In this document: positions 1-64,000 of the stretch, piece by piece
Layout: the number at the start of each line of letters is the position of its first letter
How positions within the stretch are numbered: position 1 is the first letter of the stretch
DNA from: Candidatus Onthomonas avicola
GTDB lineage: Bacteria > Bacillota > Clostridia > Oscillospirales > Oscillospiraceae
Direction: 5' to 3'
Length of the DNA stretch: 64,000 bases
Assembly (NCBI GenBank): GCA_018710845.1
Contig: DVJB01000041.1
Coordinates: 34,194-98,193 of the forward strand
Notes under the pieces: generated by a model
The model's input: only the letters and a program-made list of their open reading frames with translations
Told to the model about the DNA's origin: nothing
Database searches by the model: none
Position numbers and translations under genes: made by a program

Positions 1-282
1 AAATCGCTCTATGACGAGGCAAGCGAGAACGGTTCCCCCCTGATCCGGACCATGTTCTACGAGTTCCCCGACGACCCGGTCTGCTGGGAGCTGACGGACC
101 AGTACATGTTCGGCAGCCGCTATCTGGTCGCCCCCATCCTGCATCTGAACCAGTTTGAGCGCGAGGTCTATCTGCCCGCCGGGGCCTGGCGGCTCACCTC
201 CACCGGCGAGGTCTGCGAGGGCGGGCGGCGTGTGACGGTGGCCGCGCCGCTGGAGTATATTCCTGTCTTCGAGCGCGTCTGA
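1..282 (+). CDS. GH31 alpha-xylosidase/alpha-glucosidase, C-terminal fragment
   Basis: The reading frame is open from base 1, so the gene starts outside the window and only about 93 C-terminal residues are seen. These resemble the end of the catalytic barrel and the following beta domain of family 31 glycosidases such as YicI-type alpha-xylosidases: an ASENG..LIRTMFYEFP segment, DQYMFG, then a VAPIL stretch and a short beta-rich tail (YLPAGAWR). GH31 enzymes release alpha-linked glucose or xylose from oligosaccharides. The catalytic aspartates lie upstream and cannot be checked. A strong hairpin follows 120 bases downstream. The family is recognised with good confidence; the substrate is not. 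Confidence 0.8.
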   Translation, partial: KSLYDEASENGSPLIRTMFYEFPDDPVCWELTDQYMFGSRYLVAPILHLNQFEREVYLPAGAWRLTSTGEVCEGGRRVTVAAPLEYIPVFERV

Positions 283-401
283 GCCGGGATGGCGGCGTAT
301 GCCCGCCCCATCTTTTTCAAGAAATCCGATTCGTGGAAGAAGCGTGGGTGTTTTGGCCGGGATGGCCGGCCAAATTGCCCCGAATCTTCCTGCCTCATTG
401 A

Positions 402-431
402 GAGCCTGCCCGCCTGGGCAGGCTCCTTTTG
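402..431 (+). terminator. Rho-independent terminator after the GH31 gene
   Basis: Perfect 10-bp stem (GAGCCTGCCC / GGGCAGGCTC) with a 4-base loop, followed by CTTTTG. It lies 120 bases after the GH31 stop codon. The rest of the 283-666 gap holds no convincing gene. It contains this hairpin, the candidate ECF promoter at 584-611 and the hairpin over the ribosome site at 637-656. Confidence 0.75.
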
Positions 432-583
432 CCGTTCCGGCGTGTTCTCTATCTTCAAACAGGGCCTGGATACCGTTTGGATGCCGGCCGCTGGTAGGAT
501 GGATACAACACAGCGGTACGCTGCTGTCCAGGGGATGCCGCTGTCGGAGCAGTTTTATGTTAAGATGTTTTAAGAAAAAAGCG

Positions 584-611
584 GTCACCTTTTTCCCGGC
601 GCTCGCCTCTT
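584..611 (+). promoter_or_regulatory. Candidate ECF sigma factor promoter for the MBOAT operon
   Basis: GTCACC followed by a T-run (-35 like), 16 bases, then CCTCTT (-10 like). This resembles self-regulated ECF promoters of Clostridia, which have a CACC-T-run box and a C(G)TCT box, better than it resembles a sigma-A promoter. It lies 56 bases before the MBOAT start in an operon that encodes its own ECF sigma factor, so autoregulation is the simplest reading. This is inference from pattern and context. Confidence 0.45.
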
Positions 612-636
612 AGAGAGTAAAGGGACATAGCCCAGG

Positions 637-656
637 CCTTCCGCCAGGGCGGAAGG
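637..656 (+). promoter_or_regulatory. Hairpin overlapping the MBOAT ribosome binding site
   Basis: CCTTCCGCC and GGCGGAAGG form an inverted repeat with almost no loop (8 bp once the tip opens). The right arm contains part of the Shine-Dalgarno sequence GGAAGGAG, which sits 8 bases before the ATG at 667. The stem could hide the ribosome site in the mRNA. Confidence 0.5.
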
Positions 657-666
657 AGCCGCTGAG

Positions 667-2064
667 ATGTCGTTTACCAATCTGACCGTTTTGCTGGGAT
701 TTCTGCCGCTGGTGCTGGCGGTCTACTGCCTGCTGCCGCTGCCGCAGCTGCGCCTGCTCTGGCTGCTGGCGGCCAGTCTGGGTGGATATGCCTGGAGCAA
801 CCGGGGCGAGCCGCTGTGTCTGCTGCTGTTGCTGCTGGATATCCTCTTCAGCTACTATATGGCACTGCTGATGACGAATCAGCCGAGCAGGGCAAGGCGG
901 TACTACCGCATCGCTGTGGGGGGCACCCTGGGGTGGCTGCTCCTGTTCAAATATGCCGCCGCAGTTGTGACGGCGTTCAACCGCACGCTGCCCGGCCTCT
1001 CACTCCCGGTGCCCGGCTGGACCTTCCCGGTGGGGCTGAGCTTCTACACCTTTCAGGTGCTCTCCTACCTGACGGATGTCTACCGCGGAACGATCCCGGC
1101 CGAGCGGTCGCTGGTGCGCTATGGGACCTTTGTGGCGATGTTTCCCAAGCTGGTCTCCGGTCCCCTGGCGCGCTATGGGCTGCTGGCCCCGCAGCTGAGC
1201 CGCTGCCAGGTGCGCGGGGAGGCGGTTGGACTTGGTCTCCGGCGCTTCCTGCTGGGGCTGGCGGCCAAGGTGCTTCTGGCCGACCGGCTGGCCGGCCTGT
1301 GGCAGGCGGCAGGGACCATTGGCTATGACAGCATCTCCACCCCGTTGGCCTGGATGGCGCTGGTGGGATACAGTCTGCAGCTCTACTTTGATTTCTGGGG
1401 CTATTCCCTGATGGCCCAAGGGCTGGGACAGATGCTCGGGTTCTCCCTGCCGCGCAATTTTGACTGCCCCTACCTCTCCCGGTCGATGACCGAATTTTGG
1501 CGGCGGTGGCACATGACGCTGGGGGCCTGGTTTCGGGACTATGTCTATATCCCTCTGGGCGGCAGCCGCCGGGGCCGGGGCATGACGGCGCGCAACCTGC
1601 TCATCGTCTGGCTGCTCACCGGGATTTGGCACGGCACAGGCTGGAATTTTCTGGTGTGGGGCCTGCTGCTCTTCCTGCTCATCTGGGCGGAGAAGGGGGC
1701 ATTTGGACGATTCCTCGGCGGGCATCCACGGTTGGCCCGTGTCTATATGACACTTGCCATCCCCCTGTCCTGGCTGCCCTTTGCCGCCGGGAGTCTGGGT
1801 GCTGCCGCCGTCTATTTCGGCCGCCTGTTTCCCCTGGGCGGCGGGGCGGCAGGGGCCTTTGCCGGGGACTATTTGAAATATGGGCGGAGCTATGGCCTGC
1901 TGCTGCTCATCGGGCTGGTGTGTGCTACCCGGCTGCCCGAGCGGTTCTATCGGCGCTACCGCACACGGCGGTGGATGCTCCCGTTGCTGCTGGTGTTGTT
2001 TGCCCTGTGCCTGTGGCAGCTGGCACGCAGCGGCAATGACCCCTTCCTCTATGAACAGTTTTGA
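667..2064 (+). CDS. MBOAT family membrane O-acyltransferase (AlgI/DltB/PatA-like)
   Basis: Polytopic membrane protein of 465 residues that moves acyl groups, usually acetyl, across the membrane to an extracytoplasmic acceptor or carrier. Family signatures are FPVGLSFYTFQ..SYLTDVYRG near residue 120, LYFDFWGYS near 240, TEFWRRWHMTLG..FRDYVYIPLGG near 275-300, and GIWHGTGWNFLVWG near 320, which contains the conserved active-site histidine. Length and about ten hydrophobic segments are normal for AlgI-like proteins. An SGNH esterase-fold gene follows 27 bases downstream, the pairing seen in PatA/PatB and AlgI/AlgJ-X O-acetylation systems. An ECF sigma/anti-sigma pair comes next. The acceptor is not known; cell-wall glycan is favoured because of the RsiV-like partner. 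Confidence 0.9.
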   Translation: MSFTNLTVLLGFLPLVLAVYCLLPLPQLRLLWLLAASLGGYAWSNRGEPLCLLLLLLDILFSYYMALLMTNQPSRARRYYRIAVGGTLGWLLLFKYAAAVVTAFNRTLPGLSLPVPGWTFPVGLSFYTFQVLSYLTDVYRGTIPAERSLVRYGTFVAMFPKLVSGPLARYGLLAPQLSRCQVRGEAVGLGLRRFLLGLAAKVLLADRLAGLWQAAGTIGYDSISTPLAWMALVGYSLQLYFDFWGYSLMAQGLGQMLGFSLPRNFDCPYLSRSMTEFWRRWHMTLGAWFRDYVYIPLGGSRRGRGMTARNLLIVWLLTGIWHGTGWNFLVWGLLLFLLIWAEKGAFGRFLGGHPRLARVYMTLAIPLSWLPFAAGSLGAAAVYFGRLFPLGGGAAGAFAGDYLKYGRSYGLLLLIGLVCATRLPERFYRRYRTRRWMLPLLLVLFALCLWQLARSGNDPFLYEQF

Positions 2065-2091
2065 GCGATTTTCCCAAGGAGGTACGCTGTC

Positions 2092-2988
2092 ATGAAAAAA
2101 TGGGTGGAATATCTGGCCTCGGTGACGCTGATCGCGTCGATCGCCGTCATTTTCTCTCTGACGGTCTGGACCCTTTTTCACAACGGAGACTGGACCGGGC
2201 GGGAGCGCGGGCGGGAACTGCCGCCCCGGCTGACGCTCTCGGCCCAGCAGAATGCCGCTTCTCATGCGCCGCTGGGCAGTGGCGGGCAGACTGGCGGAAC
2301 GGCATCGCCGCAGGAGGTGTCGGAATCTCCAGAGATGCCGGAAGAGCAGCCGGACGTACCGTCCACCGGAGCGACGCACACGCAGCCTGCCACGCCGGAA
2401 GCGGAAGATGGAGCAGGGGAGAAGACGGAACCGGAGACGCAGCGGTCTCTGCTCATCGGTGATTCCCGCGCTGTGGGCCTGGCGGAATACGGCGACCTGG
2501 AGGAGACCGACTTCTTCGCCGATGTGGGAATGAGCGTCTATTCTCTCTGGAAGAAAGAGGTGACGGTGGGGGAGCACGGGAAAATCGGTTTGGAGGACTT
2601 GCTCTCCGGCGCGCAGTACGATAAAATCTATCTGATGCTGGGCATCAATGAGCTGGGCTATGACCAGGACCAGACGATCCGGACCTATACCGAGACGGTG
2701 GAGCAGATACAGTCCCTGCAGCCAGACGCGCAGGTGTATCTGATGGCGAATCTGCATGTCACGCAGCGCCGGGCTGAAGGGGATCGGGTCTATAACAATG
2801 AGAACCTGGACGCCATCAACAGCCGGATTGCCCAGCTGGCCGGGGAGCAGGAGCTGACCTATCTGGATGTCAACCCGCTCTTTGACGACGATGCAGGGGC
2901 ACTGGACAGCCAGTACACGTCCGACGGGGTTCATCTGCTGGCCCGTTACGACGATACCTGGTGCCAATGGCTCCGGGAGAACAGCTAG
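2092..2988 (+). CDS. SGNH/GDSL-fold extracytoplasmic acyltransferase or esterase
   Basis: 298 residues with one N-terminal membrane anchor (LASVTLIASIAVIFSLTVWTLF, residues about 7-28), a Pro/Glu/Thr-rich linker to about residue 118, then an SGNH domain outside the cell. Visible motifs are LLIGDSRAVG (nucleophile Ser about 125), LMLGINELG (block III Asn region) and TSDGVHL (Asp and His of the triad, about residue 277). The Shine-Dalgarno AAGGAGG precedes the ATG. With the adjacent MBOAT protein it fits a two-component O-acetyltransferase: the membrane protein exports acetyl and the SGNH protein transfers it. It could instead act as an O-acetyl esterase. Confidence 0.85.
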   Translation: MKKWVEYLASVTLIASIAVIFSLTVWTLFHNGDWTGRERGRELPPRLTLSAQQNAASHAPLGSGGQTGGTASPQEVSESPEMPEEQPDVPSTGATHTQPATPEAEDGAGEKTEPETQRSLLIGDSRAVGLAEYGDLEETDFFADVGMSVYSLWKKEVTVGEHGKIGLEDLLSGAQYDKIYLMLGINELGYDQDQTIRTYTETVEQIQSLQPDAQVYLMANLHVTQRRAEGDRVYNNENLDAINSRIAQLAGEQELTYLDVNPLFDDDAGALDSQYTSDGVHLLARYDDTWCQWLRENS

Positions 2989-3041
2989 GGCCTTACTGAG
3001 AAGAGAGAGCGGGCCCGGCGGCGAGGCGGGGAGAGGTCAGC

Positions 3042-3539
3042 GTGTGGAGTGAGCAAAAAAAGAGCTGGTTCTGCCAGCAAGTCACACAGTATCGTGACAG
3101 TCTCTATTGGGTGGCCTACGGTATTTTGAAGAATGATGCCGACGCACAGGACGCCATTTCCGAGGCGGTCCTGCAGGCATATCAGAGTCTGCACTCGCTC
3201 CGCTCGCCGGAGGCGTTTCGGTCCTGGATGATGACGATTCTCACGCGGATCTGCTGCCGGATGGCGCGCGGCCGCCCGCCTGCTGTCGAATTGGAGGAGG
3301 TGGCGGACCAGCTGGCCGGGCCAGAGACCGACGTGGAGCGGTCGCTCACGCTTCGCTCGGCGGTGCAATCTCTTCCGCTGGAATACCGCGCAGTGGTGGT
3401 GCTCTACTACTATGAACAGATGGATGTCCGCACGATTGCCCGGATGCTGGAAGTGCGGCCGGACACCGTGAAAAAACGGCTTTCCCGCGCCCGGGTGAGG
3501 CTGCGGGAACTGCTGAATCCGCAGGAGGTGATGGCATGA
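3042..3539 (+). CDS. ECF sigma-70 factor (SigV-like)
   Basis: 165 residues. Region 2 (residues about 10-75: YRDSLYWVAYGILKNDADAQD..FRSWMMTILTRIC) and region 4 (about 108-158: LPLEYRAVVVLYYYEQMDVRTIARML, then VKKRLSRARVRLR) are joined by a short linker, as in ECF factors. GTG at 3042 is the only good start in frame. The stop overlaps the anti-sigma start by four bases (ATGA), indicating translational coupling. The partner is RsiV-like, so SigV is the closest functional analogue. Its targets probably include its own operon through the candidate promoter at 584-611. Confidence 0.9.
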   Translation: MWSEQKKSWFCQQVTQYRDSLYWVAYGILKNDADAQDAISEAVLQAYQSLHSLRSPEAFRSWMMTILTRICCRMARGRPPAVELEEVADQLAGPETDVERSLTLRSAVQSLPLEYRAVVVLYYYEQMDVRTIARMLEVRPDTVKKRLSRARVRLRELLNPQEVMA

Positions 3540-4471
3540 ATGGATGGGACAGTGAGCTGCGCCGGATAGCCCGTGAGGAGCGGGAAGCGCACCCCATGCC
3601 GGAGAGGATGGCGGCACAGCTGGATGAGCTGCTTGACCAGCTTCCGGACCGGCCGGCGCGGCGCGGCAGGGTGAGCGCCTTCTGGGTTCGTGCGGCACGG
3701 ATTGCAGCGGCTGCCGCCCTGGCCGCTTTGATCATCCTGCCAAACGTGAGCCAGCAGGCGGCTTATGCTCTGCGGGAGATTCCGATTCTGGGCGTGCTGG
3801 TGCGCGTGGTGACCATCCGGGAGTATCATCTGGAGGACGCGGACCAGAGGATGGATCTCACGGTACCGCAGGTGACTGCGGATGAGCCCGGGCTGATGAC
3901 GGCCACAGATGAGATTAACCAGAATGTGGACGAGGTGGTTGCGCAGCTTCTGGAGGATATGGAGGATATCGTCGAGCAGGACCATGACAGCGCCACGCCG
4001 GAGGAGATGACGGAGGAACTGCAGGAGTATGCCGAGCAGGCCACCAAGACCACGATTGAGATGGATTATGAGGTGGTCACCGACACCGAGGACTGGTTTA
4101 CCCTCCGCCTCACGCTCTACACCCTCGGCGGCAGCAGCAGCGTCCAGTTCCGCTACTATCATATCGACAAGGCAACTGGCCAGACGGTTACCCTCTCCGA
4201 CCTGATCGAGCCGGAGAGCTTTGAGACGGTCAGCGAGGAGATCAAAGACCAGATGCGCGAGCAGATGGAGGCGGACGACTCCGTGTACTACTGGCTGGAT
4301 TCCGACATCCCGGAGTGGAATTTCACCGAGATCGCGCAGGATCAGAATTTCTACTGGAATGCCGACGGAGACCTGGTCATCGTCTTTGACGAGTATGAGG
4401 TCGCGCCTGGTTTTATGGGCTGTCCGGAGTTTGTCATCCCGGAGACGGCCTATACGCTGCGCAGCAACTGA
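3536..4471 (+). CDS. rsiV: RsiV-like anti-sigma factor with extracellular DUF3298-type domain
   Basis: 311 residues. An N-terminal cytoplasmic sigma-binding part (1-45) leads to one membrane segment at about 51-69 and then an extracellular domain. Three stretches closely follow Bacillus subtilis RsiV as I recall it: AAYALREIPILGVLVRVVTI just after the membrane segment, where RsiV has AAQA..KIPVIGSIVKAIT at its signal-peptidase site; IKDQMREQM; and NFYWNADGDLVIVFDEYEVAPG followed by FVIP. RsiV is the lysozyme receptor: lysozyme binding triggers its proteolysis and frees SigV. A similar trigger is inferred here. The rather acidic segment at about residues 125-160 differs from RsiV. The gene overlaps the sigma gene by 4 bases. 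Confidence 0.85.
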   Translation: MNGWDSELRRIAREEREAHPMPERMAAQLDELLDQLPDRPARRGRVSAFWVRAARIAAAAALAALIILPNVSQQAAYALREIPILGVLVRVVTIREYHLEDADQRMDLTVPQVTADEPGLMTATDEINQNVDEVVAQLLEDMEDIVEQDHDSATPEEMTEELQEYAEQATKTTIEMDYEVVTDTEDWFTLRLTLYTLGGSSSVQFRYYHIDKATGQTVTLSDLIEPESFETVSEEIKDQMREQMEADDSVYYWLDSDIPEWNFTEIAQDQNFYWNADGDLVIVFDEYEVAPGFMGCPEFVIPETAYTLRSN

Positions 4472-4481
4472 CAAACAGAAA

Positions 4482-4534
4482 AGCCAGTCCCTCCCATGCG
4501 CAGACCGCGCGGGAGGGACTGGCTCTTGGCTTTT
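4482..4534. terminator. Bidirectional terminator between rsiV-like gene and arcC
   Basis: Perfect 14-bp stem AGCCAGTCCCTCCC / GGGAGGGACTGGCT with a 15-base loop. CTTGGCTTTTGG follows on the plus strand and TTTTCTGTTTG on the minus strand. It separates two convergent operons. Confidence 0.85.
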
Positions 4535-4540
4535 GGACGG

Positions 4541-5497
4541 TCAGAGGTGAATCCGCGTGCCGGTTTCACCGCGGATGCCCTGACGGGCCTTCTCCAGCTG
4601 GGTGATAAGCGCCACCCGGCCCGGCTTGCTGCGGGCAAAGGCGATGGCTGCCTGCACCTTGGGGAGCATGGAGCCGGGCTCAAAGTGGCCCTCGGCGATA
4701 TATTGCTCCGCCTGGCCGGGCGTCAGCTCATCGAGCCATTGCTGCTGCGGCGTGCCGTAGTGCAGGGCCACCCGCTCTACAGCGGTGAGGATGATGAGCA
4801 CCTCGGCATTCACCTCCTCGGCCAGCAGACAGGAGCAAAAGTCCTTGTCGATCACGGCGGAGGCGCCGCGCAGATGGCCGAGATCCTGCCGCGTGACCGG
4901 GATGCCGCCGCCGCCGCAGGCGATGACCACCTGTCCGGCGTCCACCAGGGTGCGAATGGCATTGATCTCCACAATCCTGCCCGGCCGGGGGGAGGCGACC
5001 ACACGCCGCCAGCCTTTCCCGGGAAATTCACGCATCACATAGCCGTAGGCGCGCTCGGCATAGTGGGCCTGCTCCTCCGTCATAAAGTGGCCGATCGGCT
5101 TGGTGGGGTGGAGAAAGGCGGGGTCGTCCGGGTCCACCTCTGTCTGGGTGACGACGGTGGCCACGTCCTCATGCGGCACGCCGCGGCCGCGCCGGCGGCA
5201 GAGCTCCTCGCGCAGGGCGTTTTGCAGGTCATAGCCGATATATGCCTGGCTCATCGCCACGCAGACGGAGAGCGGGGTGTTGGGCTGGTTCGGATTTTCC
5301 CGGGAGAGGGCGGCCATGGCGTTGTTGATCATGCCCACCTGCGGGCCGTTGCCGTGGGAGACGACGACCTGGTATCCCTCGTCCATCAGGTCTACGATGG
5401 CGCGGGAGGTGATTTTCACCGCCGCCATCTGCTCGGGCAGGGTGTTGCCCAGCGCGTTGCCGCCCAGGGCGATGACAATGCGGGGTTTGCGGTTCAT
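4541..5497 (-). CDS. arcC: Carbamate kinase
   Basis: 318 residues, normal for the family. It converts carbamoyl phosphate and ADP to ATP, ammonia and CO2, the energy-yielding step of carbamoyl catabolism. Motifs are IVIALGGNALG at the N-terminus, VVSHGNGPQVG near residue 48, VIACGGGGIPV near 193 and an AVIDKDF..LLAEEV segment near 215. It is the last gene of the ygeY-ygeW-arcC set, 113 bases after ygeW. An internal terminator-like hairpin lies in that gap, so arcC may be expressed less than ygeW. No arginine deiminase gene is near, so the carbamoyl phosphate is more likely to come from the YgeW reaction. Confidence 0.93.
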   Translation of the reverse strand: MNRKPRIVIALGGNALGNTLPEQMAAVKITSRAIVDLMDEGYQVVVSHGNGPQVGMINNAMAALSRENPNQPNTPLSVCVAMSQAYIGYDLQNALREELCRRRGRGVPHEDVATVVTQTEVDPDDPAFLHPTKPIGHFMTEEQAHYAERAYGYVMREFPGKGWRRVVASPRPGRIVEINAIRTLVDAGQVVIACGGGGIPVTRQDLGHLRGASAVIDKDFCSCLLAEEVNAEVLIILTAVERVALHYGTPQQQWLDELTPGQAEQYIAEGHFEPGSMLPKVQAAIAFARSKPGRVALITQLEKARQGIRGETGTRIHL

Positions 5498-5534
5498 AAA
5501 AGCTCCTCTCTTCCTGTCGTAATCAGTGGTTTTA

Positions 5535-5576
5535 AGGAAAAAGAAGTGCAGGGAGGCGTGAATGACGCCTCCCTGC
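5535..5576 (-). terminator. Intra-operon terminator-like hairpin between ygeW and arcC
   Basis: Perfect 11-bp stem GCAGGGAGGCG / CGCCTCCCTGC with a 7-base loop. On the minus strand it is followed by ACTTCTTTTTCCTT. It could end part of the transcripts after ygeW. Confidence 0.6.
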
Positions 5577-5610
5577 GCGTATTTCCGGTCAAAGGGCCCA
5601 GGAGAAGATA

Positions 5611-6816
5611 TCAGACCTCCATCTGACGTTTCTGATCCCGGTTCGCCAGCTGTTCGAGCACGGCGGCGGGGTCCTGGAACTTCGCCAGCAGGATCATCGC
5701 GGCGATCACGTAGGGCTTGTAGCTGGCTTCCTTATACAGCGGGTCGCGGTAGCGGTCGAAGACAGAGGCGTCCACCTCGCCCGCCTCGCAGGACACGCCG
5801 GTGATATCGGCCGGCAGGCAGTGCAGGTAGAGGGCCTTGCCGTCCTTCGTGGTGGCCATCAGCTCCTCCGAGCAGGTCCAGTCCTTGTGCTGGGCGTTCT
5901 GCGCCAGCAGCTCCCGCTCGAGCGCCTGAATCCCCTCAAAGTCGCCCTCGCCGTAGAGGTTGGTGCGCTTCTCCATCGCGGCGTAGGGCGCCCAGCTCTT
6001 GGGGTAGACGATGTCGGCGTCGCGGAAGGCCTCCGCCATCGAGTGGGTCTTGGTGAACGAGCCGCCCGACTTCTCCGCGTTGGCGCGGGCGACCTCTTCC
6101 ACCTCGCCCATGACCTCATATCCCTCGGGGTGGGCGAGCACCACGTCCATCCCCAGCCGGGTGAACAGGCCGATCACGCCCTGCGGCACGGACAGCGGCT
6201 TGCCGTAGGAGGGGGAGTAGGCCCAGGTCATGGCGACCTTCTTGCCCTTGAGGTTTTCAATCCCCCCGAAGGTGTGGATGATATGGGCCATATCCGCCAT
6301 GCACTGGGTGGGGTGGTCGATGTCGCACTGGAGGTTGACCAGCGTGGGGCGCTGCTCCAGAATACCGTCCTGATAGCCCTCCTGCACGGCGTCGGCCACG
6401 GCGTGCATATAGGTGTTGCCCTTGCCGATATACATGTCATCCCGGATGCCGATCACGTCGGCCATAAAGGAGATCATGTTCGCCGTCTCGCGCACCGTCT
6501 CGCCGTGGGCCACCTGGCTCTTGCCCTCGTCCAGGTCCTGTACCTCCAGGCCGAGCAGGTTGCAGGCCGAGGCGAAGGAGAAACGGGTGCGGGTGGAGTT
6601 GTCACGGAAGAGGGAGATGCCAAGTCCCGAATCAAAGACCTTGGCGGACACGTTTCCCTCACGCAGGGTGCGCAGCAGGTCGGCGACCGTCCAGACCGCG
6701 CGGAGCTCGTCGTCCGACTTCTCCCAGGTGAGGAAGAAATCGTTTTGGTACATATCCTTGCAGTCAAGCGCACGCAGCTGGGCGAGCAGTTCGTCAAACT
6801 TCTTTCTGTCGAGCAT
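5611..6816 (-). CDS. ygeW: YgeW-type knotted carbamoyltransferase
   Basis: 401 residues. It closely follows E. coli YgeW along its whole length: GLGISLFRDNSTRTRFSFAS (carbamoyl-phosphate STRTR loop), DLDEGKSQVAHGETVRETANMISF, NLQCDIDHPTQ, MTWAYSPSYGKPLSVPQG and LHCLPADITGVSC. The family is a transcarbamoylase with a knotted C-terminal domain; the proposed physiological role is phosphorolysis of an N-carbamoyl amino acid to carbamoyl phosphate and the free amino acid. I chose ATG 6816, preceded by a GAGG. The track start is GTG 6831, which overlaps the ygeY stop as GTGA and would add five residues. Neighbours ygeY and arcC support a catabolic role. Confidence 0.92.
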   Translation of the reverse strand: MLDRKKFDELLAQLRALDCKDMYQNDFFLTWEKSDDELRAVWTVADLLRTLREGNVSAKVFDSGLGISLFRDNSTRTRFSFASACNLLGLEVQDLDEGKSQVAHGETVRETANMISFMADVIGIRDDMYIGKGNTYMHAVADAVQEGYQDGILEQRPTLVNLQCDIDHPTQCMADMAHIIHTFGGIENLKGKKVAMTWAYSPSYGKPLSVPQGVIGLFTRLGMDVVLAHPEGYEVMGEVEEVARANAEKSGGSFTKTHSMAEAFRDADIVYPKSWAPYAAMEKRTNLYGEGDFEGIQALERELLAQNAQHKDWTCSEELMATTKDGKALYLHCLPADITGVSCEAGEVDASVFDRYRDPLYKEASYKPYVIAAMILLAKFQDPAAVLEQLANRDQKRQMEV

Positions 6817-6827
6817 GGTTCCAGTCC

Positions 6828-8147
6828 TCACTTTCCGTCTTTATTCTGATACAGGCCGGGCATGGCGGCGTACACCGCCGCGCAGCGGACCAGGTCAGAT
6901 TTCCAGGTGATCTCGTTCGGGGCGTGCGCCTGGCTCTCCGCGCCCGGTCCAAAGCCGACGCAGGGGATGCCGTAGCGGCCCTGGATGGACACCCCGTTGG
7001 TGGAGAAGGTCCACTTGTCGATCAGCGGGCGGCGGCGCTTTTCCATCGCGTCCTCGTCGCCCTGGCGCGCATCGCCGTAGAGGGCGCGGTGCGCGTCCGC
7101 CAGCGCCTGCACGTGCGGGGCGGACTCTGCGTTGATCCAGGTGGGGAAGTAGCACTCGGTGGGGTAGACCAGCCCGGTCCAGGACGGCCGCTCGTAGGTG
7201 TACATGGACACCTTCACATCCGCGCCGTACTTACGGCAGGCGGGGAGGTTGCGGATCTCCTCCAGGCAGCTCTCCCACGTCTCCCCGGCGGTCATCCGCC
7301 GGTCGAGAGACACGGCGCAGGAGTCCGCCACCGCGCAGCGAGAGGGGGAGGTGAAGAACACCTGGCTGACGGTGACCGTGCCGCGGCCGAGGAAGCGCGC
7401 GTCCTCCCAGTGCTCGTTGAACTCCGGCTCGAGCATCTTGACCAGGCCCTTGATCTCGTCGTCCGGGCCGCAGCCGTTCTCGTTGAGCGCGCGCACGTCC
7501 TGGAGGATGTCCGCCATCTTATAGATCGCGTTGTCCCCGCGCTCCGGCGCCGAGCCGTGGCAGGAGACGCCCTTGACGTCCACGCGGATCTCCATCCGGC
7601 CGCGGTGGCCGCGGTAGATGCCGCCGTCCGTCGGCTCGGTGGAGACGACGAACTCCGGGGTGATGCCCAGCTCCTGGTGGATGTACTGCCAGCACAGGCC
7701 GTCGCAGTCCTCCTCCTGCACCGTCGCGGTGACCAGGATGGAGGTGTCGGCCGGGATCAGGCCGAGGTCCTTCATGATCTTTGCGCCGTAGACCGCGCTG
7801 ACCACGCCGCCCTCCTGGTCCGAGCCGCCCCGGCCGTAGATGATGCGGTCGGTCTCGTAGCCCTGGTAGGGGTCGTCCGTCCAGTTGGCGCGGTTGCCGA
7901 TGCCGACGGTGTCGATGTGCCCGTCAAAGGCCATGACGCGGCTGCCGCGGCCCATCCAGCCCAGGCAGTTGCCCATCGGGTCGATCTCCACCTTGTCAAA
8001 GCCAAGGCGCTCCATCTCCTGCGCGCAGCGGCGGACGACGCCCTCCTCCTCACAGCTCTCGCTGGGGATGGCGATCAGCTCCCGCAGGAAACGGGACATG
8101 TCCTCACGGTAGCCCTCCGCGGCCGCCTTGATTCGTTCCAAATCCAT
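6828..8147 (-). CDS. ygeY: YgeY-type M20 metallopeptidase/deacylase
   Basis: 439 residues of the M20/ArgE/DapE dizinc family, matching the YgeY (selenium-metabolism-linked hydrolase) branch. Metal-site motifs are [11 protein letters not shown] (His and bridging-Asp region), [10 protein letters not shown] (metal Asp), VQEEDCDGL (catalytic and metal Glu pair) and VSTEPTD. The C-terminus ends with a [15 protein letters not shown] segment carrying the last metal histidine. It probably hydrolyses a small N-acyl, N-carbamoyl or amidino compound that feeds YgeW. It is first in its operon, behind a good promoter at 8231-8258. YgeY-YgeW pairs occur in E. coli and in gut anaerobes that degrade purines through 2,3-diaminopropionate. 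Confidence 0.9.
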
Positions 8148-8216
8148 GAATTAGCCCTCCCTGTATGCGCTCACAAAACAAATTTCCAGGCAAAAAACGA
8201 CAAAACGCTATCTCTG

Positions 8217-8258
8217 GTATGCCTGAAAATATCATAGCATACAAGAAAGAAATTGCAA
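8217..8258 (-). promoter_or_regulatory. Promoter of ygeY-ygeW-arcC with candidate operator
   Basis: On the minus strand TTGCAA (8253-8258), 16 bases, TATGAT (8231-8236). A pair of 6-bp inverted arms GTATGC (8217-8222) and GCATAC (8237-8242) brackets the -10, which fits a repressor operator. The 8148-8532 gap is AT-rich compared with the flanking genes and holds only the two divergent promoters that I can support. Confidence 0.6.
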
Positions 8259-8441
8259 GGGCTTGGCAGAAAATCTTTTAGCGCCTCCGATAAAAATTTC
8301 TCACGAATAGAAAGGTGTTATGAAAACTAATAGGAGAAAAAAGATTGATACTTCCCTTTTCAATCCTGAAAAGGCAAGAAACAGCGCCGGAAAATGACAC
8401 TGAAAAAATATCAGGCTATCACAAAAAATGTTTGGCCGGCG

Positions 8442-8470
8442 TTGCAATTTGTCAAGGCGGATGCTATAGT
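8442..8470 (+). promoter_or_regulatory. Sigma-A promoter of the PLP enzyme pair
   Basis: TTGCAA (8442-8447), 17 bases, TATAGT (8465-8470), about 63 bases before the ATG at 8533. It is divergent from the ygeY promoter. Confidence 0.65.
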
Positions 8471-8532
8471 ATATTCAGTACACGCCGGGGCCGTACCCTG
8501 CGGAATTTTGACGATGGAGAGAGGTTGCAGTT

Positions 8533-10008
8533 ATGATCGATCTGACCAAAAACGAAGCTGCCTTGGAACGTAATATTCAGAAGGCGAAGGAAAACGGCGT
8601 CATCATCCCCACCATCCGCCAGATGCGCCACCCGGAGACCATCCCGGAGGCCATTCAGGCCAAGCTGAAGCAGGTGGGGCTGTGGGACGTGAACCCCCTC
8701 AATCTTTTCCGCATCACCTGGAAGAACGAGGCCAAGGAGTTCGGCGGCGGCTATCAGGCGGTGCCGAACTATGTGGAGCTGCCCAGCGCGCTCACCGGCG
8801 TACCCTGCCGCATCGTGGCGATGGCGGGCAAGTGGTTCCCCACCGGCTGCCACAAGGTGGGAGCCTCCTTCGGGTGCCTCGCCCCGCGCCTGGTGACCGG
8901 CCAGTTTGACGCCACCTACCACCACGCCGTCTGGCCCTCCACCGGCAACTACTGCCGCGGCGGCGCGTTCAACTCCAAGCTGCTTGCCTGCGACTCGGTG
9001 GCCATCCTCCCGGCGGAGATGAGTAAGGAGCGCTTTGAGTGGCTCAGCCAGATCGCCGGACAGGTGATCGCCACGCCGGGCTGCGAGTCCAACGTGAAGG
9101 AGATCTTCGATAAGACCTGGGAGCTGCGCCAGGACCCGTCCATGATGATCTTCAACCAGTTTGAGGAGATGGGCAACCCCCTCTGGCACTACAATGTGAC
9201 CGGCAACGCCCTGGTGGACCTCTATGAGGCGATCCGCCGCCCGGACGACGAGATCTTCGGCTGCTGCTTCACCTCCGGCTCGGCGGGCACCCTCTCGGCC
9301 GGCGACCGCATCAAGGACGTCTATCCGCGCGCCAAGCTCGCCGTGGGCGAGGCGCTGCAGTGCCCCACCATTCTGGAAAACGGATTCGGCGGCCACCGGA
9401 TCGAGGGCATCGGCGACAAGCACATCCCCTGGATTCACAACGTCAAGAACACCGACATGGTCATCGACATCGACGACGAGGACTCCCAGCGCCTGCTGCG
9501 CCTGTTCAACACCCCGGAGGGCCAGCAGTACCTGCGTGGCACCCTCGGTCTGTCCGACGAGCTGATCGAGCAGCTCACCTGGCTTGGCATCTCCGGCATC
9601 GCCAACGTCCTGTGCTGCATCAAGATGGCCAAGTACTACGAGCTGACCGAGCACGACATGGTCTTCACCGTCCTCACTGACTCCGCCGTCATGTACCGCA
9701 GCCGCATCGAGGAGCTCAACGAGATGTACGGGGCGTATAGCGACCGCGCGGCGGAGCTGGATCACAACCTGCACATCCTGAACCTCAAGACGGACAGCAT
9801 GGCCGAGCTGGGCTACCGCGACCGCAAGCGCATCCACAACCTGAAGTACTACACCTGGGTGGAGCAGCAGGGCCGCACGGTGGAGGACCTCAACGCCCTC
9901 TGGTACGACACCAAGGGCACCTGGGACGCCGTGCATGCGCAGGCGGACGAGCTGGACGCGCTGATTGACGAGTTCAACGAGCGCATCGGCCTGCTCAAGA
10001 CCCTGTAA
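8533..10008 (+). CDS. Fold-type-II PLP-dependent lyase/cysteine synthase-like enzyme
   Basis: 491 residues. The PLP lysine is probably Lys108 in KWFPTGCHKVGASF, equivalent to the PTGSxK motif of the tryptophan synthase beta/cysteine synthase fold. A phosphate-loop-like GSAGTLSAGDR lies near residue 254. Another conserved-looking block is WPSTGNYCRGGAFNSKLL. It is about 100-150 residues longer than cysteine synthase or diaminopropionate ammonia-lyase. It stands divergent to ygeY-ygeW-arcC and upstream of a second fold-II PLP enzyme, the place where E. coli has ygeX (2,3-diaminopropionate ammonia-lyase). It does not look like YgeX in sequence. A beta-elimination on a diamino or hydroxyamino acid is inferred; the substrate is unknown. 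Confidence 0.75.
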   Translation: MIDLTKNEAALERNIQKAKENGVIIPTIRQMRHPETIPEAIQAKLKQVGLWDVNPLNLFRITWKNEAKEFGGGYQAVPNYVELPSALTGVPCRIVAMAGKWFPTGCHKVGASFGCLAPRLVTGQFDATYHHAVWPSTGNYCRGGAFNSKLLACDSVAILPAEMSKERFEWLSQIAGQVIATPGCESNVKEIFDKTWELRQDPSMMIFNQFEEMGNPLWHYNVTGNALVDLYEAIRRPDDEIFGCCFTSGSAGTLSAGDRIKDVYPRAKLAVGEALQCPTILENGFGGHRIEGIGDKHIPWIHNVKNTDMVIDIDDEDSQRLLRLFNTPEGQQYLRGTLGLSDELIEQLTWLGISGIANVLCCIKMAKYYELTEHDMVFTVLTDSAVMYRSRIEELNEMYGAYSDRAAELDHNLHILNLKTDSMAELGYRDRKRIHNLKYYTWVEQQGRTVEDLNALWYDTKGTWDAVHAQADELDALIDEFNERIGLLKTL

Positions 10009-10021
10009 GGAGTTTGCCGCC

Positions 10022-11254
10022 ATGATGGAACATGTGCGCTGCGCCAAGTGCATCTCCTGCGGCCGCGAGTGGGAGGCAAAGCCGGACATCACCACCTGCC
10101 CAGACTGCGGCGGCCTGCTGGACATTCAGTATGACTATGACACCATCGCCCGCGCGGTGAACCGTGAGACAATGGCCCGCCGCCCGGAGCGGTCAATGTG
10201 GCGCTATCTGGAGTATCTGCCGGTGCGCGGCATGGGTAGCCGGCCCCGCCTGCGGGTGGGCTGGTCCCCCTTCTATGAGGCAGAGCGCCTGGCAAAGGTC
10301 CTGGGCCTGCGCAAGCTCTACATCAAGGACGACGGCATCAACCCCACCGCCAGCCTGAAGGATCGCGCCTCCGCCATGGCGGTGGTCAAGGCGGAGGAGG
10401 CGGGGGCGGAGATCATCGCCTGCTCCTCCACCGGCAACGCGGCCTCCTCCCTGGCGGGCAACGCGGCGGCGGCGGGCTTTCCGACCTATATCTTCGTCCC
10501 CTCCCGCGCGCCGAAGGGGAAGGTATCCCAGTTGATGATCTTCGGCGCACACGTCATCAGCGTCCAGGGCAGCTATGAGGAGACCTTCCGCCTCTCCCAG
10601 GAGGCGATCGAGCGCTACGGCTGGTATAACCGCAACGCGGCGATCAACCCCTACCTGATGGAGGGCAAGAAGACGGTCGCCCTGGAGATCGCCGAGCAGC
10701 TCGACTGGCAGATGACGGACTACGTCGCCCTCTCCGTCGGGGACGGCTGCACCATTGCCGGGGTGTGGAAGGGGTTCTGCGATCTCTATGCCACCGGGAT
10801 GATCGACCGCCTGCCCCGCCTGATCAGCGTGCAGGCGGAGGGCTGCTGCCCGCTCAACCGCGCGATCGCCACCGGCGAGCCGTGGCAGCCGATGGAGGAG
10901 AACACCCTCGCCGACTCCATCGCCGTCGGCGTCCCGCGCAACGCGGACAAGGCCCTGCGCGCCATCCGCGATTCCCATGGCGTGGTGGTCAACGTCTCAG
11001 ACGAGGAGATTCTGGCCGCCGCGCGTCTGCTCGGCCGCACCGCCGGCGTGTTCGGCGAGCCGGCCGGCGTGGCGGGGACGGCGGGCGTGAAAAAGGCCCT
11101 GGAGCTCGGCCTCATTCCGCCGGATGCCTCGGTGGTGAGCATCGTCACCGGCAACGGCCTGAAGGACACGCCCAACGCCATCCGCGCCGCCGGCGAGCCG
11201 GTGACCATTCGTCCCGACCTCGACGAGCTGCTCGCCGTGATGGAGCGGCTGTGA
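10022..11254 (+). CDS. Threonine synthase-like PLP enzyme with N-terminal zinc ribbon
   Basis: 410 residues. A Cys-rich zinc-ribbon start (CAKCISCG..TTCPDCGG, Cys 7/10/13 and 26/29) is followed by a fold-II PLP domain with the lysine in GINPTASLKDRASAM (Lys113), a CSSTGNAASSLAG block and SVGDGCTIAGVWKG. These are threonine-synthase family motifs. ATG 10022 is preceded by TAAGGAG, which overlaps the previous stop codon; the track start at 9965 lies inside the upstream gene. It is co-transcribed with the preceding PLP enzyme and ends at a clear terminator. No homoserine kinase or dehydrogenase gene lies nearby, and the partner genes are catabolic, so it may be a lyase working in sequence with its neighbour instead of a biosynthetic threonine synthase. 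Confidence 0.8.
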   Translation: MMEHVRCAKCISCGREWEAKPDITTCPDCGGLLDIQYDYDTIARAVNRETMARRPERSMWRYLEYLPVRGMGSRPRLRVGWSPFYEAERLAKVLGLRKLYIKDDGINPTASLKDRASAMAVVKAEEAGAEIIACSSTGNAASSLAGNAAAAGFPTYIFVPSRAPKGKVSQLMIFGAHVISVQGSYEETFRLSQEAIERYGWYNRNAAINPYLMEGKKTVALEIAEQLDWQMTDYVALSVGDGCTIAGVWKGFCDLYATGMIDRLPRLISVQAEGCCPLNRAIATGEPWQPMEENTLADSIAVGVPRNADKALRAIRDSHGVVVNVSDEEILAAARLLGRTAGVFGEPAGVAGTAGVKKALELGLIPPDASVVSIVTGNGLKDTPNAIRAAGEPVTIRPDLDELLAVMERL

Positions 11255-11279
11255 CAGTACCCGATTCATACCAACAATC

Positions 11280-11314
11280 AGCCCGGAGCGCTGCGATAGC
11301 GCTCCGGGCTTTTG
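11280..11314 (+). terminator. Rho-independent terminator after the PLP pair
   Basis: Perfect 13-bp stem AGCCCGGAGCGCT / AGCGCTCCGGGCT with a 5-base loop, ending in TTTTG. It lies between convergent genes. Confidence 0.85.
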
Positions 11315-11360
11315 TATCTCCGACAGATATGGCGGATGGGGCACGTCCGTCCGGTCCCCG

Positions 11361-12605
11361 TCAGGGCAGACGCCTGCTTCGGGAGTCTTGCCGTTGTTCC
11401 GGCGCGCAGGGCAGGCGAAGCTCACAGAGGAAACACCCCTCTCCGCCGGAGAAACGGGCCGTGCCGCCGTGGGAACGGGCAATCTGGGCTACCAGCTTCA
11501 GGCCGGTACCGTGCGGCGGGCCGCCGTCCGCCGGCGGGCGCTCGGGAGACGGGATGCGCGCCGGCGCTCCCGTCCCGCGGCTCTCCACCCAGAGCGTACA
11601 CCAGCTGCCACGCCAGCGCGCGCCCAGCGTGATGGCGCAGCCGTCTGGGTTGTGCCGTACGCAGTTGTTGAGCAGATTGTCCAGCGCGCGGCTGAGCAGG
11701 GACACGTCCCCCTTCAGCGGCGGGCCAGGCGGGTCGGGCAGGTCGATGTCCAGACGATAGCGCTCCTCCAGCCCGCGGTTATAGAGGTCCGCCGCCGCCT
11801 GGCGCAGCAGCGCGCCGGGCATCACCTCCGTCCGGCGCAGCGGCTGCATCTCATAGTCCAAGCGCATGGTCAGATTCAGATCGTTGACCAGCGTGCGGAT
11901 GGCCTCGCTCTGGCTGCGGATGATGCCCGCCTGCCGCCGCCGGGCGAGCGGGAGAGCGTCATCCTCTTCCAACTGCACGGCATAGCCCATGACGATGCTC
12001 AGCGGCGTCCGGATATCGTGGGAGATGCCGTTGATCCAGTCCGAGCGGGCCGCGTCCCGCTGGCGCTGCTCGGCGCGGAACCAGCGGCGCAGCAGCAGGG
12101 CGGAGAAGGCGAGCACACAGCCCAAAATCAGCAGCAGGCTGCCGCCGATCCACAGCGGCAGCTGGCGCACGATGCGCAGCGGCAGATAGAAATTCAGCCG
12201 CCAGAGGCTCTCCTTTGCGCTGCCCACCACCAACAGCCCGTCCTCCCGGATACGGGTAAAGACGGGGTAATCCGCCAGATACCAGCGGCTGAAGGCGGCC
12301 ACATCGCTCAGGCCGTACTGCTCCGGTACGTCCAGCGGCTTTTCAAATTGCCAGAGCACCTGGCCGTCCTCTCCGATCAGGATGGTCCAGAGGTCATGTG
12401 CCGAGAGATACGCGCCCTCCGTAAAGGTATAGCCTCCCTCTGTGGCGGTCAGGCCCCGGGAGAGCTGGTCGAGCGGCACGCCCCAGGCGTCCACTTGCCT
12501 GCCCGTGGCAAAGACGATGCCCAGCAGCGCCCCCAGGCTCAGCACGAGCACCAGCCCCACCGCCCCGGTCAGCACGGCGGCGGCGCGCAGGACGGAGCGC
12601 CTCAC
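11361..12605 (-). CDS. Sensor histidine kinase
   Basis: 414 residues. Two membrane segments (about 8-33 and 152-172) flank an extracellular sensor of about 115 residues. A short linker leads to the kinase core: H-box WINGISHDIRTPLSIVMGYAVQL (His about 198), N-box LDNLLNNCVRHNPDG and G-box HGTGLKLVAQIARSHGG. It starts with GTG 12605, which overlaps the response-regulator stop by four bases (GTGA), so the two are coupled. It faces the MarR/ABC exporter operon, which makes envelope-active compounds a plausible signal; that is inference. Confidence 0.9.
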   Translation of the reverse strand: MRRSVLRAAAVLTGAVGLVLVLSLGALLGIVFATGRQVDAWGVPLDQLSRGLTATEGGYTFTEGAYLSAHDLWTILIGEDGQVLWQFEKPLDVPEQYGLSDVAAFSRWYLADYPVFTRIREDGLLVVGSAKESLWRLNFYLPLRIVRQLPLWIGGSLLLILGCVLAFSALLLRRWFRAEQRQRDAARSDWINGISHDIRTPLSIVMGYAVQLEEDDALPLARRRQAGIIRSQSEAIRTLVNDLNLTMRLDYEMQPLRRTEVMPGALLRQAAADLYNRGLEERYRLDIDLPDPPGPPLKGDVSLLSRALDNLLNNCVRHNPDGCAITLGARWRGSWCTLWVESRGTGAPARIPSPERPPADGGPPHGTGLKLVAQIARSHGGTARFSGGEGCFLCELRLPCAPEQRQDSRSRRLP

Positions 12606-13297
12606 CGCCGCTCCTCCCGCACCAGCCGGTAGCCGAGGCCGCGCACGGTGAGCAGCCAGCGCGGATGAGAGGGGTCCTCCTCAATCTTCTCGCGCAGGCG
12701 GCGGACATGGACCATCAGGGTGTTCTCATAGCCCACCAGCACCCCGTCCCAGAGCGCGGCGCAGAGGGCGTCCACCGTGACGATGTTGCCCCGGTTGGCC
12801 CAGAGCTTTTTGAGCAGGGCATACTCCTTTGCCGTGAGGGTGACCTCCCCGTCCGGGCGGACCACGGTGCCGCTGCCCCAGTGGATCTCGACCGGGCCGA
12901 GGCGGGCCACCTCGCCCGACCGATCCGCGCCGTACACCCGGCGAAGCACCGCCGCCAGGCGCAGCAGCAGCTCCTGGGGGAGAAAGGGCTTGGTGATATA
13001 GTCATCCGCCCCCAGGCCCAGGCCGCGCAGCCGCGCCTCGTCCTCGTCGCGGGCGGAGAGGAAGAGGACGGGCACATCCACCTCCCGCCGCAGCTCCCGC
13101 AGCAGGGCAAAGCCGTCCCCATCCGGGAGCATCACGTCGAGCAGAATCCCGTCCGGCGGGGTGAGCGCGCAGCGCTGCAGCGCCTCGGAACAGCTGTGCG
13201 CCGTCTGGACCTGATATCCCTCCCGTTCCAGGATGCCGCGCACCATGTCGCACAGCGTCGGCTCATCGTCCACTACCAGTATGGTATAGGGTCTCAT
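12602..13297 (-). CDS. OmpR/PhoB-family response regulator
   Basis: 231 residues from ATG 13297, which has an AGAGGTGG ribosome site. The track start at 13543 adds an unrelated N-terminal extension. The receiver domain has ILVVDDEPTLCD, phosphorylated Asp in GILLDVMLPDGDG, LFLSARDEDEAR and DDYITKPFLPQEL. The winged-helix DNA-binding domain has LTAKEYALLKKLWANRGNIV, LMVHVRRLREKIEEDP and LLTVRGLGYRL. It is paired with the overlapping kinase gene. Its promoter region, with an ATTATA (minus-strand TATAAT) at 13329-13334, is shared with the divergent MarR gene. Confidence 0.92.
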   Translation of the reverse strand: MRPYTILVVDDEPTLCDMVRGILEREGYQVQTAHSCSEALQRCALTPPDGILLDVMLPDGDGFALLRELRREVDVPVLFLSARDEDEARLRGLGLGADDYITKPFLPQELLLRLAAVLRRVYGADRSGEVARLGPVEIHWGSGTVVRPDGEVTLTAKEYALLKKLWANRGNIVTVDALCAALWDGVLVGYENTLMVHVRRLREKIEEDPSHPRWLLTVRGLGYRLVREERR

Positions 13298-13457
13298 ACG
13301 TCCACCTCTCTTTGCTTTCAGCCTCTCTATTATAGCATCCACCGCGGATGTTTGCAGCAGCAGGCGCCGAGACGTAAGGTAATCTTCAGGCGCTCCCCGT
13401 GCGCGGGCCCGCTGCCTTGACCGGAAAGGCGTGAGGCTCCCTTGGACAGTTTGTCTC

Positions 13458-13514
13458 TTGACGGCGTGCGGGCGGCTGGCTATAATGAGAGCCGTCGATT
13501 GTTGACATATCAAC
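13458..13514 (+). promoter_or_regulatory. marR-ABC operon promoter with MarR-type operator
   Basis: TTGACG (13458-13463), 17 bases, TATAAT (13481-13486). Just after the predicted start point lies GTTGA-CATA-TCAAC (13501-13514), a short palindrome of the kind MarR repressors bind. Self-repression of the MarR-exporter operon is inferred. Confidence 0.7.
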
Positions 13515-13541
13515 TTTTTGCGTTGAGAGGAGGCGCTGGGC

Positions 13542-13994
13542 ATGAGCTATCCCCTGCACACCCTGCTGCACCGCACGGCCCACAGCCAGCAGAATTATCT
13601 CCGGCCCTATCTGCGCCGGCTGGGGCTCTCCCCCGGGCAGCCGAAGGTGCTGCGCAGCCTGGAGCTGTTGGGCGTGTGCTCCCAGCGGGAGCTGGCCGAG
13701 CTGTGCGGGGTGGACCCCGCCGCCATCAGCCGGACGCTGGAGCGCATGGAGCGCGCGGGACTGCTCACGCGCGAGGCCTCCGCGTCCGACCGGCGCACCG
13801 GCCAGGTCCGCCTGACGGAGCAGGGGCACCGGGCCTTCCGGGCCTGGGAGGCGGAGTGCGCGGCGCTGGAGGAGCGGATGTTTTCCGGCTTCTCCCCGGC
13901 CGAGCGCGCGCAGCTGGCCGGATATCTCACCCGGGCCTGGCACAACATGGGGGGCCGGCTGCCGGAGGACCTTGCGGGGAGGGAAAAACGATGA
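13542..13994 (+). CDS. MarR family transcriptional regulator
   Basis: 150 residues, winged helix-turn-helix. The recognition region CSQRELAELCGVDPAAISRTLERMERAGLL is followed by the beta-wing SDRRTGQVRLTEQG. ATG 13542 has an AGGAGG ribosome site. The stop overlaps the ABC gene start by four bases (ATGA). MarR proteins of this arrangement usually repress the downstream exporter until a ligand binds; the palindrome just downstream of the -10 fits this. Confidence 0.92.
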   Translation: MSYPLHTLLHRTAHSQQNYLRPYLRRLGLSPGQPKVLRSLELLGVCSQRELAELCGVDPAAISRTLERMERAGLLTREASASDRRTGQVRLTEQGHRAFRAWEAECAALEERMFSGFSPAERAQLAGYLTRAWHNMGGRLPEDLAGREKR

Positions 13995-15727
13995 GCGATT
14001 TGGCCTATCTCTGGCCCTATCTGAGGCGGCACCGGAGAGATCTGGCGCTGGCGGTCGGCCTGATTTTGGTGGAGACCGTCTTTGAGATGGTGATTCCGCT
14101 GCTGATGACCGGCATTGTGGACTACGGCGTGCCCAACCGGGACCTGGGCTATCTGCTGCGCCAGGGCGGGTGGATGGTCCTGTGCGCGCTGCTCGCGCTG
14201 GTCACCGGCCTGCTCTACGCCCGTTACGCCGCGCGCACGGCCTATGGCTTTGGCGCGGACCTGCGCCGGGCACAGTTTGAGCAGATGCAGTCGTACGACT
14301 TCGCCAACCTCGACCGCTTCTCCTCTGCGTCCCTGGTCACGCGGATGACGACGGATGTGACCGTGATGCAGAACGCCATCAGCGGAGGGTTGCGCCCTCT
14401 CGTGCGCAGCCCGGTCATGCTCGGCCTGGGCATCGCCCTCTCCTTTTTCCTCAACCCACGTCTGGCGGTGGTCTTTCTCGTCAGCGCGCCCGTGCTCGGC
14501 GTGATCCTCGCGCTCATCGTCCGCAAGGTCGGGCCGCTCTACGGCCGGCAGCAGCGGGCGGTGGACGCGCTCAACAGCCGGGTGCGCGAGTGCCTGACGG
14601 CGATCCGGGCGGTCAAGGCCTTTGTGCGCGGAGAATATGAGCAGGAGCAGTTCGACGCGGTGAACCGCGAGCTCACCGATGTGAGTCGGGAGACCTTCCG
14701 CCACGCGGTGCTCAACCTGCCGGCCTTTCAGCTGGTGATGTACGCCGTCGTGGTGGCCATCCTCTGGCAGGGCGGACGGATGATTCTGATCGGCGGTATG
14801 ACAGTGGGCGACCTGACCGCCTTTCTCAGCTATGTCTTGCAAGTGATGAACTCCCTCATGCTGATCTCCAACGTCTTTCTAATGCTCACCCGGTCGCTGG
14901 CCAGTGCCCGGCGCATCCGCGAGGTCCTGGAGGAGCGGCCGGAGCTGGCCGACCCGGCCGAGCCGGTGGAGGAGGTCCCGGACGGGCGAGTGGAGCTGCG
15001 CGACGTCTCTTTCCGCTACCATCAGGACGCGGAGCACGACGCGCTCTCCCACGTGACCCTCACCATCCCGGCCGGGCAGACGGTGGGCATCATCGGCGGC
15101 ACCGGCTCGGCCAAGACGACGCTGGTCCAGCTCATCCCGCGCCTGTACGAGGCGACGGAGGGCACCGTGCTCGTCGGGGGACATCCCGTCCAGGACTACC
15201 CGCTCTCCGTCCTGCGCGACGCAGTGGGGATTGTGCTGCAAAAAAACGTCCTCTTTGCCGGCACGGTGCGGGAAAACCTCCGCTGGGGCGACCCGGAGGC
15301 GGACGACGCGGCGCTCTGGGCGGCCTGCCGCCAGGCGGGGGCGGAGGAGTTTCTGCGCCGGATGCCGGACGGGCTGGACACCCGCCTGGAGCAGGGCGGC
15401 GTGAACCTCTCCGGAGGGCAGCGGCAGCGGCTGTGTATCGCGCGCACCCTGCTCAAGCGGCCGCGCGTGCTCATTTTTGACGACTCCACCAGCGCGGTGG
15501 ACACTGCCACTGCCGCGCGCATCCGCCGTGCCCTCGCCGGGCTGCAGGGCGTGACCAAGATCATCATCGCCCAACGGATCATCTCGGTGATGGAGGCCGA
15601 CCAGATCGTCATTCTGGACGACGGGAAGGTGCACGCGGTGGGGAACCACGCGTCCCTGCTCGCGTCCGACCCGATCTATCAGGAGATCTATCACTCCCAG
15701 CAGAGAGGAGGCATCCAAGATGGCTAA
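13991..15727 (+). CDS. ABC exporter half-transporter, subunit with degenerate ATP site
   Basis: 578 residues from ATG 13991, overlapping the marR stop; the track start at 13442 is artefactual. Six membrane helices lie in residues about 15-300. The nucleotide-binding domain carries Walker A IIGGTGSAKTTL, signature LSGGQRQRLC and Walker B VLIFDDSTSAVD, where the catalytic Glu is replaced by Asp. A non-catalytic site in one subunit is typical of heterodimeric exporters such as BmrC/BmrD. The partner is the next gene, whose start overlaps this stop by 8 bases. Likely substrates are drugs, peptides or lipids; none can be named. Confidence 0.92.
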   Translation: MSDLAYLWPYLRRHRRDLALAVGLILVETVFEMVIPLLMTGIVDYGVPNRDLGYLLRQGGWMVLCALLALVTGLLYARYAARTAYGFGADLRRAQFEQMQSYDFANLDRFSSASLVTRMTTDVTVMQNAISGGLRPLVRSPVMLGLGIALSFFLNPRLAVVFLVSAPVLGVILALIVRKVGPLYGRQQRAVDALNSRVRECLTAIRAVKAFVRGEYEQEQFDAVNRELTDVSRETFRHAVLNLPAFQLVMYAVVVAILWQGGRMILIGGMTVGDLTAFLSYVLQVMNSLMLISNVFLMLTRSLASARRIREVLEERPELADPAEPVEEVPDGRVELRDVSFRYHQDAEHDALSHVTLTIPAGQTVGIIGGTGSAKTTLVQLIPRLYEATEGTVLVGGHPVQDYPLSVLRDAVGIVLQKNVLFAGTVRENLRWGDPEADDAALWAACRQAGAEEFLRRMPDGLDTRLEQGGVNLSGGQRQRLCIARTLLKRPRVLIFDDSTSAVDTATAARIRRALAGLQGVTKIIIAQRIISVMEADQIVILDDGKVHAVGNHASLLASDPIYQEIYHSQQRGGIQDG

Positions 15728-17576
15728 ACCGGTGAACGCCAAACGGCCGGAACACCTCGGCCGGACAGTGCGCAATCTGCTCTCCTACCTCGGACGGCAC
15801 AAATTCCTCCTCGCGCTGGTGGGCGTGCTGGCCGCAGTGAGCGCGCTGGCCAATCTGCTCGGCACCTATATGATCCGCCCCATCGTCAATCAGGTGACGG
15901 AGGGCGGCTCTCTGAGCGCGCTGGCGCGCGGCGTGGCGGTGACCGCCGCGATCTACGCCGCGGGCGCGCTGGCCACACTGGGCTATACCCAGGTGATGGT
16001 CCGCGCGGCGCAGAAGGTGCTCAGCGATATCCGGCGCGACCTCTATGCGCATCTGCAGACCCTGCCGCTCTCCTTCTTTGACGGCGAGCGGCGCGGCGAT
16101 CTGATGAGCCTGTTTACCAACGACGTGGATACCATCTCGGACGCGCTCAACAACAGTTTTTCCGCCCTCATCCAGAACTTTATCCAGCTTGTGGGAACAT
16201 TGATCCTGCTCTTTGTGCTCAACTGGCAGCTCTCACTCGTGGTGACGGCGGGGTATCTGGCCATGTTCCTCTACATCCGCTACAGCGGCAAGCGCAGCAA
16301 GTATTACTTCCAGCGCCAGCAGGAGCATCTGGGGGAGCTGGACGCCTATATCGAGGAGATGGCCGCCGGGCAGAAGGTGGTCAAAGTCTTTAACCATCAG
16401 CAGGCCAGCCTGGAGGGCTTTCTCACGCGCAACGACGCGCTGCGCGAGGCGGGGACGCGGGCGCAGGCCTATGCCTCCACCATGATTCCCGCCGTGGTCA
16501 GCATCTCCTACGTCAATTACGCCGTCATCGCCGTGCTCGGCGCGCTTCTGGTCATCTGGGGGCAGTCGGATGTGGGGAGCCTGGCGAGCTATCTCGTCTT
16601 TGTGCGCCAGTCGGCCATGCCGATCAACCAGTTTACGCAGCAGGGCAACTTCCTGCTCGCGGCGCTGGCGGGCGCGGAGCGCATCTTCGACGTGATGGCC
16701 CGTCCGCCGGAGCAGGACGCCGGCACCGTCACCCTGGTCAACGTCCGTCCGGGGCGGGACGGCGCGCTCGTCCCCTGCCGGGAGAAGACCGGCCAGTGGG
16801 CCTGGCGGGACACCGCCGACCCGTCTGCCCCTCTCGTCCCGCTGCGGGGGGATGTGCGCTTTCACAACGTCACCTTTGGCTACCGTCCGGGGCAGACGGT
16901 GCTCCACGACGTCTCCTTCTACGCAAAGCCCGGGCAGAAGATCGCCTTTGTCGGCTCCACCGGGGCGGGGAAGACCACCATCACCAACCTCATCAACCGC
17001 TTTTACGACATCTCAGGCGGCGAGATCACCTACGACGGGATCGACATCGGCCGCATTCGCAAGGAGGACCTGCGCCGCAGCCTGGGAATGGTGCTCCAAG
17101 ACGCGCACCTGTTCACCGGCACGGTGGCGGAGAATATCCGCTTTGGCAAGTTGGACGCCACACGGGAGGAGATCGAGCGGGCCGCGGAGATCGCCAACGC
17201 AGACTCCTTTATCCGCCGCCTGCCGCAGGGCTATGACACCATGGTGACCGGAGATGGGGCCAACCTCTCCCAGGGGCAGCGGCAGCTGCTCACCATCGCC
17301 CGGGCGGCGGTGGCCGACCCACCGGTGCTTATCCTGGACGAGGCGACCAGCTCGGTGGACACCCGCACCGAGGCGCTGATTGAGAAAGGGATGGACCGGC
17401 TGATGGAGGGGCGGACCGTCTTCGTCATCGCGCACCGGCTCTCCACCGTGCGAAATGCCAACGCGATTCTCGTGCTCGAGCACGGCCGCGTCGTCGAGCG
17501 CGGCGACCACGACGACCTGCTGGCACAGAGGGGTGTGTATTACCAGCTCTATCACGGAATGAGTGAGCTGTCATAA
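15720..17576 (+). CDS. ABC exporter half-transporter, subunit with canonical ATP site
   Basis: 618 residues: six-helix membrane domain, then a nucleotide-binding domain with Walker A FVGSTGAGKTT, signature LSQGQRQLLT, Walker B VLILDEATSSVD with catalytic Glu, and an H-loop in VIAHRLSTV. Between the membrane and ATPase domains is an insertion of about 45 residues (around 335-380). It forms a heterodimer with the preceding gene and is ended by the hairpin at 17583. It overlaps the preceding gene by 8 bases. Confidence 0.93.
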   Translation: MAKPVNAKRPEHLGRTVRNLLSYLGRHKFLLALVGVLAAVSALANLLGTYMIRPIVNQVTEGGSLSALARGVAVTAAIYAAGALATLGYTQVMVRAAQKVLSDIRRDLYAHLQTLPLSFFDGERRGDLMSLFTNDVDTISDALNNSFSALIQNFIQLVGTLILLFVLNWQLSLVVTAGYLAMFLYIRYSGKRSKYYFQRQQEHLGELDAYIEEMAAGQKVVKVFNHQQASLEGFLTRNDALREAGTRAQAYASTMIPAVVSISYVNYAVIAVLGALLVIWGQSDVGSLASYLVFVRQSAMPINQFTQQGNFLLAALAGAERIFDVMARPPEQDAGTVTLVNVRPGRDGALVPCREKTGQWAWRDTADPSAPLVPLRGDVRFHNVTFGYRPGQTVLHDVSFYAKPGQKIAFVGSTGAGKTTITNLINRFYDISGGEITYDGIDIGRIRKEDLRRSLGMVLQDAHLFTGTVAENIRFGKLDATREEIERAAEIANADSFIRRLPQGYDTMVTGDGANLSQGQRQLLTIARAAVADPPVLILDEATSSVDTRTEALIEKGMDRLMEGRTVFVIAHRLSTVRNANAILVLEHGRVVERGDHDDLLAQRGVYYQLYHGMSELS

Positions 17577-17582
17577 TGGATG

Positions 17583-17614
17583 CGGCCCTGCACGTGATTT
17601 CACGCGCAGGGCCG
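17583..17614. terminator. Hairpin between convergent genes
   Basis: Stem CGGCCCTGC / GCAGGGCCG, one mismatch, then CGTGA / TCACG. The following CTGTCTGTTTA is only moderately T-rich. It probably ends the exporter operon, and perhaps the convergent transglutaminase gene as well. Confidence 0.6.
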
Positions 17615-17646
17615 CTGTCTGTTTACTTTGCCGATGGAACGGTCTT

Positions 17647-20343
17647 TTAACGCAAGGTGATCGTCTTGCTGTGTCCGGCGCTCTTGGAGCTGCCGCGGTA
17701 GGCCTCCACTTTGTAGGTGAACGTGCCCCGCTTGCCGCGAGCGCTCGTGTCGGTAAAGGTGTTGACGCCGCTGCCGCGGACATAGCCGACCTTTGTATAA
17801 CCACTGTTGCCGCTGGCCCGGTAGATGTTATAGCCGCTGCAGCTAGGAATGGTGTTCCAGTGAACTGTGACACCGGTGCTGGCCTGGGTCAGCGTCCGAA
17901 TTGTGGGTGTGTCCAGGCGAATGAGACTGTCTGATACCCGGTAAATGCTCTTATACGCCCCGCAGAAGGCTACCACGCGGTAAGTATAGGTCGTTCCGCC
18001 GTTAGCCTGGACCGAGGTGTCGGTGAATCGGGTGGCAGTAGCGCCCCGAACGACGCCTACAGTCATATAACTGCCGTTTCCAGTGCGGCGGTAGATGTTG
18101 TAGCCGCTGGCGCCTGGCGTCTGTTTCCAGATTAGGTTGATGCCAGCGTGGGAGTTGCTCGTGCTGGTTACAGTCGGGGCGGCAAGGTGTTGGATGGTCA
18201 GACCTGTGCCGTTGTAATTGCTCAGACTGGACCCGTTCACCGCTCGAACGGTATAGGTATAGTGCCGCCCAGAGGTGACGCCGGAGTTGGTGTAGCTCGT
18301 GCCGGTGACCGTATTGATTTTAACCCAGCCGCTGTCGAGTGTCTTGCGGTAGACATTGTACTTCGTCGCGCCGGTCACACCCTTCCAAGTCAATTTGACA
18401 CCGTTGGCCACATTCTCTACGCCAACCAGCGTCGGGTTGGAGAGCCGGACCAAGCTGGGGGAGACCCGGTAGATGCTTTTGTACGAGCCGTTATAGGCCA
18501 CTACGCGGTAGGTATAAGTCTTTCCACCGTTGTTTTTGACGGAGGTATCGGTAAAACTGGTGGTGTTGCCATTCCGGACGATGCCTACAGTCGTATAGCT
18601 GCCATTTCCGGTGCGGCGATAGATGTTATAGCCGTTGGCACCCGGGGTGCGTTTCCAGGTCAGAGTAACCCCGGCACCGTAATTGGAGATTCCCGTCACG
18701 GTTGGCGCGGAGAGGTGACGGATGGTCAGGCCGGTAGAGTCATAGGAGCTTTGACTGAACCCAGTGACGGCCCGGACCGTGTAAGTATACAGTCGCCCAG
18801 AGGTGACGCCGCCGTTGGTATAGCTGGTACCGGAGACTGTGTTGATCTTTTGCCAGCTGCCGCCCAGTGTCTTGCGATAGACATCGTACTTGCGGGCGTT
18901 GGAGACGGCGCTCCAAGTCAGCTTGACACCGTTGGCCACATTTTCCACGCTGCGCAGCGTCGGTGTGGAGAGGTTAAGGCGGTAGTCGCTGCTGGCCATG
19001 GGATGGCGGGATGTAAAGCTGCTGCTGGTATAGTCCAGATCAGTCTCATATGAGGTGTTCCAACTATTGAAGCGAATGTGCTCGTCGTCAAAGTTGGCCG
19101 GGCAGCGAAGGAAGTACTGATAGCTGGAACTGCCTGATTCGGCATCCCAGGTGGAATCCACATTATAGTACCGGCCGTTGATTTCAACGATGTTCCAACT
19201 ATGGCGCTGGCTGTCACTTACATAGAATCCATACCCGGCAACAACGCGGGCGTCGATCCCCTCTTCCAGCATCATGCGGTAAAACAGCAGTGAATAGCCC
19301 TGGCAAACGCAGGTCTTTTTGACGATCGCACCGTAGGCTGTCTGTTGCAGCCCATAGCTCATGTCATTTAGGTGTTCATAGTCATATGTCACATTCTTGC
19401 AGATCCAGTCGTAGACGGCGCAGATCTTTTCATAGTCTGTCTTGCCGCTCAGATTCAGGCTCTTCCGGAGGTTGGAAACATAGGTGTCCACCTGCTTTTC
19501 CTGACTGGCGTTCGTGAAGTAGTCAAAAGTGATATAGAGGGTGATCCGATAAGTGCCGCCGCTGTAGGAACTGCTGACCTCGGCACTGTAGGATTTCCAG
19601 TGCCACATCAGATAGTCGCCCTCTTTGGGGTTGCCGGTATGGTTCAGCGCGTAATTTTGAATGATGTACCACAGCCGCTCAGAGGTGACGTCTTGACTGT
19701 CAGTATAGGTGACAGTAAAGGAGCGAATACGGTTTTTCATATTGTTCCGGATTGCGGTACCGGCAGAGGAGGCAGAGGCACAGACGGCGTTATGGACAGT
19801 ATATGCGTCCGAAACCTCGTCAGTCTCCGTGATAGCGGCGGGAGTGACCGGGTCAAGCTGTCCCTCATAGAGGGGGTTGACCATGGAAAAGGTGAGATAT
19901 TCTGTCTCTTCCTCCTCGGTCTCGGACTCCAAAACAGGCGGTTGTGTTTCCTCTGCGGGTGCTGTCGGCTCCGTGACGGGGTTCTCTGGTTCCCCGTCCG
20001 GGAAGGCCGGCTCTTCAACGGGGTCCTCGGACTCCTCCGGTTCCTCGATCGGGAGAGTCGGTTCTTCAGCGGGGTTCTCTGGTTCCTCGGCCGGTACGGT
20101 TGGCTCTTCGGCGGGAATTTCAGGTTCCTCAGCAGGCTCTGTCGGTTCTTCAGACGTCTCTTGCGCTGGAGATTCCGAATCCTCAAACGGGGCTTCTTCA
20201 GGGGCGGGCGTCTGCTCAGACGTTTCCGTTGTTGTTTCGTCTGGCTGCTCGGCCTCTACCGCGAGGGTTGGCACCGGCAGGCACGAGAGTGCCATGAACA
20301 GCGCCAGAAGCAGGAGAGATGCGCGCTTACATAAGTTTGGCAT
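17647..20343 (-). CDS. Secreted transglutaminase-like protein with FN3-like repeats
   Basis: 898 residues. A signal peptide (LLLLALFMALSCLPVPTLA, cleavage near residue 29) is followed by a Glu/Pro-rich repetitive linker (about 30-150, with EEPxxPAEEP repeats). A transglutaminase-like domain (about 310-425) has Cys in KKTCVCQGYS, His in RHSWNIVEI and Asp in YNVDSTWD, a complete catalytic triad. Five FN3-like repeats of about 90 residues (about 452-898) follow, with SGYNIYR and TYTYRVVA signatures. There is no LPXTG or membrane anchor. Base composition is visibly less GC-rich than the neighbours. Such proteins act outside the cell as cysteine proteases or cross-linkers; the substrate is unknown. 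Confidence 0.85.
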   Translation of the reverse strand: MPNLCKRASLLLLALFMALSCLPVPTLAVEAEQPDETTTETSEQTPAPEEAPFEDSESPAQETSEEPTEPAEEPEIPAEEPTVPAEEPENPAEEPTLPIEEPEESEDPVEEPAFPDGEPENPVTEPTAPAEETQPPVLESETEEEETEYLTFSMVNPLYEGQLDPVTPAAITETDEVSDAYTVHNAVCASASSAGTAIRNNMKNRIRSFTVTYTDSQDVTSERLWYIIQNYALNHTGNPKEGDYLMWHWKSYSAEVSSSYSGGTYRITLYITFDYFTNASQEKQVDTYVSNLRKSLNLSGKTDYEKICAVYDWICKNVTYDYEHLNDMSYGLQQTAYGAIVKKTCVCQGYSLLFYRMMLEEGIDARVVAGYGFYVSDSQRHSWNIVEINGRYYNVDSTWDAESGSSSYQYFLRCPANFDDEHIRFNSWNTSYETDLDYTSSSFTSRHPMASSDYRLNLSTPTLRSVENVANGVKLTWSAVSNARKYDVYRKTLGGSWQKINTVSGTSYTNGGVTSGRLYTYTVRAVTGFSQSSYDSTGLTIRHLSAPTVTGISNYGAGVTLTWKRTPGANGYNIYRRTGNGSYTTVGIVRNGNTTSFTDTSVKNNGGKTYTYRVVAYNGSYKSIYRVSPSLVRLSNPTLVGVENVANGVKLTWKGVTGATKYNVYRKTLDSGWVKINTVTGTSYTNSGVTSGRHYTYTVRAVNGSSLSNYNGTGLTIQHLAAPTVTSTSNSHAGINLIWKQTPGASGYNIYRRTGNGSYMTVGVVRGATATRFTDTSVQANGGTTYTYRVVAFCGAYKSIYRVSDSLIRLDTPTIRTLTQASTGVTVHWNTIPSCSGYNIYRASGNSGYTKVGYVRGSGVNTFTDTSARGKRGTFTYKVEAYRGSSKSAGHSKTITLR
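17650..18985 (-). repeat. Five tandem FN3-encoding repeats, ordered A-B-A-B-B
   Basis: Repeats 1 and 3 share VENVANGVKLTW..VYRKTL..W.KINTV.GTSYTN. Repeats 2, 4 and 5 share GYNIYRR(or A)xGNGSY. Repeats 1-2 and 3-4 are near-copies of each other, so a two-domain unit of about 540 bp was duplicated, followed by a more diverged B-type repeat at the C-terminus. Confidence 0.8.
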
Positions 20344-20399
20344 AAGATTCCTTCCTCTCTTTTCAAATTGGTGAATATATTTCGAAAAACATATTATAA

Positions 20400-20427
20400 A
20401 TTATATCAGATTTGAAAATTTAGTCAA
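20400..20427 (-). promoter_or_regulatory. Promoter of the transglutaminase-like gene
   Basis: On the minus strand TTGACT (20422-20427), 16 bases, TATAAT (20400-20405), inside an AT-rich stretch. The 20344-20497 gap otherwise shows no gene and no clear terminator for vanT. Confidence 0.7.
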
Positions 20428-20497
20428 GGGAAAGAATCCGCACGTTAAACCATGGGGCTTTCGTGAGGCGCTGCCTGACCTGTGATATCCTCAATCT

Positions 20498-22567
20498 TCA
20501 CCCCAGCCTTGCGCCCAGGCGGGAGAGCAGCTCATTGGTGATGGTGCCGCAGGTCTCGGCCAGCTCCTCCGCGCGGATCTCCGCCCCGCCGTCTCGGCCG
20601 ATCAGGGTGGCTGTGTCACCGGGCCGCACGCCCTCCACTTCGGTCACGTCGGCCAGCAGCTGGTCCATGCACACCCGCCCCACAATGGGGCAGCGCTGCC
20701 CGTGCAGCAGCAGACCGCCGCCGCGCGCGCCGAGGTCGCGTGGAATCCCGTCGGCGTAGCCGATGGAGACGACGGCCAGCCGCGTCTCCCGTTCGGCCCG
20801 GAAGGCCAGGCCGTAGCCCGCGCCCTCCCCCTCGGCCAGCGTCCGCACGGTGGCTACCCGGGCGCGCAGGGAGAGGACGGGCCGCAGGTCCAGCGGCTGC
20901 CGGACCGGGGAGCGGTCGCTCCCGACGCCGTAGAGGGCGATGCCCACCCGCGCGTAGTGGCAGGGCTGCTCCGGCAGGTTCCAGACGCCGTAGCTGGCCT
21001 GGATATGGACCCGCCCGGGCCGGCAGCCCGCCGCGCGCATCCAGTCCAGCGTCCGATAAAACCGCTCCAGCTGGGACTGCGTGAATGCCTGTGCCGCGTC
21101 GTCCGTCCGGTCGGAGAGACACAGGTGGGAGAATACCCCGTCGATCTTCAGCCGCGGCAGGCGGTACAGCCGCGCGATCGCCTCGTGGTCATCCGCCGGG
21201 ATGCCGAGCCGGTGCATCCCGGTGTCCAGCGCGAGGTGGACGTGCACCGTCCGCCCCTGCGCGGCGAGGGCCTTGCCGTGCGCCTCGTCTGCCACCGCCT
21301 GGGTCAGATGCCAGCGCGCCAGGCGTGCGGCCTCCTCCGGCGGCGTCCAGCCCAGGATGAGAATGACGCCCCGGATGCCCGCCCGGCGCAGCGCGATCCC
21401 CTCCGCCAGCGTGGCCACGGCGAAGGTATGGACGCCCTCCCGCTCCAGGCTCCGGGCGACCCGCACCGCCCCGTGCCCGTAGGCGTCCGCCTTGACGACC
21501 GCCATCAGGCGGCAGCGCGGCCCAAGGGCGCGCTGGAGGACGCGCGCGTTGTGGCGCAGGGCGTTTTCGTCCACTTCCCGCCAGGCGCGCGCCCTGCGGC
21601 TTAGCGGCGGCAGTAGCAGACGGTGCCGGAGCAGACAAAATCCGACAGAGAGCCCCGCGCTGGAGGCCAGCACCGCCAAATAGTGTCCCAGGCTGTTCGT
21701 GACCAGTGCACCTTCCCAGCCGAGCACCTCTGCCGCGCCGCGCACGAGCACGATGCACCAGGGATGGAGCAGATAGACCAGGGCGGAGACCTCCCGCGCC
21801 GGCCTGCACTCCCCGCGGTTCCAGTGAAGCAGGAGGGAGAAGAGAAAGACCATACATACCGGAAGAAATACGTACATGCTGTCATGCCGCTGGACGTCCA
21901 GACTGTGCAGCCAGAGTCCCTCCGCGCTCATCGCGGCAAAGGAGAGGGCCGCGCCGAGGGCGGAGAGCCTCGGCCCGAAGCGCACGCCCGCCGCGCCGAG
22001 GAGCAGAAAGAGCGGGGCGAAGAACAGCCCGTTGCGCGTGTAGGAGGAGAGCTGGAAGAGCGCCTGATAGAAGCTCTCCAGCGCCGGGACCCCGGAGAGG
22101 AAGCCGTAGTAGCTGTCCCCGCCCAGGCCGACCAGGTAGAGCAGGCCGGCCACCGGCAGCGCCACGCGCAGCCCAAGCCGGGCGAGCTGCCAGGCGATCA
22201 GCACCCCCAGCATCACCGCCGGGAAGTACCAGAGATGGTAGAACGTCCCGTCAAAGAGCAGCAGGCGCGGCCAATCCGATACCGGGTCCAGCCCGCGGTA
22301 GAAGTTGAGCGGCAGATAGAGCAGAATGGCCGCCCCGTAGAGCAGGGCCATCTTGCGCTCCAGCCGTCCGACGCCCTTCCAGCCGCCCCGGGCGAGAAAG
22401 TAGCCGCTCACCATCAGAAAGAAGGGGACCGCCAATCGGGCGAGCACCCGCGTGAGATAGAAGTCCCCCAGCGCGCTGTACGTCGTGAGAGGGGAGGTGT
22501 GGATGGCGACCACCAGCGCCGCCGCCGCGAGCCGCGCCCCGTCCAGCGCGGGGAGAGAGCGCCTCAT
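20498..22567 (-). CDS. vanT: VanT-type membrane-bound serine racemase
   Basis: 689 residues. The N-terminal half (1 to about 320) is an acyltransferase-3-like membrane domain with about ten helices (GARLAAAALVVAIHTS at the start, FFLMVSGYF). The C-terminal half (about 335-689) is a PLP alanine-racemase fold with the PLP lysine in MAVVKADAYGHGAV and GRVCMDQLLADVT near the end. This two-domain structure defines VanT of VanC/E/G-type vancomycin resistance, which supplies D-serine for peptidoglycan precursors ending in D-Ala-D-Ser. It overlaps vanXY by four bases and is the last gene of the cluster. No terminator is evident just downstream. Confidence 0.93.
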   Translation of the reverse strand: MRRSLPALDGARLAAAALVVAIHTSPLTTYSALGDFYLTRVLARLAVPFFLMVSGYFLARGGWKGVGRLERKMALLYGAAILLYLPLNFYRGLDPVSDWPRLLLFDGTFYHLWYFPAVMLGVLIAWQLARLGLRVALPVAGLLYLVGLGGDSYYGFLSGVPALESFYQALFQLSSYTRNGLFFAPLFLLLGAAGVRFGPRLSALGAALSFAAMSAEGLWLHSLDVQRHDSMYVFLPVCMVFLFSLLLHWNRGECRPAREVSALVYLLHPWCIVLVRGAAEVLGWEGALVTNSLGHYLAVLASSAGLSVGFCLLRHRLLLPPLSRRARAWREVDENALRHNARVLQRALGPRCRLMAVVKADAYGHGAVRVARSLEREGVHTFAVATLAEGIALRRAGIRGVILILGWTPPEEAARLARWHLTQAVADEAHGKALAAQGRTVHVHLALDTGMHRLGIPADDHEAIARLYRLPRLKIDGVFSHLCLSDRTDDAAQAFTQSQLERFYRTLDWMRAAGCRPGRVHIQASYGVWNLPEQPCHYARVGIALYGVGSDRSPVRQPLDLRPVLSLRARVATVRTLAEGEGAGYGLAFRAERETRLAVVSIGYADGIPRDLGARGGGLLLHGQRCPIVGRVCMDQLLADVTEVEGVRPGDTATLIGRDGGAEIRAEELAETCGTITNELLSRLGARLG

Positions 22568-23307
22568 GCGAGCACCCCCCAGGCGGTGATGACAAAGCCG
22601 TCCACGTTGTTGCCCGACACCTGGCAGCAGCCGTCCGGCAGCTCCGCCTCCGTCTCCGCCCCGCGGCAGGGGACGAAGAACACCTGCGCCATCCAGCCGC
22701 CCGGGAGCAGGCAGCTCAGCTCCTGGCGCCGCAGCAGGTCAATGTATTCCTCCAGGCAGAGGTTCCGCTCCGTCATCAGCCGTGCGTGCGGCAATCCGAC
22801 ATAGCGGAAGTGCCACGGCTCGGCGGCAATGCCGGTGAGCGTCTGCTTGTCGCGCTCATAGCGGCAGATGAAGCCGTAGTCCGCCGCCCGGCGGCGGAAG
22901 GCGCCGCACACGCCGTAGTCGGGGAAGGCGGGACGGATGAAGTCGATCTTGCCCGCCGCCTGCCCCAGGTCGATGGCAAGGCCGGTCTGGTGCTCGCTGC
23001 ACCCGGGCAGGGCGACGTAACTGTGGGTGAAGTGCTCCCCGTGCGCGGCGAGGCTCTCGTCCCAGATCTGCTGCTGCTCCGCCTGGCTGCGCCAGCCGGA
23101 GACGGGGATGATCGCCCCGTCCCCGTGGACCTGGCGGATGCAGTCGGCCAGCAGCCGCGCGGCCTGCCGGTCTATCCGCACGTCGGGATAGCGCTCATCC
23201 ACCGGGGCCAGGCGGAGGCTGCGCCCAGGCCGCAGCGCGTGGGCGGCGTTGACCAGAATGAGCGGCCCGCGCCAGACCTGCTCCTCCTTCAGGATCACCC
23301 GTCTCAT
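22564..23307 (-). CDS. vanXY: VanXY-type D,D-dipeptidase/D,D-carboxypeptidase
   Basis: 247 residues of the M15B zinc peptidase family. Zinc motif SEHQTGLAIDLG (SxHxxGxAxD) and EPWHFRYVG (catalytic Glu and third zinc His) are intact; IPVSGWRSQAEQQ contains the conserved Arg. In D-Ser type clusters VanXY removes D-Ala-D-Ala dipeptide and trims the terminal D-Ala from existing precursors. There is no signal peptide, as expected for the cytoplasmic VanXY and unlike membrane VanY. It has four-base overlaps with the ligase and with vanT, so the three are translationally coupled. Confidence 0.93.
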   Translation of the reverse strand: MRRVILKEEQVWRGPLILVNAAHALRPGRSLRLAPVDERYPDVRIDRQAARLLADCIRQVHGDGAIIPVSGWRSQAEQQQIWDESLAAHGEHFTHSYVALPGCSEHQTGLAIDLGQAAGKIDFIRPAFPDYGVCGAFRRRAADYGFICRYERDKQTLTGIAAEPWHFRYVGLPHARLMTERNLCLEEYIDLLRRQELSCLLPGGWMAQVFFVPCRGAETEAELPDGCCQVSGNNVDGFVITAWGVLA

Positions 23308-24353
23308 GCCTCCACCCCCAGCGCGATCAGCCGCTCGACCAGCTCATCAAAGCCGATCCCAATCCCGCGCATCATGCTCGGGTAGCGGCTGTGGGCGGTG
23401 AAGCCGGGAATGGTGTTCACCTCGTTGAAGACGATCTCCCCCTCCGGCGTGAGGAACAGGTCCACCCGCGCGAACACCCGGCAGCCGAGCGCGCGGTAGA
23501 CCGTCTTCGCCGCCGCCTGGATCGCGGCGGTCTGCTCCGGGGAGATGCGGGCCGGGCAGTGGATGGCGGAGGTCTTGAGGGTGTACTTCTCCTCAAAGTC
23601 AAAGAACCCGTGGCTCAGTTCGATTTCGTCCACCAGCCCGACGGTGAGCGCGTCGTTTCCCAGCACGGCGCAGCCCACCTCAAACCCGGCGATTGCCTCC
23701 TCCAGTAGCACCTCGCCGTCGTGGCGGAAGGCCTCCGCCACCGCCGGGAGGAGGGCCTCCTCCCGCTCCACCCGGCTGATGCCGAAGGAGGACCCGGCGC
23801 GCACCGGCTTGACAAAGAGGGGATAGCCCAGCTGCGCCGCGGCCTCCAGCGCCTGCGCGTCCGTCCTTCCGGGGCGCAGCAGCGCGCTCCGGGGGACGCG
23901 CACCCCGGCGAGAGCCGCGAGCTTGTGGGCGCGGTCCTTGTCCATGCACAGGGCGGAGGAGAGGGCGCCGCAGCCGATCACCGGCACGCCCGCCAGCTCC
24001 AGCAGGCCCTGGACTGTGCCGTCCTCCCCGTTTTTGCCGTGCAGGACGGGGAAGGCCGCGTCAAACGGCAGCGCCTGTCCGGAGCCGTCCAGGAGCAGCA
24101 CCGCCGCCGCGCCGCGGTCCAGCCGCAGCGTGCAGGGGACGCAGTGCGCCCCGTCCCGCTCCCAGCTCCCGTCCGGCAGCTGGCCGGGGTCACCGGTGTA
24201 ATAGAGCCAGCGCCCGTCCCGCGTGATGCCGACGGTCAGCGGCGTGTGCCGCGCGCGGTCGAGATGGCTGAGCACGGCGTGAGCGGACTGCAGCGAGATA
24301 TCGTGCTCCGTCGAGCAGCCGCCAAAGAGAAAGAGAATGACATCCTGTTTCAT
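23304..24353 (-). CDS. vanG: D-alanine-D-serine ligase, VanG-like
   Basis: 349 residues from ATG 24353, with AGGAGG eight bases upstream; the track start at 24491 is an unsupported TTG. ATP-grasp ligase with an FGGCSTEHDISLQSA N-terminus, HGKNGEDGTVQG, PLFVKPVRAGSSFGISRV and FNEVNTIPGFT. The omega-loop region EKYTLKTSAIHCPARI follows the EKY.LKTS.IH form of the D-Ala-D-Ser ligases (VanC/E/G), unlike the D-lactate ligases (VanA/B). With vanR and vanS upstream and vanXY-vanT downstream, the order matches VanG-type clusters; the subtype is inferred from order and motif, not from alignment. Confidence 0.88.
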   Translation of the reverse strand: MKQDVILFLFGGCSTEHDISLQSAHAVLSHLDRARHTPLTVGITRDGRWLYYTGDPGQLPDGSWERDGAHCVPCTLRLDRGAAAVLLLDGSGQALPFDAAFPVLHGKNGEDGTVQGLLELAGVPVIGCGALSSALCMDKDRAHKLAALAGVRVPRSALLRPGRTDAQALEAAAQLGYPLFVKPVRAGSSFGISRVEREEALLPAVAEAFRHDGEVLLEEAIAGFEVGCAVLGNDALTVGLVDEIELSHGFFDFEEKYTLKTSAIHCPARISPEQTAAIQAAAKTVYRALGCRVFARVDLFLTPEGEIVFNEVNTIPGFTAHSRYPSMMRGIGIGFDELVERLIALGVEA

Positions 24354-24376
24354 GCAAAAGACCTCCTGCTCCGGGC

Positions 24377-24423
24377 AAAAAAGACGCCCTGATCCGGTGT
24401 GAATGGAATACCGGCTCAGGGCG
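24377..24423 (-). terminator. Terminator/attenuator in the leader of the van ligase
   Basis: On the minus strand an 8-bp stem (CGCCCTGA / TCAGGGCG) continues after one mismatch into a 5-bp stem (CCGGT / ACCGG), and TCTTTTTTG follows directly. The U-tract ends 24 bases before the ligase ATG, leaving no room for a promoter in between, so ligase transcripts must read through. An upstream CAGGGCG (plus strand 24473-24479) can pair with the first arm as an alternative. Confidence 0.75.
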
Positions 24424-24517
24424 CGCCCGCCTCGCAGGGGAAGCGCTGTCTCAGACGGGAGAGGGAAAAATCCGCCCTGTCCCGGCACCAAAATGGTACC
24501 AAAACAGGACGGAACAT
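24416..24517 (-). CDS. Candidate leader peptide of the van ligase
   Basis: A 33-codon ORF (ATG at 24517) that begins MFRPVLVPFW and ends in a TGA (24416-24418) lying inside the first arm of the terminator stem. A ribosome reaching this stop would cover the arm and prevent the terminator from folding. The ribosome site is weak (GGGAAAGAG, seven bases from ATG). It is in the tail of a longer overlapping ORF of the track, so chance is possible. Function is inferred only from position. Confidence 0.3.
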   Translation of the reverse strand: MFRPVLVPFWCRDRADFSLSRLRQRFPCEAGAP

Positions 24518-24575
24518 GTTTGTGCTCTTTCCCGCGAAAATCCTGCGGGGCGCTTGTGAAATTCTTGCGAAATTC
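24484..24575 (-). promoter_or_regulatory. Two pairs of 11-bp direct repeats, possible VanR sites
   Basis: Plus-strand TTGTGAAATTC (24554-24564) and TTGCGAAATTC (24565-24575) are adjacent repeats with one mismatch. GGCACCAAAAT (24484-24494) and GGTACCAAAAC (24495-24505) form a second pair. An 11-base period is the usual spacing for OmpR-family regulator sites. I see no convincing -10 close by, so a promoter here is uncertain. Confidence 0.4.
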
Positions 24576-25718
24576 TTACGGCGTTCCGGCAGCGGCAGGC
24601 GCGGCCGCCGTGCGCGGCAGGGTGATGGTGAAGCAGATGCGGTTGTCCTGGCTCCAGGCCTCGATGGTCCCGCCGTGCAGCTCGACGATCTCCTTGGCGA
24701 TCGCGAGGCCCAGCCCGGCCCCGCCGCTGTGCGTGGAGCGCGCGCTGTCGAGCCGGAAGAACTGCTCAAAGACGCGGTTCAGCTTCTCCGGCGGGATGGT
24801 CCGACCCTCGTTGGTAAACGAGAGGAGGAGCTGCGATTCCGTCTCCCGCCCGGTGATCTCCACCGTGCTGTTCGGAAAGCTGTAGTAACAGGCGTTGCGC
24901 AGGAGGTTGTCAAACACCCGCGCGAGCTTGTCCGGGTCGCAGGAGTAGACCAGCTTGGGCGGCAGGTCAAGCCGGCAGCGCAGCCCCTTCTCCTCCAGCT
25001 GGGGGAGAAATTCGCTCGTCACCTGCTCGAGCATCCGCCGCAGGTCCACCGGCTGCAGCTCCAGCTCCAGATGGGAGAGGCTGAAGCGGGTGATGTCGAA
25101 GAACTCGTTGATCAGTTCCTCCAGCCGCTGGGCCTTTTCCAGCGCGATGCCGGTGTAACGCGCGCGCAGCTCGGGGGAGATCTGCGGCTCGTCGCGCAGG
25201 AGGGTGAGGTAGCCGATCACGCTGGTGAGCGGGGTCTTGAGGTCGTGGGCGAGGTAGACGATCAGGTCGCTCTTGCGCTGTTCCTCCGCCCGGGCCAGCT
25301 CCGCCTGCTGCAATGCCTTTTCCCGCACGAGGTTGAGCTCTCGCTCGATCTGGACCAGCGCCCGCGGCAGGACCACCGGACGGCTGTCCGGCTGGGCGAG
25401 CTGCTCGGCCGCGTGCACCACCTCGTCGAGATAGCGCAGCGGGCGGCGAAAGAAGAGATAAGTGATGACGATCCACCCGCCCAGGATACCGGTGAAGATG
25501 ACGAGCGGCAGATAGTCGCGCACCCAGGCGAGAATCCAGTAGACCGGATCGGTGGGCTGCCAGGTGATCATATGGCACAGCGACCAGCCGGCGATCCCGC
25601 AGAAGAAAAAGGCGAAGACATAGACGATGATCGCGGCAAAGTACTGCACCAGCAGCCAGCGGGAGATCTGGCTGCGGTAGGGGGAGCGGGTGCGCCCCGC
25701 CGGCGTCTCGTTATTCAA
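24576..25718 (-). CDS. vanS: VanS-type sensor histidine kinase
   Basis: 380 residues. Two membrane helices (about 21-45 and 70-92) with a short external loop lead to a HAMP-like/coiled linker and kinase core: H-box SDLIVYLAHDLKTPLTSVIGYL, N-box FDNLLRNACYYS, G-boxes THSGGAGLGLAIAKEIVELHGG. The AHDLKTPLTSVIGYL form is common in VanS proteins. The start overlaps the end of the response-regulator gene by 8 bases. It is followed by the van ligase leader, so it is assigned to glycopeptide sensing by context. Confidence 0.85.
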   Translation of the reverse strand: MNNETPAGRTRSPYRSQISRWLLVQYFAAIIVYVFAFFFCGIAGWSLCHMITWQPTDPVYWILAWVRDYLPLVIFTGILGGWIVITYLFFRRPLRYLDEVVHAAEQLAQPDSRPVVLPRALVQIERELNLVREKALQQAELARAEEQRKSDLIVYLAHDLKTPLTSVIGYLTLLRDEPQISPELRARYTGIALEKAQRLEELINEFFDITRFSLSHLELELQPVDLRRMLEQVTSEFLPQLEEKGLRCRLDLPPKLVYSCDPDKLARVFDNLLRNACYYSFPNSTVEITGRETESQLLLSFTNEGRTIPPEKLNRVFEQFFRLDSARSTHSGGAGLGLAIAKEIVELHGGTIEAWSQDNRICFTITLPRTAAAPAAAGTP

Positions 25719-26400
25719 TGGTGTAGCCCACCCCCCATACGGTCTTGACGAATTTGGGCCGCCTGCTCGGCTCGTGCATCTTCTCGCGCAGCCGGGCGAT
25801 GTGGCTCATGACGGTGTTGTTGCTGTCCAGGAACTTCTCCCCCCAGACCGCCTCAAACAGCTCCTCGCTGGAGACCACCTTGCCCCGCCGCTGGCAGAGA
25901 TACCAGAGGATGTCAAACTCCCGCGGTGTGAGCGCCAGCTCCTCCCCGTAGAGCAGGCACTTGTGCGTCGTCCGGGAGATCTGGAGGCCCCGGAAGTCAA
26001 AGGCGTCCTCCGGCTCCTCCTCGCCCGGCCGGTTATAGCGCTTGTAGCGCCGCAGCTGGGTCTTCACCCGGGCCATCAGCTCGAGCGGGTTAAAGGGCTT
26101 GGTGATGTAGTCGTCCGCGCCCAGGGTGAGCCCCATGATCTTGTCCATGTCCTCTACCTTGGCCGTGAGCATCAGGATGGGGAAGAGGTGTTTTTCCCGA
26201 ATGCGCTGGCAGAGGGTGAAGCCGTCCATGTCCGGCAGCATCACGTCCAGGATGGCCAGGTCGATCTCCTCCCGCTCCAAACACGCGAGCGCTCCGGCGG
26301 CGTTGTAGAACTTGTGGACGGCAAAGCCGTCGTTTTTCAGGTAGACCTCTACCAGGTCCGCGATGGCGGCCTCGTCGTCTACCAGCAAAATCTGTGTCAT
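25711..26400 (-). CDS. vanR: VanR-type response regulator
   Basis: 229 residues from ATG 26400; the track extension to 26550 is not supported. Receiver domain: ILLVDDEAAIADLVEVYL, Asp in LAILDVMLPDMDGF, MLTAKVEDMDK and DDYITKPFNPLEL. Effector domain: LTPREFDILWYLCQRRGKVVS, TVMSHIARLREKMHEP and VKTVWGVGYTIE. It is OmpR-family and paired with the overlapping vanS. Its likely targets are the direct repeats ahead of the ligase. No separate promoter is obvious in the 85-base gap after nrdD. Confidence 0.88.
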   Translation of the reverse strand: MTQILLVDDEAAIADLVEVYLKNDGFAVHKFYNAAGALACLEREEIDLAILDVMLPDMDGFTLCQRIREKHLFPILMLTAKVEDMDKIMGLTLGADDYITKPFNPLELMARVKTQLRRYKRYNRPGEEEPEDAFDFRGLQISRTTHKCLLYGEELALTPREFDILWYLCQRRGKVVSSEELFEAVWGEKFLDSNNTVMSHIARLREKMHEPSRRPKFVKTVWGVGYTIE

Positions 26401-26429
26401 CGGTGCATATCCTCGCTGATACGGAGATT

Positions 26430-26466
26430 CCCCGGGGCGCGGCCGAACTTCAACCACGCCCCGGGG
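26430..26466. other. GC-rich hairpin between nrdD and vanR
   Basis: Perfect 10-bp stem CCCCGGGGCG / CGCCCCGGGG with a 17-base loop, 20 bases after the nrdD stop. On the minus strand it is followed by AATCTCC, without a T-run, so termination ahead of vanR is doubtful. Confidence 0.45.
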
Positions 26467-26485
26467 TGCTATGGATTTTGATGCC

Positions 26486-28870
26486 TCACACCGCCTGCGC
26501 GCGGGCAAAGCGCTGTACGGCGGTGAGACCGGCGTAGGTCTCCGCCGCACCGCCGTGTACGGCGACGAGCGTCGGGGCGGAGACGATGCCGTACTGCCGC
26601 GCCAGGTCCGGCTGTGCCCCGGCGTCGATCACGGTGTAACCGGCGCCCGCGGTGTCCAGCACGGCCCGGGCCAGACGGCAGTTCGGGCAGGTCGCGGTGG
26701 TGAAGAGGTAGAGCCCGTCAGGGAGCCCGCCCGCCGTGGGGGCAGCCGGTTTCGCAGAGGTCTCCGCCGGCGCGGCGCCATTCCGGCGGCGGAGGTGGGA
26801 TTTGCCGATGTCGTAGACCTTGCGCTCCTGGAACTCCTGCACCTTGCCGTCGTTCCAGTTCTGTACTGGGCGGTAATAGCCGGTGATGCGGCTGTAGACC
26901 TCCGTCCTCTTGCCGCAGTGCGGGCAGGTGTACTGCTCCCCGGCGAGATACCCGTGCTCGGCGCAGATGGAATAGGTAGGGGAGAGGGTGTAGTACGGGA
27001 GCTGATAGTGCTCCGCGATCTTGCGCACCAGCGCGGCGGCCGCCTTCCAGTCCGGCAGCCGCTCGCCCAGAAAGGCGTGGAACACCGTGCCGGAGGTGTA
27101 GAGCGTCTGGAGCCGGTCCTGGATGTCCAGCGCCTCGAAGATGTCCTCCGTGTAGCCCACCGGCAGGTGGGAGCTGTTGGTGTAATACGGGCGGTCGCCG
27201 TTCTCTGTGGCGGTGATGATGTCGGGATAGCGCTCCCGGTCGTGCTTGGCCAGGCGGTAGGCGGTGGACTCCGCCGGGGTGGCCTCCAGGTTATAGAGGT
27301 CGCCGTACTGCTCCTGGTAGTCCGACAGGCGCTCGCGCATGTGATTTAGCACCTCCACGGCGAAGTCCTGCGCCGCCGGGTGGGTGAGGTCCTCGCGCAG
27401 CCACTTCGCGTTCCGGCAGGCCTCGTTCATGCCGACCAGCCCGATGGTGGAGAAGTGGTTGTCAAACGTGCCGAGATAGTGCTTCGTATAGGGGTAGAGC
27501 CCCTCGTCTAACAGCCGGGTGAGCACGGTGCGCTTGGTCTTGAGGGAGCGGGCGGCGATGTCCATCATCTTGTCCAGGCGGCGGTAGAAGTCCCCCTCGT
27601 CCGCGGCCAGATAGGCGATGCGCGGCAGGTTGATGGTCACCACGCCGACGCTCCCCGTGCTCTCGCCGCTGCCGAAGTAGCCGCCCGACTTCTTGCGCAG
27701 CTCGCGCAGGTCCAGGCGCAGGCGGCAGCACATGCTGCGCACGTCGCTCGGCTTCATGTCGCTGTTGACGTAGTTGGAGAAGTAAGGCGTGCCGTACTTG
27801 CTCGTCATGGTGAACAGCAGGCGGTTGTTCTCCGTGTCCGACCAATCAAAGTCCTTTGTGATGGAGTAGGTAGGGATGGGATACTGGAACCCGCGCCCGT
27901 TTGCGTCCCCCTCGATCATGACCTCGATAAACGCCTTGTTCACCATGTCCATCTCCGCCTGGCAGTCGCCGTAGGTGAAGTCCATCTCCCGCCCGCCGAC
28001 GATGGCGCGCTGCCCGGCCAGGTCCTCCGGCACCCGCCAATCCAGCGTGATGTTGGAGAACGGGGCCTGCGTGCCCCAACGGCTGGGGGTGTTCACGCCG
28101 TAGACAAAGGACTCGATGCACTTCTTCGTCTGCTCATAGGTCAGATGGTCGGTGCGCACAAAGGGCGCCAGATAGGTGTCAAAGGAGGAGAACGCCTGCG
28201 CGCCCGCCCACTCGTTCTGCATGATGCCGAGGAAGTTGACCATCTGGTTGCACAGCGAGGACAGGTGCTTGGCCGGGGCGGAGGTGATCTTGCCGGGCAC
28301 GCCGCCGAGCCCCTGCTCGAGGAGCTGCCGGAGCGACCAGCCGGCGCAGTAGCCGGTGAGCATGGACAGGTCGTGCAGGTGCAGGTCGCCGCTGCGGTGG
28401 GCCTGGGCGATTTCGTCATCGTAGATCTCTGAGAGCCAGTAGTTGGCGGTGATCGCCCCGCTGTTGCTCAGAATCAGGCCGCCGACCGAATAGGTCACAG
28501 TGGAGTTTTCCTTCACCCGCCAGTCGCTGATGTCCAGGTACTGGTTCACCGTTTCCTTGTAGTCCAGGATGGTGGACTTCATATTCCGGAAACGCTCGCG
28601 CTGCTTGCGGTAGAGGATGTACGCCTTGGCAACGTCACCGTAGCCCGCCTCGCTGAGCACATGCTCCACGCTGTCCTGGATATCCTCCACAGCAATTTTG
28701 CCGTCCTTGATTTTGTCGTTGAAATCCGCCGTGACCCGCAGGGCGAGCATATCCATCACGCTCGGATGGCTCTGCTTGCCGACAGCGTCAAACGCTTTCT
28801 CCATCGCGGCGCGGATCTTGGCGATGTCAAATTCCACCACGGCCCCGTCGCGCTTTAAAACCTGATACAT
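26486..28870 (-). CDS. nrdD: Anaerobic ribonucleotide reductase fused to a redoxin domain
   Basis: 794 residues from ATG 28870 (GAGGAGGAG ribosome site); the track start at 29623 runs through nrdG. An N-terminal ATP-cone (1 to about 95) precedes the class III catalytic barrel. The C-terminal region has zinc-site cysteines (SICAEHGYL, TCPHCGKR) and the glycyl-radical segment SRITGYYRPVQNWN. The last 85 residues form a thioredoxin/glutaredoxin-like domain with a CPNC active site (LYLFTTATCPNCRLARAVL). The enzyme makes dNTPs without oxygen; the fused redoxin suggests a dithiol reductant instead of formate. Activation needs NrdG, encoded just upstream. It has its own promoter with NrdR boxes. Confidence 0.93.
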   Translation of the reverse strand: MYQVLKRDGAVVEFDIAKIRAAMEKAFDAVGKQSHPSVMDMLALRVTADFNDKIKDGKIAVEDIQDSVEHVLSEAGYGDVAKAYILYRKQRERFRNMKSTILDYKETVNQYLDISDWRVKENSTVTYSVGGLILSNSGAITANYWLSEIYDDEIAQAHRSGDLHLHDLSMLTGYCAGWSLRQLLEQGLGGVPGKITSAPAKHLSSLCNQMVNFLGIMQNEWAGAQAFSSFDTYLAPFVRTDHLTYEQTKKCIESFVYGVNTPSRWGTQAPFSNITLDWRVPEDLAGQRAIVGGREMDFTYGDCQAEMDMVNKAFIEVMIEGDANGRGFQYPIPTYSITKDFDWSDTENNRLLFTMTSKYGTPYFSNYVNSDMKPSDVRSMCCRLRLDLRELRKKSGGYFGSGESTGSVGVVTINLPRIAYLAADEGDFYRRLDKMMDIAARSLKTKRTVLTRLLDEGLYPYTKHYLGTFDNHFSTIGLVGMNEACRNAKWLREDLTHPAAQDFAVEVLNHMRERLSDYQEQYGDLYNLEATPAESTAYRLAKHDRERYPDIITATENGDRPYYTNSSHLPVGYTEDIFEALDIQDRLQTLYTSGTVFHAFLGERLPDWKAAAALVRKIAEHYQLPYYTLSPTYSICAEHGYLAGEQYTCPHCGKRTEVYSRITGYYRPVQNWNDGKVQEFQERKVYDIGKSHLRRRNGAAPAETSAKPAAPTAGGLPDGLYLFTTATCPNCRLARAVLDTAGAGYTVIDAGAQPDLARQYGIVSAPTLVAVHGGAAETYAGLTAVQRFARAQAV

Positions 28871-28928
28871 AGGACGCTCCTCCTCTTTTGCACTGGCGGT
28901 CCCGGCCCTGCCGGGATCTATCGCCACC

Positions 28929-28957
28929 AGTATAGTCTCTTTCTCAAGAGAAGTCAA
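28929..28957 (-). promoter_or_regulatory. Sigma-A promoter of nrdD
   Basis: On the minus strand TTGACT (28952-28957), 17 bases, TATACT (28929-28934). The -35 lies inside one NrdR-like box. It is located downstream of nrdG, so nrdD can be transcribed alone. Confidence 0.75.
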
Positions 28958-28998
28958 TATCTGGTGTAAGCTCAACTGAGCATCACAAGATATAGTGC
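28952..28998 (-). promoter_or_regulatory. Tandem NrdR boxes upstream of nrdD
   Basis: Two 16-bp sites, AGTCAATATCTGGTGT (28952-28967) and TCACAAGATATAGTGC (28983-28998), match the NrdR consensus acaCwAtATaTwGtGt at about 12 and 13 of 16 positions. They are separated by exactly 15 bases (31 bp start to start), the usual NrdR spacing. Repression of nrdD by NrdR is inferred; nrdR is not in the window. Confidence 0.7.
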
Positions 28999-29001
28999 AT
29001 C

Positions 29002-29700
29002 TCAGACGCCGCGCAGCGCCACCTTTGGGACAAAGGGCCGCAGTCGGTCCAGCGCGGCGCGCAGCTCGTGTTCTGCCCAGGGGTGCAATCCGGAGTGCAG
29101 GACGCCCGGACTGTCCTGAAAAGATTGCAGAAACCACGCCTCCGGCCCAGAAATCCACCGGGCGAGGGCAATCAGGTCTTCCTCGCGGTGCAGCTCGCGC
29201 ACGACGGTGGTGCGAAACTCGAAGGGGACCGCGCCGCCCATCAGATAGTCGATGCTCTCCTGAAAGGGCGCCAGGGACAACCCGGCGATCCCGGCCGTCT
29301 CGGCATAGCGCGCCGGGGCGTTCTTGACGTCCATGGCGACAAAATCCGCCAGCCCCTCCTCCACCGCCCGGCGCAGCCGGGCGGGAAAGCCGCCGTTCGT
29401 GTCCAGCTTCACGGCGTAGCCCAGCGCCTTGATCTCCCGCAGCAGGCCGAAGACCTCGTTGGAGAGCAGCGGCTCCCCGCCGGTGACACACACCCCGTCG
29501 AGCATACCCTGCCGCCGCCGCAGAAAGTCGAGCAGAGCCTCCCGCGTGAGCGGCGCGAGCGCCCCCCGCTCCTCGGGCAGCACCAGCTCCCGGTTGTGGC
29601 AGAAGGGGCAGCGCAGATTGCACCCGGCCAGAAAGACGGTGCAGGCCACCTTTCCCGGGAAATCCAACAACGTCATCCTTTGCAGCCCAGCGATTGTCAT
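29002..29700 (-). CDS. nrdG: Anaerobic ribonucleotide reductase-activating radical SAM protein
   Basis: 232 residues from ATG 29700 (AAGGGGG ribosome site). It has the radical SAM cluster motif CNLRCPFC (CxxxCxxC), LAGC before it, the GGEP-type motif VCVTGGEPLLS and DTNGG. It generates the glycyl radical on NrdD. The MTIAGLQRMTLLDFPG start is typical of the longer NrdG/PflA-like branch of Firmicutes. It is upstream of nrdD in the same direction, with a 131-base gap containing the NrdR-controlled promoter. Confidence 0.9.
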   Translation of the reverse strand: MTIAGLQRMTLLDFPGKVACTVFLAGCNLRCPFCHNRELVLPEERGALAPLTREALLDFLRRRQGMLDGVCVTGGEPLLSNEVFGLLREIKALGYAVKLDTNGGFPARLRRAVEEGLADFVAMDVKNAPARYAETAGIAGLSLAPFQESIDYLMGGAVPFEFRTTVVRELHREEDLIALARWISGPEAWFLQSFQDSPGVLHSGLHPWAEHELRAALDRLRPFVPKVALRGV

Positions 29701-29822
29701 CTCAGTTTTCCCCCTTCGGAAACGCTCGCCTCTATCATGCCCCAATCGCGCGCGCTTGTCAATTGGCGCGTGCCCTGTTATCATGGAACTGACGATTCAG
29801 ATACCGGAAGGAGAGTGCGGCG

Positions 29823-30587
29823 ATGGATCACTGGTTTACGGTCGAAGCGCTGGAACCGGATACCTATGCCATCAGCGAGTACCGCCACTGGGAGGAGACG
29901 CACTGCTACCTCCTGTGCGGCGAGCGCCTGGCGCTGCTGATTGACGCCGGGCTGGGCGTGTCCGACCTGCGTGCGGTCACCGGCCGCCTGACCGACCTGC
30001 CGGTGCTGGCCGCGGTGACCCATGTCCACTGGGACCATATCGGCGCGCTGGGGCAATTTTCCTCCGTCGCGGTTCACGCGGCGGAGCGCGATTGGCTGGC
30101 CGGAGGCTTCCCGCTCCCCCTGGAAGTGGTGCGGCGGAATCTGACGCGCGGACACTGTGATTTCCCGCCCGGGTTTTCCGCGGCGGAGTACCGCGTGTTT
30201 CAGGGCGAGCCGCAGCGTATTCTGCGCGACGGAGACCGCCTCGACCTGGGCGGGCGCGCGGTGACGGTGCTCCACACGCCGGGACATTCTCCCGGCCACT
30301 GCTGTTTTTATGAGCCGGAGCGGGGAACCCTCTATGCCGGAGACCTGCTCTACTGCGGCTGTCTGGACGCGTTCTATCCGTCCACCGACCCGGTCCAATT
30401 TTGGCAGTCCGTCCGGCGGGTGCGGCGGCTGGCCCCACGCCGGATTTTGCCCGGACATCACCGGCTGGACTTGCCGCCGGACTTCGCGGACCGCGTGGAG
30501 GCCGCGTTTTCTGATCTGGCCTCCGGCGGAAAGCTGCGGCGGGGGAGCGGGCGCTTCTCCTTCGGCGGCTTTCAAATCCGCCTTTGA
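29823..30587 (+). CDS. Metallo-beta-lactamase-fold hydrolase
   Basis: 254 residues. The zinc motif THVHWDHIGAL (HxHxDH) and HTPGHSPGHCCFY supply the metal-binding histidines and GDLLYCG an Asp; a further His is in LPGHHRLDL. The family covers glyoxalase-II-like thioesterases and lactonases, and the exact substrate cannot be read from sequence. The start has a GGAGAG ribosome site. It is monocistronic between divergent nrdG and the pyrE promoter. Confidence 0.85.
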   Translation: MDHWFTVEALEPDTYAISEYRHWEETHCYLLCGERLALLIDAGLGVSDLRAVTGRLTDLPVLAAVTHVHWDHIGALGQFSSVAVHAAERDWLAGGFPLPLEVVRRNLTRGHCDFPPGFSAAEYRVFQGEPQRILRDGDRLDLGGRAVTVLHTPGHSPGHCCFYEPERGTLYAGDLLYCGCLDAFYPSTDPVQFWQSVRRVRRLAPRRILPGHHRLDLPPDFADRVEAAFSDLASGGKLRRGSGRFSFGGFQIRL

Positions 30588-30626
30588 TGGGGGGAAAGCA
30601 TTTTTCCTTGTCCGCTATTAGCGTAC

Positions 30627-30655
30627 TTGCCAGCCACCGGCGCGGATGTTATAAT
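30627..30655 (+). promoter_or_regulatory. Promoter of pyrE-radC
   Basis: TTGCCA (30627-30632), 17 bases, TATAAT (30650-30655). The TTG start of pyrE lies about 42 bases after the -10. Confidence 0.75.
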
Positions 30656-30696
30656 GTGTTTGAAAACCAAACAAGATTTGACAGGAGGGAACCGCT

Positions 30697-31368
30697 TTGA
30701 CCTACAAAGAGGAATTTATCACCTTTATGGTGCGCTCCGGCGTGCTCACCTTTGGAGACTTCACCACCAAGAGCGGCCGGAAGACCCCCTATTTCGTCAA
30801 CACCGGCAACTATAAGACGGGCGCGCAGGCCGCCCGCCTGGGCGATTACTACGCCGCCTGCGTGCAGGAGAACCTGCCCGACGGCATCACCGCCCTCTTC
30901 GGCCCGGCCTACAAGGGCATTCCGCTGGCCGTGACCACCGCCGCATCCCTCTACCGCAACTATGGCCGTGACCTGCCCTACTGCTTCAACCGCAAGGAGG
31001 TCAAGGACCACGGCGAGGGCGGCTCCATGGTGGGATACAAGCCCCAGGACGGGGACAAGATCGCCATCATTGAGGACGTCGTCACCGCCGGCACCGCCGT
31101 GCGCGAGTCCATCGCCCTGTTTGAGCATGTGGCGAAGGTGGACATCCGCGCCCTCTTCGTCTCGGTGGACCGGATGGAGCGCGGCACGCGCGACTGCTCC
31201 ACCCTGGACGAGCTGCGCCAGGACTACGGCATCCAGGTCTACCCCATTGTCACCGTGCGCGAGATCATCGACTATCTCTATCAGCGCCCCGTCGACGGCA
31301 GGGTGCTCATCGACGACGCGATGCGCGAGCGGATGGAGGCGTATCTCACCGCCTATGGAGCCCGGTAA
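30697..31368 (+). CDS. pyrE: Orotate phosphoribosyltransferase
   Basis: 223 residues. It converts orotate and PRPP to OMP in pyrimidine synthesis. The PRPP-binding motif IAIIEDVVTAGTAVRES and the N-terminal LTFGDFTTKSGRKTPYFVNTG block are diagnostic. TTG 30697 is the start because AGGAGG lies at the right distance and the N-terminus fits the family; the next ATG (30727) would remove conserved residues. radC begins 14 bases before the pyrE stop. Confidence 0.95.
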   Translation: MTYKEEFITFMVRSGVLTFGDFTTKSGRKTPYFVNTGNYKTGAQAARLGDYYAACVQENLPDGITALFGPAYKGIPLAVTTAASLYRNYGRDLPYCFNRKEVKDHGEGGSMVGYKPQDGDKIAIIEDVVTAGTAVRESIALFEHVAKVDIRALFVSVDRMERGTRDCSTLDELRQDYGIQVYPIVTVREIIDYLYQRPVDGRVLIDDAMRERMEAYLTAYGAR

Positions 31369-32086
31369 GCCCGAGCGCGCATCCGACCCGCAGCGCGCCA
31401 AGAGCATCCACAGCGGCCACCGCAAGCGGGTGCGCCAGCGCTTTCTGGAGCACGGCGGGGAGGCGCTGGATGACTACCAGCTCGTGGAGCTCATCCTTTT
31501 CTACTCCCGCCCGCAGGGGGACGTGAACCCGCTGGCCCATCAGCTCGTCGCCCGCTTCGGCAGCCTGAAGGGGATTCTGGACGCCTCCACGCAGGAGCTG
31601 GAGCAGGTGATCGGCGTGAGCGACAACACCGCCGCTCTCTTCAAGCTCTTTTACGAGGTGATGCTCCGCTACCAGCGCAGCGCCCAGACGCCGGGGACCA
31701 TCATCAACAGCAGCGAGGACGCGGGGGAGTACCTGCGCCCCTGCTTCGTCGGCGCGCAGACCGAGCTGGCCTATCTCCTCTCGGTGGACGCCAAGGGCAA
31801 GCTGCTCGGCTGCGACCTCGTCAACCGCGGCGCGGCGGACGCCGTCCTGCTCGACCAGCGCCGCGTGGTGGAGCTGGCCATCCGCCGCCGGGCCAGTCAG
31901 GTCTTTCTCGCCCACTGCCACACCAGCGGTCTGGCCGTCCCCTCCCAGGAGGATATCTGGGCGACCCAGCGCATCGCCCACACCCTCGCGCAGCTGCACA
32001 TCCGCCTGACCGACCACCTCATCTTTGCCGATAACGACTATGTCTCCCTCGCCCAGTCCGGCATTCTGGAGATACGGCCGATGTGA
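31355..32086 (+). CDS. radC: RadC-family JAB-domain protein
   Basis: 243 residues from ATG 31355, overlapping pyrE by 14 bases. An N-terminal helix-hairpin-helix-like part (HRKRVRQRFLEHGGEALDDYQLVELILFY) is followed by a JAB/MPN domain. The metal motif reads AHCHTSGLAVPSQED where most RadC proteins have HNHPSG..PSxxD: the two histidines, Ser and Asp are kept while Asn and Pro are changed. RadC proteins are linked to DNA repair or mobile elements, but their biochemical role is unclear. The gene ends shortly before the first multi-hairpin repeat. Confidence 0.88.
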   Translation: MEPGKPERASDPQRAKSIHSGHRKRVRQRFLEHGGEALDDYQLVELILFYSRPQGDVNPLAHQLVARFGSLKGILDASTQELEQVIGVSDNTAALFKLFYEVMLRYQRSAQTPGTIINSSEDAGEYLRPCFVGAQTELAYLLSVDAKGKLLGCDLVNRGAADAVLLDQRRVVELAIRRRASQVFLAHCHTSGLAVPSQEDIWATQRIAHTLAQLHIRLTDHLIFADNDYVSLAQSGILEIRPM

Positions 32087-32119
32087 GCGCCTGCTACAAT
32101 TTCATTCATTCTGTCTCGG

Positions 32120-32143
32120 ACGGCCGGCGTTTTCGCCGGCCGT
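32120..32143 (+). terminator. Terminator-type hairpin, left copy flanking repeat R1
   Basis: 10-bp arms ACGGCCGGCG / CGCCGGCCGT around TTTT. The identical 24-bp hairpin recurs at 32385-32408. This copy lacks a T-run. Confidence 0.7.
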
Positions 32144-32384
32144 CTGCGTGTCGACAAAGTCGACACGCTCGAACAAAATCTGCGATTTTGTTCGAAATAT
32201 GCGGCCGAACCGCGCGCCCCTGCGGGGCACACTCCCGGCCTCCCTGTGTTTTTGGGCCGGTACACGCCCGTCCCAAAAACGGATTTCACTCTATTTTGTT
32301 GCTACCGCAACAAAACTCCTGCGGAGTGCTTCCCGAACTTTTCATTTTCATTTAGAATTGACAAATATGCTTTTCGACAGACTG
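32144..32384 (-). repeat. Multi-hairpin repeat, copy R1
   Basis: About 241 bp, read on the minus strand. It starts with CAGTCTGTCGAAAA and contains a chain of perfect hairpins: ACTCC/GGAGT, TTTTGTTGC/GCAACAAAA, GTGTGCCCC/GGGGCGCGC (partial), TCGAACAAAATC/GATTTTGTTCGA, and GCGTGTCGAC/GTCGACACGC. Linkers such as AAATAGAGT, ACGGGCGTGTACC and GAGTGTGC are shared with copy R2. The stem sequences differ but remain complementary. No ORF of note. The whole 32087-32549 gap is occupied by this element and its flanking hairpins, plus about 140 bases of ordinary leader before the next gene. Confidence 0.75.
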
Positions 32385-32415
32385 ACGGCCGGCGTTTTCG
32401 CCGGCCGTTTTCTGT
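32385..32415 (+). terminator. Terminator hairpin, right copy flanking repeat R1
   Basis: The same 24-bp hairpin as at 32120-32143, here followed by TTTCTG (four T counting the last stem base). It is probably the original radC terminator, now separated from radC by the repeat. Confidence 0.65.
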
Positions 32416-32549
32416 CGGGTACAGCCCCGACCGCGCCCGGCGGAATTTCCATTTTGAGATTATTTTGAAGTTTCTCCCGACCGGATGCGCTATGATAGAG
32501 GGGAACCGGACCCCCGGCGTGCCGGGGAGAAGAAAAGGAGGTAATCCGA

Positions 32550-34940
32550 ATGAAGAAACTGACCGCGATCCTGCTGGCCCTGGCGATGCTCCTCTCACTG
32601 GCCGCCTGCGCGCCCGCCGCGGAGGGCGGTGCGTCCGACGGCACGGCGGGGGACGGGGCGGACGGCGTCTCCGCCGAGCCGCTCACCACCACCGGCCAGT
32701 ACCGTGAGCGCGAGATCACCCCGCCGGAGCTCAGCGACCGGGAGGGGGAGATCAGCGGCCTCTGGGCGGATGAGGACGGCGTGATCGACCTGACCTACTC
32801 CGAGTACGTCGGGGAAGAACAGACCTACACCCTCTTTCACTCCGACGACGGCGGCGAGAGCTGGACGAGCACGGCGCTGGAGGCGGACTATACCATGCGC
32901 GACAGCGCGGGCAGCCTCTACGGCGTCGAGATGGAGGGCAGCGAGGCGGCGGACGGCACGCTGACCGACCTGACGCCCTATCTCAACTACCGCCTGGCGG
33001 ACGGGACCTGCGGCCGCACCGAGCTGAAGCGGCCGGAGGGGAGCGCAGGGATTGACAGCTGGGGAAGCGCTCGCCTCGCGGGGGATCAATATATTCTCTT
33101 GATGGTCAACGACGGAGAGGAGACCTCCGACGGCTATCGGGCGGCTACCCTCTACGCCTTTGACCTCTCCACCGGCGAGACCGTCTGGCAGTACCGCAGT
33201 GAACTGGACTACATCGCCTTCAATGCGGTGGAAGACCGGGTCTATGTGCAGGAGTACGACGGCAGCGAACGGGGGACCATCCTGGACCTCGCCACCGGCG
33301 AGGCGTCCGGCACGTTTGACACCGACGTCCTGCGCGTGGACCTGTCTGACATTCTCCTGCGGCCAGACGGCGGCTACTATTATTACAGTTACGACGCCGG
33401 CGGCATCGGCTTCTCCATCCTGGACCAGGAGCTGGAGGAGGTGATCCTTGAGGGCGTGAACTATGGCTTCTCCCTCGTGAGCAACTGGGGACAGGCCATT
33501 CACGCCGTGCTCTCCGACGGGACCATCTTCTACTCCGGCACCGACGGGCAGAGCCACAGCCACGTCTTTCGCTTTGACTTTGACGCGGAGGCGGGCGCGC
33601 CCGAGGCCACGCTCGTGGTTTGGGCGCTGCAGGACACGCCGACGCTGCGCCGGGCGATGAACGCCTTCCGCCAGGCCCATCCGGAGGTGCTCATCGACTT
33701 CCAGCTCCAGTCGTTGGACTATGACGCGGGGCAGACCACCGCCGACCTGCTCAGCCGCCTCAATACGCAGCTGCTCAACGGCAGCGGCCCGGACGTCATC
33801 CTGTTTGACGGGATGGACTACACGAACTATATCGACGCCGGCGTCCTGCTCGACCTGAGCGACCTCGTGACGGATACCGACTTCGTCAGTCAGACCGTCT
33901 CGGCGATGCGGGCGGACGACGGGGGCTATTATGTCCTGCCCGCCCGCTTCTCCGTCCCCGTCCTCTACGGGGAGAACCTGGACGCCCCCGGGACGCTGGA
34001 CGCCTTGGCGGACGCGGTCTGCGCCGCGGGCGTGTCCCTCCCGGACGCCTCGCTCAGCCCGCAGGAGGGCTACGAGCTCTACGGCCCGGACGGCTATGAA
34101 TACGACTACCAGGCCCAGGAGGCGGAGGAGCGCGCCGCGCAGGTGGCCGCCGGCCTGCCCTACCTCGCCCTGAGCTCGATCTATGAGCTGGCAGAGATGA
34201 CTTGGAAGGTCAGCGCGGACACCATCCTGGACGGCGGCAGTCTGAATGAGGACGCGCTGCGCCAGTGGCTCGAACCGCTCAAGCGGATGAGCGACCACCA
34301 CGGCTTCTTCGCGGATACCGGAGCGAGCGATGAGGGAGGGAGCGCAAGCGCATTGATTGGATCGGTGGAGGAGAACGACTACGGCAACCTGGAGACAGAA
34401 ATTGGGAACAACGAGATGCTCTGGTCTGATGGGGAGGCCCTCGCGGCAGCGGCCAGCCTTCAGTCGGTGGAGCAGCTGCTGCTCGCCTCGTGGGAGCACT
34501 ACAACGTCGTGACGCAGTCCGTCCCGCTGGAGAACTTCTCCGTCGTCCCCTTCCCCGGGCTGACGGAGGGGGCCTACCAGCCGGAGGTGCTGCTGGCGGT
34601 GAACGCCGCCTCGGAGCACGCGGAACTGGGCAAGGAGTTTGTCTCCTATGCCCTCTCGATGGAGATTCAGCAGTACACCTACGGTGACGGCATGCCCGTC
34701 CTGCGCGCGGCGATGGACCAGCAGCTGGACTACTTCGCCTCCTACGCGGAGAAGTACGGCTGGGACATTGCCATGCTCGACGACCTCTTTGACACCCTGA
34801 CCACCCCGGTCGTTCTGGACGGAGGGGTCTATGAGGACGTGCTCTACACCGTGGGCGACTATCTGAGGGGGGAGGCCACGCTGGATGAAGCGGTCAGCCA
34901 GGTGCGGGAAGCGCTCGCCCTCCGCCTCGCGGAGCAGTAA
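32550..34940 (+). CDS. Lipoprotein: beta-propeller-like domain fused to ABC solute-binding domain
   Basis: 796 residues. Lipoprotein signal LALAMLLSLAAC (Cys about 20). Residues about 45-340 are beta-rich with an Asp-box-like FHSDDGGESW and blade-like segments (AATLYAFDLSTGETVWQY), consistent with a propeller. Residues about 350-796 look like a type-1 extracellular solute-binding protein (ATLVVWALQDTPTLRRAMNAFRQAHPEVLIDF, LNGSGPDVILFDGMDY). ATG 32550 has AGGAGGTAA. Two permease genes follow. A propeller joined to a binding protein is unusual. The ligand is unknown; a sugar or glycan is guessed from the permease type. Confidence 0.8.
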   Translation: MKKLTAILLALAMLLSLAACAPAAEGGASDGTAGDGADGVSAEPLTTTGQYREREITPPELSDREGEISGLWADEDGVIDLTYSEYVGEEQTYTLFHSDDGGESWTSTALEADYTMRDSAGSLYGVEMEGSEAADGTLTDLTPYLNYRLADGTCGRTELKRPEGSAGIDSWGSARLAGDQYILLMVNDGEETSDGYRAATLYAFDLSTGETVWQYRSELDYIAFNAVEDRVYVQEYDGSERGTILDLATGEASGTFDTDVLRVDLSDILLRPDGGYYYYSYDAGGIGFSILDQELEEVILEGVNYGFSLVSNWGQAIHAVLSDGTIFYSGTDGQSHSHVFRFDFDAEAGAPEATLVVWALQDTPTLRRAMNAFRQAHPEVLIDFQLQSLDYDAGQTTADLLSRLNTQLLNGSGPDVILFDGMDYTNYIDAGVLLDLSDLVTDTDFVSQTVSAMRADDGGYYVLPARFSVPVLYGENLDAPGTLDALADAVCAAGVSLPDASLSPQEGYELYGPDGYEYDYQAQEAEERAAQVAAGLPYLALSSIYELAEMTWKVSADTILDGGSLNEDALRQWLEPLKRMSDHHGFFADTGASDEGGSASALIGSVEENDYGNLETEIGNNEMLWSDGEALAAAASLQSVEQLLLASWEHYNVVTQSVPLENFSVVPFPGLTEGAYQPEVLLAVNAASEHAELGKEFVSYALSMEIQQYTYGDGMPVLRAAMDQQLDYFASYAEKYGWDIAMLDDLFDTLTTPVVLDGGVYEDVLYTVGDYLRGEATLDEAVSQVREALALRLAEQ

Positions 34941-35790
34941 GCGCCGCCGCCGGGAGGCGGCCTGGGCCCTCGCCTTCCTCGCGCCCAGCCTGGCGGGGCT
35001 GGCGGTGTTCGTCCTCGCCCCCTTTGTGGAGACGGTGCGCCGCTCCTTCACCAACGCCCTCGGCACGCGGTGGATGGGGCTGGCGAACTACCGCAGCGTG
35101 CTCTCCAACGCTGCCTTCCGCCTCGCCGCGGCAAACACGGCCCGCTTTCTCGCCTGCTGCCTGCCGCTGCTGCTGGGGCTCTCGCTGCTGCTGGCGCTGC
35201 TGGTGCGCGCGCGGCGCGGGCGCGGCGGGGTGTTTCAGACCACCTTTCTGCTGCCGATGGCGGTGCCGGTGAGCGCGATTGTCCTGCTCTGGCGGGTGCT
35301 CTTTGACGCCAACGGCCTGGCCAATGGCCTGCTCGTCTCGCTGGGGGCGCAGCCGGTGGACTTTCTGGGCACAGACGCGGCCTTCTGGGTGCTGGTGGCG
35401 ACCTATCTCTGGAAAAACGCAGGCTATGACATGATTCTCTGGCTGGCCGGACTGGACGCCATCTCCCGCGACCTCTATGACGCGGCGGCGGCGGACGGGG
35501 CGGGGACGTGGCAGCAGTTTCGCTACATCACCCTCCCCGGCCTCGCGCCCACGGCGGGGGTGGTGGGCCTGCTCTCGCTGATCAACACCTTCAAGGTCTT
35601 CCGCGAGGCCTATCTCGTCGCGGGCCGCTACCCGCACGAGAGCATGTACCTGCTCCAGCACCTGTTCAACAACTGGTTCCTCAGCCTGGACATGGGCCGC
35701 CTGACCGCGGCGGCGGTGCTGCTGGTGCTGGCGCTGCTGGCGGTGCTGCTGCCGGCGCGCCGGCTCTGGCGGCTGGAGGAGAGGACATGA
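34885..35790 (+). CDS. ABC importer permease (sugar type, MalF/UgpA-like)
   Basis: 301 residues with six predicted membrane helices, starting LAFLAPSLAGLAVFVLAPFVETVRRSF, typical of MalF/UgpA-like permeases. The EAA loop is DLYDAAAADGAGTWQQFRYITLPGL, which contacts an ATPase. ATG 34885 has GGAGG upstream and lies inside the end of the binding-protein gene (56-base overlap). No later in-frame start precedes the first helix. It pairs with the next permease; no ATPase is encoded in the operon. Confidence 0.88.
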   Translation: MKRSARCGKRSPSASRSSKRRRREAAWALAFLAPSLAGLAVFVLAPFVETVRRSFTNALGTRWMGLANYRSVLSNAAFRLAAANTARFLACCLPLLLGLSLLLALLVRARRGRGGVFQTTFLLPMAVPVSAIVLLWRVLFDANGLANGLLVSLGAQPVDFLGTDAAFWVLVATYLWKNAGYDMILWLAGLDAISRDLYDAAAADGAGTWQQFRYITLPGLAPTAGVVGLLSLINTFKVFREAYLVAGRYPHESMYLLQHLFNNWFLSLDMGRLTAAAVLLVLALLAVLLPARRLWRLEERT

Positions 35791-36629
35791 GGCGCGCGGC
35801 GGTGCTGGCGGTCCTTCTTGTCCTCGCGCTGCTGGTGTGGTGGCCGCTCTGGTTCATCCTGATGGGGGTCTTTCTGCCCGCCGACGAGCTGAACCTGCTC
35901 CTCGGCCCCATCTTTGACGCGGCGGCGGAGCGCTATGCCGCCTGGACCCTCCTGCCGAGCTGGCCGACGCTCCAGCCGCTGGCCGAGCTGCTGCTGGACA
36001 CGCCGGAGTTCTTCATCGTCTTCTGGAACAGCTGCGCCCTCGCCTTTCCGCAGGTGCTGGGGCAGTTCCTGGTGGGCGCGCCGGCGGCGTGGGCGTTTGC
36101 GCGGCTGCGCTTTCCGGGGCGGCGGGCGCTGTTTGCGCTCTATGTGGTGCTCATGCTCCTGCCGTTCCAGGTGACGATGGTGCCCAGCTACCTGGTGCTC
36201 GACGCCCTGGGGCTGATGGACACCCGCTGGGCGGTGATCCTGCCCGGCGTCTTCTCCACCTATCCGGTGTTCATCATGGCCCGCGGCTTTGAGGCGATCC
36301 CGGCCAGCGTGGTGGAGGCGGCGGAGCTGGACGGGGCGGGGCAGTGGGAGATCTTCCTGCGGCTGGGCCTGCCGATGGGGCTGCCCTCCATCATCTCCGC
36401 GCTCGTCCTCGGCTTTCTGGACGCCTGGGGCGCGGTGGAGCAGCCGATGACCTTTTTGGAGACGCCCGCCCTCTGGCCGCTCACCCTCTACCTGCCCGAG
36501 GTGGTGGAGGAGAATCTGGGCGTGTCCATGGCGGCGGGCTTTCTGGCCCTGATGCCGGCCTTGCTCATCTTCCTGTTCGGGCAGCGCTATCTGGAACAGG
36601 GCATTTTACAGGGAGCGGTGAAAGAGTGA
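35787..36629 (+). CDS. ABC importer permease (sugar type, MalG/UgpE-like)
   Basis: 280 residues from ATG 35787, overlapping the previous stop by ATGA; the track start at 35508 is artefactual. Six membrane helices. The EAA motif is SVVEAAELDGAGQWEIFLRLGLPMGLP. It lacks the usual long MalG N-terminus but otherwise fits the carbohydrate permease family. It probably forms a heterodimer with the preceding permease and uses a shared ATPase of the MsmX/MsmK type encoded elsewhere. Confidence 0.87.
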   Translation: MRRAAVLAVLLVLALLVWWPLWFILMGVFLPADELNLLLGPIFDAAAERYAAWTLLPSWPTLQPLAELLLDTPEFFIVFWNSCALAFPQVLGQFLVGAPAAWAFARLRFPGRRALFALYVVLMLLPFQVTMVPSYLVLDALGLMDTRWAVILPGVFSTYPVFIMARGFEAIPASVVEAAELDGAGQWEIFLRLGLPMGLPSIISALVLGFLDAWGAVEQPMTFLETPALWPLTLYLPEVVEENLGVSMAAGFLALMPALLIFLFGQRYLEQGILQGAVKE

Positions 36630-38362
36630 ACAAAAATATCAGAGAACGCGCGGCCCTCTCCGCCGCACCGGAGAGGAGAGAGCGGGACGGCCTGCTGCGC
36701 CGGCTGCGGCGGCCCCGCCGCCTGCGCACGCCGTCCGCGCCGGACGAGCGGGAGGAGCAGTGCGGCCAGCGCCGCGCGGCGGGGCGGATTGCGGCCTTCT
36801 TCGTGCTTATGCTAGCGCTGACGCTCTTTGCCCGGGGCATGGCGGCGGCCGCCGCCACCGAGGTGGAGGTGACCGCCCCCCAGCGCGCGCAGGTGACGGA
36901 GGAGACGGTCTTCTCCGGCACGCTGGAGAGCCAGACGACCGAGACCCTCACCCTCCCGGAGGGGCTGACGGTGCGCAGCGTCTACGTCTCCGCCGGGCAG
37001 GCGGTGGAGGAGGGGGAGGCGCTGCTGGCGGTGGACACGGATGCGCTTAGCAGCGCCCTCACCCGCGCCCAGGGCGAGCTGGACCGGCTGAATTTACAGT
37101 TGGCGGGCTATCAGGAACCGGAGGAGGCGGACGACAGCGCCCTCACCTCCGCCGAGACCGGCCTGGCGCGCGCCCGGGAGGACGCGCAGTCCGCCGCCGC
37201 CGACCAGTCGCGCGCCCTCTCCCGCGCGGAGGAGGCTCTGGCAGATGCCCGCACGCAGCGCGACCAGGCGCAAGCGGACCTCGCCGCGCTGGAGGCCAGC
37301 CGGGACGCCCTGCGCCAGACGCTGGAGGACCAGTACGCCGCGCGGGACGAACTGCAATCGCAGCTCGACGCCGCCCCAGAACCTCCGGACTCCGAAGCTC
37401 CGGATGCGCAGGACCCAGAGCGCGGCGCGGCGGATAACAGCGGAGTCCGGGAGCAGCTCGACGCGCTCAACGCGCAGATCACGGAAGACGAGGCGGCGCT
37501 GGAGACACTGGAGGGCCAAATCGAGGCGGCCCGGGACGCCGTCCGGAGCGCGCAGGATACTGTGGACGCCGCCGCTGACAGCCTAGAGGACGCGCAGTCC
37601 GCCGCCCAGGACACCCGGCGCTCCAATCAGCGCAGCGTGGAGGACGCCGAGGACGCGCTGACCCAGGCACAGGAGGACTACGCCGGCGCCCAGGCGGACG
37701 CGGAGACCCAGAATTTGCAGAATCAGACGGAGGCGGAGCTGCTGGCCGTCACCATCGCCGAACAGGAGGCACTTGTGCGGCAGCTGGAGGAGCTCCAAGC
37801 GGCGGACGGCGTCCTCGCCGCCCCGGTGGACGGCACAGTGCGCGCGCTGGAGGGCACGGAGGACGGCGGGGCAGTCTCCGTCACCTTCACGGTGCGCAGC
37901 GACGGCTATCTTCTCACCCTGACCGGGGACGAACTGCAGGAGCTGACCGTGGGGGACGCGCTTACCGTCTCTCAGGGGGAGGAACAGACCGGCCAGACGG
38001 CGCTCGCCACCCTCACCCAGTCGGAGGAGGGGGAGTGGACGGCCACCGCCCGCCTCACCGGCGGCGGCTGGACGGACGGGAGCGCCGAGGCGCGGATTGT
38101 CAGCTCCAGTGAGACCTATGACCTCACCGTCCCCGCAGCGGCCTGCCATACGGACAACGGCGGCTCCTTCGTCTACGTCGCCGAGCTGCGCGAGTCGGTG
38201 CTCGGGATGCGCTATGTCGTCCGGCGCGAGCCGGTCAACCTGCTGGCGAGCGACGGCGCCACGGCGGCGGTGGACGGCATCCTCAGCGGTGAGAGCCTGG
38301 TCATCTGCGGCGCGACCCGCTCCGTACAGGAGGGGGAGACCGTGCGGGTGGCATCTTCATGA
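36626..38362 (+). CDS. HlyD/MacA-type adaptor with long coiled coil
   Basis: 578 residues from GTG 36626 (GTGA overlap with the permease stop); the track start at 36344 lies in another gene. A basic cytoplasmic N-terminus and one membrane helix (about 52-72) are followed by a barrel/lipoyl half (GTLESQTTETLTLPEGLTVRSVYVSAGQAVEEGEALL). Next comes a coiled coil of about 230 residues rich in Ala/Asp/Gln, the second lipoyl half (AAPVDGTVRAL) and beta domains. Such adaptors normally serve MacB-type or other exporters. Here one sits between importer permeases and a MacB-like protein. Confidence 0.82.
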   Translation: MNKNIRERAALSAAPERRERDGLLRRLRRPRRLRTPSAPDEREEQCGQRRAAGRIAAFFVLMLALTLFARGMAAAAATEVEVTAPQRAQVTEETVFSGTLESQTTETLTLPEGLTVRSVYVSAGQAVEEGEALLAVDTDALSSALTRAQGELDRLNLQLAGYQEPEEADDSALTSAETGLARAREDAQSAAADQSRALSRAEEALADARTQRDQAQADLAALEASRDALRQTLEDQYAARDELQSQLDAAPEPPDSEAPDAQDPERGAADNSGVREQLDALNAQITEDEAALETLEGQIEAARDAVRSAQDTVDAAADSLEDAQSAAQDTRRSNQRSVEDAEDALTQAQEDYAGAQADAETQNLQNQTEAELLAVTIAEQEALVRQLEELQAADGVLAAPVDGTVRALEGTEDGGAVSVTFTVRSDGYLLTLTGDELQELTVGDALTVSQGEEQTGQTALATLTQSEEGEWTATARLTGGGWTDGSAEARIVSSSETYDLTVPAAACHTDNGGSFVYVAELRESVLGMRYVVRREPVNLLASDGATAAVDGILSGESLVICGATRSVQEGETVRVASS

Positions 38363-39381
38363 GGCGGCTGCGCCCGGCCGTGCGCTTTCTGCTGCCCGCC
38401 CTGGCGGAGGTGATCTGCCTGCTGCTGGCCTGGCAGGCCGCGGCGGCGGTGGCGGACCTGTATCCCGCGGCCGTCTCCCTGCGCTACCGCGCGCCGCTGA
38501 CCGCCGCCGAGATGGCGCAGGCGGAGCAGCCGGAGGAGACAGAGGAGACAGAGGAGGGCGCGCAGCTGCGCCTCGCCGCCGCCTGGTATGAGGAGGAGGG
38601 GGAGGCCGCCCTCACCAACACTGTCCGGACAGCGACTGCCGTCCGCTACCGGGGCGACCGCGCGGCGATTGCCCGTCTCACCTATCTCTCCGGCGGCGAG
38701 CCGGGGGCGCAGGAGGATGCCGCGCTGGTCTCGGAGGGCTTTGCCCGCGCCCTCTGGGGCAGCGCCGACGTGCTCGGCCAGACCTTCTCCTGGCAGGGCG
38801 AGCGCTTCACCGTCTGCGGTGTTTACGAGGGAGAGGACGGCCTCTACCTCCCGCAGAAGGGCCGGGAGGGGTTTTGCTGCCTGGAGCTGACCGGCCCGGC
38901 GGAGGACCCGGTGGGCGCGGCCCTGGACTTCACCGCCCGCACCGGGCTGGACGGCTGGGACGGGGCGGTATGGGGGACGGCGGGCGGGGTGCTGCTGCGC
39001 CTGCTGGTCTGGCTGCCGCCGCTGGCGGGCGCGCTGTGGGCGCTCTGTCGTCTGGCCCGGCTGTCTTGGCCGCGGCGCGGAGCGGCGCGGTATGCGCTGG
39101 CCGCGGCGGCCGTTCTCCTGCTGGGCGCGCTGCTTCCGATGGGGGCGGCGTATCTGCCGGGCTGGCTCACACCGCCGCAGTGGAGCGACTTCTCCTTCTG
39201 GTACCAGCTCTGGCGCAGCGCCGGGGCGCGGCTGGAGGAGTGGTTCCGCCTGCCGGTCTGGGAGAAGGACGTGGAGGCCAAGCGGACGCTGCTGGTTTGG
39301 CTGGGCGGCTGGCTGGGCAGCGCGGCGGCTCTTGCGGCGCTCAAAGAGGGGCTGCTGCGCGCCGCGCCGCGTGGAGACTAG
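38359..39381 (+). CDS. Membrane protein with MacB-like extracellular domain
   Basis: 340 residues. A first membrane helix (about 8-34) is followed by an external region of about 165 residues that includes a MacB periplasmic-core-like stretch (ALVSEGFARALWGSADVLGQTFSWQGERFTVCGVYE). Three further hydrophobic segments follow (about 204-225, 243-270 and 310-328). It is shorter than a full FtsX/MacB permease and has no ATPase domain. It overlaps the adaptor gene by four bases, so the two probably form a complex. Function unknown. Confidence 0.6.
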   Translation: MRRLRPAVRFLLPALAEVICLLLAWQAAAAVADLYPAAVSLRYRAPLTAAEMAQAEQPEETEETEEGAQLRLAAAWYEEEGEAALTNTVRTATAVRYRGDRAAIARLTYLSGGEPGAQEDAALVSEGFARALWGSADVLGQTFSWQGERFTVCGVYEGEDGLYLPQKGREGFCCLELTGPAEDPVGAALDFTARTGLDGWDGAVWGTAGGVLLRLLVWLPPLAGALWALCRLARLSWPRRGAARYALAAAAVLLLGALLPMGAAYLPGWLTPPQWSDFSFWYQLWRSAGARLEEWFRLPVWEKDVEAKRTLLVWLGGWLGSAAALAALKEGLLRAAPRGD

Positions 39382-39391
39382 GCAGATACCG

Positions 39392-39422
39392 TCAAGCGAG
39401 CGCCCGGCGCTCTTGATTTTTG
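39392..39422 (+). terminator. Terminator of the importer/adaptor operon
   Basis: Stem GAGCGC / GCGCTC extended by TCAA / TTGA across a 2-base bulge, followed by TTTTTG. Its T-run doubles as the -35 of the next promoter. Confidence 0.65.
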
Positions 39423-39441
39423 ATGGCGAATCGTGTATGCT
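39413..39441 (+). promoter_or_regulatory. Promoter of the FprA-like flavoprotein gene
   Basis: TTGATT (39413-39418), 17 bases, TATGCT (39436-39441). It overlaps the upstream terminator. The 5' leader to ATG 39544 is about 95 bases. Confidence 0.65.
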
Positions 39442-39543
39442 ATGGGTAACCAAAGGAAAAAACGGGTTTTGGTACGGTGCGGATTGCTGTGCCGGCCCGG
39501 ACATCTGCGGTCCCGGCAGCGGACCTGAAACAAAGGAGCATAC

Positions 39544-40758
39544 ATGATGTATTGTACTCGAAAGGTGACCGAGTCTGTCCACTGGGTGGGCGCCTCCGAC
39601 CGCCGTCTGGCGCTGTTTGAAAATCTTTTCCCCATCCCCCGCGGCGTCTCGTATAACTCCTATCTGATCGTCGATGAGAAGACCGCCCTGCTTGACACGG
39701 CGGACGCCTCCGTCTCTGCGCAGTTTATGGAAAATGTCCTCCATGTGCTCGACGGGCGGCCGCTGGACTATCTGGTGGTCAACCACATGGAGCCGGACCA
39801 CTGTGCCAATATCGCCGCGCTGGCCCTGCGCTTTCCGGAAATGCAGATTGTGGGCAATGCCAAGACCTTCGTCTTCCTGAACCAGTTCTACGACCTCGAC
39901 CTCACCGGCCGCACCGTCACGGTGAAGGAGGGGGACACCCTCTCCCTCGGCAGCCACACCCTGCGCTTTGTCCTGGCCCCGATGGTCCACTGGCCTGAGG
40001 TGATGGTGGCCTATGAGGAGGCGGAGAAACTCCTCTTCTCCGCCGACGCCTTCGGGAGCTTCGGCGCGATCAACGGCAACCTCTTCCAGGATGAGATCGA
40101 CTTTGACCGCGACTGGCTGGACGACGCCCGCCGGTACTACACCAATATTGTTGGCAAGTACGGCCCGCAGGTGCAGGCGGCGCTCAAGAAGCTCGCCGGG
40201 GTGGACATCGCCATGATCTGCCCGCTGCACGGGCCGGTGTGGCGCGGCGACCTCGGCTACCTGCTCGGCAAGTACGACCTCTGGAGCCGCTACGAGCCGG
40301 AGGACAAGGCCGTCGCCATCTTCTACGCTTCGATGTATGGCGATACCGAGAATGCCGCCAACGTGCTCGCTGCCGCCTTGGCGGAGAGAGGCGTGAAGAA
40401 GATCGCCGTCTACGACGTCTCCGTCACCCATGTCTCCACCCTGATCGCCGAGGCCTTTCGGTGCAGCCACCTGGTGTTTGCAGCGCCGACCTACAACGCC
40501 GGTGTCTATCCCGCCATGGCCAATCTGCTCGAGGACATGAAGAATCTCAATCTCCAGAACCGCACCGTCGGACTGATGGAGAACGGCACCTGGGCGCCCA
40601 TGGCCGGCAAGCAGATGCGCGCCGCCCTGGAGGGGATGAAGCGGATGCGGATTCTCGAGCCGGCGGTGACGGTCAAATCCGCGCTGAAGGCGGACAGCCG
40701 CGCCGCGATTGGCCAGCTCGCAGACACCATCCTCGCCGACCTGGTGCAGGAGGCGTGA
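39544..40758 (+). CDS. fprA: FprA-type flavodiiron protein
   Basis: 404 residues. An N-terminal metallo-beta-lactamase-like di-iron domain (NHMEPDHCAN with HxExD, and VHWPEVMVAY, FSADAFGSFG, CPLHGPVW) is followed by a C-terminal flavodoxin domain (AIFYASMYGDTENAANVLA, APTYNAGVYPAM). It reduces O2 to water and/or NO to N2O, protecting strict anaerobes. It has no fused rubredoxin, so electrons come from a separate carrier. It is monocistronic. ATG 39544 is preceded by AAAGGAG; ATG 39547 is also possible. Confidence 0.94.
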   Translation: MMYCTRKVTESVHWVGASDRRLALFENLFPIPRGVSYNSYLIVDEKTALLDTADASVSAQFMENVLHVLDGRPLDYLVVNHMEPDHCANIAALALRFPEMQIVGNAKTFVFLNQFYDLDLTGRTVTVKEGDTLSLGSHTLRFVLAPMVHWPEVMVAYEEAEKLLFSADAFGSFGAINGNLFQDEIDFDRDWLDDARRYYTNIVGKYGPQVQAALKKLAGVDIAMICPLHGPVWRGDLGYLLGKYDLWSRYEPEDKAVAIFYASMYGDTENAANVLAAALAERGVKKIAVYDVSVTHVSTLIAEAFRCSHLVFAAPTYNAGVYPAMANLLEDMKNLNLQNRTVGLMENGTWAPMAGKQMRAALEGMKRMRILEPAVTVKSALKADSRAAIGQLADTILADLVQEA

Positions 40759-40791
40759 GAAGGCCCGTTTCAGATTCAGACAAAAACTTGT

Positions 40792-40836
40792 GCGCCGCAG
40801 CGCGCCGGATTCGTCCCGGCCGCTGCGGCGCCTTGC
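40792..40836 (+). terminator. GC-rich hairpin after fprA
   Basis: 11-bp stem GCGCCGCAGCG / CGCTGCGGCGC with an inner GCCGG / CCGGC, followed by CTTGCC. The T-run is poor, so terminator function is only likely. Confidence 0.5.
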
Positions 40837-40879
40837 CGTCCGTCCGACAGGGAGAGACGGAAATCTCAGGGGAAATGCC

Positions 40880-40908
40880 TTTTCACTGCCGGGCGATTCT
40901 GCTATACT
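40880..40908 (+). promoter_or_regulatory. Promoter of the giant helicase-like gene
   Basis: TTTTCA (40880-40885), 17 bases, TATACT (40903-40908). The -35 is weak. The ATG at 40965 follows after 56 bases. Confidence 0.5.
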
Positions 40909-40964
40909 AGAAGCAGGAAATACAGCGCTGGGAACGGCCCGGAGCAGAGGACGGGAGAGAGCAT

Positions 40965-43900
40965 ATGCAGCGAGAGAGCAGACAATTCATAGACTGGGAG
41001 CAGGCGCTGGAGGCCGTGCTGCGCGCGAGCGGACTGTGTAGCTTTACGCGGATGGAGCTGGCTGTCCCGCTCACCGTCTGCCCGGCGGAGGCCATGCCGT
41101 CCGCTCTGACGCGCGGCCTGCCGGTCGTGAGCGGCGCGGCGGAGCTCTCCGCGCAGCCCTGCGCCGTCGCGGCGTGCAAGGACGGCGGGGCGCTTGAGGC
41201 GCGCCTGATGCGGCTGGACGCCCTCTCCCGTGCCCAGGGCACAGGGCAGGGGCGGCAGACGCTCACGCTCGGCCGCGGCCGCCTGCGCGGCCCGGACGGC
41301 GCACTGACCGGGCCGCTGCTGCTCTACCCCGCGCGGCTGGAGCGCCGTGCGGGCGGCTGGGTGCTGCTGGAGGCCCAGGAACGCGAGCGGTGCAACCTCG
41401 CGGCGCTGTGCCTGCTGCCGCCGGAGTGCTCGGCCCCGTCGGAGGGATGGAGCGGATACTGGAACACCCTCTCCGAGCAGCTCGCCGCCGCGTTGGACGG
41501 GAGCGGCTGGCAGTGGGAGGACGGGCTGTGGCTCGGCCTGCTGCCCCTCTGGGAGATGGAGACGGCGCAGACGCTGGACCGCCCCTCACCTCCCGGCACC
41601 CTGGGGGCGCTGCTGGCCGCGGGAGAGCCGTGGCCGAGCGAGACGGAACCGGAACAGGAGGACGGCGAGGCTTTGCTGACCCCGCTGCCGCTCGACGGGG
41701 TGCAGACCGCCGCGCTCAAGCGATTGAACCAGGGGGGACATACCCTGCTCTCCGGCGGGATCGGGACCGGCAAGCGCCAGATGGCCGCCGCCCTGGCGGT
41801 GAACGCGATGAGCCGGGGCGCGCGCACGCTCATCCTCTCCCAGCGGGAGGCGGACCGGGAGGAGGTCTACGACCGGCTGCGCGAGCTGTCGCTCGAGCCG
41901 TTCTGCCTGCGCATTCCCAGCCAGGGGGATCGCCGCGCCGCTGTCCTGCGGCAGTACAATATCGCCGCGCAACTGCACCCGGAGGGGGACGGGGAGGGCT
42001 TTTTCACCCTCTCGCAGCAGCTTGAGCGGCAGGCGCAGCGGCTGGACCGCTCGGTGGCTGCCCTGCACACCCCGGGCAAGCATGGCCTGAGCCCCTTCCA
42101 GCTCATCTGCCGCTACCTGTGCGAGGAGGAGACGGAGGGATACCTGCCCCTGCCCGAGCCGATGATCAGCCATCTGGACCGGGACGGTCTGCAAAACCGC
42201 CTGGAGAGCGCCGAGGCGCTCGCCCGCGCGGCGGATGCCCTGGGTGAACCGTCAGGGCACCCGCTCGGGCTGATCTGGGGCAGCGAATACGACCCGGAGC
42301 AGGCCACCCGGATTCCCGCGGCGGCCGGGGACCTGCTCGAGCACATCGACGCGCTGGAGGAGGCGGGACGGCAGTGGTGCCGGCTCACCGGCCTGGAGCT
42401 GCCGGAGCGGCAGGAGGACTGGGGCCGCCTGTGTGAGGGGGCCGGCCTGCTGCTGGAGTGGCGGGATTACCCCGCCAGCTGGGCCAGCTCGACGCGCATC
42501 CCGCTGCTGACAGACGCGGTGGTGGAGCTGGAAAAGCGCTTTGAGCGCGCCGGACGCCTGCGCGCGGCGATTGAAGCGCGCTGGGAGCCGGCGGTCTTCC
42601 GCTTAGACGCGGTGGCGCTGGAGCGCCAGTGGCATTTTCTGCAGGAGGGCTGGACCCTGCCCTCCGACCCGGAGCGGGAGCGACAGCTGCGATTGCTGCT
42701 CGTTCAGGCGGAGAGCTTGCTGAGCGGGCTGGAGATGGCCGGACGCCGCTGGGCCAAGGCGGTGGAGATCCCGCTGCCCACCACGCGCGACAGCTGGGAG
42801 CGCAGCTATGAGGTGGCGCTGGAGCTGGCCCGCTGGAAGGAGATCCCCGGGGAATGGGGCAGCTGCTCGAGCCTGCAGGCGCTGCTCTGGGACGTGGGCG
42901 AGCTGATCGACCACGGCAAGCGCGCCAAAGAGTGCAAGGAAGTGCTGCTGCGCGACTGGACGGAGGAATTTTTGCACCAGGACGGCGCGCAGCTGATGGA
43001 GCGCTGGCAGCGGGAGGGCGGCAGCTGGGGCATCGGCTGGCTCAAGCGTCAGACGACGGTGCGCGCCGAGGTGGAGCCCTACTGCCGCTGCCGCCTGACG
43101 GCGGACGTGCTGGAAAACGGCCTGCGCTGGCTGGCGGACTATCAGGAGGAGCTGCGCCAGTGCGACGAGATCTATCACCGCTGGGAGCGGGAGCTCTCCT
43201 CGGTCTATCACCGGGAAGACACCGTCTGGCTCTGGCTGGACTCGGCGCGGCAGGTCGCCTCGGAGAGCCATGACTGGCTGGCCGAGCTGACCGGAAGCGA
43301 GGATTTTCTGCGCCGCTACGGCAGCTCGGAGGAGGCGGTGTCCGCCGCCGTGCAGCTCAAGGAGAGCTGGGAGGGCGCGCGCGACGTGCTGGGACGGCTG
43401 GACGTGATGATCGGCCGGACCGGACAGCCGGACAGCCGGGACTGGCTGGCCGAGCGGCGCGGCGACTGCCGCCGGCTGCAAAACCTGCTCAAGATCCGCA
43501 AGCGGCTGCAGGAGTGCTCCCGCGCGGGAGAGGTCTCCCTCGGCGAGATCGGGCAGCAGCTGTCCCTTTTTGCCCAGTATCAGCAGGAGCGCCGGGCGAT
43601 CGGCGAGCTCTATGACCGCTGGCGCGAGGAGCTTGAGGGCCTCTTCCGGGAGGAGGAGACCGACTGGGAGGCGCTGCACACCATGAGCATCCGCGCGGGC
43701 AACGCGGACGAGGCGCTGGCCGAGCTGACCGGCGACCTGGGCCTGCGCGCCCGGCTGGCGGGGGACGCGAAGGCGCAGGACTGCGCCCGGGCGCTCTCGG
43801 AGTCCTATCAGGCGGTACGGGAGCAGTCCGGCCAGTTTGCCCGCCTGGTCAGCGCGCATCTGACGGGAGCGGACGGGGCGTGGCTGCCCCAGCTCCGGGA

Positions 43901-46175
43901 GAGCTGCCGGACAATCGTCTCCCATGTGGACGAGCTGGAGGCCTGGATGAACTGGCGCGGCCAGTGCCGGAGGGCGGAGAGCCTGGGGCTCAAGCCGTTT
44001 GTCTCCTGGTTTGCCACGCCGGGAGAGCACCGTGGGGCGGCGGCGCTCTTTCGCAAGAGCCTGTACCGCGCCCTGCTGCAGCTGGAGCTGGACTGGGTGC
44101 CGGAGCTGCGGCAGTTTTCCGCCCGGCAGCTGCGTGAGACGCTGCGGCAGTACGCCGGACTGCAGGAGCGCTTTGACCGGGCAACCTGCGCGGAGCTGCG
44201 CGCCCGGGCGATCGCGCGCCTGCCCGATTTTCCGCGGGAGGAGGCGCTCCAGGAGGAGCGCGGCCTGCTGCACTGGGTCAACCAGACTCCGGACTGCGAT
44301 ATCCCGCTCGACGAACTGATCGGCGGCCTACCGCAGGTGACGGCGCGGACCTTTGCCTGCGTGCTGGCCTCCCCGGCGGATGCGGTCCGGCTGTATACTG
44401 CCATGCCGCCGGAGGAGGGGGACGCGGACACAGTTTCCCCCGAACCGCCATTTGACTATGTCGTGCTCCTGGATGCGGAGAGCCTGCCCGCACCGGTGGG
44501 CCGTCTGGCCCTCGGGCTGGGGCGCACGGCTCTCCTCTGTGCCGGGGAGGGTGCGCTGCCGGACCGTGCGCTCCCAGCCGGTGAGAGTGTCTGGGACGCC
44601 TGCCGGGCGCTGGGCATGCCCTGCCTGACGCTGCGGCAGTGCTATCTGGCCCGTCCGGAGGGACTTTTGGAGCTGCAGAGGACCTTATACGGGGAGCCGA
44701 GTCTCCCGACGCCCGCCCCGCGGACGGCCTGCATCGCCTGTAAGACGGTGGTGGGCCGGCTGGAGGACGGCGTGAATTCGGCAGAGGCGGCGGTGGCGGC
44801 GGAGTATGCCGCCGAACGCGTCCGCGCCGGCGCCCGCTCCCTGGCGGTGGCGGCGCTGACCGCCCCGCAGGCCGGGCAGATCGCGGCCCTGCTGCGCCGC
44901 CTGGGCGAGGAGGACAAAGACCTCGCCCCGCGCCTGAGCGAGATTCCCGTCCTGCCGGTCCAGAATTTGGCCGGGGGTGGCTGGGAGGAGGTCGTGCTGT
45001 CCGTGACACTGGCCGCCGACCCATCCGGAAGCCTGGTCCCGGCCCGGGCGGTGCTGGATAGCTGGGAGAGCGCCGCGCCGCTGGCGCGCGCGGTGACCGC
45101 CGCGCGCCGCCGTCTGACCGTCTTTACCTCCCTCGACCGGGAGGAGGGCGCGCACTGGGACGGCCCTGCCGGCGTGCTCTTCCGCTTCCTGCGTGAGGCC
45201 GCGCAGGAGAGAGCGGAGGAGACTGAGACGGCGCTCTCTCCCCGAAACGAGGTGGAGCGCGGCCTCTGCCGTGCCCTGGAGGCGGCGGGCTATCACGCCG
45301 TGCCCGGTCCGGAGCCGGTCTCCGTCCAGGTGCGCCGGCCGGAGGACTCGGAGCCGTGGACGCTCGGCATCCTGCTCGACGGGGAGGCGTACGCCGCCGT
45401 GGCTGACACACGCACGCGGGAGCTGACGCAGACCATCCTCCTCCAGCGGCAGGGCTGGAACCTCTGCCGCGTGTGGACGATGGACTGGCTGCAAAACCGG
45501 GAGAAGGTGACGGAGCAGCTCGTGCGTCTGCTCGAGCTGCTCGCCCAGCGCGCCGCGGAGCCAGAACCGGAGCCGGGGCAGAAAACGCCTCCTGAGGCGG
45601 AGGAGCCGCCGCTCTACACCCCGGCCCACCTCAAGCTGATCCCCATCCGCCCGGGAGAGGTGGCCTCGCCCGCTTTTCGGGACCGCATTTACCGTGTGGC
45701 CGAGCAGGTGCTCGAGCAGGAGTCCCCCGTCTCGCAGGAGCAGCTGACCGACCGGCTGCTGATCGCCTTCACCCTGGACCACCGGGACGCGGAGCTGCGC
45801 CGGCACTGCGCCGCCCTCTGGCGGAAACTGGGCCTGCGCATGACGCGGGAGGAGGAGCAGAACTTTTTCTGGCGCACCGATCAGGACCCGGAGCGCTACC
45901 GCCTCTGGCGGCGCTCGGGGACGGGGGAGCACCGCCGCCGCCCGGAGGACGTCTCCTGTCAGGAGGCGGCCAACGCCGTCTGCGACGTGCTGCGCCGGGA
46001 GATCACGCTGACCGCCCGGGAGCTGATTGCCCGGACGGTGGTCTGCCTGGGCTACGCGCCCGGACAGGAGGCGGCGGTATCCTGCGCGGCGCGCGGACTG
46101 GAGTGCGCGCTCTATATGGGCCGCGTGCTGGAGACGCCGATCGGCAGCATTGCGCTCAACCCGCAGGTGCCCTGA
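40965..46175 (+). CDS. Giant degenerate DUF4011/DUF3320-like helicase-nuclease
   Basis: 1736 residues. Order: N-terminal domain (1 to about 240); a Walker A-like SGGIGTGKRQ (about 262-272) where Arg replaces the Ser/Thr that binds Mg; about 800 residues of Trp/Glu-rich helical sequence; a motif II-like FDYVVLLDAES (about 1162) where DE is DA; a motif VI-like AVTAARRRLTVFTSL (about 1377); a Vsr/MTES_1575-like nuclease region (about 1425-1520) whose usual acidic residues look lost (GILLDGEAY); and a DUF3320-like C-terminus (about 1560-1736). Related proteins are superfamily I DNA helicases, some linked to phage defence. Enzyme activity is doubtful, yet the frame is fully open, so the protein is probably maintained. 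Confidence 0.7.
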   Translation: MQRESRQFIDWEQALEAVLRASGLCSFTRMELAVPLTVCPAEAMPSALTRGLPVVSGAAELSAQPCAVAACKDGGALEARLMRLDALSRAQGTGQGRQTLTLGRGRLRGPDGALTGPLLLYPARLERRAGGWVLLEAQERERCNLAALCLLPPECSAPSEGWSGYWNTLSEQLAAALDGSGWQWEDGLWLGLLPLWEMETAQTLDRPSPPGTLGALLAAGEPWPSETEPEQEDGEALLTPLPLDGVQTAALKRLNQGGHTLLSGGIGTGKRQMAAALAVNAMSRGARTLILSQREADREEVYDRLRELSLEPFCLRIPSQGDRRAAVLRQYNIAAQLHPEGDGEGFFTLSQQLERQAQRLDRSVAALHTPGKHGLSPFQLICRYLCEEETEGYLPLPEPMISHLDRDGLQNRLESAEALARAADALGEPSGHPLGLIWGSEYDPEQATRIPAAAGDLLEHIDALEEAGRQWCRLTGLELPERQEDWGRLCEGAGLLLEWRDYPASWASSTRIPLLTDAVVELEKRFERAGRLRAAIEARWEPAVFRLDAVALERQWHFLQEGWTLPSDPERERQLRLLLVQAESLLSGLEMAGRRWAKAVEIPLPTTRDSWERSYEVALELARWKEIPGEWGSCSSLQALLWDVGELIDHGKRAKECKEVLLRDWTEEFLHQDGAQLMERWQREGGSWGIGWLKRQTTVRAEVEPYCRCRLTADVLENGLRWLADYQEELRQCDEIYHRWERELSSVYHREDTVWLWLDSARQVASESHDWLAELTGSEDFLRRYGSSEEAVSAAVQLKESWEGARDVLGRLDVMIGRTGQPDSRDWLAERRGDCRRLQNLLKIRKRLQECSRAGEVSLGEIGQQLSLFAQYQQERRAIGELYDRWREELEGLFREEETDWEALHTMSIRAGNADEALAELTGDLGLRARLAGDAKAQDCARALSESYQAVREQSGQFARLVSAHLTGADGAWLPQLRESCRTIVSHVDELEAWMNWRGQCRRAESLGLKPFVSWFATPGEHRGAAALFRKSLYRALLQLELDWVPELRQFSARQLRETLRQYAGLQERFDRATCAELRARAIARLPDFPREEALQEERGLLHWVNQTPDCDIPLDELIGGLPQVTARTFACVLASPADAVRLYTAMPPEEGDADTVSPEPPFDYVVLLDAESLPAPVGRLALGLGRTALLCAGEGALPDRALPAGESVWDACRALGMPCLTLRQCYLARPEGLLELQRTLYGEPSLPTPAPRTACIACKTVVGRLEDGVNSAEAAVAAEYAAERVRAGARSLAVAALTAPQAGQIAALLRRLGEEDKDLAPRLSEIPVLPVQNLAGGGWEEVVLSVTLAADPSGSLVPARAVLDSWESAAPLARAVTAARRRLTVFTSLDREEGAHWDGPAGVLFRFLREAAQERAEETETALSPRNEVERGLCRALEAAGYHAVPGPEPVSVQVRRPEDSEPWTLGILLDGEAYAAVADTRTRELTQTILLQRQGWNLCRVWTMDWLQNREKVTEQLVRLLELLAQRAAEPEPEPGQKTPPEAEEPPLYTPAHLKLIPIRPGEVASPAFRDRIYRVAEQVLEQESPVSQEQLTDRLLIAFTLDHRDAELRRHCAALWRKLGLRMTREEEQNFFWRTDQDPERYRLWRRSGTGEHRRRPEDVSCQEAANAVCDVLRREITLTARELIARTVVCLGYAPGQEAAVSCAARGLECALYMGRVLETPIGSIALNPQVP

Positions 46176-46206
46176 CGCCGCGCGCGTCCGAGATAAAAGA
46201 AGAGAG

Positions 46207-46602
46207 ATGATGGATGTGACAGAGGTAGTGGCGGCCCTGATCGGCCGCGACGGCCAGTTTTTGATCTGCCAGCGCCCGGCGCACAAGGCCCGCGCGCTGC
46301 TGTGGGAGTTTGTAGGCGGAAAGGTGGAGCCGGGGGAGACCAAAGAGCAGGCGCTCGTGCGCGAGTGCCGGGAGGAGCTGGGCGTCACCGTGCGCGTGGG
46401 CGAGGTCTTCCTGGAGGTCACACACGCCTACCCAGATCTCACCGTACATCTGACCCTCTTCCGCGCGGCCATCACGGAGGGGACGCCCCTGCGCCTGGAG
46501 CACAATGACCTGCGCTGGATTACGGCGGCGGAGATCCCCCGGTACGACTTTTGCCCCGCCGACGAGGTGATTTTACAAAAGCTGATGGAGGAGTGGGCGT
46601 GA
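46207..46602 (+). CDS. mutT: Nudix hydrolase, MutT (8-oxo-dGTPase)-like
   Basis: 131 residues. The Nudix box GGKVEPGETKEQALVRECREELG is complete. An N-terminal VVAALIGRDGQFLICQRP and a KARALLWEFVGG block match the MutT branch that removes 8-oxo-dGTP. ATG 46207 and ATG 46210 are both possible, after GAAGAGAG; the track start at 46027 overlaps the helicase gene. The stop overlaps the next start (GTGA). Confidence 0.9.
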   Translation: MMDVTEVVAALIGRDGQFLICQRPAHKARALLWEFVGGKVEPGETKEQALVRECREELGVTVRVGEVFLEVTHAYPDLTVHLTLFRAAITEGTPLRLEHNDLRWITAAEIPRYDFCPADEVILQKLMEEWA

Positions 46603-47192
46603 ACGACCGGTACATCGCCTTTGACGTGGAGACGCCCAACTGCGCCAACGACCGGATGAGCGCGATCGGCATCACCGTGCTCGACGGCGGGGAGATTGTG
46701 GAGGAGTACGCCACCCTGGTCAACCCGGAGACGAGGTTTGACCGGTTCAATATCGCGCTGACCGGCATCACGCCGGCGCAGGCCGCCGAAGCGCCCGCCT
46801 TTCCGGAGCTGTGGGCACAGATCGCCCCGCTGATGGCCAGCGGCACGCTGGCGGCGCACAACGCGCCTTTTGATCTCGCGGTGCTCGGCAAGTGCCTGCG
46901 CGATTACGGCATCCGCTGGCGGGCCTCCGTGCCCTATCTCTGTACCTGCCAGATGAGCCGCCGCCTGCTGCCCGAGCTGCCAAACCACCGGCTCAATACC
47001 CTGTGCGACAGATTTCATCTGGAGCTGGACCACCACCGCGCCGGCAGCGACAGCCATGCCTGCGGGGAGATCCTGCGCCGCTGCCTGGCGTGGACGGGCG
47101 ACCCAGCCCCCTTCCTGCGCACCTATGACCTGCTGGCGCTGCGCACGCTGCCGCGCCGCCGGACCGGAAGGGGAGGGAGACGCTATGGCTGA
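46599..47192 (+). CDS. DnaQ-like 3'-5' exonuclease
   Basis: 197 residues from GTG 46599, overlapping the mutT stop. DEDDh exonuclease motifs: FDVETPN (Exo I, DxE), AAHNAPFDLAVL (Exo II) and HHRAGSDSHAC (Exo III, HxxxxD). The fold is that of the DNA polymerase III epsilon family, here free-standing. It may have a nucleotide-surveillance or repair role alongside the Nudix protein. It has a basic C-terminal tail (PRRRTGRGGRR) and overlaps the following gene by 8 bases. Confidence 0.88.
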   Translation: MNDRYIAFDVETPNCANDRMSAIGITVLDGGEIVEEYATLVNPETRFDRFNIALTGITPAQAAEAPAFPELWAQIAPLMASGTLAAHNAPFDLAVLGKCLRDYGIRWRASVPYLCTCQMSRRLLPELPNHRLNTLCDRFHLELDHHRAGSDSHACGEILRRCLAWTGDPAPFLRTYDLLALRTLPRRRTGRGGRRYG

Positions 47193-47868
47193 CCGGGACG
47201 GCGCAATCCCGGTCCTCTATCAGGACCGGCGGATTCTGGTCTGTCTGAAGCCGCCGGGCGTCTGCTCGGCCGACCAGCCGGGCGGCCTGCCCGACCGGCT
47301 GCGCGCCCAGCTGGGCGAAGAGGCAGCCTGCCTGCGCACGGTCCACCGGCTCGATCAGCCGGTCGGCGGCGTGATGGTGCTCGCCCGCTCGCGCGAGGCG
47401 GCCCGCCGCCTGTCCAGCCAGGTGGCCGGGCGGAGACTGGAAAAGGAGTACCTCGCGGTGCTCACCGGTGTTCCCGAGGAGCGGGAGGGCGTCCTGTGCG
47501 ACTGGCTGGGCTATGACCGGCGTCTGCGCCGCGCCTACCGGGCCGACGGGCCGGGACGGGAGGCGCGATGGGCGGAGCTGGCCTATCAGGTCCTCCAGGT
47601 GCGGGATGGGTTTGCGCTCGTGCGCGTACAGCTCCGGACCGGACGGACCCATCAGATTCGCGCCCAGTTTGCCGCCCGCGGCCTCCCGCTGGCGGGTGAC
47701 CAGAAATACGGCGCGCCGGAAACGGAGGGGACCGGCATCGGCCTGTGGTCCCGCCTTCTGGCCTTTGACCACCCGCAGACCGGCGAGCGGGTCTGCTTTA
47801 CGGCCATGCCGCCGCAGACGGAGCCGTGGAGCCGGTTTGACCTCGCACCGCTGCCCGGGACGCCGTGA
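47185..47868 (+). CDS. RluA-family pseudouridine synthase
   Basis: 227 residues from ATG 47185 (GGGAGGGAG ribosome site). The catalytic-Asp motif TVHRLDQPVGGVMV, LEKEYLAVLTG, and the RTGRTHQIRAQF block near residue 155 are those of RluA/RluD-like enzymes that isomerise uridine in rRNA or tRNA. There is no S4 domain, and the length is at the short end of the family, so the target RNA is unclear. A strong terminator follows. Confidence 0.9.
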   Translation: MADRDGAIPVLYQDRRILVCLKPPGVCSADQPGGLPDRLRAQLGEEAACLRTVHRLDQPVGGVMVLARSREAARRLSSQVAGRRLEKEYLAVLTGVPEEREGVLCDWLGYDRRLRRAYRADGPGREARWAELAYQVLQVRDGFALVRVQLRTGRTHQIRAQFAARGLPLAGDQKYGAPETEGTGIGLWSRLLAFDHPQTGERVCFTAMPPQTEPWSRFDLAPLPGTP

Positions 47869-47882
47869 AGAAAAGGGGATAG

Positions 47883-47929
47883 AATGGGGGATGGAGTGCT
47901 GTGAGATCAGCGCCCCATCCCCCATTTTG
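47883..47929 (+). terminator. Terminator after the RluA-like gene
   Basis: Stem AATGGGGGATGG / CCATCCCCCATT with further inner pairing GCTG / CAGC, followed by TTG. It separates the mutT operon from the MATE gene. Confidence 0.75.
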
Positions 47930-48050
47930 CAGCTGCCGTGCCAGAGAGAGCGGATAGACGCCCGTGTGCTTGCCAAACGCCGGAGAGGAGAGTATCATAA
48001 AAGGCAAATCTGCCCCTATGCGGGGCGGTGGAGGAGAGGAGAGAGCGATC

Positions 48051-49439
48051 TTGGAGCGAGCGGGCGGAGATTTCACCCGGGGCAGCGTGGCCCGCAATAT
48101 CCTCGCGCAGGCGATCCCCCTGACGGTGGCGCAGCTGGTGCAGTGCCTGTACAACGTGGTGGACCGCATCTATATCGGCCATCTGCCCGGCGTGGGGACG
48201 GATGCCCTGACCGGCATCGGTCTGGTCTTCCCGGTGGTCACCTTTATCGGGGCCTTCACCATGTGGTACAGCAGCGGCGGCGCGCCGCTGTGTGCCATCG
48301 CCCGCGGCGCGGGCAAGACGGAGCGGGCGGAGCGGCTGCAGGGCAATACCCTGACACTCCAGCTGGTGACCTCGGTAGGGCTCATGGCGGTCTGCTATCT
48401 CTTTCAGCGGCCGGTGCTCTACGCCTTCGGCGCGAGCGACGCCACCTATTTTTATGCCGACCAGTACCTGACCATCTACCTGCTCGGCACGCCCTTTGCC
48501 ATGGTGAGCACCGGAATGAACCAGTTTATCAATGCCCAGGGCGAGCCCAGAATCGGGATGCTCACCACCGTGCTGGGCGCGGCGCTCAATATCATGCTTG
48601 ACCCCATCTTTATCTTTGCCTTTGATATGGGCGTGCCCGGCGCGGCCCTGGCGACCATCCTCTCTCAGCTCGTCTCGGCGGTCTGGGTGCTCCACTTTCT
48701 GCTCAGCCGGCGCAGTATTCTCCGCCTCTCGTGGGAGACGATGCGTCCGGACTGGCCCTTGATCAGAGAGATTCTCGCCCTCGGCGTCACCGGCTTTATC
48801 ATGCAGGCGACCAATTGCCTCTCCCAGGTGGTCTGCAACGTCGGCATGAAGCTCTACGCCGGCGCGCAGCGGGACCTCTACATCGGCATCATGACGGTGG
48901 TCAACTCCATCCGCGAGATCATTCAGCTCCCCGTCATCGGCATCACCAATGGCGCCCAGCCGGTGCTGGGCTACAACTACGGGGCGGGACAGTACCGTCG
49001 TGTGCGCCAGGGCATCCTCTTTATGTTCTTCTGCGGCCTGGCGTATACGGCGGTGGTCTGGGCCGCTGTCCTGCTCGAGCCGCGCTTTTTCCTCGGCATC
49101 TTCAGCAGCGACAGTGCCCTGGTGGAAAACGGCGTGCGCGGCGTGCGCATCTACTTCCTCGCGTTTTTGACGATGAATCTCCAGTATGCCGGACAGACCT
49201 CGTTTACCTCCCTCGGCAAGGCCAAGCGCGCGGTCTTCTTCTCCCTGTTTCGTAAGGTGGTCATCGTCCTGCCGCTGACGCTGCTGCTGCCGCGGTGGAT
49301 GGGCGTGGACGGGGTCTTTGCCGCCGAGCCCATCTCCAACGTGATCGGCGGGGGCGCCTGCTTCCTTACCATGATGCTCACGCTCTACCGCCCTCTCGGC
49401 CGCGCGGCGGCTGGGCAGGAGCCTCCCATCGGAAGATAA
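48051..49439 (+). CDS. MATE family efflux transporter
   Basis: 462 residues from TTG 48051, chosen because GGAGAGGAGAGAG sits just upstream and the protein then begins LERAGGDFTRGSVARNILAQAIP, the usual MATE start. ATG 48018 and the track start at 47964 lack a ribosome site. Twelve hydrophobic helices form two related halves: AIPLTVAQLVQCLYNVVDRIYIG in the first and GVTGFIMQATNCLSQVVCN in the second. MATE proteins exchange Na+ or H+ for drugs or metabolites. It ends at a strong terminator. Substrate unknown. Confidence 0.9.
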   Translation: MERAGGDFTRGSVARNILAQAIPLTVAQLVQCLYNVVDRIYIGHLPGVGTDALTGIGLVFPVVTFIGAFTMWYSSGGAPLCAIARGAGKTERAERLQGNTLTLQLVTSVGLMAVCYLFQRPVLYAFGASDATYFYADQYLTIYLLGTPFAMVSTGMNQFINAQGEPRIGMLTTVLGAALNIMLDPIFIFAFDMGVPGAALATILSQLVSAVWVLHFLLSRRSILRLSWETMRPDWPLIREILALGVTGFIMQATNCLSQVVCNVGMKLYAGAQRDLYIGIMTVVNSIREIIQLPVIGITNGAQPVLGYNYGAGQYRRVRQGILFMFFCGLAYTAVVWAAVLLEPRFFLGIFSSDSALVENGVRGVRIYFLAFLTMNLQYAGQTSFTSLGKAKRAVFFSLFRKVVIVLPLTLLLPRWMGVDGVFAAEPISNVIGGGACFLTMMLTLYRPLGRAAAGQEPPIGR

Positions 49440-49447
49440 TATATAAC

Positions 49448-49494
49448 GGCCCGCCCGGAGACCTGTGCCTCCGAGCGGGCCGGCTTGTTTTTTT
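49448..49494. terminator. Terminator between MATE and lipase genes
   Basis: Stem GGCCCGC / GCGGGCC with inner CGGAG / TCCG pairing, then GGCTTG and seven T. The genes converge here, so it may work in both directions. Confidence 0.8.
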
Positions 49495-49505
49495 GTGCTC
49501 TGCGG

Positions 49506-50483
49506 TCAGAAACCGTCCAGCAGGAACGCTCCAGCCTGCTCCATCGCCTGTTCCGCCTTTTTGATGGGAAACATCTGGAAGACATGCCAGAGGTTTTCCC
49601 ACTCCTCCAGCCGGCACAGGACGCCCGCGTCCAGCATCCGGCGGCGCAGCCGGGTGGCGTCGGAGCGCAGAATCTCATGGCTGCCCACCTGAATCAGGGT
49701 GGGCGGAAAGCCGGAGAAATCGGCAAACAGGGGAGAGAGATGCGCGTCGCGCAGGTTGCGGCCCGCGGCGTAGGCGTGCCGCACGGCGTGGATATAGTTT
49801 GCGGTGAGCATGGGGTCCAGGTCGCGGCAGAGGGCATAGCTCTCCCCGGTGCAGGTCATATCCGTCCAGGGGGAGAAGAGAGCCAGCCGCCGCGGCAGCC
49901 GCCGCCCGGCCTCTCGCAGGCGCAGCGTGAGCACCAGGGCGAGATTTCCCCCCGCCGAGTCCCCCAGCACCGCCGTGTCGCGCGCCCCGTAGCCGAGGCG
50001 CATCAGATAGTCCCAGGCGTGCAGCGCGTCCTCCACCGCGGCGGGATAGGGGTGTTCCGGCGCGAGACGGTAGGCGAAGCAGAGCACCGCGTGCCCCGTC
50101 ACCTGCGCCGTCTTGGAGGCCAGAATCCGCGAGTACTGCAGCGTTCCCGCCGTATAACCGCCCCCGTGGCAGTAGAGGACCACGCGGTTTGGGTCATGCC
50201 CGCGCTCCGGGCGGACCCAGGCCATCGGCAGCCCCTCGTGCTCAAACGGCTCCCAGCTCAGCCCGAGCGTCGGGGAGACGAGCCGGCCGAGCAGCTCGTG
50301 CCCCCGGCGCTGCCGCTCCAGGTCCTTTGCGTCCATGGAGTCGGGCGAGGCGGCGGAGTGGACCGCCCGCAGGGCGTCCATCATCGCAGATGTCCGCTTT
50401 TCCTCCGACATGGCCTCTGACATCGCGCCCGATACGGCGGAGAGCAGCTTTTTCGGCTTGGAGAGCGTTCTGTTTTCCTTCAT
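49506..50483 (-). CDS. Alpha/beta hydrolase, hormone-sensitive lipase family
   Basis: 325 residues from ATG 50483; the track start at 51065 is unsupported. Family IV esterase motifs: YCHGGGYTAGT (HGGG oxyanion hole), LGDSAGGNLAL (nucleophile Ser in GDSAG) and a late His in EWENLWHVFQMFP; the acid is probably in IQVGSHEILRSD. There is no signal peptide, so it is cytoplasmic. It probably hydrolyses short acyl esters. It is divergent from a condensation-like acyltransferase gene, which suggests a shared lipid or ester pathway. Confidence 0.9.
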   Translation of the reverse strand: MKENRTLSKPKKLLSAVSGAMSEAMSEEKRTSAMMDALRAVHSAASPDSMDAKDLERQRRGHELLGRLVSPTLGLSWEPFEHEGLPMAWVRPERGHDPNRVVLYCHGGGYTAGTLQYSRILASKTAQVTGHAVLCFAYRLAPEHPYPAAVEDALHAWDYLMRLGYGARDTAVLGDSAGGNLALVLTLRLREAGRRLPRRLALFSPWTDMTCTGESYALCRDLDPMLTANYIHAVRHAYAAGRNLRDAHLSPLFADFSGFPPTLIQVGSHEILRSDATRLRRRMLDAGVLCRLEEWENLWHVFQMFPIKKAEQAMEQAGAFLLDGF

Positions 50484-50564
50484 GGGGAACCTGCCTTTCC
50501 GGCCGGCCGGGCAGGAGCCGCGGCGGCCGCCTTTCCAATTTTTGTAACTTTTTTTCCGGTTTGC

Positions 50565-50593
50565 TTGCAGTGGGCCGCCGCTGGTGGTAAAGT
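50565..50593 (+). promoter_or_regulatory. Promoter of the condensation-like acyltransferase operon
   Basis: TTGCAG (50565-50570), 17 bases, TAAAGT (50588-50593), about 40 bases before ATG 50634. Confidence 0.55.
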
Positions 50594-50633
50594 AAAGAGA
50601 ACAGGACGACTGGGACAGGCGGGAGGTGCGCAG

Positions 50634-51917
50634 ATGGCCGAGCGGGCAAAACGGGATTGGTACAATCTGGATAACGCGGCCGTGCTCTACTCCGCCATCC
50701 AGCGGCACGATTACTCCGCCGTCTACCGCTTCTCCGCCGTCATGGCGCAGGAGGTGGACCCGGAGGCCCTCCAACGGGCGATTGACCGGACGATGCCGCG
50801 CTTTCCCAGCTTCTGCGTGACCATCCGTCGCGGGCTGTTCTGGTACTATTTTGAGCCGCTGCGCGCGCCCGGTCCCTACCTGGCGGAGGATATCCAGAAT
50901 CCCTGCCAGCCCATCCGGTTTGACGAGCAGGAGGGCTGGCTGGTGCGCTTTTTCTATTACCGGCGCCGCATCTCCATGGAGGTGTTCCACGCGCTGGCGG
51001 ACGGCTATGGGGCGCTCACCCTCCTGCGCACGCTGCTGGCGGTCTATCTGCGTGAGCTGGGGCACGAGATTCCCAATACCGGCGGCGTCCTCGACGTGGA
51101 CGCGCCGCCGGACCCGGAGGAGCAGGAGGACGCCTACGCCCGCTATGCCACCTCCCGTGTCAAGCGGGGGATGTCGGAGCCGGTGGCCTATCAGAACCTC
51201 GGGACCCCGGAACCATATTATACCCTGAATGTCACCATGGGGCTCCTACCGCTTGACCGCCTGCGCGAGACGGCGAAGCGCTACGGCGCGTCGCTGACGG
51301 AGTATCTGGCGGCCGTGCTGATTCAGTCCATCATGGCCCGGCAGCGGCGCCAGAACTACCGGCGGGAGCGGCAGGTGGCGCTGGCGGTGCCCATCAATCT
51401 CCGGCCGTATTTTCCCTCCCGGACGCTGCGCAATTTTATTCTGACGGTCCGTCCCTTCATCGACCCGGAGCTGGGGGAGTATACCTTTCCGGAGATCGTC
51501 CGGCAGGTGCACCATATCATGCGCCTGCACCTCACCCGACAGGAGATGCAGGCGGTCATCACCCGAAACGTCGCCCTGCAGCATCTGCTGCCGCTGCAGC
51601 TGCTGCCCATCGGGGTGAAGAACATGGCCATGTCGCTCAGCTACGCGCTGGTAGGGGACCGGCCCTATTCCGCCACCCTCACCAACCCGGGCGCTTTTTC
51701 CGTGCCGGAGGAGATGGAGCACCACATCGAGCGGATGGAGGTCATCCTCGGCCAGGCGTACACGCCGCGGGTGAGCTGCGCCGCCATCAGCTACCGCAAC
51801 ACGATGGAGATCACCTTTGCCGGCACCGTCAGGGAGAGCGAGGTGGAGCGGGATTTCTTCCGCCACTTCGTGCGAGAGGGAATCCCGGTCAAGGTGATCT
51901 CCAACCGGGAGAACTGA
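50634..51917 (+). CDS. Condensation/alcohol-acetyltransferase-like acyltransferase
   Basis: 427 residues from ATG 50634 (GGGAGG ribosome site). It contains a BAHD/condensation-type active site in MEVFHALADGYGALTLLRTL (HxxxDG). Other blocks typical of CoA- or carrier-dependent acyltransferases are LTEYLAAVLIQSIM, AVPINLRPYFPSRTLRNF and TLTNPGAF. No peptide-synthetase adenylation or carrier domain is attached or nearby. It probably joins an acyl group to an alcohol or amine. It sits between a lipase gene and a DUF6320-like gene, a grouping I recall from other Clostridia. Confidence 0.7.
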   Translation: MAERAKRDWYNLDNAAVLYSAIQRHDYSAVYRFSAVMAQEVDPEALQRAIDRTMPRFPSFCVTIRRGLFWYYFEPLRAPGPYLAEDIQNPCQPIRFDEQEGWLVRFFYYRRRISMEVFHALADGYGALTLLRTLLAVYLRELGHEIPNTGGVLDVDAPPDPEEQEDAYARYATSRVKRGMSEPVAYQNLGTPEPYYTLNVTMGLLPLDRLRETAKRYGASLTEYLAAVLIQSIMARQRRQNYRRERQVALAVPINLRPYFPSRTLRNFILTVRPFIDPELGEYTFPEIVRQVHHIMRLHLTRQEMQAVITRNVALQHLLPLQLLPIGVKNMAMSLSYALVGDRPYSATLTNPGAFSVPEEMEHHIERMEVILGQAYTPRVSCAAISYRNTMEITFAGTVRESEVERDFFRHFVREGIPVKVISNREN

Positions 51918-51951
51918 CTGCCGGGCTGTCCGTGCCCGGCGCCGATGGGAG

Positions 51952-52662
51952 GTGTCTGTCATATCCTACTGTGTCAACTGCGGAGTGGAGCTGGACCCCA
52001 CTGCCCGCTCCTGTCCCCTGTGCCACACGCCGGTGGTGAATCCAGCCCAGCCGGTGCGGGAGGACCTGCCCACGCCTTTTCCCACCGAGCGGCAGGAGGT
52101 GCCGCCCATCAGCCCGCGGGAAAGTATCCTGCTCTGCTCGAGCGTGCTCGGCGTTGTGTCTGTCTGCTGCGGGCTGCTCAACTTGCTTTTCCTACGCACC
52201 GCGCCGTGGTCGCTCTATGTGATCGGGGCCTGCGCGATGCTGTGGGTGTGGATTGTGCTGCCGCAGGTGGCCTCCGGTCTGCCGGTCTGGGGCGGTATCC
52301 TCGCCGACGCCGGCGCGGTGGCGGGCTATGTGGCCGTCATCGCCGCGCTCTCGGACGGCTGGAGCTGGTATTTTGCCTTGGCACTGCCGGTTGTGGCCAT
52401 CCTGGCCGCGCTGGCCTGTCTGTATTGGCTGGCCGTACGGCGCGGGAGGTCCTATCTCTCCCGGATCAATCTGGCGCTGGGCAGCATGGGCGTGTTCCTG
52501 CTGCTGCTCGAGCTGCTGATTGACCTCTTTCTGACCGGGACCTACCAGCCAACCTGGTCGGTGGTGGCGGCGGCCATTCTGACCGTGCTGCTGCTCCTGC
52601 TGCTGGTGGTGCGCTTTGACCCCGAGCTGCGCGAGCGGGTGCGCAAGCGATTCCACTTCTAG
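51952..52662 (+). CDS. DUF6320-like zinc-ribbon membrane protein
   Basis: 236 residues with the GTG 51952 start. An N-terminal zinc ribbon (CVNCGVELDPTARSCPLCHTP, two CxxC pairs) and a short linker are followed by six or seven hydrophobic segments up to a basic tail (RERVRKRFHF). GTG 51952 overlaps the GGGAGG ribosome site; an ATA at 51961 would be at ideal spacing and would start ISYCVNCG, so the true start is uncertain. It is downstream of the acyltransferase in the same operon. Function unknown. Confidence 0.7.
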   Translation: MSVISYCVNCGVELDPTARSCPLCHTPVVNPAQPVREDLPTPFPTERQEVPPISPRESILLCSSVLGVVSVCCGLLNLLFLRTAPWSLYVIGACAMLWVWIVLPQVASGLPVWGGILADAGAVAGYVAVIAALSDGWSWYFALALPVVAILAALACLYWLAVRRGRSYLSRINLALGSMGVFLLLLELLIDLFLTGTYQPTWSVVAAAILTVLLLLLLVVRFDPELRERVRKRFHF

Positions 52663-52728
52663 GATCCGTCTGAAAACAGGAATGGTCTGCCAAGAGGGAT
52701 TTTTGGCGGACAGGGGGCAAGGTCTCGC

Positions 52729-52773
52729 AGAGCGCCGGGGCGGTCGTGCATCATGCGGCCGCCCCGGCGCTCT
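52729..52773. terminator. Terminator between DUF6320-like gene and sdaAA
   Basis: Perfect 15-bp stem AGAGCGCCGGGGCGG / CCGCCCCGGCGCTCT with a 15-base loop. GTGTTCTC follows on the plus strand. The genes converge. Confidence 0.75.
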
Positions 52774-52779
52774 GTGTTC

Positions 52780-53664
52780 TCAGCTGTCCTGATGGATCTG
52801 CCGCGCGATCGCCTGTCCGGCGCGGGTCCCGGCGATGCCGCCGAGGGCGGTCTCCCGCAGCGTGGTGGGCAGGCTCTTGCCCACGCGGTACATCGCCTCG
52901 AGCACCTCGTCCGGGGGAATGGGGCAGTCCATCCCCGCTAGGGCCAGGTCTGCCGAGAGCATGGCGTTGACCGCCTGGGAGGCATTGCGCTGCGCGCAGG
53001 GGATCTGTACCAGCCCGGCGATCGGATCGCAGACCAGCCCCATCATATTGATCAGCGCGTGGCTCATCGCCGTGAGGCTCTGCTCCGGTGTGCCGCCCAT
53101 CAGGTAGACGGCCGCTGCGGCCGCCATCGCTGCGGCCGCCCCGCACTCAGCCTGGCAGCCGCCCTCCGCGCCGGAGACGGTGGCATTCTGCGTGATCACC
53201 GCCCCGACGCCGCTGGCGATGACGAGCGCCTCCAGGACGGTCCGGCGCGGCAGGCCGCGCTCCTCCTCCAGCGTGAGCAGGACAGCGGGCACAATGCCGC
53301 AGGCGCCCGCCGTCGGCATGGCGCACACCCGCCCCATCGAGGCGTTGGCCTCGCTGCAGGAGAGGGCGCGGGCCATCATCCGGTTGAGCATGGGGCCGCA
53401 GAGCGTCTCGCCGCGCGCGGCGTAATCCCGCTGCGCCTTGGCCGCGCCGGAGATCAGGGTGGGACGGCCGGTGTGGCCCATCAGCGGAGCCTCCAGGGCC
53501 TTGGCGGCTGCGGCGGCCATGATCTCATACCGCCGGCCCATCCGCTGGAAGATGGCCTCCTCGTCCTGGCCGGTGAGCTCCGTCTCCTCGGCGCAGACGG
53601 CCTTCCAGAGCGGCCAGTTCCGCTCCCGGCAGAGGGAGAGCATGCTGTCAAAATGAGAGTACAT
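52780..53664 (-). CDS. sdaAA: L-serine dehydratase, iron-sulfur alpha subunit
   Basis: 294 residues from ATG 53664; the track extension to 53865 is not used. It deaminates L-serine to pyruvate with a [4Fe-4S] cluster. Blocks are AMPTAGACGIVPAVLL, SGAEGGCQAECGAA and VCDPIAGLVQIPCAQRNA, whose cysteines include the likely cluster ligands. It is the alpha half of the two-subunit Firmicute enzyme. The beta subunit gene lies 35 bases upstream in the same operon. Confidence 0.95.
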   Translation of the reverse strand: MYSHFDSMLSLCRERNWPLWKAVCAEETELTGQDEEAIFQRMGRRYEIMAAAAAKALEAPLMGHTGRPTLISGAAKAQRDYAARGETLCGPMLNRMMARALSCSEANASMGRVCAMPTAGACGIVPAVLLTLEEERGLPRRTVLEALVIASGVGAVITQNATVSGAEGGCQAECGAAAAMAAAAAVYLMGGTPEQSLTAMSHALINMMGLVCDPIAGLVQIPCAQRNASQAVNAMLSADLALAGMDCPIPPDEVLEAMYRVGKSLPTTLRETALGGIAGTRAGQAIARQIHQDS

Positions 53665-53699
53665 CGTCGTTTCCTCCAACCTTGCGTATACCGGCGCGC

Positions 53700-54371
53700 T
53701 CAGGCCTCGGCGGGGTTGATGACCAGCGCGGTCTGCACGCCGAAGAGCCGTGTGAGATTTTGCTGAATAAAGTCGGGGATGGGGGAATCCGTCTCGATCA
53801 CTGCGCAGGCCAGGCCGCCCTTGGCATTGCGGCTGCATTTCATCACGGCAATATTGATATTGCAATAGGCCAGCTCGCTGGAGATGCGGCTGAGCATGCT
53901 CGGCCGGTCCTCATAGATCACCAGCAGGGTGGGAAGGTCTAGCGTCAGCTCGGTACGGATGCCGTCGATGCTGGTGATGAGCACCCGCCCGCCGCCGATG
54001 GAGCTGCCGATCACCTCCGTGGTCGAGCCGTCCTCCAGCGTGAAGCGGATGGAGACGGAGTTCTCGTGTGAGTCTCCCAGATCAGTGGGGTAGAAGTCGT
54101 AGGTAATGCCCCGCTCCTCGGCGAGCCGGAAGGACTGGCGCATCTCCTCGTCGTCCTGGTGCAGGCCAAGCACACCGCCCACCAACGCCAGGTCGGTCCC
54201 GTGGCCTCGATAGGTGCGCGCGAACGAGCCGTGCAGGCCGAAGGAGACGTGCGTGAACGGCTGGCGCAGCAGCAGCGTGGCCAGACGCCCCAGCCGGGCC
54301 GCCCCGGCGGTGTGGGAGCTGGACGGGCCGACCATGACGGGGCCGGCCACCTCAAAGATACTCACAACCAT
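53700..54371 (-). CDS. sdaAB: L-serine dehydratase, beta subunit
   Basis: 223 residues. The N-terminal beta domain begins IFEVAGPVMVGPSSSHTAGAARLG, the standard motif. A C-terminal ACT domain (LLVIYEDRPSMLSRISSELAYCNINIAVM) is a small-molecule-binding regulatory fold. It works with SdaAA. ATG 54371 has AGGAGG upstream. Its promoter is probably at 54516-54545, giving a leader of about 135 bases with one 8-bp hairpin. Confidence 0.95.
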   Translation of the reverse strand: MVVSIFEVAGPVMVGPSSSHTAGAARLGRLATLLLRQPFTHVSFGLHGSFARTYRGHGTDLALVGGVLGLHQDDEEMRQSFRLAEERGITYDFYPTDLGDSHENSVSIRFTLEDGSTTEVIGSSIGGGRVLITSIDGIRTELTLDLPTLLVIYEDRPSMLSRISSELAYCNINIAVMKCSRNAKGGLACAVIETDSPIPDFIQQNLTRLFGVQTALVINPAEA

Positions 54372-54414
54372 ATCCGTTCCTCCTGCCGTGTCCGATTTGA
54401 ACCGATGATATCAT

Positions 54415-54445
54415 GCGCAATGAACAGAGCCGCGAACCATTGCGC
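54415..54445 (-). other. Hairpin in the sdaAB leader
   Basis: GCGCAATG (54415-54422) and CATTGCGC (54438-54445) form an 8-bp stem with a 15-base loop in the predicted leader. No T-run. I could not match it to a known riboswitch. The 54372-54676 gap otherwise holds two divergent promoters and no gene. Confidence 0.4.
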
Positions 54446-54515
54446 CTGCCTGTTTCTCCGTCAGGGCACAGCGAAGGAGTGGGCGGTCAAGCCGTGCGGT
54501 TGTTCGACAGACATT

Positions 54516-54545
54516 ATTATAGCCCAATGGTGGCAGAGAGCACAA
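54516..54545 (-). promoter_or_regulatory. Promoter of sdaAB-sdaAA
   Basis: On the minus strand TTGTGC (54540-54545), 18 bases, TATAAT (54516-54521). Confidence 0.6.
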
Positions 54546-54613
54546 GAGGCGGGCGAAAAATGTCCGGCCGCCTGCGCAAAGAGGAGAGATCGTTCAGAAG
54601 TCGGGAAAAAGGA

Positions 54614-54642
54614 TTGTCTTTTTGTCACGGGTGTGGTATCCT
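54614..54642 (+). promoter_or_regulatory. Promoter of the nucleotidyltransferase gene
   Basis: TTGTCT (54614-54619), 17 bases, TATCCT (54637-54642), 34 bases before ATG 54677. Confidence 0.6.
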
Positions 54643-54676
54643 GAACCCGCAACCAAGTATCAGGAGGAAAGAAGAC

Positions 54677-55627
54677 ATGCATTCTACTGACGCGGCGGGG
54701 ATTTCTACGGCTCTGGTCATTATGGCCGCCGGGCTCGGCTCCCGCTTCGGGGGCGGGATCAAGCAGCTGGAGCCGGTGGGCCCCAACGGCGAGATTATTA
54801 TGGATTATTCTATCCACGACGCCATGGAGGCCGGTTTTGACCGGATTGTGTTTATTATTCGAAAGGACATGGAGCAGGCCTTTGAACGGGCCATCGGCGG
54901 ACGGATCAAAGCCGTCTGTGCGCGCCGCGCCGTCCGCGTGGATTACGCATTTCAGGAGCTGGAGGACCTGCCGGAGGGCTTCTCCCTGCCGGAGGGGCGC
55001 TCAAAGCCCTGGGGAACCGGACAGGCGGTGCTCGCCTGCCGCGGGAAGCTGGACTGTCCCTTTGTGGTCATCAACGCGGACGACTATTACGGGAAAGAGG
55101 CGTTCCGTCTCCTGAGAGCCTATCTGCTCGCGCCGCACGCGGACGGCGCGCTGTCGCTGTGTATGGCGGGCTTTATCCTGCGCAACACGCTCAGCGAGCA
55201 CGGCAGCGTCACCCGCGGCATCTGCCAGGTGGATGACAACCTGCGCCTTCAGACCGTGAAGGAGACCAAGTTTATCGTCAAGACAGCGGACGGCGCCGGC
55301 GTCCAGGACGGAGACCGCGTGATTCCGCTGGACGCGGACAGCCGCGTGTCGATGAATATGTGGGGCCTCACGCCGGAGATTCTGCCGGTGCTGGAGAGGG
55401 AATTCGGCGCTTTCCTCGCCGGGATGACCGACCCGCTCAAGGACGAGTTCCTGCTGCCCACCGTGATGGACAAGCTCCTGCGCGAGGGGCAGGCCACCGT
55501 CCAGGTGCTGGAGACGGGCGACAAGTGGTTTGGCGTCACCTATCGGGAGGACAAGGCCGCCGTGGTGGAGTCCTTTGCCCGGCTCGTGCGCGACGGGGTC
55601 TACGCCACCGACCTGTACAGCAGATAA
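54677..55627 (+). CDS. Sugar-phosphate nucleotidyltransferase-like protein
   Basis: 316 residues from ATG 54677 (AGGAGGAAAG ribosome site); the track start at 54413 is not supported. The N-terminus LVIMAAGLGSRFGGGIKQLEPVGPNGE is the nucleotide-binding loop of the NTP-transferase family, FVVINADDYYG supplies the metal-binding Asp pair, and GTGQAVLACRG fits the substrate region. It lacks a hexapeptide acyltransferase tail. It activates a sugar phosphate or similar compound; the substrate is not clear. Monocistronic. Confidence 0.82.
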   Translation: MHSTDAAGISTALVIMAAGLGSRFGGGIKQLEPVGPNGEIIMDYSIHDAMEAGFDRIVFIIRKDMEQAFERAIGGRIKAVCARRAVRVDYAFQELEDLPEGFSLPEGRSKPWGTGQAVLACRGKLDCPFVVINADDYYGKEAFRLLRAYLLAPHADGALSLCMAGFILRNTLSEHGSVTRGICQVDDNLRLQTVKETKFIVKTADGAGVQDGDRVIPLDADSRVSMNMWGLTPEILPVLEREFGAFLAGMTDPLKDEFLLPTVMDKLLREGQATVQVLETGDKWFGVTYREDKAAVVESFARLVRDGVYATDLYSR

Positions 55628-55646
55628 TCTCAAAACAACAGCAGCA

Positions 55647-55680
55647 CGCCCTGCAGGGTTTCTCTCCCTGCGGGGCGCTT
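55647..55680. terminator. Terminator-type hairpin, left copy flanking repeat R2
   Basis: Arms CGCCCTGCAGGG / CCCTGCGGGGCG around TTTCTCT. Bases 55653-55680 are identical to 55952-55979 (28 bp). Confidence 0.65.
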
Positions 55681-55947
55681 CAGACTGTCGAAAAAGGTCT
55701 CACCGAGTTTGGCTCGAAGAGCCAAATAGAGTTTAGTTTATTTTTGGCACGGGCATGTACCCCCCAGGGGGCCTTCTCTCGCCCCTGTGGGGCGATTCAC
55801 CTTGACCGGGCCAAAAATACTGATAGTCCGACGAGTGTGCGGATTTTTAGAACAAAAATCCGTGCGCGTGGGAGGACTGCAAGCTCGCGCAAATGCTTGC
55901 ATTTGCGCGAAAGGCTGTCAAAAACACTTTTTTGACAGCCTCACGCA
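55681..55947 (+). repeat. Multi-hairpin repeat, copy R2
   Basis: About 267 bp between two copies of a terminator hairpin. It starts CAGACTGTCGAAAA like R1 on its own strand. Hairpins: TTTGGCTC/GAGCCAAA, CCCCC/GGGGG, CGCCCC/GGGGCG, GGATTTTT/AAAAATCC, CGCGCAAATGC/GCATTTGCGCG, GGCTGTCAAAAA/TTTTTGACAGCC. Bases 55806-55940 match the reverse complement of 63863-64000. A block of about 44 bp with two C/G hairpins (from about 55762) is absent from R3. With its flanks this fills the 55628-55995 gap; no gene is seen. Confidence 0.8.
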
Positions 55948-55979
55948 CCCCGCAGGGTTTCTCTCCCTGCGGGGCGCTT
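55948..55979. terminator. Terminator hairpin, right copy flanking repeat R2
   Basis: Perfect 10-bp stem CCCCGCAGGG / CCCTGCGGGG around TTTCTCT. It is a near-copy of 55647-55680 and lies after convergent genes. Confidence 0.65.
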
Positions 55980-55995
55980 GTGTGATTTGAGGGTG

Positions 55996-56748
55996 TTACA
56001 GCACCTCGACACCGTGCTCACGGCACGCGTCGAGCAGATCGGGCGGCAGCTCGCCGTCAGAGATGAGGAGATCGATCTCGTCCAGGCCACAGATGGAAAA
56101 TGTGCGCCGGAAGCCCACCTTGCTGCTATCCATCAGCACGATGACCCGCTCGGCCCGGGCCATGGCGGCCCGCTTAAGCCGTGCCTCCTCCTCCATACCG
56201 CAGGAGAAGCCGGCGTCCGGGTGATAATTGGTCACGCCGAGGAAGCAGAGGTCAAAGCTCAGCTGCCGCAACACGTCAATGCTCCGGCTGCCGCACAGGC
56301 TCATGCTGTAGCGATTGAGCACGCCGCCGGGGAGGGAGACCTGCGCGCGCTCCAGCCGGGCCAGCTCGGAGGCGCAGCTCAGGCTGTTGGTGAAGATGAG
56401 GTAGCGCTCATCCGGCAGGAGGTGGGCAAGCGCCGTGGTCGTACTGCCGGAGTCCAGAAAAAAGGAGGAGTCGGGGCGGACGAGACGGGCGGCCTTCTGC
56501 GCGATCAGCTCCTTTGCGGCCGGATTGCGCACAACCCGCCGCCCGAGCAGGTCGTCCGTGCCGACCACCAGCTCTACCGATCGTGCGCCCCCGTGGACGC
56601 GCACAATCCGGTGGCTCTGGTCCAGCGCCTTCAGGTCGGTGCGCAGCGTCATGTCGGACACGTTGGGAAAGGCGGCCTTGAGCTGGGCAAAGGTGACGCT
56701 GCCCTTGCGGTTGATCAGCTCGACAATGGCCTCCCGTCTCTCTTCCAT
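55996..56748 (-). CDS. DeoR family transcriptional regulator
   Basis: 250 residues. N-terminal winged helix (REAIVELINRKGSVTFAQLKAAFPNVSDMTLRTDLKALD), then the DeoR sugar-phosphate-binding domain (FFLDSGSTTTALAHLL, IFTNSLSCASELA, CFLGVTNYHPDAGF). It is the last gene after pfkB and sorE, 36 bases after the dehydrogenase. It probably represses this operon and is relieved by a sugar phosphate. The palindrome TTGTT-AAAAC-AACAA upstream of the pfkB promoter is a candidate site. Confidence 0.92.
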   Translation of the reverse strand: MEERREAIVELINRKGSVTFAQLKAAFPNVSDMTLRTDLKALDQSHRIVRVHGGARSVELVVGTDDLLGRRVVRNPAAKELIAQKAARLVRPDSSFFLDSGSTTTALAHLLPDERYLIFTNSLSCASELARLERAQVSLPGGVLNRYSMSLCGSRSIDVLRQLSFDLCFLGVTNYHPDAGFSCGMEEEARLKRAAMARAERVIVLMDSSKVGFRRTFSICGLDEIDLLISDGELPPDLLDACREHGVEVL

Positions 56749-56784
56749 CCGGATTCCTCCTTGGATTCTCGCGGGGGGAGAAGA

Positions 56785-58047
56785 TTACTCCTCCACCCAG
56801 TGCGCGAGCAGATACTCCTCCGCCTCCGGGCACCAGAGACCGTTGTGCGCGTCCACGATGTCGGCCAGGGCGAGGAAGCGGGGGTCCTCGGCGCCCTTGG
56901 CGCGCAGGTCAGTCAGTGCGGTCAGCGGCATGGAGATGTGAGTGTAGATCAGCTTCTTCCCGCCGGGAATCTTCGGCAGGTTCAGGGTGGTCTCGGCGGC
57001 ACAGTCCAGGCCGCCGATGTGCGTGACCATCACGGCGGGGTTGATGCGGTGCGCGGCGGTCAGCTCGAGCGATTCGATCATGTCCGCCGTGTTGCCGCCG
57101 GTGGTCCCCATGACGTGGGTAGAGTTGTAATGCACGTCGTAGAAGTTCATCTTGGCGGAGAACTTGGTATCCGTCGGCCCGGCGAAGAAGTTCAGGCAGC
57201 CGTCCCGGCCGAGCACGTCGGAGGCAAGCTCCACCACCGCCGCCACCGGCGCGTAGCAGAACACGTCGTCAAAGCCGGTCCCGCCGGTCAGCTCCCGCAG
57301 CTCCGCCGCGGCGTCCGCCATGCCTGCGGTGTTGACAAAGTGCAGCTCAATGCCGTCCTTTGCGGCCTCCTCCGGGGGAAAGAGGGCGGCGGCACGGTCC
57401 AGCCGGTCCTGGTTCAGGTCGGTGACCACCACCATGGAGGGGCGCACATCGCGGTGCAGGGCGTAGGTGAGCGCGCCCAGGCCCATCGGCCCCGCCCCGG
57501 CCAGGATGGCGAGCTTGCCGCCGGCCTTGATGCCCATCTCGTGGTGATAGACGCCCATCTTGGTGTGGTAGTTGGCGTTGAACGCGCCGATGCTGCAGGA
57601 CATCGGCTCAGCCAGCGACGCCTCGTAGTACGCGCGACCCTTGTATTCCAGCAGGCAGCCGAGCTCCATCACCTCCGGCGGGATGATGCAGTAGGTCGCG
57701 TCGCCGCCGAAGAACTCATAGGAATAGCCCGGAGACCACATCGTGCCCTTGTAGTTGAGCGCGGGCTGGAGGGTAAACTTCATTCCGGGGCGGAACTTGC
57801 CCTCGTGGAGTTTGCCCACCTTGACGATATCGCCGGCAAACTCGTGGCCCATAATGGCAGGGTGCTCCGCCACGTCGTCGTGTACGCGCTTGTGTGCCTC
57901 GCCGAGAATGGCGCACTTGTAGGTGGACATACAGATACTATCCGAGATTACCTTGACCAGAATTTCGTCGTCCCGAATCTCGGGCAGCTCAAACTCGTCC
58001 AGCCGGAGGTCGCGCGCGCCGTGCAGGCGAACCGCTTTCACTTTCAT
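56785..58047 (-). CDS. sorE: Zinc-dependent sugar-phosphate dehydrogenase, SorE-like
   Basis: 420 residues of the medium-chain alcohol dehydrogenase family, resembling SorE (L-sorbose-1-phosphate reductase, ketose 1-phosphate to hexitol phosphate). Blocks: IMGHEFAGDIVKVGK (catalytic zinc His and Glu), LAEPMSCSIGAFNANYH, and ILAGAGPMGLGAL (nucleotide-binding GxGxxG). The catalytic Cys is probably in DSICMSTYKCA. With PfkB and a mannitol-type PTS nearby and no mtlD gene, it may be the hexitol-phosphate oxidising enzyme of this locus. It has its own promoter at 58065-58093. Confidence 0.8.
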   Translation of the reverse strand: MKVKAVRLHGARDLRLDEFELPEIRDDEILVKVISDSICMSTYKCAILGEAHKRVHDDVAEHPAIMGHEFAGDIVKVGKLHEGKFRPGMKFTLQPALNYKGTMWSPGYSYEFFGGDATYCIIPPEVMELGCLLEYKGRAYYEASLAEPMSCSIGAFNANYHTKMGVYHHEMGIKAGGKLAILAGAGPMGLGALTYALHRDVRPSMVVVTDLNQDRLDRAAALFPPEEAAKDGIELHFVNTAGMADAAAELRELTGGTGFDDVFCYAPVAAVVELASDVLGRDGCLNFFAGPTDTKFSAKMNFYDVHYNSTHVMGTTGGNTADMIESLELTAAHRINPAVMVTHIGGLDCAAETTLNLPKIPGGKKLIYTHISMPLTALTDLRAKGAEDPRFLALADIVDAHNGLWCPEAEEYLLAHWVEE

Positions 58048-58064
58048 GATAAAACTTCCTTTCT

Positions 58065-58093
58065 ATTATAACGACAATGGATAGCCCTGGCAA
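58065..58093 (-). promoter_or_regulatory. Promoter in front of the sorE-like gene
   Basis: On the minus strand TTGCCA (58088-58093), 17 bases, TATAAT (58065-58070), in the 55-base gap after pfkB. The dehydrogenase and DeoR genes can therefore be transcribed without pfkB. Confidence 0.65.
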
Positions 58094-58102
58094 GAGGGCG
58101 CG

Positions 58103-59032
58103 TCACAGGGGACGGAAGCGTACCCGTTCCATCAGGGGCAGGATGTCCGCCCGTTCGGCGGCCTGGCTGCCGCTGCACATCACATTGGCCGCGCCGGTGG
58201 CCATGCTCAGCCGGACGGTTTCCTCCATCGGGAGGCCACGGTCGAGCGCGTAGGCCAGGGCGGCGACGACGCTGTCCCCCGCGCCGACCGTGCTGCCCAC
58301 GGGGACCTTCAGCCCCTCGGCGTAGAGCACCCGGCCGCGCGAGACAAAGAGCGCACCCTTGGACCCGAGCGAGACGACGACCTGTTCCAGCCCATCCTCC
58401 AGCAGCGCGGCGGCCGCGGCGGCCAGTTCCTCCAGTGTCTCGAGCGGGCGGCCGGCGAGCCGGGAGAGCTCGTCATTGTTCGGCTTGGCGAGGTAGGGGG
58501 CGGCCTTCAGCCCGGCGCGCAGCGGTTCTCCGTCCGCGTCCAGGAAGACCCGCGCGCCCGCCGCGCGGCAGGCGGCAATCCAACCGGCGTAGGTGTCCGG
58601 CGGCGCGCCCTTGGGAAGGCTCCCGGAGAGGACGACGAGGTCGCCCGCCTGGAGCTTGGCGGTCAGGCGGGCGAGCAGCGCGTCAAGCTGCTCGGCGGAG
58701 ACCTCCAAGCCGGGTTCATTGATGTCAGTGTTGGTGTGGCCGACCGGGTCCACCACCTTCAGGTTGGTACGCGTCTCGCCGGGGACAAAGGTGAGGTCGG
58801 CGCGAAGACCGAGTGCCTCGACCGCCTTGGCGATTGCCTGGCCGGTGCCGCCGCCCAAGATGGCGAGAATTTCGCTCTCGCCGCCCAGCTTGGCGATTAC
58901 CTTGGAGACGTTGATGCCCTTTCCGCCCGGGTCCACCCGCAGGGCGGTGATCCGGTTGACCGTCCCGACGGCAAAGGACGGAATCTCGACGGTCTTATCC
59001 AGGGCAGGGTTGAGTGTGACGGTGTAGATCAT
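58103..59032 (-). CDS. PfkB-type 1-phosphofructokinase/tagatose-6-phosphate kinase
   Basis: 309 residues from ATG 59032 (GGAGG ribosome site); the track extension to 59074 is not used. PfkB signatures: VDPGGKGINVSKVIAKLGG and GSTVGAGDSVVAALAYAL (anion hole and catalytic Asp). The MIYTVTLNPALDKTV start is typical of FruK/LacC. It phosphorylates fructose-1-phosphate or tagatose-6-phosphate to the bisphosphate; the sequence alone does not decide. First gene of the pfkB-sorE-deoR set. Confidence 0.88.
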   Translation of the reverse strand: MIYTVTLNPALDKTVEIPSFAVGTVNRITALRVDPGGKGINVSKVIAKLGGESEILAILGGGTGQAIAKAVEALGLRADLTFVPGETRTNLKVVDPVGHTNTDINEPGLEVSAEQLDALLARLTAKLQAGDLVVLSGSLPKGAPPDTYAGWIAACRAAGARVFLDADGEPLRAGLKAAPYLAKPNNDELSRLAGRPLETLEELAAAAAALLEDGLEQVVVSLGSKGALFVSRGRVLYAEGLKVPVGSTVGAGDSVVAALAYALDRGLPMEETVRLSMATGAANVMCSGSQAAERADILPLMERVRFRPL

Positions 59033-59106
59033 GGCGAACCTCCGCAAGTGCGCGATATCGATTGACGGGTCCATGAAGCAAAGCTGTTGTTCCGAAAGCT
59101 GATCCT

Positions 59107-59150
59107 ATAATAGCAACAGAAATTAAATCTGTCAATTGTTAAAACAACAA
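59107..59150 (-). promoter_or_regulatory. Promoter of pfkB with candidate DeoR operator
   Basis: On the minus strand TTGACA (59130-59135), 17 bases, TATTAT (59107-59112). Immediately upstream is the inverted repeat TTGTT-AAAAC-AACAA (59136-59150). Confidence 0.7.
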
Positions 59151-59203
59151 AAATGAGGCGGAATCATTTGACGAAATTGCACAAACAACAGCTATCAACT
59201 GTT

Positions 59204-59244
59204 GAATCAAAAGTAAGACAGGAGACCCAAGCGGCCTCCTGTCT
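59204..59244 (-). terminator. Terminator of the PRD regulator gene
   Basis: Stem AGACAGGAG / CTCCTGTCT with an 11-base loop. TTACTTTTG follows on the minus strand, and CATTTTTA on the other strand. Confidence 0.7.
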
Positions 59245-59268
59245 CATTTTTATAATGTATGGCAGGCA

Positions 59269-61320
59269 TCACAGCCGTGACTGCCGCCACTGCTGCCGCA
59301 GCGCGCGGCGGAAGCGGATGCTCAGCCCGTGCTCCAGAATGGCGGAGGCCTGGCGCACATTCCCAGCGCGCAGGGCGCACATCAGCTCCGGCTGTTCGAT
59401 CAAAATCTCGCTCACCCCGCGCATGATATGGTCGGCCATCTCGTCTGCCTCCGGGGCAAGGAGGACGAGCGCACCGGAGCACGGCCCGCTGCCGAGCGTC
59501 AGCGGCGGCTCGGCGTGCAGATAGCCGAACCGGCAGCCGCGCACTGCCGATGTCTTGCAGTGCAGCAGCAGTGCCTCGAGCGGACGGATATAGGTGCTGC
59601 TCAGCCGTTCCCGGCGCAGGAGGGCCTCTTCCACGGCCCGCTGGTCCTCCGGCGTGCCGCAGAAGAGCGCGGCCGCGCGTCGGATGAGCTGCTCACGTGT
59701 GCGCAGGAAGGGGGCGGTCTGGATGCGAAGCGTCTCCAACAGCTCGAGCAGCGCCCCGCTGGACTCGAGGGTATAGCGCAGCGCGTCCGGCTGGAAGACC
59801 GGTTCCGGCTCCGCCGCCGCGCGGTGCGCCGCGCGCAGCCGGTCCAATCGCTCCCGCAGGCGGGCGATGTCCTGTTCGCGCAGAATGGGACTCACGCACA
59901 CATAGGGAAACGCGGTCTGCAGCGGTACGGTGGAGACGATCAGGTCTACGCCCATGCCGGCCAGGTCGCGCCGCGGCAAGTCGCGCACGGAGCAGCAGTC
60001 GAGCACCTGCAGCTGCGGAAATTCCTTCTGGAGCTGGGAGAAGAGGAAGCGGCTGGTAGAAATGCCGTAGGGACAGACCACCAGCGCCCGCAGCACCATC
60101 TGTGCCGCGCTGTCCTGCTCGAGCACCGCGCCGAAGTGCATGGTGAGAAAGCCGGCCTCTCCGTCCGGAATATTGGGCAGGCCGAAGCGCGTCTGCACCC
60201 GGTCGCAGGCCTGGCGCACAGCCAGCCACCACGGGCGGTATTCCGTCTGAATCAGCTCCAGATGGGGATTTTCCAGCCGGTTTCCCTGCCGCAGCCGGTC
60301 CAGCATCGGCTCCAGGTGGGCGCACAGGTCGTCCGTCAGGGAAGGGTAGCGGGTGAGATCGACACCGAGCGCTTCCGAGACCTCCTCCACCAGACAGACG
60401 GCCAGATGGCGCAGGTCGAGCAGACGCGCGTCCGACCAGTCCTCCTCCGGGCCGCCGAAGCGCAGCGGCCGCAGGTGCAGGGCCAGCCGGGAGCGCTCCC
60501 CGTCCGGCAGGGCGAGCTGAAACTGGCCCTCAATCATCCGTGCGAGGATCTCCTCCGGTGCGTCCGGAGAGAGTCCCGGCGCGCCGCCGGGGGAGAGCGT
60601 GCCGTGCTGGACCTGCCAGATGACCAGAGAGATGTGGATGGCCAGCGCAAGAAAGCCGGTATCGGAAAAGGGTTGCGGACAGCCGTCCTCAAACCGCTCC
60701 AGTAGCTGCCAGACCGGCCGGGTGAGCTGCTGGTCCAATACGGCGGGCAGGACACCGTCTTCCAGCGCCATCTGCAGCTCCTGCTGCGGGAGCTGGCCGC
60801 GAATCAGAGCGGCGGCCGCCCGCCGCTGCCGGCTGGGTGTGCCTGAGAGCCAGACGCCGACGCCGGGCCTTCTGTTGAGCGCAATCCCGTAGGGGGACAA
60901 AAAATCGCGCAGCCAGTCCAGGTCACCGGAGAGCGTCTGCTCCGAGACGGAGAGGGTACGGGAGAGGGCGTAGGACTTCACCGGCTCCCGACAGGCGAGC
61001 AGCTCGAGCAGCAGCCGCTGCCGCCGCACCTGGGGAGCGGGGGCGGCGGGGCCTGCGCCCTCCCGCAGCAGTGCCAGCAGCTGCGCGCGCCGCTGGGGCG
61101 GTTCGTCGAGCAGCAGGCCCTGCCCGGGGCTGCGGAGAAAGCGGTATCCCGCCTCGGAGCACCAGCGCTCCAGACCGGGCAGCTCGCGCAGCACGGTGCG
61201 CCGGCTGATGCCCACACTCTGGGCCAGCGCGGCGGCGGAGAGCCACCCGCGCGGCAGCTCGGCAAGCTGTTCTGCCAGACGGCGGCCATTGGCGGAGAGG
61301 GAATCGAGCGCGTGCTCCAC
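59269..61320 (-). CDS. PRD-containing PTS-dependent activator (MtlR/BglG-type)
   Basis: 683 residues from GTG 61320, eight bases after AAAGGAGG; the track GTG 61329 lies inside that ribosome site. Two N-terminal helix-turn-helix parts (LAQSVGISRRTVLREL; YALSRTLSVSEQTLSGDL) are followed by two PRD domains (about 180-390), a EIIB-like domain with VCPYGISTSRFLFSQL (about 410-500) and a C-terminal EIIA-like domain (about 540-683, with CKTSAVRGCRFGYLH). The usual histidine of the EIIA site is not obvious. It faces the mtlA-like gene and probably activates it in response to PTS phosphorylation. Confidence 0.88.
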   Translation of the reverse strand: MEHALDSLSANGRRLAEQLAELPRGWLSAAALAQSVGISRRTVLRELPGLERWCSEAGYRFLRSPGQGLLLDEPPQRRAQLLALLREGAGPAAPAPQVRRQRLLLELLACREPVKSYALSRTLSVSEQTLSGDLDWLRDFLSPYGIALNRRPGVGVWLSGTPSRQRRAAAALIRGQLPQQELQMALEDGVLPAVLDQQLTRPVWQLLERFEDGCPQPFSDTGFLALAIHISLVIWQVQHGTLSPGGAPGLSPDAPEEILARMIEGQFQLALPDGERSRLALHLRPLRFGGPEEDWSDARLLDLRHLAVCLVEEVSEALGVDLTRYPSLTDDLCAHLEPMLDRLRQGNRLENPHLELIQTEYRPWWLAVRQACDRVQTRFGLPNIPDGEAGFLTMHFGAVLEQDSAAQMVLRALVVCPYGISTSRFLFSQLQKEFPQLQVLDCCSVRDLPRRDLAGMGVDLIVSTVPLQTAFPYVCVSPILREQDIARLRERLDRLRAAHRAAAEPEPVFQPDALRYTLESSGALLELLETLRIQTAPFLRTREQLIRRAAALFCGTPEDQRAVEEALLRRERLSSTYIRPLEALLLHCKTSAVRGCRFGYLHAEPPLTLGSGPCSGALVLLAPEADEMADHIMRGVSEILIEQPELMCALRAGNVRQASAILEHGLSIRFRRALRQQWRQSRL

Positions 61321-61524
61321 CGGCTGCACCTCCTTTCTCCGGCGGCATTTCGAACGGTTCTGTAATCTGCGGTATCATGTTACTCCATTATATCATCTCG
61401 GCGCCTCCTTCACCAGACAGGAGAACAAAACAAATATTTTTTCGACGCGTAACACACGATTTTTGTGCGAGATAGACAAATGAGAGCGGCCGGATTTGCA
61501 TAAAACCACGAATAACAGCCAGTC

Positions 61525-61593
61525 TGGCACCAGCATCCGGTGCCAGGGGTGTGGTATCTTTTGCTTGTCAGGTTTGCAAAAGGATGTTTTAAT
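61525..61593 (+). promoter_or_regulatory. Promoter region of the mannitol-type PTS gene
   Basis: TTGTCA (61565-61570), 17 bases, TTTAAT (61588-61593). Twenty bases upstream of the -35 is the inverted repeat TGGCACC-agcatcc-GGTGCCA (61525-61545), a possible site for the divergent PRD regulator. The 61321-61657 gap holds this region and a TATAAT-containing stretch for the PRD gene; no other gene is seen. Confidence 0.5.
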
Positions 61594-61657
61594 AAAAGCA
61601 CGAAAGCAAAGCTGGTTCCGACATCCACCATTGACCGACCAAGAGAGGAGTAATTGT

Positions 61658-63532
61658 GTGAAAAACAAAGTGGCACGTTTCGGCAAATTTTTAAGCGGCA
61701 TGGTGATGCCCAATATCGGCGCGTTCATCACCTGGGGTTTCCTGGCCGCCCTGTTCATCGACACCGGCTGGCTGCCCAATGAACAGCTCAACTCCATCGT
61801 AACGCCCATGCTGACCTATCTGCTGCCCATCCTGATCGCGAGCCAGGGGGGCAAGATGGTGGGCGGCGAGCGCGGCCGCGTCATTGCCGCCATCGCCGTC
61901 ATGGGCTGCATCTGCGGCTCGGAGTACACCATGCTCATGGGCGCGATGCTGATGGGCCCCATCGCCGGCTGGGTGATCAAGAAGTTTGACCAGTTCGCCG
62001 AGGGGCGCATCCCCGCCGGGTTTGAGATGCTGGTGAATAACTTCTCCGTCGGACTGCTCGGCCTGGCCCTGGCCATCATCGGCTACTATCTGATCGGCCC
62101 ACTGATGAGCACGATCCTGGCCATTCTGACGGTGGGCGTGAATTTCCTGGTGGAGCACAGCCTGCTGCCGCTGGTGTCCATCTTTATTGAGCCGGCGAAG
62201 GTGCTCTTCCTGAATAACGCGCTCAACCACGGCATCTTCAGCCCCATCGGCGCGAGCCAGGCGGAGGCCGCCGGCCGCTCCATCATGTTCATGCTCGAGA
62301 GCAATCCCGGCCCCGGCCTCGGCGTTCTGCTGGCCTACTGGGTCTTCAGTAAGGATCAGACCACCCGTCAGTCCGCCCCCGGCGCCGTCATCATCCACTT
62401 CTTCGGCGGCATCCATGAGATCTATTTCCCCTACGTCCTGATGAATCCGGTGGTCATCATCGGCCCCATCGTGGGCAACTTCTGCGCCATCCTCTTCTAC
62501 TCCATCACCGGCGCTGGCCTGAGCGGCACCGCCTCCCCGGGCTCCATCATCGCCTTTATGGCCATGACCCCGCGCGACTCCATGCTGATCTCTCTGGCCG
62601 GCGTGGCCATCGCCGCCGCCGTCTCCTTCGTGATCTCGAGCATCTTTGTCCGCATGAGCGCAGGCAAGAGCCTGGAGCAGGCGGAACAGGAGATGCGCGA
62701 GATGAAGGCCTCCACCACCGGTGCTCAGCCGGCCCAGTCGGCTGTGGGCGACGTCTCCGGCGTGAAGAAGGTTGTCTTCTCCTGTGATGCGGGCATGGGC
62801 TCGAGCGCGATGGGCGCGACCAAGTTCCGCAACCGCATCCACGCCGTCCGCCCCGATCTGACGGTGACCAACAGCAGCGTGGACACCATCCCGGCCGATG
62901 CAGACATTGTGGTCTGCCAGCGCGTCCTGGCCGACCGTGCCCGGAAGGGCGCGCCCCAGGCGCAGCTCGTGGAGATCGACAACTTCCTGGCCGACCCCGC
63001 CCTCGACCGCCTCTACGAGGCCCTGAGCGCTCAGACGGCCATGGAACCCGCCGTCCCCGCCTCCGCACCCGTGACGGTCCCCGCGCCGCAGGCGGAGGAG
63101 GGCCATGCGATGAACGGCGTCATCACGCGTGCGGGCATCCGCACCGGCCTGCCCTCCGTGAGCAAGGAGGAGGCCATCCGCGCCGCCGGCGAGTTGCTGG
63201 CCGAGCTGGGTTATGTGGATGAGACCTATGCCGACGCGATGCTCGAGCGCGAGCGGCTGACCACTACTTACATGGGTATGGGCGTGGCCATCCCCCACGG
63301 AACCAGCCAGAAGAAGGAGACGGTGAAGAAATCCGGTGTTGTCCTGCTCCAATATCCCGACGGCGTGGACTTCGGCTCGGAGAAGGCATACCTCGTCTTT
63401 GGCATCGCCGGCGTGGGCAACGAGCACCTGGAGCTGCTCGGCAACGTCTGCGCCGTGCTGGACGACGAGGAGGCGCTGGAGCGGATGAAGAGCACCACGG
63501 ATGTCAACGAACTGCTCGGCATGCTGCAATAA
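61658..63532 (+). CDS. mtlA: PTS mannitol-type EIICBA
   Basis: 624 residues from GTG 61658 (GAGAGGAG ribosome site), close to E. coli MtlA length. EIIC membrane domain 1 to about 340 (MVMPNIGAFITWGFLAALF; GGIHEIYFPYVLM). EIIB at about 370-460 with phosphorylated Cys in FSCDAGMGSSAMGA. EIIA at about 480-624 with phosphorylated His in VAIPHGTSQ. It imports and phosphorylates a hexitol, by homology mannitol. An HPr gene follows 29 bases later. No mtlD is present in the window. Residues around 375-620 carry all sites needed for phosphotransfer from HPr. Confidence 0.93.
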   Translation: MKNKVARFGKFLSGMVMPNIGAFITWGFLAALFIDTGWLPNEQLNSIVTPMLTYLLPILIASQGGKMVGGERGRVIAAIAVMGCICGSEYTMLMGAMLMGPIAGWVIKKFDQFAEGRIPAGFEMLVNNFSVGLLGLALAIIGYYLIGPLMSTILAILTVGVNFLVEHSLLPLVSIFIEPAKVLFLNNALNHGIFSPIGASQAEAAGRSIMFMLESNPGPGLGVLLAYWVFSKDQTTRQSAPGAVIIHFFGGIHEIYFPYVLMNPVVIIGPIVGNFCAILFYSITGAGLSGTASPGSIIAFMAMTPRDSMLISLAGVAIAAAVSFVISSIFVRMSAGKSLEQAEQEMREMKASTTGAQPAQSAVGDVSGVKKVVFSCDAGMGSSAMGATKFRNRIHAVRPDLTVTNSSVDTIPADADIVVCQRVLADRARKGAPQAQLVEIDNFLADPALDRLYEALSAQTAMEPAVPASAPVTVPAPQAEEGHAMNGVITRAGIRTGLPSVSKEEAIRAAGELLAELGYVDETYADAMLERERLTTTYMGMGVAIPHGTSQKKETVKKSGVVLLQYPDGVDFGSEKAYLVFGIAGVGNEHLELLGNVCAVLDDEEALERMKSTTDVNELLGMLQ

Positions 63533-63561
63533 ATTCCCGGACCTGAGAAAGGAGCATTCCC

Positions 63562-63816
63562 ATGAAAGTGATGACCATGACCGTTCACGACAAGGAGGGC
63601 CTGCATGCCCGTCCCGCCGGCCTGCTCAACAAGGCGGCCAAGGCCTGCGCCAGTGCCATCAGCATCCAGAGCAAGGGAAAGACGGCGGATATGAAGCGCA
63701 TTTTCGCCGTGATGGGCCTCGGCGTCAAGTGCGGCGACGAGATCACCGTCACCTGCGACGGTCCGGACGAGGACGCCGCGATGGAGAAGATTCAGGCAAT
63801 TCTCAGTTCGCTTTAA
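63562..63816 (+). CDS. HPr-like phosphocarrier lacking regulatory Ser46
   Basis: 84 residues. The active-site motif GLHARPAG keeps His15, the residue phosphorylated by Enzyme I. At the place of Ser46 in Gram-positive HPr (KSIMGVM) this protein has KRIFAVM, so residue 46 is Arg and cannot be phosphorylated by HPr kinase. It is encoded directly after the PTS gene and probably serves that system, outside CcpA-type control. Ribosome site AAAGGAG. Confidence 0.92.
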   Translation: MKVMTMTVHDKEGLHARPAGLLNKAAKACASAISIQSKGKTADMKRIFAVMGLGVKCGDEITVTCDGPDEDAAMEKIQAILSSL

Positions 63817-63832
63817 TCCAAGGGTTCCCAAT

Positions 63833-63860
63833 CAGCGGCTGGACCAGTGTCCGGCCGCTG
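63833..63860. terminator. Hairpin after the HPr gene, adjacent to repeat R3
   Basis: CAGCGGC / GCCGCTG with inner GGAC / GTCC, one wobble pair, no T-run here. It abuts repeat R3, as the flanking hairpins of R1 and R2 do. Confidence 0.55.
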
Positions 63861-63862
63861 GA

Positions 63863-64000
63863 GGCTGTCAAAAAGTGTTTTTGACAGCCTTTCGCGCAAA
63901 TGCAAGCATTTGCGCGAGTTTGCAGTCCGACTGCGCGCACGGATTTTTGTTCCAAAAATCCGCACACTTGCCGGACTATCAGTATTTTTGGCCCGGTACA
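63863..64000 (-). repeat. Multi-hairpin repeat, copy R3 (cut by window end)
   Basis: The visible 138 bp are the reverse complement of R2 bases 55806-55940 with few differences: GGCTGTCAAAAA/TTTTTGACAGCC, CGCGCAAATGC/GCATTTGCGCG, GGATTTTT/AAAAATCC hairpins and TGTACCGGGCCAAAAATAC. The element continues beyond the window. Confidence 0.85.

Follow-up and report, generated by a model that had tools for sequence, protein, structure and literature searches.

Why are parts of a sugar importer and parts resembling an efflux pump encoded as one unit, and what would power them? The question arises from five overlapping open reading frames at positions 32550-39381 of a 64,000-nucleotide stretch of a Candidatus Onthomonas avicola contig (the window). 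All five lie on the plus strand and encode a binding lipoprotein, two permeases (F and G), a HlyD/MacA-type adaptor and a MacB-like membrane protein (Table 1). Consecutive genes overlap by 56, 4, 4 and 4 nt, and the start codon used within the 56-nt overlap between the binding-protein and permease F genes is the sole one in the permease F frame near there. We confirmed that the reading frames are real and correctly placed and that they form a translationally overlapping five-gene operon. Such overlap shows co-expression, which is short of complex formation. No ABC ATPase gene lies between 32550 and 39381. Loss of a dedicated ATPase through an assembly error was ruled out, because the operon is internal to a 98-kb contig, with radC-like and flavoprotein genes on either side. 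As named from the sequence, the 5' flank has a repeat and genes resembling pyrE and radC, and the 3' flank has a flavoprotein gene; no adjoining sugar-degrading genes were recognized. The repeat is dispersed in the genome as about 20 long copies (65-93% identical), and the copy 5' of the operon occupies the place of a divergent two-component system in the sibling species.

Table 1. Features of the operon and its 5' repeat, in window positions and protein residues.
Feature	Residues	Position	Strand	Remarks
Dispersed repeat, ~240 bp		32119-32408	.	25-nt repeat at both ends (32119-32143, 32384-32408); context, outside the transporter
Solute-binding lipoprotein, 796 aa		32550-34940	+	Pfam SBP_bac_1 8.5e-16
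Permease F, CUT1 type, 301 aa		34885-35790	+	Pfam BPD_transp_1 1e-11
Permease F EAA loop	199-218	35479-35538	+	G and P invariant in 79/79 aligned members
Permease G, CUT1 type, 280 aa		35787-36629	+	Pfam BPD_transp_1 1.4e-14
Permease G EAA loop	177-196	36315-36374	+	D, G and P present in 80/80 aligned members
HlyD/MacA-type adaptor, 578 aa		36626-38362	+	GTG is the putative start; weak Pfam Biotin_lipoyl_2
MacB-like protein, 340 aa		38359-39381	+	Pfam MacB_PCD 2e-4, under the cut-off when taken alone
MacB-like protein, TM1	4-34
MacB-like protein, MacB-type extracellular domain	37-205
MacB-like protein, TM2	206-235
MacB-like protein, TM3	242-264
MacB-like protein, conserved LPGWLTPPQWSDFSFW loop	266-281
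MacB-like protein, TM4	302-335

We used permease G alone to query 84,980 species genomes, which returned 172 relatives, 80 of which were kept. Loci with more than 3.2 kb of sequence 3' of permease G were considered testable, and adaptor and MacB-like genes followed permease G in all 63 of them (62 by script; in the 63rd, L048, the adaptor is present in an overlapping frame). This conservation bears out the first-pass annotation, which had read the importer and exporter-type parts as a single unit, and it removes the concern that the gene order might exist only here. The co-occurrence likewise rejects a chance gene neighborhood and a fusion of two operons specific to the window. The loci belong to Oscillospiraceae (with Gemmiger, Faecalibacterium and Ruthenibacterium), termite Defluviitaleaceae, Lachnospiraceae (among them C. 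clostridioforme and C. citroniae), Alkaliphilus and rumen lineages resembling Christensenella; the system occurs in many gut, rumen and termite-gut Firmicutes. Within the window group, a 4-nt overlap is the commonest adaptor/MacB-like junction. As the sole query in its own family, the MacB-like protein found matches in only 8 of 300 genomes because it diverges fast. A profile search with the same protein recovered a third group within the order, along with members from other parts of the phylum. The possibility that the weak MacB profile matches were ordinary MacBs was rejected, since 14 of the 20 fetched regions are complete members of the system, mostly with two-helix MacB-like proteins. Two further loci (L142, L145) have an adaptor and a MacB-like gene and no ATPase recognized close by. 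In one locus of the same genus (L089, 549-5556), a repeat array and a Cas2-like reading frame, resembling a CRISPR locus, stand directly 3' of the MacB-like gene.

The transporter belongs, by family, to the CUT1 importers. Both permeases carry the BPD_transp_1 domain and an EAA loop, and the permeases of the system form a group separate from the plain CUT1 ones (support 100/100) in a tree that included eight plain sequences and returned long-branch warnings. With so few plain CUT1 permeases and these warnings, the tree suggests a single origin of the system permeases. The binding lipoprotein starts with a signal peptide whose lipobox cysteine, C20, is invariant in 38 members. Its residues ~50-345 are predicted to be all-beta and match profiles of PQQ, BNR and designed propellers; this N-terminal domain is classed as beta-propeller-like. 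Residues 350-796 have the CUT1 sugar-binding fold in the predicted structure (AF2 pLDDT 83), with C. thermocellum CbpC as the best match (Z 27.6), which, together with the SBP_bac_1 match, identifies it as a sugar-family SBP of type I. The binding protein of group 2 is homologous to it across most of its length (hhalign 99.1 %). Three loci of the same genus (L010, L011 and L014) have the first binding-protein gene between permease G and the adaptor, and a second binding protein of the propeller type, divergently oriented, beside two-component genes. The sole plasmid match was a binding-protein homologue with 31% identity on a 305-kb Subdoligranulum variabile plasmid (OY725868.1, 255766-257166).

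Where would the energy come from? Use of a common MsmX-type ATPase by several such importers is established (PMC7658222). A single TOBE_2 ATPase is encoded in the genome of the window species (G000:C59:4374-5528). It is of the UgpC/MsmX type and stands as an orphan, and it is the candidate for the MsmX-type partner that the first-pass annotation had proposed to look for. The genome also has six other CUT1 clusters, of the SBP-permease-permease type, with neither an ATPase nor pump parts, one of which (L154) has no recognized SBP. An ATPase of the UgpC type is encoded inside the cluster in at least 12 relatives (L091, L092, L093, L137, L138, L139, L185, L186 and L188-L191). Three of these were run through NCBIfam; two matched UgpC above the cut-off, and the third had UgpC as its best match below it. 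A MalK/UgpC-type ATPase is, then, available to the system, as an orphan in this genome and co-encoded in relatives. Given the orphan, the other importers devoid of ATPases and the in-cluster copies, the absence of an ATPase gene from the operon is ordinary rather than remarkable, as it had first been taken to be, and the natural motor would be that of the importer.

No LolD/MacB-type ATPase, fused or adjacent, was found in the fetched clusters of the system, which have UgpC types only. Among the other MacB-type loci of the phylum search, 20 of 22 have a 225-256 aa ATPase adjoining MacB, and the only one run through NCBIfam, from the control locus L146, matches MacB/LolD types. The first-pass annotation had also asked whether the adaptor gene repeatedly adjoins a full MacB in relatives. 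The true MacAB loci that we fetched had an adaptor of their own together with an FtsX-type MacB and a 220-256 aa ATPase, and the partner of the window-type adaptor was the MacB-like protein, which appears uncoupled from an ATPase.

The MacB-like protein retains the MacB-type extracellular domain. Of 31 diverse members, 29 have a Pfam match to MacB_PCD, the strongest at 2e-17, and the predicted structure of the window protein (pLDDT 91) gives the same best score, Z 14.2, with the extracellular domain of YknZ and with 5xu1, a MacB-like permease from S. pneumoniae. The profile alignment with true MacB covers 135 columns, all within this domain. Pfam detected no FtsX domain (PF02687) in any of 36 window-type or 31 diverse members and detected it in all three true MacBs used as a positive control (about 1e-20). 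In MacB, the major coupling helix sits between TM2 and TM3 (PMC5985334). By hydropathy estimates, the corresponding link is mostly 8-22 aa long in the window-type members and about 23-44 aa, without a coupling motif, in group 2. The REIGxLRAxG coupling motif is absent from the MacB-like proteins, and most of those in group 3 have two membrane helices in total (L131 and L141 are four-helix exceptions, also by hydropathy). The link of the window protein is, from its sequence, too short for a coupling helix; the longer link of group 2 could still contact an ATPase. By sequence, the protein keeps the MacB extracellular domain with the helix on either side of it and has lost the FtsX domain and the ATPase-coupling helix. 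It is not classed as a MacB transporter, because the two defining features that were tested, the FtsX domain with its coupling helix and the LolD/MacB-type ATPase, are both missing.

These results bear on an alternative in which the operon encodes two machines, a normal CUT1 importer and an exporter like MacAB, with an unlinked LolD-type ATPase to drive its MacB part. The ATPase is indeed a separate protein in YknY/YknZ and Spr0694/0695 (PMC5985334), and an exporter partner could exist among the about 60 strong ABC ATPase matches in the genome; an ATPase of another type may also work on the MacB-like protein in trans. Yet the missing FtsX domain and motif, the two-helix proteins that prevail in group 3, and the contrast between 20 fetched MacAB-type loci with an ATPase beside MacB and system clusters with UgpC types only make separate machines very improbable.

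The adaptor of the window has the full set of parts expected of its kind: a TM helix (residues ~55-73) as the anchor, a half-lipoyl segment (~105-137), a coiled-coil hairpin (~138-396) and then the second half-lipoyl, a C-terminal beta-barrel and a membrane-proximal domain. Its profile matches MexJ, ZneB, MacA and EmrA in the PDB at 5e-14 to 6e-7. Some relatives are reduced. The distance between the half-lipoyl motifs is 259 aa in the window and about 155 in group 2, adaptors of the termite Defluviitaleaceae reach 790 aa, and two others (L131, 5301-5984; L141, 4919-5323) are cut down to the anchor and C-terminal domain (228 and 135 aa), with neither lipoyl domain nor hairpin. Hence the hairpin ranges from absent to very long, and the TM anchor and C-terminal membrane-proximal domain alone are constant. 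The C-terminal region is the part of efflux adaptors that recognizes the transporter (PMC4446572), so that the constant core of the system would be the membrane-proximal domain with the MacB-type extracellular domain. In many rumen/Christensenella-like loci of group 2 (for example L076, 1949-4740), the binding-protein gene is preceded by genes for a surface protein of the LRR_5 (BspA) type and for an additional HlyD-type adaptor, which is shorter.

A rival reading is a pump working in reverse, with the adaptor as a sealed tube over the permeases that conducts a large or amphiphilic substrate inward. The very long ones, here and in the longer adaptors of the termite Defluviitaleaceae, could cross the inner wall zone, and the adaptors of Gram-positive MacA relatives assemble as hexameric channels (PMC5985334). 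A tube cannot, however, be the common core function, because L131 and L141 lack the hairpin and lipoyl parts, and we consider this mode of action improbable.

Considering the features above, we infer the complex and its mechanism as follows, and hold it fairly probable that the operon encodes a CUT1 ABC importer with an extracytoplasmic collar, uncoupled from ATPase, of adaptor and pseudo-MacB. The CUT1 permeases would move the substrate inward, energized by a UgpC/MsmX-type ATPase that some relatives encode in the cluster and that would be supplied here in trans by the single orphan copy of the genome. Without the parts needed for ATPase drive, the MacB-like protein probably forms a collar or docking site on the outside of the importer and would serve as an anchor, not as an energized pump. 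As in MacAB, its extracellular domain would bind the adaptor at the membrane-proximal domain of the latter. The two proteins may form a ring or collar beside the permeases and hold the binding lipoprotein in place or align it. In lineages with long hairpins, the collar could project as far as the wall zone. A two-component system, present in most window-type relatives, may report on the process or its substrate.

Each half of the proposed importer has known counterparts. Like the CUT1 importers energized by MsmX/MsmK (MdxEFG, AraNPQ, GanSPQ), the system has a binding lipoprotein of the CUT1 fold, two permeases with EAA loops and a UgpC/MsmX-type ATPase that is shared or co-encoded. The known importers of this kind, however, have neither an adaptor nor a subunit resembling MacB, and they usually work with a binding protein of about 400-450 aa that has no propeller. 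MacAB, YknWXYZ and Spr0693-0694-0695 (SpMacAB) share with it the HlyD/MacA-type adaptor gene beside a protein with the MacB-type extracellular domain. They differ in that the present system is devoid of the LolD/MacB-type ATPase, FtsX domain and coupling helix, mostly lacks TM3 and TM4 in group 3, and is joined to CUT1 permeases and an SBP. The closest published hybrid that we found in the open-access literature is YtrBCDEF, a Gram-positive operon that combines a two-permease ABC module with the MacB-like YtrF and is tied to envelope stress. However, the C-terminus of B. subtilis YtrF is FtsX-like and the ytr operon encodes two ATPases of its own (PMC8060467), with no adaptor, CUT1 permeases or SBP_bac_1 lipoprotein. 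LitOPAI was rejected as such a hybrid, being an ordinary exporter (PMC11559062). We found no published description of the combination of importer, adaptor and MacB-like protein in the open-access literature searched.

BceAB-BceS is another Firmicutes system in which a membrane protein of the MacB superfamily is tied to a two-component system, and it provides the model for another reading, in which adaptor and MacB-like protein sense flux or the envelope and signal to an adjacent histidine kinase, with the importer supplying the ligand signal. Of 37 window-type loci, 34 have an upstream gene for a histidine kinase, a response regulator or both (Pfam confirms the two-component type for five genes from four loci). 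In the sibling species (L009), a response regulator is directly upstream of the operon. Such genes also stand beside the phylum-level loci L188-L191, two of which (L189, 13069-16188; L190, 319-2140; Desulfitobacterium-like) adjoin vanR and vanS genes and one (L189) also a vanI-type D-Ala-D-Lac ligase gene. The link to sensing suggested in the first-pass annotation has, to this extent, circumstantial support, but it fails at the window locus itself: the window species has no two-component gene there, and its genome has no orthologue of the L009 response regulator (best match 44%). In groups 2 and 3, too, most loci have no two-component system next to them. BceB, moreover, is an energized permease of the FtsX type that carries the FtsX module and its own ATPase and works with no binding protein, adaptor or importer permeases, whereas the MacB-like proteins lack that module. 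Thus, even with the precedent of MacB-type proteins acting as sensors in BceAB-S (PMC5985334), we regard a dedicated sensor module as unlikely.

The importer with an uncoupled collar leads to a broader and more tentative proposal, to which we give slightly less than even confidence: that these operons encode a tripartite importer of Gram-positive envelopes, in which an assembly derived from MacAB and freed from motor coupling is obligate and delivers or gates the substrate. ABC importers and tripartite export machinery have so far been treated as separate worlds. If the proposal is true, export scaffolds can be recruited for uptake, and long-hairpin adaptors would have a role in bacteria without an outer membrane. 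The separation of the extracellular MacB domain from ATP-driven mechanotransmission would be a natural experiment on the role of the domain itself. The proposal would also explain what many genes do in Clostridia from gut, rumen and termites, genes that annotation by name probably records as 'sugar permease', 'efflux adaptor' or 'hypothetical'.
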